Source: Candidatus Woesearchaeota archaeon
GTDB taxonomy: Archaea > Nanobdellota > Nanobdellia > SCGC-AAA011-G17 > GW2011-AR20
NCBI GenBank assembly: GCA_018303005.1
Contig: JAGVYY010000009.1
Location: 1 to 37,269, forward strand
Length of the DNA stretch: 37,269 nucleotides
Direction: 5' to 3'
A program made the position numbers and the translations under genes. The notes below the pieces were generated by a model that saw nothing but the letters and a program-made list of their open reading frames with translations, made no database searches and had not been told where the DNA came from. Below, piece after piece: positions 1 to 37,269 of the stretch; the stretch's first letter is position 1, and the number at the start of each line of letters is the position of its first letter.

Positions 1-375
1 AGCCGAGAACCTGTCGAGAGCTTCCTGCTGGTTTAATTCATTAAAAGATAAGTTCAGATTATTGATCTGTTTTGTATAATTCTTCTTTTCTTTTTGCTTT
101 TCTTCAGGTTTCTTCACTTTTAGAGGTTTATTTTCCCCCATGACTTGTTCTGCTGCTTTTTGCTCTTTCTTCTCTTCAGCTTTTTCCTGATTACTGGAAA
201 AGGTATCTTTGATGAATATTACTATAAAGATAAGAAGACATAAGGCTATAATAATCAATGGAAAGAACACTATCATTGAAACTTCTGTCCCGAGAACTTT
301 TATTGTTTGCTGGGCGTCTACAGTTCCTAATGTTAGTAAAAAAAATAATACTAAAAGATAATTGAGTCTATTCAT
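1..375 (-). CDS. Membrane protein, N-terminal part only (runs off the window)
   Basis: An open frame runs from an ATG at 375 to the window edge without a stop, giving 125 codons. The first 20 or so residues look like a signal peptide or anchor (Asn-Arg, then a Leu/Phe-rich core ending in VDAQ). A second hydrophobic stretch at about residues 34-55 (MIVFFPLIIIALCLLIFIVI) is a clear transmembrane helix. After it the chain becomes Lys/Glu-rich and probably coiled-coil, so this looks like a short exported segment, one membrane pass and a charged cytoplasmic tail. It is divergent from rpl7ae and shares the long upstream region with it. Function is not recognisable. It was not in the supplied open-frame list but is well supported by length and composition. 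Confidence 0.7.
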   Translation of the reverse strand, partial: MNRLNYLLVLFFLLTLGTVDAQQTIKVLGTEVSMIVFFPLIIIALCLLIFIVIFIKDTFSSNQEKAEEKKEQKAAEQVMGENKPLKVKKPEEKQKEKKNYTKQINNLNLSFNELNQQEALDRFSA

Positions 376-461
376 TGGACCTCTTTTTATTATTATGTAT
401 AATTTTGATATATTCATTGAGATTTACTGATATATAAATTTACCGTCGATAAAGAATTAAT

Positions 462-492
462 TAAGTCAGTCATATATCTGTATAAGTCAGTC
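462..492. repeat. Two direct copies of TAAGTCAGTC spaced 21 bp
   Basis: TAAGTCAGTC occurs at 462-471 and again at 483-492, and both copies are followed by a TA-rich tail. The 21-bp start-to-start spacing is two turns of the DNA helix, so a protein bound at both would lie on the same face. It lies between two divergent genes, which suggests an operator; no regulator is identified. Confidence 0.45.
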
Positions 493-680
493 TATATTTG
501 ACGCGTTTGACTTGTGGTTATGTGGTTTATATTCTTAATTAGATTATTAAATATGTTCTGTAATCATATAGAACATTATATTGAATTATTGAGTTACATA
601 CAATAATTGGATTTCGATTGAAATAATTGTTAATAAAAAAATAACCATTAGTTGTAATTATCAGTTCTAATCATTTTTGT

Positions 681-702
681 ATATATAACATGAGTTATAT
701 AT
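681..702. repeat. 22-bp perfect palindrome, 9-bp arms
   Basis: ATATATAAC (681-689), four bases ATGA, then GTTATATAT (694-702), an exact reverse complement. It could be a dimeric regulator site for either flanking gene. In such an A+T-rich region a chance palindrome is also possible. Confidence 0.35.
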
Positions 703-858
703 GTATTTACCGGGATAACTTCCTATATTGGTATGATTATAAGCCATATTGGATAATAATTTTATTCCTGTGTTATCCTGATATTATTTCATTCCAAAAG
801 ATTTTTAAACCTATTTTATGCCTATTAAGATATAGTATTATAATTATGGAGGAATAAA

Positions 859-1200
859 ATGGCTGAAGTTTCAAAAGAATTACAAGAAAAAGCTTATGAA
901 GCTGTTGAAATTGCTAAGAAGACAGGAAAGATAAGAAAAGGCACTAATGAAGTCACTAAAGTTATAGAAAAGGGTATTGCCAAACTTGTTGTCATTGCAG
1001 AAAATGTCAACCCACCTGAGATAATAATGCACCTGCCTATTTTATGCGATGAAAAAAACATACTTTATGTGCATGTCCCTAGCAAAGAAGACCTTGGAGC
1101 TTCCTGTGGCCTTGATGTGCCGACTGCAAGCATTGCGATAATACAGGAAGGTGATGCTAAGGAGATCATAAGAGAGATAAGCATCAAACTTAAAAAATAA
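859..1200 (+). CDS. rpl7ae: 50S ribosomal protein L7Ae
   Basis: A 113-residue protein of the L7Ae/L30e/Gadd45 family, which binds kink-turn RNA. In archaea it serves in the large ribosomal subunit, in box C/D and H/ACA guide RNPs and in RNase P. The K-turn contact region [17 protein letters not shown] lies at about residues 23-39, followed by the family strand [13 protein letters not shown] and the later segment [14 protein letters not shown]. Length is close to the usual ~120. The start is fixed by a GGAGG eight bases upstream. It heads a cluster with S28e and L24e, an order common in archaea. Confidence 0.95.
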
Positions 1201-1219
1201 TTGAATAAATTAGGCTAAC

Positions 1220-1487
1220 ATGATAGAAAAAGGCAAGAAAGGGAAAAATGAAAACCCTAGACAAGGAAATGTTAAGATGGTGTTCTCTCAACCATCAAGT
1301 ACATTGTTTTCTATGAAAAACTGGAATGAGAGGAGAAGTAACCCAAGTGAGATGTAAGATACTTGAAGGGAGAGACTCTGGGAAAATATTAAGGCGAAAT
1401 GTTAAAGGTCCAATAAGAGTTGAAGATGTCTTAATGCTTAGGGAAACTGAAATAGAATCAAGAAAATTAACCCAGGGAAGAAAATAA
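1220..1487 (+). CDS. rps28e: 30S ribosomal protein S28e, reading frame interrupted
   Basis: From 1326 to 1487 the frame encodes an unmistakable S28e core ([19 protein letters not shown] preceded by K, then NVKGPIRV and [14 protein letters not shown]). In that frame there is a TGA at 1314-1316, so only 53 residues can be read from the internal ATG at 1326. The expected N-terminal part reads from an ATG at 1220 in another frame, beginning with a Lys/Asn-rich stretch ([16 protein letters not shown]). Joining the two needs one +1 step near the five-A run at 1316-1320. S28e is universal in archaea, so a sequence/assembly indel, true frameshifting or a short variant starting at 1326 are the options. 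The joined N-terminal half is poorly like the family, so its exact frame is uncertain. Confidence 0.7.
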
Positions 1488-1488
1488 A

Positions 1489-1668
1489 ATGAGTAATTGC
1501 AGTTTTTGCGGGAATCTGATAAAGCTTGGTTCAGGTGTCACATTGATTAGAAATGATTCCAGAATCCTAAGATTCTGCAAGAGCAAATGTGAAAAAAATA
1601 TGCTGAAACTTAACAGGAAATCAAGAAATATTAAATGGACCAAATTTTATGAAAAAGGCACTAAGTAA
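1489..1668 (+). CDS. rpl24e: 50S ribosomal protein L24e
   Basis: A 59-residue protein that starts one base after the S28e stop codon. It is a small zinc-ribbon ribosomal protein: CSFCG at residues 4-8 and FCKSKC at about 34-39 give the C-x2-C and C-x3-C metal ligands, and the tail NRKSRNIKWTKFYEK is the typical L24e basic end. Length matches archaeal L24e (about 55-65). The tight spacing shows co-transcription with rpl7ae and S28e. It was absent from the supplied open-frame list because of its size. Confidence 0.93.
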   Translation: MSNCSFCGNLIKLGSGVTLIRNDSRILRFCKSKCEKNMLKLNRKSRNIKWTKFYEKGTK

Positions 1669-1681
1669 TTTATTTTTTTGT
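1669..1681 (+). terminator. T-rich tract after rpl24e
   Basis: The rpl24e stop codon is followed at once by a tract of mostly T. Archaeal RNA polymerase commonly terminates at U-rich tracts without a hairpin, and the next gene is on the opposite strand, so this is a reasonable end for the ribosomal operon. Confidence 0.4.
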
Positions 1682-1732
1682 GAGAGGTAAGTTTTTTAAA
1701 AAAGAGATTTTAATGTATAGGTCATATTATAA

Positions 1733-2242
1733 TCAAAAAAATTCAAAAGATTTTTCTTCTATAGTTTTAATTAATCTTCTAAGCGTGTAATACTTATAAT
1801 CTAGATATCCCTGATTAGGAAAATAGATTCTAAGATTTCTACTTCTCCTTTTTAGGTCTCGAATGCTGATATCACTTTTAGGATGTATAACAACTGATTT
1901 TTTTGAGTGAATATCATAATTATAAGTATTACAACAAAAAAGTAATATTACCCGTCCAATACCATCTACTTCATCTATCCAGTCTTGAATGCTGAATTTT
2001 TGTTTATTATCTATAAACATCCATGAATCACAGTTTTCAGATGCGTGTGCATCAAACAGAATGTATCCTTCTAAACCTTGATTATGGCTATGGATTTTTA
2101 ATAACTCCAAAAATGATTTTCTTTTTGTAAATAATCCTACCATTGTCTCAAGATGTTTCTCTAAATAGCTTAATGAACTATTTTTGTTGTAAAAATCCGA
2201 TGAGATATAATAATGATTTTTTCCAAAAGTAAATATTTCCAT
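1733..2242 (-). CDS. Unknown protein with caspase/CHAT-like His and Cys motifs
   Basis: A 169-residue protein I cannot assign to a named family. Two hydrophobic strands carry the right residues for a clan CD cysteine peptidase fold: GYILFDAHASENCDSW (about 59-74), with His after a strand ending in Asp, and IGRVILLFCCNTYNY (about 95-109), with Cys at the end of the next strand. The spacing, with a short SIQDWIDEV helix between, resembles caspase, CHAT and gingipain cores. No signal peptide or membrane segment is seen. It is the last gene of a four-gene minus-strand operon, two bases after the CYTH gene, and the first two genes encode peptidases. The fold assignment is inference from pattern; an inactive or unrelated protein is possible. 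Confidence 0.5.
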   Translation of the reverse strand: MEIFTFGKNHYYISSDFYNKNSSLSYLEKHLETMVGLFTKRKSFLELLKIHSHNQGLEGYILFDAHASENCDSWMFIDNKQKFSIQDWIDEVDGIGRVILLFCCNTYNYDIHSKKSVVIHPKSDISIRDLKRRSRNLRIYFPNQGYLDYKYYTLRRLIKTIEEKSFEFF

Positions 2243-2244
2243 AA

Positions 2245-2742
2245 TTATTTGTTATCCTGTTTGTAAATATTTATTAATTTTTTGAATTCTATTTTATTAA
2301 TGTTTATAAGCTTAGAATCTTTTCCTAACGAAGTATTTGTTATTTCTTTCCCAAACCATTTCAATGGCTTAAAGATTTTCGCCTCTTTAACAGATTTAAA
2401 TTCCACCTCTGCTCTTATTAATCCTTTATAATCACCATGATATATCTTTACTGTTACGCTTGGATTTTTTGAGATTGTGTAACTTTCTCTTATTATTGAC
2501 TTTGATGCACCTTTCTTTAATTTATCGAATTGCTCTTTTGAGATTTCTAATTTTTCTGTTTTTCTTGATAGTTTTGACAAATTGAATTTTTTCTCAAGCT
2601 CGTATACGCTTCCTTTTCTTTGAATCCTTTCTTCATAATCTGGGCTTACTTTCAGAAAATATCTTTCATAGTGAATTGATTTCTTTCTAGATAAATCTGG
2701 TAAATCCTTAACTAGGAACTTTCTTTCTATTTCACTATTCAT
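2245..2742 (-). CDS. CYTH-domain (triphosphate tunnel) protein
   Basis: A 165-residue protein opening with EIERKFLV at residues 4-11, the ExExK signature of the CYTH / triphosphate tunnel metalloenzyme superfamily (CyaB adenylate cyclase, thiamine triphosphatase, inorganic triphosphatase). Later strands keep alternating charged residues expected to point into the tunnel: EERIQRKG, YELEKKF, and RAEVEFKSVKEAK with the late Glu pair. Length fits single-domain members. The substrate cannot be told from sequence; an inorganic or organic triphosphate hydrolase is the likeliest role. It begins one base after the M24 peptidase stop and is followed within two bases by the caspase-like gene. Confidence 0.8.
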   Translation of the reverse strand: MNSEIERKFLVKDLPDLSRKKSIHYERYFLKVSPDYEERIQRKGSVYELEKKFNLSKLSRKTEKLEISKEQFDKLKKGASKSIIRESYTISKNPSVTVKIYHGDYKGLIRAEVEFKSVKEAKIFKPLKWFGKEITNTSLGKDSKLININKIEFKKLINIYKQDNK

Positions 2743-2743
2743 T

Positions 2744-3787
2744 TTATTTAATAACCAAATTTTTATTAACTTTTGTTAGAATTTCTTTTTTGCTTTTTAA
2801 TACATAAACTGAATCTTCTATCCTTACTCCGATTCTTCCCTTGTAGTAACCCGGTTCTATTGTATAAACTGTATTTTCTTTTAATTTATCCCTTGATAGC
2901 TCTTTTAAATTTGGGAATTCATGTATTTCAATTCCTATTCCATGGCCTAGACCATGTATAAAATATTTACCTAGTTTATTCTTAGCATTGATAAATAATT
3001 TAGAACAAGAAATTGTTTTTGATTTTATTGATTCTTTATTTACATCTAGAACTTTATTATAAATTTCAATCTCTTTTTTATCTGATTTTCCTATATAAAT
3101 TGTTCTTGTAATGTCTGAGCAATAATTTTTGTATTTAACACCTAAATCAATAACTGTAAATCCATTTAGTTTTTTATTTGTTGAAAGATGATGTGGATTA
3201 GAGGAGTTTATTCCGGAAGCTACAATGGGAGGAAATGAAGGTTCTAAATTCAATTTTTTAATTTCATCTTCAATAAATTTTTTTACTTGAAGTTCTGTTT
3301 TATTTTTATTGCAATAATTAATCGTTTTTTTCATTATTAAAGAAGAGAAAGAACAAGACTTTTTAAGTAGTTTAATTTCTTCTTCTGTTTTTACAGATCT
3401 TAGCTTTAACAGAGACCTAGAAATATCAACAAATTTTGCTTTCAATTCTTTTTTTAATAATCTATATTGGTTTAGAGTTATGTTATTCTTGTTTATTGCA
3501 ATTTTCTTTCCTTTTACCAATGATTTTAATTGTTTTAACGGTTCTTTATTAATCTTGAATATTCTTTTAATTCTTGAATATTTTTTAGCTATTGAATATT
3601 CTAAATTTGAGACCTGTAAGAATGGTTTTTTAGTTCCGGGGATTATTAGCAGAGAATAAACTGCCATTGATTCAGGGATTTGTGTAAAATAAGTAAAATT
3701 GTGGTCTATGGACTTTTCTGAATTTAATAATAAGCAGTAATCTATTTTTTTGTTTTTTAAATAACTCTGAAACTCTTTTATTCTCAT
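2744..3787 (-). CDS. Xaa-Pro aminopeptidase family protein (M24)
   Basis: A 347-residue cytoplasmic metallopeptidase of the M24 'pita-bread' fold, which typically removes residues before proline. The N-terminal creatinase-like domain covers about residues 1-125 and the catalytic domain the rest. Metal ligands are visible: Asp in TVIDLGVKYKNYCSD and its second Asp in SDITRT, His in HGLGHGIGIEIHE, Glu in YTIEPG and Glu in GVRIEDSV. Length matches prolidase/PepQ enzymes. Its start overlaps the stop of the upstream M29 gene by four bases (ATGA), so the two are translationally coupled, pointing to shared work in peptide breakdown. Confidence 0.88.
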   Translation of the reverse strand: MRIKEFQSYLKNKKIDYCLLLNSEKSIDHNFTYFTQIPESMAVYSLLIIPGTKKPFLQVSNLEYSIAKKYSRIKRIFKINKEPLKQLKSLVKGKKIAINKNNITLNQYRLLKKELKAKFVDISRSLLKLRSVKTEEEIKLLKKSCSFSSLIMKKTINYCNKNKTELQVKKFIEDEIKKLNLEPSFPPIVASGINSSNPHHLSTNKKLNGFTVIDLGVKYKNYCSDITRTIYIGKSDKKEIEIYNKVLDVNKESIKSKTISCSKLFINAKNKLGKYFIHGLGHGIGIEIHEFPNLKELSRDKLKENTVYTIEPGYYKGRIGVRIEDSVYVLKSKKEILTKVNKNLVIK

Positions 3788-4734
3788 ATTAAAAATTTTC
3801 CATCTTTCATTATTATATTATGTTCTGTTTTTATCGTTGGTTTAAACAGGATACAATCCAAATGCACGGTTGAATACACTTCTCCACCCATAGCAGCTGC
3901 ATTTCCATAAGCTATATGTACAGTTCCCTTGCATTTCTCATCTTCAAGTATATTCCCAATTACCTTTGCTTTATAGTTTGTTCCTATTCCTAACTCTGCA
4001 ATATTAGTGGCATTCTTTACTGTGTTAAAAATTTTTGATAATCTTGACTTTTTGTCTGAGATGTAAACAACTGTATTGCTTTTGACTATTAATCTTGTCT
4101 TAGGCTTACAATAAACAGCATCATCATCCTTAAAGGAATCAATTATGATAATCCCATTAGTTTTATTCTCATCTGGCGCTATATAAATTTCTCCTGCCGG
4201 TAAATTGCTTTCTTCCTTGTTTTTATGCACTATTCCGAGGTCTGGTTCCCATTTTCTTTTTGTTGTTGAGAATGTTATGTCAGCTCCAGATGGAGTAGTT
4301 ATATGAATTTTTTTAGATTTGTCCAGTATGTGCTTTAACTTTAATGTTAATGCATTCATCTTTTTATAATCAATATCTATAATCTGCATAACTTCTTCTG
4401 TTATTCCGGGAAGTGTAACTGCCCTTGCCCCTTTTTTACAAGCATTTACCCTTGCTTTAGTATGCGTCAGAGACATTGTTGTAGGGCATATAAGAATATT
4501 ATAATGCAACATTTCCCCAGCAACTTCTTTTGGCGGCTCTTCTCCATGAATTTTGCCAACAGGGATAATTATTAATTTTACCTTATCGGTTATTTTCTTT
4601 GCTTGTTTTTCTATCTCTCTTGCTATTGTTAATTTATTTTTATCTGTTATAATTAAAACTGATTCATTTTTCTTAACATTTAAGCAGGTTCTGACTAAGA
4701 TTCTTGCTGGATTTTTTATATTTATTAATTTCAT
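3784..4734 (-). CDS. Aminopeptidase T-like metallopeptidase (M29 family)
   Basis: A 316-residue protein resembling the leucyl aminopeptidase/AmpS (M29, COG2309) family, which hydrolyses N-terminal residues using two metal ions. Supporting segments are NLPAGEIYIAPDE (conserved Glu of the family), AELGIGTNYKA, the following EDEKCKGTVHIAYGN, and STVHLDCILF with His-x-Asp. It is a little shorter than typical members (about 360-410 residues) and the N-terminal half is less conserved, so catalysis is not certain. It is the first gene of the minus-strand operon; a TATA-like aatatataaac lies at about 4758-4769, with the ATG some 28 bases downstream, consistent with a nearly leaderless transcript. Confidence 0.78.
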   Translation of the reverse strand: MKLINIKNPARILVRTCLNVKKNESVLIITDKNKLTIAREIEKQAKKITDKVKLIIIPVGKIHGEEPPKEVAGEMLHYNILICPTTMSLTHTKARVNACKKGARAVTLPGITEEVMQIIDIDYKKMNALTLKLKHILDKSKKIHITTPSGADITFSTTKRKWEPDLGIVHKNKEESNLPAGEIYIAPDENKTNGIIIIDSFKDDDAVYCKPKTRLIVKSNTVVYISDKKSRLSKIFNTVKNATNIAELGIGTNYKAKVIGNILEDEKCKGTVHIAYGNAAAMGGEVYSTVHLDCILFKPTIKTEHNIIMKDGKFLI

Positions 4735-4868
4735 GTTTTATTGAATTATAGAGCTGTTTATATATTTTTTGAGAATGTTAGTAGTTGGGTAAGTAACCAT
4801 TCTGGAAACCTAATCTCTCTTAAAATATAGAAGATATACCTGGATATGCTAAAAAGAATTTCTGTTTA

Positions 4869-4889
4869 ATTAATTAAAAAAAGAAAAGA
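4869..4889 (-). terminator. U-rich terminator tract after proC
   Basis: Read on the minus strand just past the proC stop codon, the sequence is a pyrimidine tract with seven consecutive T (cttttctttttttaatt). No strong hairpin precedes it. It fits archaeal U-tract termination and separates proC from the M29 operon. Confidence 0.4.
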
Positions 4890-4899
4890 CTTAGAAAAT

Positions 4900-5688
4900 T
4901 TATTTTCTACATGTAATAACTGTCTTTTTTACACACTCAGTTATCAGATTGTAGCTCCCATTTTCCATTAGGAAATCGTGTAATTTCCCTGTAAAACTTC
5001 CTGGACCTGCCACAAGATTGTAGATTTCCTCTCCAGTCATTCCTCTTCGCAAATTATTTGCAATCCCCTCAAGAGTTGCGGCATACATGATTCTTGCATC
5101 TTCTCTACTCAATCCATCTAAAGAGTTTATTTTGTGCTCTATTGCTTTTGCTATTAAACCTGTATCACAAGCAATCCAAGTCCTATCTGCCAAAACACCT
5201 TCTTCTACCTCTCTTGCTGAAACTCCAAAAATGTATTTCACAGCAGTTTCATCTTCTCTAATTTTTTGAGAGCCAAATGTATATGCAGCCACTTCATCAT
5301 ATACAGAAATACCAGTTATTACTCTACAAACTCTTGAATCAGTAAGAATCTTCTCTATTTCTGCTATGCCCTTTGCTGCTGCAAGGGAGATTACCAACTT
5401 ATCTTTAGTATGATATTTTATCTCATTACATACTTCGTCAATAAGATATGGCTTTACGCTAAGAACCACAACTTCAGAATTTTCAACAGCATAGCAATTG
5501 TCATTGGTAACTTCAATCTTATATTGCTGTTTTAGATATTCTAGCCTTTCTTGATCTCTTCTTGTTGCAATTACTTTTTGGTGTCTTTTTCTAATGAGAG
5601 AATCAACCACTGCAGTTCCTAACCTTCCTGCGCCTATTACAGAAATAGTTTTATCTCTCAGAAGGAATACAACCATCGGTATTCCCAA
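4900..5688 (-). CDS. proC: Pyrroline-5-carboxylate reductase-like protein
   Basis: A 262-residue NAD(P)-dependent reductase expected to make proline from pyrroline-5-carboxylate. The Rossmann start TISVIGAGRLGTAV is at about residues 14-27, then VVVLSVKPYLIDEV and LVISLAAAKGI, all typical of P5CR. The C-terminal helical domain carries GMTGEEIYNLVAGPGSFTG, which stands where P5CR has its SPGGTT segment and departs from it, so a related imine reductase is possible. The track start is TTG (5688); an ATG at 5676 gives a more usual N-terminus. Neither has a well-placed Shine-Dalgarno. A 29-codon ORF with a strong one (5651-5740) overlaps the start in another frame and could feed into proC by a +1 step. 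The long leader suggests regulation. Confidence 0.8.
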   Translation of the reverse strand: MGIPMVVFLLRDKTISVIGAGRLGTAVVDSLIRKRHQKVIATRRDQERLEYLKQQYKIEVTNDNCYAVENSEVVVLSVKPYLIDEVCNEIKYHTKDKLVISLAAAKGIAEIEKILTDSRVCRVITGISVYDEVAAYTFGSQKIREDETAVKYIFGVSAREVEEGVLADRTWIACDTGLIAKAIEHKINSLDGLSREDARIMYAATLEGIANNLRRGMTGEEIYNLVAGPGSFTGKLHDFLMENGSYNLITECVKKTVITCRK

Positions 5689-5740
5689 AAGCTTCTATGC
5701 TTCCTCCTTCAAATTCTTCCATTCTTTGGTCTAATCTCAT
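5651..5740 (-). CDS. Small ORF overlapping the proC start, strong ribosome binding site
   Basis: Twenty-nine codons from an ATG at 5740 with GGAGGAAATAAA directly upstream, the best Shine-Dalgarno in the neighbourhood. It begins MRLDQRMEEFEGG and ends CIPSER, stopping with TAA at 5651-5653 inside proC, where the two frames overlap by 38 bases. A +1 step anywhere between 5651 and 5697 would continue it directly into the Rossmann strand TISVIGAG of proC. It may therefore be a coupling leader peptide, the true N-terminus of proC, or a mark of a single-base error. The peptide itself is not recognisable. Confidence 0.5.
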   Translation of the reverse strand: MRLDQRMEEFEGGSIEAFGNTDGCIPSER

Positions 5741-5800
5741 TTTATTTCCTCCGTTATGTTCTTTAGAAAATATCCTGATACATCTTAAGAAGACAGGACA

Positions 5801-5827
5801 AAAAATGATGGAGGCACTATTGTGCCT
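5801..5827 (-). promoter_or_regulatory. Attenuator-like hairpin and T-run in the proC leader
   Basis: On the minus strand AGGCAC (5827-5822), a four-base loop AATA and GTGCCT (5817-5812) form a perfect 6-bp stem, followed within a few bases by CATCATTTTTTG. The stop codon (TAG) of the upstream leader ORF starts inside the loop and its last base begins the 3' arm, so a ribosome that finishes the leader would cover the hairpin. The layout is that of a transcription attenuator; this function in an archaeon is inference. Confidence 0.45.
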
Positions 5828-5897
5828 GTGCGGGTTTGGGAGAATTGGATTTATTAAAATCAGAAGTTACAATTTCTAAATTTATTCTCTGAGCCAT
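5817..5897 (-). CDS. Putative proline-containing leader peptide for proC
   Basis: Twenty-six residues from an ATG at 5897 to a TAG at 5817-5819. A TATA-like ctttaaat (5921-5928) is 27 bases upstream, so the ATG would sit at the transcription start, as in leaderless archaeal mRNAs. The peptide starts MAQRINLEIV, contains SDFNKSNS and then Pro-Lys-Pro encoded by CCC AAA CCC, directly before the hairpin. Proline codons in a leader ahead of proC suggest starvation sensing, but two Pro codons are few. The 25-bp block coding SDFNKSNS recurs with two mismatches at the start of hisG. Confidence 0.45.
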   Translation of the reverse strand: MAQRINLEIVTSDFNKSNSPKPAQAQ

Positions 5898-5952
5898 AAT
5901 AATATACAAAACGATTATCTATTTAAAGTTTTCTGAAATTTTTTAAAAATGT

Positions 5953-5983
5953 CTTATTCCGAAATAAGGTAGAACATTTATAA
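5953..5983 (+). promoter_or_regulatory. Palindromic site and TATA box of the gene at 6006
   Basis: CTTATT-CCGA-AATAAG (5953-5968) is an inverted repeat ending nine bases before a TATA box (tttata, 5978-5983). The ATG at 6006 is about 26 bases from the TATA centre, so transcription likely starts at the start codon. A 17-bp version with two differences recurs upstream of mntA (10458-10475), which suggests a shared regulator. Confidence 0.5.
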
Positions 5984-6005
5984 GTTTTTTGAATTAAATA
6001 AAGTT

Positions 6006-6428
6006 ATGGAACCTACTAACGTTAATATCTGGGAAGAAGATGCCTCTGTGAAGGATTTCTTTACTGTTTGCTGCGAGTTAAGGTTTGTTAGACATGATTA
6101 TTGTGGCAAGTTCGGCATCGAATCTATTGATAATGAGGATATATCTTATAAGCTAGCCCATATTGCTATGGGCCAAGAAGGTTACCAAAATTATGAGCAG
6201 GGATGGTTAAGCTTTAGTATTGATAATAAAAACCTTGAAGAGTTAGTATTTTTTTCAGTAAAAGAAAAAAACGGAAAAATTGCTTATAGAACAAATGTAA
6301 TTGTAGAAAACAAAAGAGGATACATCCGAGACCTGAACTATTATCTCACAAAAAATAGGCTATGTGATTTTGATTCAACATATTCAAAAATTTTTAAATT
6401 AACATTTACTGTAACGAGGTTTTCTTAA
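6006..6428 (+). CDS. Hypothetical protein, 140 residues
   Basis: I do not recognise this protein. It is soluble-looking, acidic in its first third (NIWEEDASVKDFF), with scattered cysteines (TVCCELRF, HDYCGKF) that do not form a clear zinc motif, and a run of likely beta strands in the second half (GWLSFSID, ELVFFSVKEKNGKIAYRTNVIVENKRGYI). It is a monocistronic, leaderless-type unit with its own palindromic promoter element. Its last 23 bases overlap the 3' end of tgt on the opposite strand. The real start is well supported by the TATA spacing. Confidence 0.6.
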   Translation: MEPTNVNIWEEDASVKDFFTVCCELRFVRHDYCGKFGIESIDNEDISYKLAHIAMGQEGYQNYEQGWLSFSIDNKNLEELVFFSVKEKNGKIAYRTNVIVENKRGYIRDLNYYLTKNRLCDFDSTYSKIFKLTFTVTRFS

Positions 6429-7518
6429 CATTATAATCCTTTAAGAAATTATTTTTAAAGCTCTTGAAATTATCTTCTTTTATTGCTGTTCTTGCTTCCT
6501 TTAACAGATTATTAATAAAATAAACATTATGCAGCGTCATTAACCTTTTCCATGACAGCTCATTTATTTTTATCAGATAATGTATATATGCCTTTGTATA
6601 GTGTTTACATGTAAAACACCTGCAATTTTTGTCTATCGGATTAAAATCTTCTTCATATTTAACTTTTCCAAGCCTTATTTCGCCTTTGTAGGTAAATGCC
6701 ATCTCATGCCTTGCATGCCTTGTTGCATAACAGCTGTCAAATATATCAATGCCTCTGCCTATTGATTCTATTATATCATTTAAAGTTCCTATGCCCATTA
6801 AATATTTTGGCCTATATTTTGGCATTTTTTTAACTGCCATATCAACTGTTCTCTTTAACAGATCATGACCTTCACCAATGCCTAAACCGCCTATAGCATA
6901 ACCATCAAAATCTAAAGATGAGAGCAATGAAGCACTTTTTTCTCTTAATTCTTTATATGTACCCCCTTGGTTAATGCAGAACAATAACTGCTTTTTATTT
7001 TCATGCGAGGCCTTACATCTTTTGGCCCATTCAAATGTTATCTTTATTGATTCTTTTATTGATTCATAATTATTCTCAAAACGAGGCATATAATCAAGAC
7101 ACATTGCAACATCTGAATTTAACTCATTTTGAATTCTAATATCTTTTTCTGGTGTTATTTTATGAATCTGTCTGTTAAATGGAGACCTGAACCTTACTGC
7201 TTCTTCATTTATAGAAACTAATAGGTTATCTGATATCATCTGAAAACCGCCTGAATCTGTAAAGATTATACCATTATAATTTACAAAATTATGAATGCCC
7301 TTTGCTTTTTTTAGGAATTCCAGTCCAGGATTTAAATAAAGGATTAAGGCATTTGATATTACAGCTTTTATTCCAATATCTTTTAAATCCTGAGAGTTTA
7401 ATAATTTTAAGCCCATTTTTGTAGCTACTGGCATAAAGAATGGTGTTTCTATTGTTCCATGCTGTGTTTTTAATCTTCCATATCTTGCGCTTCCAGATTC
7501 TGAGATCGTCTTAAACAT
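6406..7518 (-). CDS. tgt: tRNA-guanine transglycosylase, bacterial-like type
   Basis: A 370-residue base-exchange enzyme that swaps guanine in tRNA for a 7-deazaguanine. Key residues are visible: general base Asp in FTDSGGFQM (about 87-95), specificity loop GGLGIGEG, nucleophile Asp in RGIDIFDSCYATRHAR, and zinc ligands in NCRCFTC plus the His of TLHNVYF. Length and lack of a C-terminal PUA domain match bacterial QueTGT (position 34) rather than the longer archaeal ArcTGT (position 15). One departure is FDSCYATR where bacterial enzymes have FDCVMPTR. Whether it modifies position 34 or 15 cannot be settled here. It is transcribed divergently from the gene at 7572; TATA-like ctttaaaaatc lies near 7540. 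Confidence 0.87.
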   Translation of the reverse strand: MFKTISESGSARYGRLKTQHGTIETPFFMPVATKMGLKLLNSQDLKDIGIKAVISNALILYLNPGLEFLKKAKGIHNFVNYNGIIFTDSGGFQMISDNLLVSINEEAVRFRSPFNRQIHKITPEKDIRIQNELNSDVAMCLDYMPRFENNYESIKESIKITFEWAKRCKASHENKKQLLFCINQGGTYKELREKSASLLSSLDFDGYAIGGLGIGEGHDLLKRTVDMAVKKMPKYRPKYLMGIGTLNDIIESIGRGIDIFDSCYATRHARHEMAFTYKGEIRLGKVKYEEDFNPIDKNCRCFTCKHYTKAYIHYLIKINELSWKRLMTLHNVYFINNLLKEARTAIKEDNFKSFKNNFLKDYNVKKTSLQ

Positions 7519-7571
7519 ACATAATAATAAAAAAAGAATGATTTTTAAAGTATACTAAACCAATATTTTTT
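7519..7571. promoter_or_regulatory. Shared divergent promoter of tgt and the gene at 7572
   Basis: Only 53 bases separate the two start codons. A single A+T core, atttttaaag at 7541-7550, reads as a TATA-like box on both strands: about 25 bases from the ATG at 7572 and about 28 from the tgt ATG at 7518. The two transcripts probably compete for, or are jointly controlled at, this site. Confidence 0.5.
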
Positions 7572-7931
7572 ATGGAGAAATGGAAAGGGGTTATAATATC
7601 TGAGAGCTTGAAAGAACCAAGCATTATAAACAAATTTCATGTCTATAAAGTTAAGGTTTCTAAAAACGAGCATGACATTGATAAATATGGAAATAAAGGT
7701 AGATGGCATTTGTATTGGGTTTATGCAACTAAAAAACAGATAGAAGATTTGAAGAGATGTATAAAACAAAAATGGTATGTACATTTTTGGCAAAAAAATA
7801 AAATTATTGCTGTTTTTTATGGTAAAAGTTTTGAATTCCTAACAGATAAGAAGCAAACCTGGAAAAGTGTTTTGAAATACGGCATATCTATCGGCATAAA
7901 AGAAGAACAACTAGACTTTCCTATAGAATAA
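7572..7931 (+). CDS. Conserved-looking hypothetical protein, 119 residues
   Basis: A soluble protein without a name I can give. It begins MEKWKGVIISESLKEPS and ends with YGISIGIKEEQLDFPIE, both of which look like segments I have met in small conserved hypothetical proteins of bacteria and archaea in which a mid-protein WYVHFW..NKIIAVFYGKSFEF beta stretch is typical. No metal site, signal peptide or membrane segment is seen. The ATG lies about 25 bases from a TATA box, so it is leaderless. It is followed by aspS after 34 bases that contain a separate TATA box. Confidence 0.65.
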   Translation: MEKWKGVIISESLKEPSIINKFHVYKVKVSKNEHDIDKYGNKGRWHLYWVYATKKQIEDLKRCIKQKWYVHFWQKNKIIAVFYGKSFEFLTDKKQTWKSVLKYGISIGIKEEQLDFPIE

Positions 7932-7965
7932 TAAGATTTATAAGATTACATAAAATTAATATTCT

Positions 7966-9741
7966 ATGTTAAGCACAAGTATAAGAACACATTCATGTAA
8001 TGAACTTAATGAAAAAGATGTTAAAAAAAAGGTTAAACTAGGAGGGTTTATTCATGCTCAGAGAGACCATGGTGGCTTGATCTTTATTGATTTACGAGAC
8101 AGGTATGGCATTACCCAAATAGTATTTGATCCTAAAGATAAAAAATTATTTTCTGAAGCTGAGAAATTAAGGAGAGAGTATGTAATTGTTGTTTCCGGTG
8201 TTGTAAGGGTAAGGCCTAAAGATATGACCAATAATAAGATTAAAACCGGAGGAATAGAGGTCTTAGTTAATAAAATTGAAAGTTTAAACAGGGCTGAAGT
8301 TCCTCCTATAGAAATTGATGATAGAATAATAGCAAATGAAGATACAAGATTAAAATACAGATATTTAGATTTAAGAAGGCCGATTATGCAAAGAAATTTT
8401 ATATTCAGGCATAATATCATAAGAACATTAAGGGAATTTCTAGATAAAGAAGATTTTTTAGAGATGGAAACACCTATGTTAGTTAAACCAACTCCTGAAG
8501 GTGCAAGAGATTATATTGTTCCATCAAGAGTGAATAGTGGAAAGTTTTATGCACTGCCTCAAAGCCCTCAGATTTACAAGCAAATATTAATGATTTCCGG
8601 GTTTGACCGTTATTATCAGATTGCCAAGTGCTTAAGGGATGAAGATTTAAGAGCAGATAGGCAACCTGAGCATACACAATTAGATTTGGAGATGTCTTTT
8701 GTCAATCCTGAGGATGTTTTCGAATTAACTGAAAGAATGATTATAGGTTTATTCAAAAAAGTTTTAAAGATTCAATTAAAAAATAAATTTCCAAGAATCC
8801 TTTATAGTGAAGCCATGGAAAAATATGGAACAGATAAACCTGATTTAAGATATGAGATGTTTCAATACACTATAACAGATTTAGTAAAAAATTCTGATTT
8901 CCAAGTTTTTAAAAATGCTATTAATAATGGTGCTATTGTAAAATGCTTATGTGTTGATAAAGCTAAAGATATAACAAGGAATCAGATAGATGCTATCACA
9001 GAATTTGCTAAATTAGAAGGGGCGTTAGGATTAGCCTGGGTTAAAATTGCCAATGAAAAATTTGAATCTAATATCAATAAATATTTTTCTGAAAAAATAC
9101 AAAAAGATATAATCAGAAAAGTTAATGCAAAAGATAACGATTTATTATTGTTTACAGCTGAAACACCTAAGAAAGCAAATTCTATTTTAGACAAGGTAAG
9201 ACAAAAATTGGCTAAAGATTTGAATAGGATTAGAAAAGATGAGTGGCAATTTTGTTTTGTAACTGATTTTCCTTTATTTGAGTTTAATGAGGAAACAGAA
9301 TCATGGGACGCTACACACAATCCTTTCACACTACCAAAAGAAAAATACTGGGATAAACTAGAGGATGACCCCGGAAGTGTTTCTTCGTACCAATATGATT
9401 TTGTACTGAATGGATGTGAATTATTTTCTGGAAGCATACGTAATAACATACCTGAATTACAGGAAAAAGTCTTAAACGTTATTGGGATATCGAAAGATGA
9501 TGCATGGAAAAAATTCGGGTTTCTAATGGAAGCTTATCGCTACGGCAGTCCCAGACATGCTGGCTTTGGCTTAGGCTTAGACAGGTTAATAGCATTAATG
9601 TTAGGGTATACTGATATCAGAGAGGTAATTGTATTCCCTAAAAACAAGAATGCCCAATGCCCTATGGATGGATCTCCAAGTGATGTTGATGACAAACAGC
9701 TAAAAGAGGTGAACATTAAGCTGGAGTTGGGTAGGAAATAA
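7966..9741 (+). CDS. aspS: Aspartyl-tRNA synthetase, bacterial type with GAD domain
   Basis: A 591-residue class II synthetase. An OB-fold anticodon domain opens it (VKLGGFIHAQRDHGG). Motif 2 is YYQIAKCLRDEDLRADRQPEHTQ with the class II Arg, and motif 3 is GFGLGLDRLIALML. A GAD insertion of about 110 residues lies between motifs 2 and 3 (about 300-410). That and the length of about 590 mark the bacterial type, whereas archaeal AspRS are near 430. With gatCAB nearby, it probably charges tRNA(Asn) too. A TATA box (atttata, 7936-7942) is 27 bases before the ATG. The C-terminus KEVNIKLELGRK departs from the usual KELNIKLEL, which survives in the duplicated tail at 10484-10591. Acquisition from bacteria is likely. 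Confidence 0.95.
   Translation: MLSTSIRTHSCNELNEKDVKKKVKLGGFIHAQRDHGGLIFIDLRDRYGITQIVFDPKDKKLFSEAEKLRREYVIVVSGVVRVRPKDMTNNKIKTGGIEVLVNKIESLNRAEVPPIEIDDRIIANEDTRLKYRYLDLRRPIMQRNFIFRHNIIRTLREFLDKEDFLEMETPMLVKPTPEGARDYIVPSRVNSGKFYALPQSPQIYKQILMISGFDRYYQIAKCLRDEDLRADRQPEHTQLDLEMSFVNPEDVFELTERMIIGLFKKVLKIQLKNKFPRILYSEAMEKYGTDKPDLRYEMFQYTITDLVKNSDFQVFKNAINNGAIVKCLCVDKAKDITRNQIDAITEFAKLEGALGLAWVKIANEKFESNINKYFSEKIQKDIIRKVNAKDNDLLLFTAETPKKANSILDKVRQKLAKDLNRIRKDEWQFCFVTDFPLFEFNEETESWDATHNPFTLPKEKYWDKLEDDPGSVSSYQYDFVLNGCELFSGSIRNNIPELQEKVLNVIGISKDDAWKKFGFLMEAYRYGSPRHAGFGLGLDRLIALMLGYTDIREVIVFPKNKNAQCPMDGSPSDVDDKQLKEVNIKLELGRK
9640..9730 (+). repeat. aspS 3'-end repeat, copy 1
   Basis: These 91 bases inside the aspS coding end are repeated at 10484-10574 with one mismatch (G at 9709 against C at 10553), an offset of 844 bp. 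Copies diverge immediately outside. Both are in the same orientation, so they bound the HepT/MntA segment as direct repeats. Confidence 0.95.
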
Positions 9742-9750
9742 GACGTTCTT

Positions 9751-10104
9751 TTAATTTTTTTTCTCGTTTAATAGTTTCTTAATACTTAGCATATTTTCCT
9801 TCAAAGTGGGGATGTCTTCCTTAATCATTTTCCAGATTATATTTATATCGATTCCAAAATAATGATGTATTATTTTATCTCTAGCACCTGCTATTTTATT
9901 CCATTCAATATGTGAATATTTAACTGTAAACTCAAGAGGCAAATTTTTTACTGCTTCCCCTATAATTTCTATCTCTCTAAGAACTGCATTCTGTTTTTCT
10001 TTGTTTTTTAAAAAGGAAGATTTTGTAATATTCTTCATAAATGATTCAATATTGCCTATACTCTCAGTAATATGCTGAATAAAGAATATCGGTTCTTTTT
10101 TCAT
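9751..10104 (-). CDS. hepT: HepT-like HEPN toxin (DUF86)
   Basis: A 117-residue all-helical HEPN-domain protein of the HepT/DUF86 family, the RNase-type toxin of the HEPN-MNT system. The catalytic motif R-x4-H is present as ARDKIIHHYFGID (about 75-87), followed by IIWKMIKEDIPTLKENM, both strongly typical. Known HepT proteins are neutralised by AMP or poly-AMP added near this motif by the MNT partner. Its start overlaps the mntA stop by four bases, so the pair is translationally coupled. Its 3' end lies nine bases after the aspS stop on the other strand. Confidence 0.9.
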   Translation of the reverse strand: MKKEPIFFIQHITESIGNIESFMKNITKSSFLKNKEKQNAVLREIEIIGEAVKNLPLEFTVKYSHIEWNKIAGARDKIIHHYFGIDINIIWKMIKEDIPTLKENMLSIKKLLNEKKN

Positions 10105-10394
10105 AAAATTTGTATTTCCTCTTTTAGTATTCTCTTTTTTAATAGATGGTTTATTCCTCTGTATGTTAATAAATCTACATTTCTTTTTAAAGATTTTTTT
10201 AGTTCAAGTTCTATACCCACTAATGTTAATAGGCTACCATTAAATTCTATTAATATATCAACATCACTTCTCTTGTTATAGTCTTCCCTTGCATAACTTC
10301 CAAAAATTCCAGCTTTTTTTATTCCGTGCCTTTTTAATATTTGGACTATTTTAGCTGTTAATTCCTTATTTATCTTGTGTCTTGCTCTTATCAT
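10101..10394 (-). CDS. mntA: MntA-like nucleotidyltransferase antitoxin
   Basis: A 97-residue minimal nucleotidyltransferase. The family motif GS-x10-DxD is seen as GIFGSYAREDYNKRSDVDIL (about 30-49), with the two metal-binding Asp residues, and a later third acidic residue at NVDLL. These proteins AMPylate and silence the HEPN toxin. It is first in the pair and overlaps hepT by four bases, the order expected for antitoxin-toxin operons. An A+T-rich TATA-like ttatataaag lies about 30 bases upstream, and the CCTTAT/ATAAGG palindrome some 65-80 bases upstream may bind a regulator. Confidence 0.9.
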   Translation of the reverse strand: MIRARHKINKELTAKIVQILKRHGIKKAGIFGSYAREDYNKRSDVDILIEFNGSLLTLVGIELELKKSLKRNVDLLTYRGINHLLKKRILKEEIQIL

Positions 10395-10457
10395 TTTATT
10401 AATGATGTTACGTTATATGACTTTCTTTATATAATTAATGGTTCTAAATTTTACTTG

Positions 10458-10475
10458 CCTTATCCCAAAATAAGG
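10458..10475. promoter_or_regulatory. 18-bp palindrome upstream of mntA
   Basis: CCTTAT-CCCAAA-ATAAGG is an exact inverted repeat. It is nearly the same as the site before the gene at 6006 (15 of 17 positions in the core CTTATyCCrAAATAAGG). It lies at the boundary between the cassette and the aspS remnant, upstream of the mntA TATA box. Confidence 0.45.
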
Positions 10476-10483
10476 TTACCTCA

Positions 10484-10591
10484 AAAAACAAGAATGCCCA
10501 ATGCCCTATGGATGGATCTCCAAGTGATGTTGATGACAAACAGCTAAAAGAGCTGAACATTAAGCTGGAGTTGGCTGATAAATCTCGTTAA
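10484..10591 (+). pseudogene. Remnant of the aspS 3' end
   Basis: The fragment keeps the aspS frame: it reads on from the repeat to KELNIKLEL, ADKSR and a TAA at 10589-10591. This tail is closer to the usual bacterial AspRS ending than the tail of the intact gene, so it is probably the original end of aspS displaced by the cassette. It has no start codon and no upstream coding part. The first 91 bases (10484-10574) are repeat copy 2. Confidence 0.85.
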
Positions 10592-10603
10592 TAGAAAACT
10601 ATG

Positions 10604-10840
10604 CTAAGCAAAAGATATATCATCAAGAACGCTGTAAAAAACCTTCATACCTTTATATGTTTCAGGGATTTCAGTTGGTGAATCTCTATATAAAGATAAA
10701 CGAAGGTAATAATCGCCAATAAGACTGGTTTCAGTTTCTTTTGATCTGTTTATACTTAACACTAAATAATCTAGGTCACTTAGAAATTCTCTTCTAAAGC
10801 TTTCCTTTATTTCATTGGCTTTTTCTTCTGATAATACCAT
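10604..10840 (-). CDS. Small hypothetical protein, 78 residues
   Basis: The N-terminal half is helical and charged (SEEKANEIKESFRREFLSDL), the C-terminal half looks like strands ending IPETYKGMKVFYSVLDDISFA. I cannot name it. A TATA-like atttaaatatt at about 10860-10870 places the ATG at a leaderless start. It lies between the aspS remnant and gatC and points the other way, and its last bases come within 13 of the remnant stop. Confidence 0.6.
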   Translation of the reverse strand: MVLSEEKANEIKESFRREFLSDLDYLVLSINRSKETETSLIGDYYLRLSLYRDSPTEIPETYKGMKVFYSVLDDISFA

Positions 10841-11022
10841 GTAATAATTATATCAGTAATATTTAAATATCTTTTTATTGGCTGATAAAACTAATTTTAT
10901 ATGGCATATATCTTAAAACTGCACAAAATCTATCTGCTAGCCATTATGAAATGTAAAAATTAAAAATTGTTTTATTCTGCCTTGCCCGGCTGTATTCATT
11001 GGTTTATGAATAATTTTATATA

Positions 11023-11331
11023 ATGAAACAACTTGTGGAATGTCTTATGGAAATAAACAGGGATATTTTACTGATGGTTGCAAAGAATGCAAGGATAAAA
11101 TTAAGTGAGAGTGAGATTAAGGAATTGTTGCCGCAGCTTGAAGAAGTCTTGTCGTATTTTTCTGCATTAAACAGTATAAACACAGGATATACTGAACCTG
11201 CCTTTCAGCCAATTGATATAAAGAATATATTGAGAGAGGATAATGTTAAGAAATGCCTGAATCAAGAAGATGTTTTTAGAGATGTCAAGAACAAAAAAGA
11301 TGGATTTTTCAAAGGGCCGAGAGTGATATAG
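11023..11331 (+). CDS. gatC: Asp/Glu-tRNA amidotransferase subunit C
   Basis: A 102-residue subunit that wraps GatA and GatB and stabilises the amidotransferase. The family pattern ILLMVAKNARIKLSESEIKE, then the LEEVLSYFSALN helix and the later Pro-rich contact region (TGYTEPAF, IDIKNILRED), is clear. A second ATG at 11047 (MEINRD) gives the more typical length and lies about 30 bases from the better TATA-like attttata, so the true start may be there. The gatA ATG follows the gatC stop with no gap. Confidence 0.88.
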   Translation: MKQLVECLMEINRDILLMVAKNARIKLSESEIKELLPQLEEVLSYFSALNSINTGYTEPAFQPIDIKNILREDNVKKCLNQEDVFRDVKNKKDGFFKGPRVI

Positions 11332-12699
11332 ATGGGTATACAAAATTACATAAAAGATGTGAAAGATGGAAAGATATCTGCTATCAAAACAACAAAAAAT
11401 ATCTTGAAAGAAGCTAAAAGAATAAACAAAGATTATAACTATTTTAATGTCATAAGCGAAGACCTGGCTTTGGAACTTTCTGAAAAGGCTGATAATGATC
11501 CAAAAGGTAGGTTAACTGGTTTGCCTGTCTCTATTAAAGACTGCATATGTGTAAAAGATGTTGAAAGCACTGCTGGAAGCAAAATACTAAGCAATTACAG
11601 GCCATTATTCAATGCAACTGCTGTCAAGCATCTGATAAATGAAGGTGCTGTAATCATAGGAAAAACTAACCAGGATGAGTTTGGTTTTGGAAGCTTTAAT
11701 GTAAATGTCGGTATTGGTAAGAGAATTCCTAAAAATCCAATAGACAAGAAAAGAGTTACTGGAGGATCATCTGGCGGAGCTGCTGGATTTACAAGAATAA
11801 CAAAAAACCCCCATGTTGCAATTGCTGAATCCACTGGAGGAAGTATAGCATGCCCTGCTTCTTTCTGCGGTGTTTCCGGGTTAACGCCCACATACGGATT
11901 AGTTTCAAGATATGGGTTAATAGATTATGCCAACAGCCTGGACAAGATAGGTGTAATAGGAAAAACAACAAATGATTGTAAGCTAGTCATGGATGTGATC
12001 TCCGGTTATGATGAAAAAGACTCTACTTCTTTAAGGCAGGAAATCAAGAAAGAAGACAAAGTTGGAAGAATAGGAATCATTGAGGAAAGCTTGGATGTTG
12101 ATGATAAGATAAAGGACAAAATGTATGATTACCTGCATAAGAATGATCTTTATTACCAGAAAATTTCCCTTCCCTTGGTTAAAAAATATGGTATTGCCTG
12201 TTATTATATTCTTGCAATGTCTGAGGCAAGCACAAATTTAGCTAAGTATTGTGGTTTAAGATATGGAATTGAAGAACCTTTAAAAGGGAATTTCAATGAA
12301 TACTTCAGTAAGATAAGAAGTGAAAATTTTGGAAAAGAAGCTAAGAGAAGAATTATTATTGGAACATTTGCAAGAATGGCCGGTTATAGAGAAGCTTATT
12401 ATTTAAAAGCAATGAAGGTTAGAAGATTAATTATTGAGGAGTATAAGAGAGCATTCAAACATGTTGATTTATTAATCAGCCCGACAATGCCTGTTATTGC
12501 TCCTAAATTTAATGAAGTTGGGAAATTAACTCCCTTGCAGAATTATATGATGGATATCCTGACTGTCGGAGCGAACTTAGCTGGGTTACCTCATTTAAAT
12601 GTAAATGGAGGATATGTTGATAAGATGCCTGTTGGAATTATGTTTACTGCTGATCACTTGAATGAAAATAAATTGTATGGTCTTGAGAGTTTAGAATAA
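11332..12699 (+). CDS. gatA: Asp/Glu-tRNA amidotransferase subunit A
   Basis: A 455-residue amidase-signature enzyme that releases ammonia from glutamine or asparagine for GatB. The Ser-cisSer-Lys triad is seen: Lys in LPVSIKDCICV (about residue 68), Ser in TGGSSGGAAG (about 145) and nucleophile Ser in ESTGGSIACPASF (about 168). The C-terminus has SPTMPVIAPKF and the family segment LAGLPHLNVNGG. Length is slightly below the usual 470-490. It is the middle gene of gatC-gatA-gatB. With AspRS upstream, this points to Asn-tRNA(Asn) synthesis; no AsnRS is in the window. Confidence 0.95.
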   Translation: MGIQNYIKDVKDGKISAIKTTKNILKEAKRINKDYNYFNVISEDLALELSEKADNDPKGRLTGLPVSIKDCICVKDVESTAGSKILSNYRPLFNATAVKHLINEGAVIIGKTNQDEFGFGSFNVNVGIGKRIPKNPIDKKRVTGGSSGGAAGFTRITKNPHVAIAESTGGSIACPASFCGVSGLTPTYGLVSRYGLIDYANSLDKIGVIGKTTNDCKLVMDVISGYDEKDSTSLRQEIKKEDKVGRIGIIEESLDVDDKIKDKMYDYLHKNDLYYQKISLPLVKKYGIACYYILAMSEASTNLAKYCGLRYGIEEPLKGNFNEYFSKIRSENFGKEAKRRIIIGTFARMAGYREAYYLKAMKVRRLIIEEYKRAFKHVDLLISPTMPVIAPKFNEVGKLTPLQNYMMDILTVGANLAGLPHLNVNGGYVDKMPVGIMFTADHLNENKLYGLESLE

Positions 12700-12707
12700 T
12701 AAATAAA

Positions 12708-14093
12708 ATGCTAAAAATAGGAATCGAATGCCATGTCCAGCTGTTAACGAATAGTAAACTCTTTTGCTCTTGCCCAACTAGAGGAAATGAAGGTCCAAAT
12801 ACAAGAATTTGCCCAACATGCCTCGGGTATCCTGGAGCAAAACCAGTTTTAAATAAAGAATCTGTATATAAAGGAATAAAAATAGCTCTTGCGTTAAATT
12901 GTAAACTACCAAGGGAGTTTTATTTTTCAAGAAAAAATTATTTCTACAATGATTTAGTTAATAATTATCAAAGAACACAATATGAAATTTCCTTGGCGGG
13001 AGAAGGATATATGGATATTGAAGCAAGAAAGATTAGAATTAGAAGAATTAACCTTGAGGAAGATCCTGGAAGACTGGTGCATTCTGGTAAAGACATAAGT
13101 AAGGCAAGTTATGTTCTAATTGATTATAATAGAGCAGGGATTCCTTTATGTGAAATTGTCACAGAACCAGATTTTACTACAACAAGAGAAGTTAGGATAT
13201 TTTTGCAGAGGATGAGTATTATCTTAGAGAATTACCTTAAAGTTTTTGATTCTGGGTTAGAAGGAAGCTTAAGAGTAGATGCAAACATTTCTACGCAAGG
13301 CGCTAGAGTTGAGATAAAGAATATTACAAGTTTTAAAGATGTGGAAGATGCTTTAAACTATGAGATTAAAAGACAAGGAAGTAATCCACCAGAAATTCAG
13401 GAAACCAGAGGGTGGGATTCTGAGAAGAAAGGAACATATTTGCTAAGAACTAAAGAAACCGAGGCTGATTATGGATTCATCATAGATACTGATTTAATAA
13501 AAACTGAAATAACTCAAGAAATGATAGATGAGATAAACAAAGAAATTCCAGAATTGGCTTTCAATAAAGTTAATAGATATATAATAGAGTATAAAATTAA
13601 CAAGGATGATGCTGAAGTAATTGCATATGATCCCAAATTTGCTGAGCTATTTGAATATTGTGCTGCGAAAGTCGATCCTACTTTAGTTGCAAGATGGCTA
13701 AGAAGAGACTTGATGAGGCAGCTGAACCTAAGCAAAAAAACCATTGAAGAAATTAACCTTGATAAGAATCATGTTTTAGAGCTGATGATATTATTGCAAG
13801 ATAAAAAAATTACTGATAACACTGCCAAGGAAATCTTAATCAAACTAATTGAAAAATCATTTTCGCCGAAAGAATATGTTGAAAAATCCAAATTAGCAAT
13901 GACCAGCGATGTTGATATGGTTGAAGGTATTTGCCTGAAAGTTATAAAAGAGAACAAGAACGCTGTTGAAGACTATAGGAAAGGCCAAGAGAAGGCATTT
14001 AATTTCCTTGCTGGAAAAGTTATGTCATTGACTAGAAAAACAGCAGATCCTGAACTGGTCAGGGAATTATTGAAAAGATTAATCAAAAAATAA
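12708..14093 (+). CDS. gatB: Asp/Glu-tRNA amidotransferase subunit B
   Basis: A 461-residue subunit that phosphorylates the misacylated tRNA and amidates it. The opening KIGIECHVQLLTNSKLFCSC holds the first zinc ligands and NTRICPTCLGYPGAKPVLN the second pair, both typical of GatB. The core DYNRAGIPLCEIVTEPDF, GSLRVDANIS and EIKNITSFKDVEDAL follow. A helical tail/YqeY-like domain occupies the end. It begins eight bases after gatA and ends two bases before the convergent mscS gene, with no room for a separate terminator. Confidence 0.95.
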   Translation: MLKIGIECHVQLLTNSKLFCSCPTRGNEGPNTRICPTCLGYPGAKPVLNKESVYKGIKIALALNCKLPREFYFSRKNYFYNDLVNNYQRTQYEISLAGEGYMDIEARKIRIRRINLEEDPGRLVHSGKDISKASYVLIDYNRAGIPLCEIVTEPDFTTTREVRIFLQRMSIILENYLKVFDSGLEGSLRVDANISTQGARVEIKNITSFKDVEDALNYEIKRQGSNPPEIQETRGWDSEKKGTYLLRTKETEADYGFIIDTDLIKTEITQEMIDEINKEIPELAFNKVNRYIIEYKINKDDAEVIAYDPKFAELFEYCAAKVDPTLVARWLRRDLMRQLNLSKKTIEEINLDKNHVLELMILLQDKKITDNTAKEILIKLIEKSFSPKEYVEKSKLAMTSDVDMVEGICLKVIKENKNAVEDYRKGQEKAFNFLAGKVMSLTRKTADPELVRELLKRLIKK

Positions 14094-14095
14094 TA

Positions 14096-15040
14096 TTACT
14101 CTTTAAGGGTTATATTCCTTCTTTTAAGCTCTTCGATAAGTTTTTCAGTTATACTGCTTTTTATCTCTCTTTTTTTTGTAGCGTTTACCATATATCTCAG
14201 AGATAAAGCTATTGAGGATGCTGTTACATCATATCTTACTACTGGTGTATCTGATGCATCATTCCTGTTTATAGCTTCTTTTGATTTCAGGTCTGCAAGA
14301 ACTTTCTTCATCTCTTTCCCTATTGTTTTATTTGCTACATCAAGCATTACCTTTTTCAGTTCATTGTAATCTGTTGACTGGCTTACTTTTATTTTTAGTT
14401 CATCCCAGATGTATCCTGAGCCTTTTGTCATGTTTATTATAGGCTGTGTGAAAATCTGCTCATTCGGTACATTAATTGATTTTCCAGCAGGTTCAAGATT
14501 CTCATCCAGTTCTGCTAGGCTGGTGTACATGGGTGTAATGTTATAAACAACGCCCTTCAATCCTGCTGCACTGGAATGGCCGATTGATATCCTGTCCCCT
14601 ATCCTGAACGGCTTGCCTATTATTATTGAAATCCAGCCGACGAAGTTGATTATTGGTTTTTGCAATGATAAAGTCAGACCAAAACCGATTATGCTGACTG
14701 AAAGGATTATTGTACTGAACTTCCTGTACAATATTATCAGACCGATTGCTATAAGCAGTGATATCATAGCATACCTGTATACTGATAATATCAGCTTAAG
14801 CTCTGAACTGTCTAGTCTATGTTGTAAGTATCTCCTTATCATACCACTTGTTATCTCCATGAACAATACTGCCAGAGTTATTATTATTACTGTGTTTACC
14901 ACTTTTTTCAATATCGTGTATTCCCTTGCAAAAGTTGAAGTGTATGGTAAATAAGAAAATATGTCCACACCTAATAAAAAAAAGATTATGAGTACTAACA
15001 CAAACGATAAGAATATCGTCCAGTTTTTTGAGCTTTTCAT
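14096..15040 (-). CDS. mscS: Small-conductance mechanosensitive channel (MscS family)
   Basis: A 314-residue membrane protein. About three or four transmembrane helices cover residues 8-145 (FLSFVLVLIIFFLLGVDIF, VVNTVIIITLAVLFMEI, AMISLLIAIGLIILY, then the pore-like IILSVSIIGFGLTLSLQKPI). The MscS beta domain follows with IGKPFRIGDRISIGHSSA and KGVVYNITPMYTSL, and the loop NVPNEQIFTQPIINMT. It would release solutes under osmotic downshock. TATA-like cttttatatc lies about 27 bases before the ATG. It converges with gatB. Confidence 0.88.
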   Translation of the reverse strand: MKSSKNWTIFLSFVLVLIIFFLLGVDIFSYLPYTSTFAREYTILKKVVNTVIIITLAVLFMEITSGMIRRYLQHRLDSSELKLILSVYRYAMISLLIAIGLIILYRKFSTIILSVSIIGFGLTLSLQKPIINFVGWISIIIGKPFRIGDRISIGHSSAAGLKGVVYNITPMYTSLAELDENLEPAGKSINVPNEQIFTQPIINMTKGSGYIWDELKIKVSQSTDYNELKKVMLDVANKTIGKEMKKVLADLKSKEAINRNDASDTPVVRYDVTASSIALSLRYMVNATKKREIKSSITEKLIEELKRRNITLKE

Positions 15041-15205
15041 TATGAAATAGATATATTTTTGATATAAAAGCCTTTTGCTATGACTTTCAAATTGTCATGT
15101 CTTGTGATAAATCTTATACTAAATCATGCTAAGTATATTATGTTAATTATATTGCCGAAGATTAGCATAATGTCTTAAATCCTTTAAAAAAAATAGTAAT
15201 AGCTA

Positions 15206-15218
15206 ATTTTTATAAATA
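15206..15218 (+). promoter_or_regulatory. TATA box of the tRNA-Arg transcript
   Basis: tttttataaata is centred about 28 bases before the first base of tRNA-Arg, the expected archaeal box A distance. It probably drives the whole tRNA-Arg, methyltransferase, tRNA-Pro unit. Confidence 0.6.
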
Positions 15219-15240
15219 CCATGCCTTAACATACATTTAT

Positions 15241-15331
15241 GGGCCTGTAGTATAACCTGGAAAGTACATCGGGCTTCGAATGCCTGTCCAGGAGACACCC
15301 GTTGATCTCGGTTCAAATCCGAGCAGGCTCA
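15241..15331 (+). tRNA. tRNA-Arg (anticodon UCG) with a 17-nt intron
   Basis: Acceptor arms GGGCCTG and CAGGCTC pair (one G-U), the D stem is GTAT/GTAC, and the T arm is CTCGG-TTCAAAT-CCGAG; discriminator A at 15331, no encoded CCA. The anticodon stem TCGGG pairs with CCCGT only if an intron (15280-15296) is removed, leaving the loop CTTCGAA with anticodon TCG (15276-15278). The precursor forms a canonical bulge-helix-bulge: 4-bp helix CTTC/GGAG, 3-nt bulges GAA and ACA, inner pair TG/CA. A class II tRNA-Ser(CGA) reading was considered; its variable arm does not fold and the discriminator is not G. Confidence 0.85.
15280..15296 (+). other. tRNA-Arg intron, canonical position 37/38
   Basis: The 17 bases ATGCCTGTCCAGGAGAC lie between A37 (15279) and A38 (15297). 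Cleavage after the second base of each 3-nt bulge gives exactly these ends, which is how archaeal splicing endonuclease cuts. It is close to the minimum length able to form the motif. Confidence 0.75.
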
Positions 15332-15345
15332 TCTCTAAAGCTAAA

Positions 15346-16179
15346 ATGGAAAAAGACAAATCAGAAATTTTAACAAAGGATGTATATTCGAGACAGGTAA
15401 AACGTGAATGGAAAAGGTTGGTTAAAGATTCCTTCCATAATCTGGAATTCCAGACAACTCTTTATTTTTTGAAGAAATATCTACAAAAGAAAGGAAGCAT
15501 ATTAGATGCCGGGGGTGGTCCTGGAAGATATGCAATAGAGCTTGCTAAATCAGGGTATAATGTTACACTACTAGACCTTGTCAAGAACAATACAGATTTT
15601 GCCAAAAAAAAGATTAAACTGGCTAAAGTTCAAAACAATATAAAAGGTGTTTTCAACGGTTCAGTAACTGATTTGTCCGTGTTTCCTGATGAATGTTTCG
15701 ATTCTGTTATTTGTTTAGGAGGACCTCTGTCCCATATATCAGAAGAAGGTAAAAGAATAAAGGGTGTTAGTGAACTTGTCAGAGTTTCTAAGAAAAATTC
15801 ATTTATTTTTATCTCTGTAATGAGCAAGATTGGAACATTATCACAAGCACCAACCAAATGGTCAAAAGAGATAAAAGTCAAACAGCATTTTCAAAGATTT
15901 ATTTCTTTAGGAGAAGATTATAAATGGCATGGCAAATACTACTGTCACTTTTTCACATTGGAAGAAATGAAAAGTTTACTATCTAAATTCAAAAATGTAG
16001 AAATTTTAGAAGCTGTTGGCCTTGAAGGCTTGGGCAGTGCTTCACCGGAAGGCATAAACAAGCTTAGTCAAGATCGTAAAGCCTGGAAAAACTGGATTAA
16101 TGCACATTACATGTTGTGCACTCATCCTTCTGTTGTTGATATGAGCTTGCATATGCTATTGATTTGCAGGAAAACCTAA
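15346..16179 (+). CDS. SAM-dependent methyltransferase (class I)
   Basis: A 277-residue Rossmann-fold methyltransferase. Motif I is ILDAGGGPGRYAIELAKSG (about residues 50-68), the acidic end of strand 2 is VTLLD, and motif IV is DSVICLGGPLSHI. The substrate is unknown. The longest open frame starts at 15280, but that is inside tRNA-Arg; the ATG at 15346 follows the tRNA by 14 bases and is the sensible start. The stop codon TAA (16177-16179) directly abuts the first base of tRNA-Pro, so the mRNA must be cut out by tRNA processing enzymes. Its seat between two tRNA genes hints at, but does not prove, a tRNA-related role. Confidence 0.83.
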   Translation: MEKDKSEILTKDVYSRQVKREWKRLVKDSFHNLEFQTTLYFLKKYLQKKGSILDAGGGPGRYAIELAKSGYNVTLLDLVKNNTDFAKKKIKLAKVQNNIKGVFNGSVTDLSVFPDECFDSVICLGGPLSHISEEGKRIKGVSELVRVSKKNSFIFISVMSKIGTLSQAPTKWSKEIKVKQHFQRFISLGEDYKWHGKYYCHFFTLEEMKSLLSKFKNVEILEAVGLEGLGSASPEGINKLSQDRKAWKNWINAHYMLCTHPSVVDMSLHMLLICRKT

Positions 16180-16253
16180 GGGGTTGTGTTATAACTTGGT
16201 TATTATTCGAGCTTCGGGGGCTTGAGATCCAGGTTCAAATCCTGGCAACCTCA
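16180..16253 (+). tRNA. tRNA-Pro (anticodon CGG)
   Basis: Acceptor arms GGGGTTG and CAACCTC pair (one G-U). The anticodon stem CGAGC/GCTTG encloses TTCGGGG, giving anticodon CGG with G37, as expected for proline. The T arm is CCAGG-TTCAAAT-CCTGG, with an A discriminator and no encoded CCA. The D stem is weak (TTAT opposite TTAT), with non-pairing positions, the only poor feature. No intron. It starts on the base after the methyltransferase stop codon and lies 261 bases before proS, the gene of its own synthetase. Confidence 0.85.
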
Positions 16254-16308
16254 GATAATTATTTAAATCTATTATATAATTTATCTTTGCTTTTATATCT
16301 TTTAAAAC

Positions 16309-16482
16309 CTAAAGTGACGTCCTCTCGTACCCTAAAGAGTGATCGTTCAGCAAAGCTGAGCTAGATTTCTGGCTATTTATCTTAAACCTTTTTTCTAGCC
16401 GAATCATTTCTTTGGCAATTTTTTTCTGTTCTTTATTTATTTTTATTTTTTTGTCTTTTATAGCTATTTTAATGATTAGCAA
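16309..16482 (-). CDS. Possible small Lys-rich protein, 57 residues
   Basis: An open frame on the minus strand starts at TTG (16482) and stops at TAG (16309-16311). It begins MLIIKIAIKDKKIKINKEQK and ends NDHSLGYERTSL. An internal ATG would give only 32 residues. The promoter-like atttaaata lies too near the TTG to serve it, and no Shine-Dalgarno is seen. It fills most of the gap between tRNA-Pro and proS. It contains a GTTCAGC/GCTGAGC hairpin at about 16344-16360. Coding status is doubtful. Confidence 0.25.
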   Translation of the reverse strand: MLIIKIAIKDKKIKINKEQKKIAKEMIRLEKRFKINSQKSSSALLNDHSLGYERTSL

Positions 16483-16514
16483 TATTTAAATATAATATCA
16501 TTGATTATTATTCA

Positions 16515-17981
16515 ATGATTAAAGAAGAGAAGAAAGGAATAACAGTAAAGAAAGACCAGGATTTTAGTGAATGGTATACTCAAGTTGTACAAAAGGCTGA
16601 ATTAGCTGATATAAGGTTTGGTATACAGGGTTTTATTGTACATAGACCATTTGGATTCTTTATTATTAAAAAGATTTATGAATATTTAGAAAAAGAAATA
16701 GAAAATAACGGACATGTAGCCTTTTTATTCCCTAGTGTTGTAAAGGAAGAGAATCTGAGAAAAGAAAAAGAACATGCTGGTTTTACTCCAGAGGTATTTT
16801 GGGTAAGCGAAGCTGGAGATAAAAAACTAGAAGAAAGATTTGCTTTAAGACCAACTGGAGAAGCTCAAATTTATCCTTTATACAGCATATGGTTCAGAAG
16901 CCATAAAGATTTACCTTTTAAAGGTTATCAGTCAAGAATATCTGTTTTCAGAAACGAAATGACTACTAGACCTTTTTTACGAGGTAGGGAATTTTTATTT
17001 TTTGAAACCCATGATGTTTTTAATACTCATGAAGAGGCATTAAAACAGATTGAAACAGATTTGATGATTTGTAAAAAAATTATTTATGATAAGCTGAAAG
17101 TACCATTTTTATATTTTAAAAGACCGCAATGGGATAAATTTAAAGGTGCTGATGATACATTTACGCCAGATACAATAATGCCGGATGGTAAGAGAAATCA
17201 ATTAGCTTCCACACATGATCTTGGAAGGAATTTTGCTAAAGCATTTGATATTAAAGTTATGAAAGAGAATGAAGAGATGGAATATGCATGGCAAACCTGT
17301 TTTGGTCCAGGAATATGGAGAACTACAGCAGCTTTAATTGGAATACATGGTGATGATAAAGGTTTAATTTTACCATTTGATATAGCGCCAATACAGGTAG
17401 TTATAATCCCTATTCTCTTTTCTGACAAAGATAATAAATTAGTCATTAAGAGATGTGAAGAGATAAAAAATAGATTAAATAAATATCGAGTTAAATTCGA
17501 TAATAGTGAAAATTCTGCCGGATATAAGTTTAATGAATGGGAGTTAAGGGGTGTTCCTATTAGGATAGAAATAGGACCAAAAGAGGTAAAAGAAGATAAA
17601 ATTACCTTAGTCTTAAGGATTAATAAAAATAAAATAAATTTTAAACTAAAAGATTTAAAAAAAGAAATTGAAAAATACTCCAAATCAATAGATGAAGAAA
17701 TAAAAGAAAATGCTGATTTATATTTTAAAAATAAAATGAAATCTGCTAATTCATATGTGGAATTAAAAAAAATAATTAAGGAATACAGAGGTTTTGTTAA
17801 AGTTCCTTTTTGTTCTATTAAAATGGATGGAGCGGAATGTGCTGAGAAATTAAAACAAGATACAACAGCAAATGTTTGTGGTGTTTTATATCCAAAAGAA
17901 GATAATGTTAAAGAAGGATTGAAATGTATAGTATGTGGGGAAAAAGCGAGCCATATTGTATATGTTGCTAAAAGTTATTAG
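16515..17981 (+). CDS. proS: Prolyl-tRNA synthetase, archaeal/eukaryal type
   Basis: A 488-residue class II synthetase that attaches proline to tRNA-Pro in the cytoplasm. Motif 1 and the family start YTQVVQKAELADI, the motif FALRPTGEAQIYPLYS, motif 2 RNEMTTRPFLRGREFLFFE, and motif 3 region GPGIWRTTAALIGIHGDDKGL are all present. There is no bacterial INS editing domain. The C-terminal zinc-type domain has PFCSIKMDGAEC and CIVCGEKA, and the chain ends in Tyr, both marks of the archaeal/eukaryal type. TATA-like atttaaata is centred some 26 bases before the ATG (leaderless). Confidence 0.95.
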   Translation: MIKEEKKGITVKKDQDFSEWYTQVVQKAELADIRFGIQGFIVHRPFGFFIIKKIYEYLEKEIENNGHVAFLFPSVVKEENLRKEKEHAGFTPEVFWVSEAGDKKLEERFALRPTGEAQIYPLYSIWFRSHKDLPFKGYQSRISVFRNEMTTRPFLRGREFLFFETHDVFNTHEEALKQIETDLMICKKIIYDKLKVPFLYFKRPQWDKFKGADDTFTPDTIMPDGKRNQLASTHDLGRNFAKAFDIKVMKENEEMEYAWQTCFGPGIWRTTAALIGIHGDDKGLILPFDIAPIQVVIIPILFSDKDNKLVIKRCEEIKNRLNKYRVKFDNSENSAGYKFNEWELRGVPIRIEIGPKEVKEDKITLVLRINKNKINFKLKDLKKEIEKYSKSIDEEIKENADLYFKNKMKSANSYVELKKIIKEYRGFVKVPFCSIKMDGAECAEKLKQDTTANVCGVLYPKEDNVKEGLKCIVCGEKASHIVYVAKSY

Positions 17982-18082
17982 TGTTACCCCTACATTTTTA
18001 ATATTTCTTTATTTTTGTAGTGTAAATTATTTTAATCCTCAGTAGAATGATTTTCCCATTTCTGTTCTTCTTATTTGTAATA

Positions 18083-18175
18083 TTAATTTCCGGAAAGTTT
18101 CAAACCTAATTTTTTAAATTCTCCCTTAAGCTCAATTAGATTATTCCTTCCAAAATTATTGTATTTTAATAATTT
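18083..18175 (-). pseudogene. Fragment resembling the RNA polymerase alpha C-terminal HhH
   Basis: A short open stretch without a start codon reads LLKYNNFGRNNLIELKGEF, then KKLGLKLSGN and TAA (18083-18085). The pattern NFGRxSLxEIKxxLxxLGLxL is the second half of the helix-hairpin-helix in bacterial RpoA C-terminal domains and relatives. It begins inside the last codons of the 138-residue gene upstream, in another frame, so it is either a remnant, or the true end of that gene after a -1 step. Nothing else of the domain is seen. Confidence 0.35.
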
Positions 18176-18582
18176 TCTTTGTCTCCTACTATTTCCTCAA
18201 GTTTCTGAATTGTAGTTATAACAATATCAGCTTTATCTGGACCAATATCTGATTCTTCTATATATTTTCTTAAATCATCAATTAAATTTGGTAAAACATA
18301 AGGCGCTTGGATATGTAGATATTTTAAACCTAAATATAACGAATCTGTTAAATTATTAACTCTAAATGATGTTGTTTCTTGTCTTAATTCTCCTTCTTTT
18401 GGACTAACTTCTATTTCTTCAATCGGAACTTGTTTTCCTGTTTTTTGAGAAAATCTATATTGGAAATATCTTAGTAAAGATTCTACATCTTTTCTTGTGA
18501 TTGGAACCTCATATGTTACTTCTATTTCTAGTATATTATTTTCTAAAAATTCTATTTTTGATTCGTATTTTTTATCTGTCAT
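18166..18582 (-). CDS. Hypothetical protein, 138 residues
   Basis: I do not recognise a family. It is soluble and acidic, with a first beta-rich part (SKIEFLENNILEIEVTYEVP), a helix (KDVESLLRYFQYRFSQ) and a helical end (LPNLIDDLRKYIEESDIG). It starts 35 bases after the stop of the large unknown protein and is probably in the same minus-strand operon. Its last codons overlap the RpoA-like fragment in another frame, so the true C-terminus may differ. Confidence 0.6.
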   Translation of the reverse strand: MTDKKYESKIEFLENNILEIEVTYEVPITRKDVESLLRYFQYRFSQKTGKQVPIEEIEVSPKEGELRQETTSFRVNNLTDSLYLGLKYLHIQAPYVLPNLIDDLRKYIEESDIGPDKADIVITTIQKLEEIVGDKENY

Positions 18583-18617
18583 TTTGTTTATTTAATTTTC
18601 TTAACAAACGCATTAAT

Positions 18618-20493
18618 TTACTTAAAAATATCCTTTAATTTTTCTTTTTTTTCAGCTAGTATCTTTTTTAATCTCTTCTTGGTTTTTACATCCCATATAA
18701 TTCTGTTTCCTTTTCCCCCAAGTATGTGGGCAATTTTTATGTCTTCTTTATCTTCTTGCACATCTAATATCCATTCAATTTTTGATAATGCAGATTCTAC
18801 ATTCTCAATCTTAGAATCAAATTTTTCATAATTCCAATCATCTGAATTAGATAAACTTGTCTCAACGTCACTGAAAATTTTTTTTATAGACTGAAACAAG
18901 CTTCTTTCATAGGGTTGATTAGGATATGGAAGACCAATGCATTTAGAGAATCTAACATACTCTCTTACAGCCCATATTTGTTCGTTTAATGCATAAAAAC
19001 TATCTTCAAAGGGGTATTTGTCTGCAATAGAATCAATTCCATCTTCTATTCTTTTTTTTAATTTATCAATGATTTTCGAGTTTCCTGACAATCTTGATAC
19101 TAAATTGCTTTCTAGATCTAGGAATTTTTCTATATCCTCCCTTTTATGTGATTTATCTAGAATAGCTAATGCAGATCTTGATACTAATTCCAATGGGATT
19201 TCTTTACTAAATTCTTTAGATAAAATCTCTGCTCTTGCAAGTGCCTTTGTCTTATCTTTTTCCTCGTAAAGCTTATTTACCAGACTATAGAAAAGCTGTT
19301 CTTTAAGCTCTTCTGACAGCAGGTCAATTATTCTCTGTCTTTTGGAAAATAATTCTTTAGCTTGTTTTATTTCATCTTCGAAATTCTTTTCATAGCGCTT
19401 ATTTAAAACCCACCAATAGAAAGCATCGCCATATTTTCCTTCTGTCATAAAATATGCTTCCTTAGCACCCCCAATATCTCCTATTTTGCAGAAAGTTTCA
19501 AACGTGTTTAAACCAACTGGATTTAAATTAATCTGCAAATTTTCTTTTCTAGATGTCCTGTATTCAGTAAATTTCAACAGAGACTCTCTTAATAAATCGC
19601 TTCTTCCCTCAGATTTTGCAAGCTCTATTGCTTCCGTATATAAACCATGAGAAATCATAACATCTGATTTTTTTCTAGCAATATCTTCAGATACCTGCTC
19701 TAAAAGCGGAGTGAATTTATCATTTATTATTAAATCATCTTTTCCATTTATGATAATATCTGCTATTTTGACAAATTTATTTTTAAATTGGTCATGTGTA
19801 TTCCTTTTTTCAAAAATAAGATTAATAGCTTCCAATAATCTATAATCTCTCCCAAGAACAATAAACTGCTCTCTTGCAGTCATTTTCCAAAATAATAAAT
19901 TATGGGCAAGTGGTGTATCCTTTTCTCTAGTTCTAAACTCTTTTATAGATTCATTTAACAGATATCCTTCTATTTGTTGTGAATTTTCATTTCCCAATGA
20001 AATTCTAAGATCTTCTTCTAATCTATCTTTAATATGATTTGAATAATCAATTATATGATAGCCAAATTTAGAATCAATTTGACCAATTCCTTTTGACTTC
20101 TTTGCTTCAAAATATTCTGCTATATTCTTATTTAGTTCTCCTAACTGTCTCTTAAGATATATTCTTGCTGATCCTGGATTTTTTCTTTGCTTAAAAAAAT
20201 ATGTCCAATCAAAAGCATTTGGATCTCCAAATAATGTATAATCGCATGTTAATACCTCGTCTACTTCCGGATATAATGTTTTAGTTGCCCCAAGTCCTCG
20301 AGTATATTGTCTTCTGTACACAATAACCTCATACTTTTGTTGTTTTGCTTCTTTAGATACTGACCGAGCATCTTGTTCTAATTCAAATTCTTAAGGATTC
20401 CTCGCTAGGTTTTTGCTTACATAACCAATTTTTAGCAAGAGCTATGTATTCTCCTTTATCATAAATAGATTTAACATTTATTACATTTGCCAT
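18618..20493 (-). CDS. Large unknown helical protein, frame interrupted near its start
   Basis: The main open part (GTG at 20321 as listed) gives 567 residues, mostly helical, with no family I recognise and no membrane segment. Repeated helix pairs (ITARK-like, AEILSKEFSKE, GLYTEAIELAKSEG) suggest a TPR-like or other solenoid scaffold. The frame stays open upstream of the GTG to 20390 with good coding sequence (ELEQDARSVSKEAKQQKYEV). A separate ATG at 20493, with a TATA-like tattttaaac about 25 bases upstream, opens a 36-codon frame that stops at TGA 20383-20385. A single +1 step in 20383-20393 would join them into about 625 residues. I take 20493 as the true start. Confidence 0.6.
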
Positions 20494-20536
20494 AAAAAAC
20501 AAAGGAGAATAGTGTTTAAAATAAATTTCTGACAAA

Positions 20537-20560
20537 AATATTCTTATGGGAATATTTATA
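20537..20560 (+). promoter_or_regulatory. Palindromic operator overlapping the XRE-CBS gene TATA box
   Basis: AATATTC (20537-20543), six bases, then GAATATT (20550-20556) is an exact inverted repeat. It overlaps the TATA box tttata (20555-20560), which is 26 bases from the ATG at 20584. A bound dimer would block the promoter, so autorepression by the encoded HTH protein is likely. Confidence 0.55.
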
Positions 20561-20583
20561 AGTATTAAGATTTTACAAATAAC

Positions 20584-21126
20584 ATGGTATTTGACATTAC
20601 GCAACTAAAAAAAATAAGAAAACAGGTAAACTTAACACAGTTTCAGTTTGCACAAAAAGCTGGAGTAAGCCAGAGCATGATAGCTAAGATAGAATCTGGA
20701 AGGTTAGACCCAACATATACTAAAGTTAAAAAGATAGAAAATGCCCTTAATGATTTAACAAGAAGCCATGAAAAAGAAGCAAGGGATTTCATGAATAAGA
20801 ATGTAATATCTATAAATGAAAATGAAAAGATTTCTGATATTATAAAGATAATGAACAAGCATAAGATATCACAATTGCCTGTTATCAACAATGGGCATGT
20901 TGTTGGCCTTGTTTCTGAATCATCTATATTAAGCAAAAATCTGAATGAGATAAAAAAATTAAGGGCAAGGGACTTGATGGATAATTCCCCACCATTAATA
21001 TCAGTTGATACCAAAATTGAGGTTATAAGGCAATTATTAATGTATTATCCGATTGTACTGGTAAAAAATAAAGAAACCATTTCAGGTCTGATTACAAAGG
21101 CTGATTTAATAAAAAGCTTAGTTTAG
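20584..21126 (+). CDS. XRE-family HTH regulator with a CBS domain pair
   Basis: A 180-residue archaeal transcription regulator. An XRE helix-turn-helix covers about residues 6-60 (LTQFQFAQKAGVSQSMIAKI). Two CBS motifs follow: ISINENEKISDIIKIMNKHK with ISQLPVINNGHVVGLVSESS, and ISVDTKIEVIRQLL with SGLITKADLI. CBS pairs usually bind adenosine nucleotides, so DNA binding may respond to energy state. This domain order is common in archaea. Transcription appears leaderless and the promoter carries a palindrome. It diverges from the large unknown gene and is followed within four bases by the convergent transglutaminase-like gene. Confidence 0.9.
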   Translation: MVFDITQLKKIRKQVNLTQFQFAQKAGVSQSMIAKIESGRLDPTYTKVKKIENALNDLTRSHEKEARDFMNKNVISINENEKISDIIKIMNKHKISQLPVINNGHVVGLVSESSILSKNLNEIKKLRARDLMDNSPPLISVDTKIEVIRQLLMYYPIVLVKNKETISGLITKADLIKSLV

Positions 21127-21130
21127 CTGT

Positions 21131-23155
21131 TTAGCTTCTCTTAAATATATTAAAAAATTTTGCCATAACCCTATTGATAAATGGTACATCCTTAACATTA
21201 ATATTTATTGGGCTTTCCAGATAATAGTCCTTGCCGTTTGTATCTTTATACAGGATTACAATCTTCGATTTTTTGTTGAAAAAATATGATCCCTCAAAAG
21301 GTATCCTGAACTCATGCTCGTCCTGGAAATCCTGAATGTTGAAGACATTTTTCTTATCAACACTTATTGTAATGTTGACCACCGCGGCATCTGTTTTGAG
21401 GCTGAACAAGATTTTATTGTTTTCCCTATACCTGACTGTTTCAGGATAGTTCATTTCTGTTATTATTAGATTTGGACTTTCAAAGACTTTAATAGGTACA
21501 AACGAATGCTTCAGTGTTTCACTGTTCTCTGCTGTTATCTTTAAATCCTTAGAGTTTACTATTGGAAAAACAAAATCAATGTTCTCCGATCTGCTTATTG
21601 GGATATTTATCTTTTTACAGTTATCTTCGAGACATACATTTATGTCTTCCAGATTTGTGTTGCCCTTATTTACTATTATGCATTTTAAATTTCCTGTATT
21701 TTCATATCTGTAGTATATTTCTTTTGGAGCTTTACAGTCTAAATCAACATCCCTCGAATAGATCTTCTTCTCTTCTTCTGTTAAGCTTTTTACCATTTCT
21801 TCAGCTTTATTTCTCGGATATATGTCATATCCTTTAGAAAACTCAACATCAGCTTCTGCTTTACTACCGAAATAATCAACCATTTCTATTGTTGATGTGT
21901 ATACAAATCCGTCTTTTATATCTTCAGGGATATTTACAATAAGATACTCTTTTTTTGTCTGTAATGGCTTGAGCAACAACTCTATCTTATTGTCAAAAAC
22001 CTGCGTCGGAGCTTTTGTTATGTGTAATGATACAGGAACATAAAAATCGTTTGCATTTTCCAGTATGATCTCTACAGGAACATAACTGCCACCAGATATT
22101 TTATTTTTTAGCAGATTTATCTTTATGTTCAGTAGTGGGGCTAATTTTTTTCCTTTTTCCAGAGTTGTTACATTTATCTTTAATTTCTCTGGTTTTATAT
22201 CAACATTTTTGGAGCGCCATGCATAATTCACTGCACCTTCTTTTGCTGCACTTGATGATCTGAACTTGATGTGTGTAGCATCTACAAAGCCATATTGACC
22301 ATAAGTGGGATCAAAAGGCAGCCAGCCATATTGTGGAAAATAAGATTCCAGCCATGCATGGTTCCCAAAATCACCTATTACATTTGTATATGAAGATCCT
22401 GAAACAAACCTTGTTGGAATGCCCATGGATCTTAGCATTGCTATTGTTAACACTGTCAATTCATCGCAGACACCTTTTTTGTTTTGCAGGACCCATGTAG
22501 AGCTTTGCTGCAGCTCTGCAGTAAGCGTTTCCAATGAATAATTTATGTTGTCATTGGTCCATTTTGACACCTTGAAGACTACATCGTAGAGATCATCAGA
22601 ACCTTCAGCTATCTTATTTGCCAGCGCCACTATTTCTGGATCATCTGAATTTATGAATTCGTCTGATTTTATATACACTTTAATATCCTCAGGAAGAGTA
22701 TCCTGCTTTATTGGAAACTGGACTTTTTCCTTAACTTTCGGGAATTTTATCCTGGAATCAACTTCTGCATTGTATGAATAGAGTAATTCTTTTTCTTTTG
22801 GTTTGCTCCATGTATATTCTACAGAAGACGAATCCTCTGATATGCTTGCTTTGGGTGATGATGATATTACTTTGTTTATATTTGTCTGATCATCTGATGC
22901 AGAGGTTCTTGGAAATATGCTAAGATTGGCAATGAAATTATCTATAACATAATCACTGGAAGAAGGAAGTATGATTACTTTTGATCCTATAGAAATATTT
23001 ACTTTTATGCTGTCATAGTAATTAAGCTCCTGTCTTTCAAGAGATTTAACATTCTCTGAAAAGAGTATTGAAAACAGGAATAACAGAAACATCAAAAATA
23101 CAAACGACATCGATAATTTTTTTTTGATCATGTCTTTTTTGTTATGTTTTTTCAT
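21131..23155 (-). CDS. Transglutaminase-like membrane-anchored protein
   Basis: I prefer the ATG at 23155 (674 residues) because a signal peptide/anchor follows at once (KKLSMSFVFLMFLLFLFSIL); the open frame extends to 23266. The transglutaminase core holds the catalytic triad: Cys in NKKGVCDELTVLTIAML, His in GNHAWLESYF and Asp in GWLPFDPTYGQYG. The remainder looks like beta-sandwich domains (for example VPVEIILENANDFYVPVSLH), suited to the outside of the cell. In bacteria and archaea such proteins act as peptidases or cross-linkers. No C-terminal membrane helix is evident. It probably faces the cell exterior. Confidence 0.82.
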   Translation of the reverse strand: MKKHNKKDMIKKKLSMSFVFLMFLLFLFSILFSENVKSLERQELNYYDSIKVNISIGSKVIILPSSSDYVIDNFIANLSIFPRTSASDDQTNINKVISSSPKASISEDSSSVEYTWSKPKEKELLYSYNAEVDSRIKFPKVKEKVQFPIKQDTLPEDIKVYIKSDEFINSDDPEIVALANKIAEGSDDLYDVVFKVSKWTNDNINYSLETLTAELQQSSTWVLQNKKGVCDELTVLTIAMLRSMGIPTRFVSGSSYTNVIGDFGNHAWLESYFPQYGWLPFDPTYGQYGFVDATHIKFRSSSAAKEGAVNYAWRSKNVDIKPEKLKINVTTLEKGKKLAPLLNIKINLLKNKISGGSYVPVEIILENANDFYVPVSLHITKAPTQVFDNKIELLLKPLQTKKEYLIVNIPEDIKDGFVYTSTIEMVDYFGSKAEADVEFSKGYDIYPRNKAEEMVKSLTEEEKKIYSRDVDLDCKAPKEIYYRYENTGNLKCIIVNKGNTNLEDINVCLEDNCKKINIPISRSENIDFVFPIVNSKDLKITAENSETLKHSFVPIKVFESPNLIITEMNYPETVRYRENNKILFSLKTDAAVVNITISVDKKNVFNIQDFQDEHEFRIPFEGSYFFNKKSKIVILYKDTNGKDYYLESPININVKDVPFINRVMAKFFNIFKRS

Positions 23156-23297
23156 TTTTATTTTTATATATGTAAAAGCAGTGTAGAAATATTTATAGAT
23201 AGATGAATGATTTATTGTTAGAAATATATTTACTATGCTATTAGCACCTCTTTTTTCAATATTCATTCTTTTAATAAAATCTTAGTGTTTATTATCC

Positions 23298-24173
23298 TTA
23301 TTCTTTTTCTGTATTATACTGATATATCTGGATATCATCATTAGTCAGTTTTTCGCCTTTCTTAATCTTTTCTTCTACAAGCTTGAGCTTATCCATGATT
23401 ATGCTCTGATCTTTTAATCTCTTTTCTTTGTCTACGTTTTCCTTAATTGAGTTTAGTTCTCTGTTTATCTTTGATATTTCTATAACCTTTACCCTTATGC
23501 CCATCATATCTTTTGAGATCAGGTCTTTTATATTGCCTATCTTATTGTTTAACTCTTCTCTTTTCCTCTTGCTTTCTTCTATCTCTTTTGTTATATCTTT
23601 TAACTCGGTGTAATCTATGTTTTTTAGTATATCCTGCAGTTTTACCGTGCTTTCCTTATGTTTTTTCCTAGATTCATCAATTTCTTTTGAAAGTTTGTTG
23701 ATAGATATGTAAATATTTAACAGCTCAGAGCCTTGCTTTAGTTTTTTCTTTATCTCTTTTATCTTTTTCATCAGTTCTTTCTCTTTGTCTACTTTAAGGG
23801 CTTCTGTTTCTATTTTTTGCTCTAGCCTCTCGGCAAGCAGTTTCAAACTTATTGGATCAAAGTCTTTGCCGTGTTTTTTTTGCAGCTCTTGTTTTATTAA
23901 GTTCTGCTCTTTTATCTTTGATATAAAATCCCTTATATTCTGATTGTATTCTGCTATCTCCTTCTTAATTTCGTGCAAAGAAATATTATCTTTATTTAAT
24001 GAATCTTTAATTGCCTTAAAATTCCTTATTTGTTCTGCTATTAAATTATTTACTGAATTTTTTGCCTCATATTGCTCTTTTTTCTCCTTGTTCAACCTGT
24101 TTAGGTCTTGTTTTATCTTAGCAATATCATCTCTTAATTTTCTTATTTTTTCTATCAGGATATTGTTCTCCAT
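23298..24173 (-). CDS. Long coiled-coil protein (COG1340-like)
   Basis: A 291-residue, nearly all-helical protein rich in Lys, Glu, Ile and Leu heptads from end to end, such as LIEKIRKLRDDIAKIKQDLN and ELMKKIKEIKKKLKQG. The end EKIKKGEKLTNDDIQIYQY resembles the 'GEKLT-D-' tail of the uncharacterised archaeal coiled-coil family COG1340. No membrane segment. A TATA-like ttttttatat lies about 30 bases upstream of the ATG. Its job is unknown; it sits between the ribosomal operon and the transglutaminase gene. Confidence 0.7.
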   Translation of the reverse strand: MENNILIEKIRKLRDDIAKIKQDLNRLNKEKKEQYEAKNSVNNLIAEQIRNFKAIKDSLNKDNISLHEIKKEIAEYNQNIRDFISKIKEQNLIKQELQKKHGKDFDPISLKLLAERLEQKIETEALKVDKEKELMKKIKEIKKKLKQGSELLNIYISINKLSKEIDESRKKHKESTVKLQDILKNIDYTELKDITKEIEESKRKREELNNKIGNIKDLISKDMMGIRVKVIEISKINRELNSIKENVDKEKRLKDQSIIMDKLKLVEEKIKKGEKLTNDDIQIYQYNTEKE

Positions 24174-24214
24174 TTTAATCTGAATATGATTTGAAACAAA
24201 TATAAAAAAGTTTG

Positions 24215-24243
24215 GGAAAAAAGAAGTAAATCGGCTTAGCCGA
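24215..24243 (-). terminator. Hairpin and U-tract overlapping the rpl12 stop codon
   Basis: On the minus strand TCGGC-TAA-GCCGA forms a 5-bp stem whose three-base loop is the rpl12 stop codon (24236-24238). A pyrimidine tract TTTACTTCTTTTTTCCC follows. It resembles an intrinsic terminator for the L1-L10-L12 operon. Confidence 0.5.
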
Positions 24244-24532
24244 ATAATGATGCCAAGCCTGATACATTCTCCTCAGCTTTCTTTTCTTCCTTCCTTTCTT
24301 CTTTTTTATCTTCTTTTGCAGATGTTGCACTCTGCGCAACTGGTGCTGCAACTGGAACTGAGGCTTCTTTTATTACCTCTGTTATATTTACTCCTTCTAT
24401 CGCAGACAGTAATGCTTTTATTCTGCCTTCATCAGGATGGGCTCCTGCTGCCTCTAAAACTTTCTTGATACTAGCTTCATTTATCTCCTTTCCGAGTTTG
24501 TTAAGCAATAGTACTGCATGTATGTATTCCAT
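24236..24532 (-). CDS. rpl12: 50S ribosomal protein L12 (P1)
   Basis: A 98-residue archaeal stalk protein. The dimerisation domain [18 protein letters not shown] and [20 protein letters not shown] is typical. A flexible Ala/Pro hinge follows and then a highly charged Glu/Lys stretch ending SGLASLFG, the conserved C-terminal end that contacts translation GTPases. It begins 21 bases after rpl10 with GGAGG upstream. Length agrees with archaeal L12 (about 100-110). Confidence 0.95.
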
Positions 24533-24553
24533 TTTAACCTCCTGTTATATAAG

Positions 24554-25705
24554 TTAGTCCCAAAAACCTTTCTTATCTCCCCTTATCTTCATTTTTTTAG
24601 CTTTCTCGTCTTGTAACCTTGACAATATGTCTTGAGCAGCCTTTACATTATCTTCAGTGTATCCTATCTGATCCCTGTTGACTTCTTTCTTTTGTTTTCT
24701 TTCCACTTCCTCTTGTTCAGTTTCATCTTCTCTTAAATGTGGCACTGTATGTAACACTGTATTCTCTACCTGTGTTTCTTTTACTTTTTCATTCGTCTGT
24801 TTTTTAATCTCTCTTTCAGCATGATGTACTTTTGTTGTCTTGATATCCTTTAATCCGGGAGCTTTTTCTTCCATAACTTTAAGTTCTATTTCTGCTCTCT
24901 GCAGCTCCTCTATTGCTGTGTCACTGGTGAATATGTTTTGTTTTTTTGAGAATATCTTTGCTTCTGCTGCACATTTTTTTATTAACAGCTTTATATTATC
25001 TTTTGTTACATAACCTAAGCTAATAGCCAAGCCGAATGCTTCCAGATAACTTAATTTAATGTTGTTGATATATGTCTCTTCATCAATGCTGAGTATATCC
25101 TTACTATACAGCACACCATCCTGGAATGAAGCAACTATGTTAAGGCCTATCTCAATTGGTTCTATTCCTAACTTTACCAAGACATCTGCAACCTTGTTAT
25201 TTATTACATCTCCCTTCTTCACTAATTTTGTTTCCTTCTTTATTGTCACCTTTCCTGATTCCACTGCTGCAATTATTCCTGCCTGGCCTAGTTCCCCTAT
25301 GATTGGCCCAGGGGGAAAATTGGTAGGACCTGCCTGTATTATTATATCTATAGGAGATACCTGTCCCGGCTTAGCAAAGGCGCTAGACTTATTTTTTATT
25401 ATGAATTTATACAGCTTAAATGAATCTTCATCTGTAAATATCAACGCAGGAATGCAGTTATCCAGATAGGGCAACAACATTGTCAAACTCTTGTTCTTGG
25501 CTCCAGATATTGCCAGCTTTATCAATCTTTTTTTTGTTACTCTGATTAATGCTCTGTCTTTTATCTTTGATTTTAATGATTGTAGCTGAGCGCTTGGCAA
25601 GCCTGTTAAGTCTGCTATTAAAATGACCTTATGTTTATCAAGATTCTCCTTAATCAGATTAACCTCTACTGTCTTCTTTTTTGATATATGAGCTTGTGAT
25701 TTCAT
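24554..25705 (-). CDS. rpl10: 50S ribosomal protein L10 (P0)
   Basis: A 383-residue stalk base protein that binds 23S rRNA and the L12 dimers. Family segments are VILIADLTGLPSAQLQSLK, IRVTKKRLIKLAI, TNFPPGPIIGELG (insertion domain), and VTIKKETKLVKKGDVI. It is longer than most archaeal P0 (about 330-350). The tail is atypical: a charged stretch ending GDKKGFWD in place of the usual acidic SxGLGxLFG end. Its ATG overlaps the L1 stop by four bases (ATGA). Confidence 0.93.
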   Translation of the reverse strand: MKSQAHISKKKTVEVNLIKENLDKHKVILIADLTGLPSAQLQSLKSKIKDRALIRVTKKRLIKLAISGAKNKSLTMLLPYLDNCIPALIFTDEDSFKLYKFIIKNKSSAFAKPGQVSPIDIIIQAGPTNFPPGPIIGELGQAGIIAAVESGKVTIKKETKLVKKGDVINNKVADVLVKLGIEPIEIGLNIVASFQDGVLYSKDILSIDEETYINNIKLSYLEAFGLAISLGYVTKDNIKLLIKKCAAEAKIFSKKQNIFTSDTAIEELQRAEIELKVMEEKAPGLKDIKTTKVHHAEREIKKQTNEKVKETQVENTVLHTVPHLREDETEQEEVERKQKKEVNRDQIGYTEDNVKAAQDILSRLQDEKAKKMKIRGDKKGFWD

Positions 25706-26502
25706 TTTTTAGTTTCTTCTTTTTTCCCTGATGTTTTATCTTTCTTCGGTTTTTTTGTTTCTTTCTCAGATTTCTTTTTTTCTAAACCTGTATCCTTCAT
25801 TTTTTTCTTCTTTAAATTTTTCTGGTCAAGCTCTTTTATTACATCTTCTTTTTTAGAACCTATCTTAACCGATGGTCCCATCGTAAGCTTCAAGCCTATA
25901 TTTTTTATATTACGCTCTTCCTGGGGTAGAGCACCGATAAGACCTGAGTAGATTGCTGAAATATTCTCTATTAATTCTTCATCTTTCATAGACTCGACAC
26001 CTACAGACGCCTTTATTATAGGTTCATTTCTTGTTCTTATCCTTATTATCTTCTGTAGCCTTCTTTTCAAATCTTCCAGATCTGATTCAGGAGTTATTAC
26101 ACAACCTATTTTTGGCGAAGGCATTTTTCCTAATGGGCCTAATATCTTACCAAAAGCAGATGCTACTGCAGGCATCATTGTAATCTGCGCTACAAAGAAG
26201 TTGTATAACTTTGATATTTCTTTAATCTCTTTTTTTGCTAGCTTCTGTAAATCTTCTTTTATAATGACCCTGTCAAATATTTTCGCTTTTTCTATGAGAT
26301 TTTTGTCTATTAATGCACATATTCTGACTGTTTTTTTCCTATGTATTGGCAAAATTACAAATATGTCTACAGCATCTTCCTGTTTCTTTGGATTTATGTC
26401 TATTAGATTTAGAACTAAATCAACTGATTGGTCAAACTTTCTTTTCTTTGACAGCTCTCTTACAATATTTAATGTATCTGATATTTTTGCCTTGTCTAAC
26501 AT
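25702..26502 (-). CDS. rpl1: 50S ribosomal protein L1 with Lys-rich tail
   Basis: A 266-residue protein of the L1 stalk, involved in tRNA exit; archaeal L1 also represses its own mRNA. RNA-binding strands are ILPIHRKKTVRICALI, the family core is FGKILGPLGKMPSPKIG, and IKASVGVESMKDEELIENI follows. The open frame could start at 26529, but a GGAGGG directly upstream of the ATG at 26502 fixes that start. A Lys/Glu-rich tail of about 45 residues extends beyond the usual end (about 215-220 residues). A TATA-like tttataaatattttt (26553-26567) drives the L1-L10-L12 operon. The usual upstream L11 gene is absent. Confidence 0.93.
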   Translation of the reverse strand: MLDKAKISDTLNIVRELSKKRKFDQSVDLVLNLIDINPKKQEDAVDIFVILPIHRKKTVRICALIDKNLIEKAKIFDRVIIKEDLQKLAKKEIKEISKLYNFFVAQITMMPAVASAFGKILGPLGKMPSPKIGCVITPESDLEDLKRRLQKIIRIRTRNEPIIKASVGVESMKDEELIENISAIYSGLIGALPQEERNIKNIGLKLTMGPSVKIGSKKEDVIKELDQKNLKKKKMKDTGLEKKKSEKETKKPKKDKTSGKKEETKK

Positions 26503-26751
26503 ATTCCCTCCTACATATCTGTAGTGCATGTGGGTGAAGAATAGGTGATTAAAAATATTTATAAAGCTATTGCATCAAAGATATTTTTCAGAGATATATT
26601 TGTATGCGTCCTTATAATTTTGGCCAGTTTATTTTTTATAATGTTCTGTGCAAGCTTACCTATATCAGAGTTATGATAAATACCTAAGCAAGCATTTTTT
26701 GTATTGTGAATAATAATCTAGGGTAAAATTTATATAAAGAATTAATTTTTT

Positions 26752-27399
26752 ATGAATATGTTATATTATCTATTGTGGATATTGAATATTATAGTAAACG
26801 GCATTATCTTTAGGCCAAAGATAATAGGAAAAGAAAACATCCCTAAGAAAGGAGCTGCGATTATTGCTGCTAATCACAGCGACGTCTCTGACCCTATTTT
26901 TTTGTGTATGACAACAAGAAGAAGGATTTATTATTTCTGTCTGCACGATGCATATTATTACGGCAAAAATGCTCCTGCCATGGTAAAATGGATCCTAAGA
27001 TGGACTAACCAGATACCCGTGATACAAGGGCAAAAAAAATCAGGACCTGCTATAAGAAAAGCCATAAAACTATTAAAAGATGGAAGATTATTTGCTATCT
27101 TCCCTGAAGGTACTGTAAAGGGTGGTGAAAAAATAACAGAAGCGCATAGAGGAGTGGCGAGAATAGCATTAGAAAGCAGAACTCCTATAATTCCTGTTGG
27201 TTTAGTCAATACATATGGCATATTGCCAAAAGGGAAAAACATCTACCAAAAGATTCCGAGAATAAAAATCCATGTCGGCAAACCTGTGTATTATGAAAAG
27301 TATTATGACAAACAAAATAACCGAAGAATAACAAAATTTATAGCAGATGACGTAATGAACAGAATAGAAAAGCTATGTACAGAAATAAGAGATGTTTGA
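26752..27399 (+). CDS. PlsC-like 1-acyl-glycerol-3-phosphate acyltransferase
   Basis: A 215-residue acyltransferase. The H-x4-D motif is seen in AANHSDVSDPIF (about residues 40-51), and the second signature is FAIFPEGTVKGGE (about 116-128), followed by TPIIPVGLVNTYG. A short N-terminal hydrophobic segment (LYYLLWILNIIVNGIIF) suggests association with the membrane. These enzymes normally transfer a fatty acyl chain to lysophosphatidic acid, which is notable in an archaeon whose lipids are expected to be ethers. The substrate is unknown. It is monocistronic with a TATA box about 20 bases upstream; the second Met (26758) is an alternative start. Confidence 0.85.
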   Translation: MNMLYYLLWILNIIVNGIIFRPKIIGKENIPKKGAAIIAANHSDVSDPIFLCMTTRRRIYYFCLHDAYYYGKNAPAMVKWILRWTNQIPVIQGQKKSGPAIRKAIKLLKDGRLFAIFPEGTVKGGEKITEAHRGVARIALESRTPIIPVGLVNTYGILPKGKNIYQKIPRIKIHVGKPVYYEKYYDKQNNRRITKFIADDVMNRIEKLCTEIRDV

Positions 27400-27523
27400 T
27401 TTTCCATAAGACAAAGCAATAACTTATTTGTTTATGACAGTTTTGGCTTATAGAACATGAAAGTGATGATAATAAAAACATTTAAATATAGGCTTTGATG
27501 ATAAGAAAGTGAGAGGTGCAATA

Positions 27524-28924
27524 ATGAAAAAAATTTTCTTCTTTATGAGTTTGATTTTCTTAGTCTTACTGTTTTCTGGTCTTGTAAATGCCCAGATATC
27601 TGCATCAGTATCTCCTGTGAAAGATATTATACTGCCCGGACAGGGAGAGAAGGCTATTTTTGAGGTTAATATCACAAATAACGGCATCTCTTCGGATATG
27701 ATTTCATATATTCCATCTGATCTTGGATGGGAATGGAATACAAAGAGCTTTGAGATACCTTCTAAAAACTCAAAGACAATCATGGTTGAGCTGACACCAC
27801 CAAAAAATATAAAGCCCGGAATTTATACTGTTAACTTAAAGGTTTATTCTGTTATTGATCCAAAAATAAAAGATATTAATCCTGTTGTCATCAATGTTGT
27901 TGACCTGAACAATGTGATCACAACAAATTTTGTTTATAGCACAGAAGGCTTAATTCCCGGTAAACAAAATAATTTAAAATTAGAGGTTCAAAATAATGTC
28001 AAACTATCTTTGATAAATATACATATTAAACTTAACAGTAAAATATTTAGTTTAGATGGTTATGTTGATTTAGAGCCGAATGGAAAAAAGGCAATTGAAT
28101 TTTTCCCAGATGTACAAAACGGCATAATTAAGGGTTCTTATGATGTAAATCTTATAGCAACATATGACAACAAGATTATAGCAAATGAAATAAAAAAGAT
28201 GGATGTGGGGAGTGTGAAAAATGTACAAGAGCTCAAGAAAGAGACATCTGGTCTTCTGGTTAAACAACTGTCAATAACAAGAATCAACAATGGAAATGAC
28301 GACAGCGAAGAAATGTACTTACATAAACTTTCATTAGTGCAAAAGCTATTTACCACGACTGATCCAGGACCATCTTTTATTGAAAAAAGCAGCGGAGTTT
28401 ATACTTATAAATGGTATTTTCAGATAAAACCAACAGAAAGCTATACAATAAATGTGAGAACTAATTACACAAACCTAGTTGTTATAATAATCGCATTAAT
28501 TGTTATTATTTTGTTAGTGATATATTTAAGAGGCTCTCTGACTGTAGGCAAGAGGGTCTTAAGTGTTAAAAAAGGGAATAGCATTGTCGAAACCAAAGTT
28601 TTGATAAGCCTGAAGAACAGAAGCAGAAGAAGGATAAAAGACATAAGAGTAATTGACAGACTGCCTAGATCAATGCAAGCACCATATGCATATGGATCTG
28701 TAATGCCTGTTTCGTCTAAGAAAGATGAAAAAGGCTATCTTCTGGTGTGGAATATAAAAACCATGGGACCTGCAGAAGAGAGAGTGATATCATATAGAGT
28801 CAAAGCCAATAAGCCTATACAAGGCATGATAATGTTCCCTAATGTTCTAGTAAGGTATAAAGCAAAGAATGACAGAATATCAACAGCAAACTCTGGTTCT
28901 GTCAGCATATCTTCTAAATTATAA
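27524..28924 (+). CDS. Secreted/membrane-anchored beta-domain protein
   Basis: A 466-residue protein with an N-terminal signal peptide (KKIFFFMSLIFLVLLFSGLV, then NAQ). The exterior part consists of immunoglobulin-like beta domains (EVNITNNGISSDMISYIP, KPGIYTVNLKVYS), like the NEW3/COG1470 type of archaeal surface protein. One transmembrane helix follows near residue 320 (LVVIIIALIVIILLVIYLRG), then a further beta domain. A GTG at 27509 is an alternative start, but GAGAGG sits before the ATG at 27524, so I use that one. It heads a plus-strand row of three surface genes. Confidence 0.78.
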   Translation: MKKIFFFMSLIFLVLLFSGLVNAQISASVSPVKDIILPGQGEKAIFEVNITNNGISSDMISYIPSDLGWEWNTKSFEIPSKNSKTIMVELTPPKNIKPGIYTVNLKVYSVIDPKIKDINPVVINVVDLNNVITTNFVYSTEGLIPGKQNNLKLEVQNNVKLSLINIHIKLNSKIFSLDGYVDLEPNGKKAIEFFPDVQNGIIKGSYDVNLIATYDNKIIANEIKKMDVGSVKNVQELKKETSGLLVKQLSITRINNGNDDSEEMYLHKLSLVQKLFTTTDPGPSFIEKSSGVYTYKWYFQIKPTESYTINVRTNYTNLVVIIIALIVIILLVIYLRGSLTVGKRVLSVKKGNSIVETKVLISLKNRSRRRIKDIRVIDRLPRSMQAPYAYGSVMPVSSKKDEKGYLLVWNIKTMGPAEERVISYRVKANKPIQGMIMFPNVLVRYKAKNDRISTANSGSVSISSKL

Positions 28925-29560
28925 ATGACATGCTTAATAGAAAAAAAAGGGCAGTTCTGGTACCTTGACCTGCTTATTGCTTTATTTGTCATTCTGATAG
29001 TTGCTGTTCTTTTTGCCAGAAGTATTGTTGATATTGTTGATAGGGAAAAAGAGATAAAAGTCTTGCTGAGTGAAGGCATTGACATTTCAAATAGCTTAAT
29101 GAGCAAAGGATTATGGGCAGAATTTCCTTCTAACCTAGAATGGTGCAAACAAAGTTATGGAAGAATTGGTTTTGTGCAGAACTCAAAGATAATAAATAAT
29201 AATTTTAATGCTTTTAAGACTCTTGTGAACACACCTTTTGATCCTGGAAATCCGTCTTCAGGATGCCAAAACCCTGGAGGAGGCTCTAATGTAGATGGTT
29301 ATAAAAAATCCAAGATATTGCTTGGAGCAAATGTTGATTACATTATTTATATGCAGGACAAGGATGGGAATATCATAGGAGAGGAATATTATGGAAAGCA
29401 ACTCACCCCTCAGCCAATTCCAGTAACAATTGGCAATATACTTAGTGCAATTGATGCGGATAACAGAATTAATATTTTTAGATATGTGTATTACGATGAG
29501 GATGGTGATGGGAAAGGGGAAATTATCAGAATGGGGATAAGTGTGTGGAAAGCAAAATAA
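28925..29560 (+). CDS. Pilin-like protein with class III signal-like N-terminus
   Basis: A 211-residue protein that begins KKGQFWYLDLLIALFVILIV, where KKGQ followed by a long hydrophobic helix is the prepilin pattern cut by archaeal PibD/FlaK-type peptidases. The rest is probably a beta-rich extracellular head (KILLGANVDYIIYMQDKDGN). Its ATG follows directly after the preceding stop, and its own end overlaps the next pilin gene by 16 bases, so all three are one operon. Confidence 0.72.
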   Translation: MTCLIEKKGQFWYLDLLIALFVILIVAVLFARSIVDIVDREKEIKVLLSEGIDISNSLMSKGLWAEFPSNLEWCKQSYGRIGFVQNSKIINNNFNAFKTLVNTPFDPGNPSSGCQNPGGGSNVDGYKKSKILLGANVDYIIYMQDKDGNIIGEEYYGKQLTPQPIPVTIGNILSAIDADNRINIFRYVYYDEDGDGKGEIIRMGISVWKAK

Positions 29561-30051
29561 AATCTTTAAGAAAAAAGGAAGGTTTCTTCTTTTCTCTAGA
29601 TAGTTTTATGGGGCTGATATTGTTTGTGCTGACCTTGGCCATGGTTTATGGCTTTTTTGTTTCAAGCCATTCGCTGCACCAGGAATTTTTTGTATCTGAG
29701 GATTTGCTGAACATATTCACCAATATTAAGATAGATGATCTTGACTTAACAAATAAATATCAAACTATTGATTCTCAAGTATGGGATGGAAAAATAAAGG
29801 ATAGCAGCTTGTTGCTTATTGAAGGAATTTCTATTTTAAATGACCAGAACAATCAGGATGCGGTAGATTTTTTTAATGACCTGGTTTATAATAATCCTGT
29901 TGCAAAAACAGGACTTGTTCCTGTGCAATATGATATAGATGTAATTATTTCAGATTCTTCTTTGCTTGGAGCAGATAGCCAAAATGCAAGATCTATATTA
30001 GCAAGACAAAGATTAATCTCAAAGCCTGTAACAACAACAACAACTATATGA
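29545..30051 (+). CDS. Pilin-like protein, 168 residues
   Basis: The start reads KKEGFFFSLDSFMGLILFVL, again a charged stretch and then a pilin-like hydrophobic helix. The head domain is short and acidic. The protein ends in a Thr tail (SKPVTTTTTI), possibly a glycosylation or anchoring region. It overlaps the preceding gene by 16 bases and its last eight bases overlap the convergent gene at 30044. Confidence 0.7.
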   Translation: MESKIKSLRKKEGFFFSLDSFMGLILFVLTLAMVYGFFVSSHSLHQEFFVSEDLLNIFTNIKIDDLDLTNKYQTIDSQVWDGKIKDSSLLLIEGISILNDQNNQDAVDFFNDLVYNNPVAKTGLVPVQYDIDVIISDSSLLGADSQNARSILARQRLISKPVTTTTTI

Positions 30052-31111
30052 TTTGGCAGTTATATGCTGTTCTACGAGGCTGATCTATCCTTACAGCATA
30101 TGCTGTGTTTAAGCATACATCTTCTACTACAGGTATAGGATCTACATTCTGCAGATAATCAACCCAGATCTTTTTGCCTGTGCCCGGATTCCTTAATGTT
30201 TCTATTCCACAATATCCATCAATGTTATTGCATTTAAGCTGCCCATTATTATATCTATCTTGATTGAACCTCTCTATGAAAGAAGGAGGCAGATTTCCAG
30301 TCAGGCTGTTGCCATTAGCTATAGGATCATAAAACATTGAGTTATCTATAATCTTTTGTAAATCTGAGTCTGTTGCTGCTCCATTCCATTTTGAGATAGG
30401 TATTCTTTCTCCATCAGAGGCTGCATATAAGGGATCTTTTAATCCTATTATACTGATTGTTGAGTTAACCCGAAAATTATCAATCTGCCATTCTACAGTA
30501 CTATCTGCGGTCTTTAGGTTAAAGCTTAAAGGCATGCTCACATTAACTATCCATGGGTCTGTTTGTGTCATTGTTATAGAATAAGAATCAGGCAAATTCT
30601 TATTTGGATCAGGATTAAAATCAAGAATCAAGCCGATGCTATCTGCTGCTTTAATCAAGTCTTTTAATGTGTTGGAAATAATAACAAGTTTTTCAGGATC
30701 ATTTGGGTCATATATGCCGTTTTTAGACATTGCATTATGGATTACATTGTCACATTTGTTTGATTTTTTATCTTTATTTTTTGTTGCAGTGGTTAGATCT
30801 CCATTTATGATAATGCTTGTAAAAACTGTATTTGGTTCTTCAAAAAGCTTGTTCTTCTTTGATGGTTCATCACTTTGTATAATTATGCATTCTGTCATTG
30901 CATCAAAGGCCCTTCCAGAAGCTGCTTTCATTGCACTATTGAGATAGATATTCTCAATAGACTTAAGAAATGTGTTCACTGTTTCAACCTTGACACGGGC
31001 TTCTTCAGTCTTGGCCCTTGTTGTATTAGCAGCCTGTATGAAAAAAGCTATCAAGATTACGCTTACGAACAATATCGAGATGAATGTGAAGATAAAACCC
31101 TTTCTTCCCAT
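30044..31111 (-). CDS. Large pilin-like surface protein
   Basis: A 355-residue protein that begins GRKGFIFTFISILFVSVILI, again a charged N-terminus with KGF and one hydrophobic helix. The long head contains Cys residues in pairs (KCNNIDGYCG, CLNTAYAVRIDQPRRTAYNC), which could be disulphide-bonded outside the cell. It is the last gene of a three-gene minus-strand unit (32716 to 30044) and starts one base after the preceding stop. Confidence 0.7.
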   Translation of the reverse strand: MGRKGFIFTFISILFVSVILIAFFIQAANTTRAKTEEARVKVETVNTFLKSIENIYLNSAMKAASGRAFDAMTECIIIQSDEPSKKNKLFEEPNTVFTSIIINGDLTTATKNKDKKSNKCDNVIHNAMSKNGIYDPNDPEKLVIISNTLKDLIKAADSIGLILDFNPDPNKNLPDSYSITMTQTDPWIVNVSMPLSFNLKTADSTVEWQIDNFRVNSTISIIGLKDPLYAASDGERIPISKWNGAATDSDLQKIIDNSMFYDPIANGNSLTGNLPPSFIERFNQDRYNNGQLKCNNIDGYCGIETLRNPGTGKKIWVDYLQNVDPIPVVEDVCLNTAYAVRIDQPRRTAYNCQII

Positions 31112-31112
31112 A

Positions 31113-32162
31113 TTATGTTATCAGCCATGTTTTAATCTTAACAGAAACCAAGTTTAGTAATATGCTTGGCTCTGGTTTTGGTGGTGGAGGTGTTGGACTA
31201 TTCAATTTTATATCTGTATAATCATCTCCAGGCTTCCCTCTATTGTCTTCTGCCTTTGCAATTATTCTGTATTCTGTATTATCGCAGATTGTTATATCCC
31301 ATGGGAATAATTTTTCAGGAGGTGAATTTGCAGAAGGAGTTATATCGATAGTTCCAATTAAATTGCAGCCTGATATTGCACATGGCAGACAATTTATACT
31401 TACCGGATTGGCTGGTTCATATGTTCCCTGAGCATTTTTTCTTTCCAGCAATGCATATATCTTTGTTATTCCAAGCCCGCTTGATGCAGTCACCGGTATG
31501 TTTATCTTCTGCTTTATATCTTGGTCATCTTGTATTAAATCTTGGCCCTGGCCGCCGAATTTCTTTAGTGGGTTTATCTTAACATAAGGCAGGGTCCTAC
31601 CATTGCCGCTGACTATATCTGATGGTGCATTGTTGTTTACGAACTGAAACTGGAAAGGAGCTGGTGGTGTTGGATATACTGTTCCCCCTGTATTCGGCGC
31701 TTTACTTGTTAATGTAAATGTATACTCGCATATTAGAGAGAGTGATACCGGACATGTTGATGTATCAAGTATGGCATTATTGCTGTCCAACAATTTCAAT
31801 ACACCATTGCTCAAGATTCCTGAGCTTTTACCTGTAACAGTTGTTTTTATTATATAATTTGTATCTGGTTTTACATCATCCACATTTATGTTTAAATAAC
31901 CTGATTTTGGGCAATCTAAATCAGGTGGATTGCAATAACCCCCATATGCATTGGAATTGCACGATGCCCAGTCACCATAATTTTCTGGACAAAACCCGTC
32001 ATCAGCCAATGGGCTTCCAACTTTTGCATTGCAAGTTATATCATATGGCAGAATTGCATCATTAGGGGAATCTATAACTGCTTTTGCGCATGTCTGGGAA
32101 GATACAGGATTATTCAGCAACAATACAAATGCAGCAATCAAAGCTAATAAAAATTTTTTCAT
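31113..32162 (-). CDS. Secreted Cys-rich beta-domain protein
   Basis: A 349-residue exported protein: signal peptide KKFLLALIAAFVLLLNNPVS then SQTCAK. A Cys-rich part follows (FCPENYGDWASC, YGGYCNPPDLDC), then repeated beta-domain sequence and a Pro-rich spacer (PTPPPPKPEP) before a C-terminal hydrophobic end. Its ATG overlaps the upstream stop by four bases. Extracellular role in the cell envelope or pilus is inferred from context. Confidence 0.72.
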   Translation of the reverse strand: MKKFLLALIAAFVLLLNNPVSSQTCAKAVIDSPNDAILPYDITCNAKVGSPLADDGFCPENYGDWASCNSNAYGGYCNPPDLDCPKSGYLNINVDDVKPDTNYIIKTTVTGKSSGILSNGVLKLLDSNNAILDTSTCPVSLSLICEYTFTLTSKAPNTGGTVYPTPPAPFQFQFVNNNAPSDIVSGNGRTLPYVKINPLKKFGGQGQDLIQDDQDIKQKINIPVTASSGLGITKIYALLERKNAQGTYEPANPVSINCLPCAISGCNLIGTIDITPSANSPPEKLFPWDITICDNTEYRIIAKAEDNRGKPGDDYTDIKLNSPTPPPPKPEPSILLNLVSVKIKTWLIT

Positions 32163-32716
32163 ATTATGCTCTTCTTACAAAGCTCTTTTGTATTTTCATT
32201 TAGTATCTGTTCGCAGATTAATTTGTCTTTGTTCTTTATTGCCCTGTCAAATATGACATTTATCCTGCAATTTTCTCTCTTTACTGTATCATCTATGGCA
32301 TCACAATATGAAGGATCCAGTTTTTCTGACGATAACTTCATGGCCAGACTATTAATGCATATCTTCTCAGAGTTCTTATCCTTTAAAGAACTACATTCCG
32401 TGAAATCTGCATTTCCTTTAGTCGTTATCCTGTTAACATCAAAGATTTTGCAGTTATCAATACATTCTTGGTTCTTGTTGCATTTTTCTTCACATGTCAA
32501 CGGCCTTGATGTTATTGTTGTTGATGTTGATGAAATTCCTGCCTGTTGCTTTTGCGGCAACTGTGCAATAATTACCAGAACTGCAAATATCCCGACTATT
32601 ATCAGTATTATTACAAATTTATTTGACTCCACTGGAATAACCCTCTTTTTCCGACTGATTCTACTTTTGATATTATCATTTATACTGGCTTCTCTTTTTA
32701 ACTTTTTCCTTTCCAA
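32159..32716 (-). CDS. Membrane-anchored Cys-rich protein
   Basis: A 185-residue protein with a basic N-terminus (KSRISRKKRVIPV), one transmembrane helix (FVIILIIVGIFAVLVIIAQL) and an outside domain of several Cys residues (CEEKCNKNQECIDNC). The start is a TTG: a TATA-like catttaaatac (32741-32751) is about 28 bases upstream and no ATG fits, so this may be a leaderless TTG start. It heads the minus-strand surface operon. Confidence 0.68.
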   Translation of the reverse strand: MERKKLKREASINDNIKSRISRKKRVIPVESNKFVIILIIVGIFAVLVIIAQLPQKQQAGISSTSTTITSRPLTCEEKCNKNQECIDNCKIFDVNRITTKGNADFTECSSLKDKNSEKICINSLAMKLSSEKLDPSYCDAIDDTVKRENCRINVIFDRAIKNKDKLICEQILNENTKELCKKSII

Positions 32717-32848
32717 TTTGTTTCTATTAAGGAATTGATGTATTTAAATGTTGCTTATGCAAGGTACAACACTTAGTTATATATTACAATCTCTCATTAG
32801 TGGAGGAGCAACAAAATATTTTTATATCAGTGTTTAATGGTCAACTAC

Positions 32849-33361
32849 ATGAAAAACAAAGAAGAGGATTTTTATGTGAGAAAAGACATTAGAAAATTAA
32901 TCCAGAGAAACCAAAATCCGATCTGGAGAAGGGTGTTTGCATATGTCATAGACATTCTTATATTACAGTTCATTGTCAATATTATTTTTTATAACAAAAT
33001 CAAATACATTAAATATGATAACTTAAGCATTGCTGATTTATACAAAGCGATAGAACTGACTCCTGAATCAAAGCATGTGTTAATAATGATGGGCATTATG
33101 CTCACTATACTGTCACTTGTCTATTTTACGTTGTTAGAGTTTAAATATAGGCAAACCCTTGGAAAGATGTTATTCAAAATAAAAGTAAGATCATATTCCA
33201 AAAAAATAACATTATTGCAGGCATTTATAAGGAACATACCAAAATCATTGATGTTTATCAGTTATCTAAACACAATATTTATAATAGACCTATTCTTCCT
33301 GATATTCAGTGGAGCAAGATTGTTCGAAAGATTAAGCAGAACTTATGTATCAAAAACCTAA
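32849..33361 (+). CDS. RDD family membrane protein
   Basis: A membrane protein of 170 residues (174 from the ATG at 32837). The TATA-like tttatat at 32821-32827 is about 25 bases before the ATG at 32849 and too near the first ATG, so I favour the second. RDD features are present: RRVFAYVIDILILQF with the Arg and Asp pair, a second helix MMGIMLTILSLVYFTL, then KYRQTLGKMLFKIKV and a third helix. The function of RDD proteins is mostly unknown; ion or solute transport has been suggested. Its end overlaps sppA by 17 bases. Confidence 0.8.
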   Translation: MKNKEEDFYVRKDIRKLIQRNQNPIWRRVFAYVIDILILQFIVNIIFYNKIKYIKYDNLSIADLYKAIELTPESKHVLIMMGIMLTILSLVYFTLLEFKYRQTLGKMLFKIKVRSYSKKITLLQAFIRNIPKSLMFISYLNTIFIIDLFFLIFSGARLFERLSRTYVSKT

Positions 33362-34280
33362 ACCAAAAAGCAGAAAAAAGATTTTTCTTGTCATCTTGAT
33401 AATTATAGGATTAATGTTCTTAATATATGCAGCGACCAAGGCAGCAACTAAAAACAAGGTAATAAACAGTACTATAGCTGTCATACCTGTGAAAGGTGTG
33501 ATTTCATTTTCCAATTCAGGGTTATTGTTTCAGCAAAGTAATGCAAATGCGCAGTCAATATTAGATAACATAGAAAAGGCAAAGTCCAAGAATGTAAAAG
33601 CTGTTGTCTTTGAGATTGACAGCCCTGGAGGGACAGTAGTTGCTTCAAAAGAAATTGCTGAAGCCATAAGAAAACTGGATAAACCAACTGTTTCTGTGAT
33701 AAGAGAAACAGGAGCTTCTGGTGCTTACTGGATTGCTGCATCTACAGACAAGATTGTTGCAGATGACCTGTCAATAACAGGGAGCATCGGAGTTATCAGT
33801 TCTTATCTGGAGTTCTATGAATTCCTTGATAAAAATGGTGTAAAATATAACAGATTAGTAGCTGGCAAATATAAGGATATGGGCTCTCCTTTTAAGGATC
33901 TAAGTGATGAAGAAAGAGATATACTACAGAAAAAGCTTGATCTTATACATGAAATTTTTATTGATTATGTAAAAGAGAGGAGAAATTTAACAGATGTAGA
34001 AGTAAACAAAATAAGAACTGGTGAATTTTTTCTGGGAAGAGAAGCCAAAGATATACATCTTATTGATTATATCGGAAACAAGGAATTTGCCATTGAACTT
34101 GCCAAAAATATGGGTGATGCTGAGAATGCTAGAATAACAGAATTCAGGGAAAAAAGAACATTGCTGGATATATTTTCCAGCTATGGCGCTGAAACATTCT
34201 ATTACATGGGCCGAGGTATTGGTGCTGAATTAGCAGATGTTAACATAAATAAAGAATCGAGTGTCCAGTTAGTGACCTGA
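33345..34280 (+). CDS. sppA: Signal peptide peptidase SppA (S49 family)
   Basis: A 311-residue membrane-bound serine protease that degrades cleaved signal peptides. After an N-terminal helix (KKIFLVILIIIGLMFLIYAA), the crotonase-like domain begins IAVIPVKGVISFSN. The catalytic Ser lies in TGASGAYWIA and the Lys in GKYKDMGSPFKDL, with GSIGVIS between. Length matches the half-size archaeal SppA. It starts inside the RDD gene end, so they are cotranscribed. A small zinc-ribbon gene overlaps its last 12 bases on the other strand. Confidence 0.9.
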   Translation: MYQKPKPKSRKKIFLVILIIIGLMFLIYAATKAATKNKVINSTIAVIPVKGVISFSNSGLLFQQSNANAQSILDNIEKAKSKNVKAVVFEIDSPGGTVVASKEIAEAIRKLDKPTVSVIRETGASGAYWIAASTDKIVADDLSITGSIGVISSYLEFYEFLDKNGVKYNRLVAGKYKDMGSPFKDLSDEERDILQKKLDLIHEIFIDYVKERRNLTDVEVNKIRTGEFFLGREAKDIHLIDYIGNKEFAIELAKNMGDAENARITEFREKRTLLDIFSSYGAETFYYMGRGIGAELADVNINKESSVQLVT

Positions 34281-34415
34281 TTTGTTCATTTCTATTTCTT
34301 CCCATAAAATCTGCATCGGTATACTGCATGTAGGACAGTAGATTATTGTATTATCATTATGTATAGCCCTTATTACAAATTCATATTTACATTTTTGGCA
34401 TTGATATTTTACCAT
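34269..34415 (-). CDS. Small zinc-ribbon protein, 48 residues
   Basis: ATG at 34415, TAA at 34269-34271. Two C-x2-C pairs are obvious: YQCQKCKYEF near the start and YCPTCSIPMQ in the middle, the usual rubredoxin-like zinc ribbon of small archaeal proteins. The end is acidic (WEEIEMNKSGH). It overlaps the sppA end by 12 bases. It was missed in the open-frame list because of its size. Function is not known; such ribbons often serve in nucleic acid or protein contacts. Confidence 0.75.
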   Translation of the reverse strand: MVKYQCQKCKYEFVIRAIHNDNTIIYCPTCSIPMQILWEEIEMNKSGH

Positions 34416-34535
34416 TTTACATAATAGGAAACATCAGTGTGGATGCTATATTCAGAATGCTGTTTTCTACTATAACATATAGATTTTAGAATATAAAAAA
34501 CTTGCTATTTTTGGTTTTTAAAGCCTGTAGTGTAC

Positions 34536-35942
34536 TTATAGGATATTTCTGAAAAAATCAATTATGCCGCTTATTTTTATCTTGCTCTCTTTTCCTTTTT
34601 TCATGTTTTTAATCTTAACCTCTTTTTTCTTAATTTCATCATCACCAACAATAATAACAAAAGGTATGCCTAAAGAATTTGCAAAATTCAGCTGTTTGTT
34701 CAAATCCCTACTGTTTAAGTCAAATTGTGATTTAATGTTATTTCTCCTTAAAATGGTGGCTATGTTCATTGAGTATTTCAGATTTTTTTCTGAAACATTT
34801 GCTATAAAAACATCTGTTAATGTCTTTTTATCCTGTAATAAATTAAGTTCGTTCAGCACATCTATCAGCCTGTCAAGTCCTAGTGAAAATCCTGTAGCAG
34901 GAATATCCTGATTATTTGATAATTTTCCTATCAGCTTGTCATATCTGCCTCCACCACCTAATGAACCTATCTTTGGTTCTTCTATGTAAATCTCAAATAT
35001 GGGTCCTGTGTAATAATCAAGGCCCCTGGCCAGTGTCAAATTCACCAGGTATCTTGGTTTGATGTTCAATTTCTTTAGATTCTGCATCAGCTGTCTCAAT
35101 TCCTGAATCCCTTCATTAATTCCTATTGTTTTTTCAAGCCTGTCAAGGATTAAAGTTGAGGCTCCTTTTATCTCTGTAATTTTTATTATCTTCTCAATTG
35201 ATTTTTCTTCTATACCCCTTCCTTTCAGTTCATTAATCACACCTTGCTTTCCTATTTTTTCATACTTGTCGAGAGAAATGAAGACATCCTTTATCTTGTC
35301 TTCCGGGACATTTGCATAACGAGCGATCCCATCCAATATTTTTCTGTTGTTAATGTAGATATAATATTTTTTGAATTTTAAGCCTTCGAGTATTTCTGTA
35401 AATGCTGCTATCAGCTCAGCTTCTGCCAGCATTGATTTGCATCCTATTATGTCTATGTCACATTGCCATATCTCCCTATACCTGCCTTTCTGGACATTAT
35501 CATATCTCCAGACTCTCGAGATCTGGTATCTTTTAAATGGCTTTGTCAAATCTGGCTTTGATGCAATTATCCTGGACAAGGGAACTGTCAAATCATATCT
35601 TAACGCCAGATTCCTTTCTGCCTTGTCTTTAAATTTGTATATTAGTTTTTCTTCTTCCCCATATTTGCCTTCAAGCAATTCTGCATACTCTACTGCCGGC
35701 GTTTCCAAAGGATCAAAGCCGTATTTCTCGAATATTCTTCTTATTGAGGAAATAACATATTCACGTTTTATCATGTCTTCTGGAAGAAAATCACGCATTC
35801 CTTTTACAGTCTGGAATTTCACCATGTTTTTGTTAGAATTAGTTTGTTTAAATAATTTATTGTTCTGATTATTAAAATCAAAATTCTTTTTGGTGTCGAG
35901 ATTATTATTTTCCATTTTATCTGATAAACTGCTTAACTTCAT
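34536..35942 (-). CDS. hisS: Histidyl-tRNA synthetase
   Basis: Class II synthetase, 468 residues from the first ATG. Motif 1 is FQTVKGMRDFLPEDM, motif 2 RYQISRVWRYDNVQKGRYRE, HisA box LDYYTGPIFEIY, and motif 3 ATGFSLGLDRL. The anticodon domain covers the last 90 or so residues. The first 39 residues are Asn/Lys-rich and unlike the family; the Met at position 40 (35825) gives a normal 429 residues. The extension contains NFDFNNQNN, encoded by DNA like that at the start of hisG. A start at 35915 (second Met) is also possible and is just past the hisG stop. It overlaps hisG by 26 bases at the longest start. Confidence 0.93.
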   Translation of the reverse strand: MKLSSLSDKMENNNLDTKKNFDFNNQNNKLFKQTNSNKNMVKFQTVKGMRDFLPEDMIKREYVISSIRRIFEKYGFDPLETPAVEYAELLEGKYGEEEKLIYKFKDKAERNLALRYDLTVPLSRIIASKPDLTKPFKRYQISRVWRYDNVQKGRYREIWQCDIDIIGCKSMLAEAELIAAFTEILEGLKFKKYYIYINNRKILDGIARYANVPEDKIKDVFISLDKYEKIGKQGVINELKGRGIEEKSIEKIIKITEIKGASTLILDRLEKTIGINEGIQELRQLMQNLKKLNIKPRYLVNLTLARGLDYYTGPIFEIYIEEPKIGSLGGGGRYDKLIGKLSNNQDIPATGFSLGLDRLIDVLNELNLLQDKKTLTDVFIANVSEKNLKYSMNIATILRRNNIKSQFDLNSRDLNKQLNFANSLGIPFVIIVGDDEIKKKEVKIKNMKKGKESKIKISGIIDFFRNIL

Positions 35943-36976
35943 TTCTTACTATTGCAGAAGCCTTGAAATCTCTTTTAAGTGTGGCAAGTATTAAAGGGAA
36001 TCTTTCTCTTAAGATAAGAACATTAATAGCTGCATAATTTTCTCCTTGTGTAATTGTGGGCTCATCTGAGCACAATCTTTCCTCAATTAAGTATCTTCTC
36101 ACTAATTTTAGATACTTATTTTGAACATTAAATTTGATATCAAAATATCTTTTTCCAGCAATCGCGCCATATAACTGTTCAAAAATTTCGATTGCTTTTT
36201 CTCTTTTCCATTCCGTACATGTTGGTCCAGCATAAAGACCAGCGCTAGATTCCATAATTTGCTCTAATTCTTTTAGATTATATTCGTTTTTTAATGTTTT
36301 TCCAGTTTGGGTGTTATCTACAATTATGCTTACTCCTTTTCTTATAAAACCTTCTGTAATACCATCTGAATTTATAATTTGAACAAGGTTATTTTCTCCA
36401 TTAACCAATCCTCTAACCTGCACTAATGGTCTTTTATCACCAAAGATTCTCTGATAACCTTTATTTTCCATAAATTTTTGCCTTGTAAGATTTATGTATT
36501 CTGTAAAACAAAGAATTGGTTTTTTTCTATTGTATTGTACTCTATTACATTGTATTGTGAAAAAATCTGATAATGATTTATATTGAGCAGTACTTGGTAC
36601 AGCTACAATTAATCTGGTCTTTCCATATTCTAAATCGCCAATTCTTATAACATTTGGACAATTTTCTTCTTTAACCCAGTCTTCTCCAATAATTGCTATA
36701 TCTAACAATCCCTTGCTTAATTCAAGTGAGGTAGTTTGAGGTCTTGTGAGAAAGGGGAGAACTCTTGGGTCATTTAGTATGGATAATGATTTATCTGATT
36801 CATTTCCCGGTTCATATCCAATGATGTCGTAACCTGCATCAATAAAAATCTCATAGGTATTTGCTCTTCCCTTTGTGTTAAGACTTCCTTTTGGAAGACC
36901 AAATCTTATTACATTATTAGAGTTGAATTTATTAAAATCAGAATTCTCGTTTGTGAACTAAATCAGCTCTTGTCAT
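35917..36976 (-). CDS. hisG: ATP phosphoribosyltransferase, frame interrupted at the start
   Basis: HisG catalyses the first step of histidine synthesis, joining ATP and PRPP. The frame is open from TAG at 36958 to a TAA at 35917: it holds VIRFGLPKGSLNTKGRA, LTRPQTTSLELSKGLLDIAI, ESSAGLYAGP and the regulatory-domain end EPTITQGENYAAINV. The only ATG with a proper promoter (36976; TATA atttataaacc near 37006-37013) opens 12 codons (MTRADLVHKREF) that end at TGA 36938-36940, in another frame; a +1 step there continues into DFNKFNSNN and HisG. The frame has no ATG, GTG or TTG before its core. The first TTG (36708) would remove about 80 conserved residues. It is upstream of and overlaps hisS. Confidence 0.75.
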
Positions 36977-36982
36977 TTTGGT
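36911..36982. repeat. Inverted repeat, copy A (start region of hisG)
   Basis: These 72 bases are exactly the reverse complement of 37198-37269, which ends at the window edge, so the true repeat may be longer. Copy A contains the first ATG of hisG, the 12-codon frame and the first SDFNK codons. The copies are 215 bases apart. Confidence 0.9.
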
Positions 36983-37197
36983 TTATTTTGTAATTGGATA
37001 CAGGTTTATAAATCTTTCTGTTGTTGCTACTTTTAGAAGGTTATTCTGAGGATTTAAAAAATATAGTGATTTTTTATTTATAATTAACAAAAACAGGTTT
37101 TTTATTAATCTGATATTTATTTAATATGGATAATATATCCCTTTTTAGTTTTTAAATGCGTTTCTAAATAAATCCCTGCAATTATTAATATTAAGCC
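36983..37197. promoter_or_regulatory. Unique segment between the inverted repeats; hisG promoter
   Basis: On the minus strand this A+T-rich piece contains gatttataaacctg at about 37005-37018, a good TATA box roughly 35 bases before the hisG-leader ATG. I see no coding sequence. A promoter for a plus-strand gene starting in copy B is not obvious, though tttttagtttttaaatgcg near 37143-37161 is TATA-like. Confidence 0.4.
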
Positions 37198-37269
37198 ACC
37201 AAAATGACAAGAGCTGATTTAGTTCACAAACGAGAATTCTGATTTTAATAAATTCAACTCTAATAATGT
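37198..37269. repeat. Inverted repeat, copy B, at the window edge
   Basis: Exact inverted copy of 36911-36982. Read on the plus strand it has the same ATG (37204) and the same 12-codon start as the hisG leader. Either a divergent second gene with the same leader begins here, or the assembly folds back at this point. Confidence 0.9.

Follow-up and report, generated by a model that had tools for sequence, protein, structure and literature searches.

The question raised by this locus is what the bases between a TATA box and a proC-family gene (pyrroline-5-carboxylate reductase) do in an archaeon. The window, i.e. the whole stretch of 37,269 nucleotides analysed here, belongs to contig JAGVYY010000009.1 of a Candidatus Woesearchaeota archaeon. 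A first-pass annotation had described a TATA box 27 bases before an ATG, a 26-residue ORF with CCC AAA CCC near its end, a perfect 6-bp stem that includes the stop codon of this ORF, a TTTTTT run and a second ORF with a Shine-Dalgarno (SD) sequence overlapping the proC start. It had read this layout as a bacterial-type attenuator controlling proC in response to proline. All of these elements are present (Table 1). The proC product matches TIGR00112 with an E value of 2.6e-28, yet stays under the trusted cut-off, and P5CR_dimer with an E value of 3e-5. Our results make it probable that the leader exerts proline-responsive leader-peptide control as such, leaving aside whether a +1 ribosomal slip is involved. 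The most conserved element of the leader is one whose conservation the annotation had missed, the Pro codon of ORF2 at the +1-frame overlap with proC.

Table 1. Features of the proC leader in window coordinates
Feature	Position	Strand	Remarks
TATA box CTTTAAATA	5928-5920	(-)	centre 27 nt upstream of ORF1 ATG (5897)
ORF1 leader peptide MAQRINLEIVTSDFNKSNSPKPAQAQ	5897-5817	(-)	26 codons, leaderless; stop TAG 5819-5817
Hairpin A AGGCAC-AATA-GTGCCT	5827-5812	(-)	perfect 6-bp stem, loop AATA; overlaps ORF1 TAG
T6 run 3' of hairpin A	5805-5800	(-)	not conserved beyond base composition
Hairpin B (TCCTG...CAGGA)	5773..5798	(-)	weak; between ORF1 and ORF2
SD GGAGG of ORF2	5752-5748	(-)	7 nt upstream of ORF2
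ORF2 leader peptide MRLDQRMEEFEGGSIEAFGNTDGCIPSER	5740-5651	(-)	29 aa; overlaps proC start, proC in the +1 frame
Decision site TGGT-TGT-ATT-CCT	5663..5675	(-)	NTT precedes the Pro codon
proC-family gene	4900..5676	(-)	ATG 5676 overlaps ORF2; own SD: none seen

The leader was followed through the relatives of ProC. Five close relatives (44-66% identity) were found among 371 genomes of the phylum, and an alignment query against GTDB contigs returned the same five and two more (MAGs of Candidatus Woesearchaeota, with one labelled simply 'archaeon'), while a single-protein query of these contigs gave no match. Two distant ProC relatives with about 30% identity, L056/G178 and L011/G189, carry the leader as well. 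The architecture is thus common to 10 proC loci (the window, seven and two) in Woesearchaeota-type (DPANN) genomes, whose ProC proteins are 28-66% identical, and it comprises a TATA box, a leaderless ORF1, Pro codons at the ORF1 end, a hairpin at its stop and ORF2 before proC. Several further proC genes in the phylum are without such a leader. Mapped on the ProC tree, the leader requires three changes over 34 rows as compared to 8.8 with shuffled labels. It is important to note that the loci are kin, so that the shuffle and codon-usage tests overstate their independence. No relative was found in viral contigs, and plasmids gave only distant proC genes (below 60% identity). Rfam at gathering cut-offs reported two tRNAs in the window and left the leader unmatched, either as a T-box or as another known RNA family.

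The distance of 27 nt from TATA box to ATG is, by its spacing, that of a leaderless archaeal mRNA promoter, and a TATA-like box lies at about the same distance from ORF1 in the relatives. In the window CCC AAA CCC occupies codons 20-22 of ORF1 (CCC at 5840-5838 and 5834-5832), and Pro occurs near the end only. This holds generally: in 11 ORF1s (the ten proC loci and L085) 27 of 99 codons are Pro in the final nine positions versus none of 162 in the preceding ones, and without L011 and L085, which were found by motif, the counts are 22/81 versus 0/136. Typical peptides end in PTPAQ, PMPAQ, PTPGQ or PAVPAE directly before the stop. ORF1 is accordingly enriched in the codons of the amino acid that would be regulated, as leader ORFs of attenuators are. 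Conservation of the leader ORF and its Pro codons among relatives, which the annotation had proposed as a check, was borne out at all ten loci.

Could such an arrangement have arisen by chance, as fortuitous open frames and a fortuitous hairpin in a 5' region rich in AT? Of 278 short ORFs preceded by a TATA box in the whole genome, seven have two near-end Pro codons and a stem at the stop, a point in favour of chance; only the proC leader is of the full ORF1 type. Conservation at ten loci, confinement of Pro to the ORF1 end and the presence of the ORF2 motif ahead of further proline genes already contradict this explanation, which we regard as extremely improbable. A covariance model built from hairpin A and the ORF1 end found the leader once per genome wherever the match was confident. 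One match, L063 (G126), was rejected, as its position looks antisense to a gene. The weaker match at L085:1501-1544 (G150:C15) looks real: the ORF1-type leader MEKQVLSKRCVLPSVSPAPAQ, with its stop and the stem GCGC-AATAA-GCGC, precedes a 105-residue glycine-rich hydrophobic protein and no known proline gene. It is the sole ORF1-type leader that does not stand before proC.

Classical transcription attenuation would require hairpin A and the T-run to act as an intrinsic terminator that is blocked by a ribosome stalled at the Pro codons of ORF1. All loci do have Pro codons beside a hairpin over the stop, T6 in the window is matched by T6-7 in L032 and L036, and poly(U) terminates archaeal RNA polymerase (PMC8116511). 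Hairpin A exceeds chance in the window (p 0.002) and over 11 loci (Fisher p 7e-5), being modest individually. A hairpin at the stop recurs among the relatives, with zero compensatory pairs in fixed columns, because the register is shifted in divergent members (L032 GGGACAA/TTGTCTC, L036 GCCGG/TCGGC, in L056 beyond the stop). The T-run, by contrast, stays within the length expected from base composition, both in the window (p 0.20) and at every locus (p >= 0.09), and its longest stretch is 2-4 bases at 7 of 11 loci; an intrinsic terminator with a T-run between leader and gene is therefore not a shared feature. Hairpin B is unremarkable in the window (p 0.28) and significant over 11 loci (Fisher p 8e-5), where its sequence differs, and no conserved antiterminator or alternative pairing between hairpins A and B could be established among the loci. 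A candidate hairpin C immediately 5' of the proC ATG was spotted by eye. With an unremarkable T-run and a hairpin A that lacks covariation, conservation carries the hairpin-terminator reading only partly, and we consider it rather unlikely. As the conserved core of the leader, then, the specific bacterial layout suggested earlier finds no support.

The SD of ORF2 is GGAGG in nine of ten proC loci (GGAGA in L011), and the ORF2 peptide closes with the conserved motif (D/G)-C-(I/L/F)-Pro. At the decision site of the window the zero frame meets a stop three codons past Pro, and the +1 frame, beginning TTC CTT, enters proC. The core TGRT-NNN-NTT-CCN is present in 20 of 20 sites at 16 loci; 8 of these sites came from a search pattern in which part of the motif is fixed, and the other 12 were found without it. 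For these 12 sites the T at the wobble position of NTT has a probability of 10^-4.75 under local codon usage, which is optimistic given the relatedness of the loci. The zero-frame stop usually follows 1-8 codons past Pro (at most 8 codons in 18/20 sites). Read from TTC, the +1 frame continues into proC, into proB or into a gene for a winged-helix protein; where no enzyme gene is directly fused to the leader, as in six cases, this frame is open over 26-44 codons (combined p 0.0013). At the level of sequence, then, a nearby zero-frame stop is combined with a +1 frame that is open into the product, as at frameshift sites. Alternatively, RTGRT, which would be complementary to AUCAC at the 3' end of 16S rRNA, could be an SD-like element. 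A possible pairing between UUCC and the ORF2 purine tract was weighed by eye and dropped, because NTT-CC also persists in leaderless members that lack the tract.

A pattern search of 371 genomes, with matches inspected and targets checked by NCBIfam, placed the ORF2 signature before a proB-proA-proC operon in L213 (proB E 6.9e-65), before proB in L200 (E 2.9e-32) and L242 (E 2.6e-23), and before proline-tRNA ligase in L240 (E 6e-66). The probability of four such matches before proline genes is, as a rough estimate, about 1e-7. In its own reading frame, proB of L213 has neither an ATG nor an SD. At L010/L210 the leaderless peptide MKATKSDCIPC ends at its stop and is followed in the +1 frame by a second copy, GGCFPC; the +1 frame of this second copy in L210 is a winged-helix gene immediately upstream of proC. 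The signature also stands before winged-helix genes in L211 and L204; those of L210 and L211 have a Pfam match. Thus, the ORF1 type is linked to proC, with L085 as the exception, and the ORF2 type to proC, proBAC, proB and proline-tRNA ligase, i.e. to genes making or charging the amino acid whose codons the leader contains. This distribution and the conservation together lend strong support to the earlier suggestion that proC is under proline-linked leader control. A second pattern search (80 genomes) added no convincing site.

L210, L211 and L204 have two tandem signature copies, and two +1 steps lead to the small winged-helix protein; in L211 and L204 this gene is followed by proteins without a family match. 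In L200, L240 and L242 the +1 frame past the first site again has a near-end Pro codon (VIPKWSL, VPRIN and GVPGRLFLANNINNI, each followed by a stop). In the window itself the proline-tRNA ligase gene (16515-17981) has a leaderless-type promoter and no Pro leader by eye.

How would the Pro codon of ORF2 act on proC? NTT-CCN, a near zero-frame stop and an open +1 frame are features of +1 shift sites with a slow A-site codon. The slip to UUC would be perfect for TTT, would need a wobble pair for CTT and would leave one mismatch for ATT; the ATT sites speak to that extent against it. A further point against the slip favours instead translational coupling, in which the overlapping ATG or GTG (ATG 5676 in the window) would be the true proC start, the region around it would be opened by translation of ORF2, and a stall at the Pro codon would modulate initiation with no frameshift. 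An NTG is aligned in the +1 frame in 20/20 sites, 18 of them having ATG or GTG (in L035 it comes one codon later), which is the pattern that a genuine start codon would give, and the zero-frame residue at this place varies (D, S, G, R, Y). Coupling is also known for overlapping genes in archaea, which likewise have an upstream ORF that extends over the start of the gene behind it. However, according to a review, coupling is most efficient when the spacing is -4 to +3 and declines steeply as the overlap grows (PMC12548453). The zero-frame overlaps in these leaders vary between about 20 and about 90 nt, so that stop and start are not close to each other. Moreover, the overlapping start has no SD, and coupling leaves the invariant wobble base of NTT-CC unexplained. 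In L011 the aligned place reads TTG ATG TAA, with TAA immediately before the slip codon, yet the frame is open thereafter into proC. ORF2 of L011 ends in LDVIPC before its stop without overlapping proC, and proC there has an ATG with its own SD. We regard coupled initiation as possible though somewhat doubtful. The long and variable overlaps and the TAA of L011 support the +1 shift, and a starvation-triggered slip at the Pro codon, favoured over coupled initiation on these features, has in our judgement about an even chance of being correct. The broader proposal, that shortage of prolyl-tRNA may cause a +1 shift at the conserved Pro codon and thereby production of proline-pathway proteins (ProC, ProB or the winged-helix protein adjoining proC), is a tentative one that falls a little short of even.

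It could also be argued that ORF1 and ORF2 are arrest peptides or small proteins sensing another signal, e.g. metal or redox state via C-x-P-C, with proline genes as coincidental targets. The C-I-P-C sequence resembles a CxxC motif and the L085 leader stands before an unrelated protein, but Pro is invariant where Cys is variable, and proC, proB, proBAC and proline-tRNA ligase are the targets. We consider sensing of a non-proline signal very unlikely.

The surroundings of proC are worth describing. Queries with E. coli ProA and ProB detected no homologue in the genome of the window (about 1.0 Mb, 83% complete), so ProC may act on pyrroline-5-carboxylate from elsewhere; this weighs against the proposed control. 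An aminopeptidase of the M29 type and a prolidase-like peptidase of the M24/creatinase type are encoded on the same strand 3' of proC (2744-4734), and the neighbourhood may be one of proline salvage. Divergent from the leader, a 140-aa ORF at 6006-6428 (+) has no Pfam or NCBIfam match.

Taken together, we propose that the roughly 250 bases before proC would function as a ribosome-read control leader, with proline as the presumed signal. The leaderless mRNA would begin at ORF1. When charged tRNA-Pro is scarce, the ribosome would stall at the Pro codons at the ORF1 end and cover hairpin A, keeping the RNA open and transcription and translation coupled. Ribosomes loading at the SD of ORF2 would then arrive at the NTT-CCN site. 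With plentiful proline the Pro codon would be read, translation would stop three codons on and no ProC would be made; with low proline the Pro codon would wait in the A site and the P-site tRNA could slip by +1, from NUU to UUC, into the proC frame.

If this is true, a proline leader read by the ribosome in DPANN archaea would mean that leader-peptide control is not only bacterial. Within the open-licence literature searched, a paper of 2021 described archaea as without any known mechanism of transcription attenuation or antitermination (PMC8448881), and a review of the same year listed a single proven archaeal frameshift, of the −1 type (PMC8211752). Functional hungry-codon frameshifting was without a known example in a review of 2016 (PMC5009743), a statement for which the proC leader offers a direct test. 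The slip would, if real, be such a functional hungry-codon frameshift as well as a cellular +1 programmed frameshift in archaea. TGRT-NNN-NTT-CCN can serve as a search motif for further leaders of this kind in small, uncultured genomes.

With the bacterial attenuators (trpL, hisL, pheL, ilv) the proC leader shares a short leader ORF, codons of the pathway amino acid near a hairpin and a position upstream of the biosynthetic gene. It differs in being archaeal, in its leaderless mRNA, in having the hairpin on the stop codon itself and no conserved terminator; moreover, a further leader ORF overlaps the gene in the +1 frame. In the mgtL and mgtP leaders of Salmonella mgtA and mgtCBR, proline codons of a leader ORF control the downstream transcript, as is proposed here; unlike the proC leader, these are bacterial, belong to magnesium genes and are based on Rho or a terminator. 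The +1 frameshift of Ty1 (CUU-AGG-C) is similar in that the slip occurs in the P site during the wait for a scarce tRNA at the A-site codon, although there it is a rare arginine tRNA in yeast and no nutrient is sensed. The autoregulatory +1 frameshift of prfB (release factor 2, CUU-UGA-C) likewise has a P-site NUU before a slow A-site codon and a zero-frame stop nearby, and the shortage is relieved by the enzyme encoded in its +1 frame. In the proC leader the slow codon would be proline rather than a stop and the SD-like spacing is different, and the slip, deduced from sequence, would lead in the same way to the protein that is in demand.
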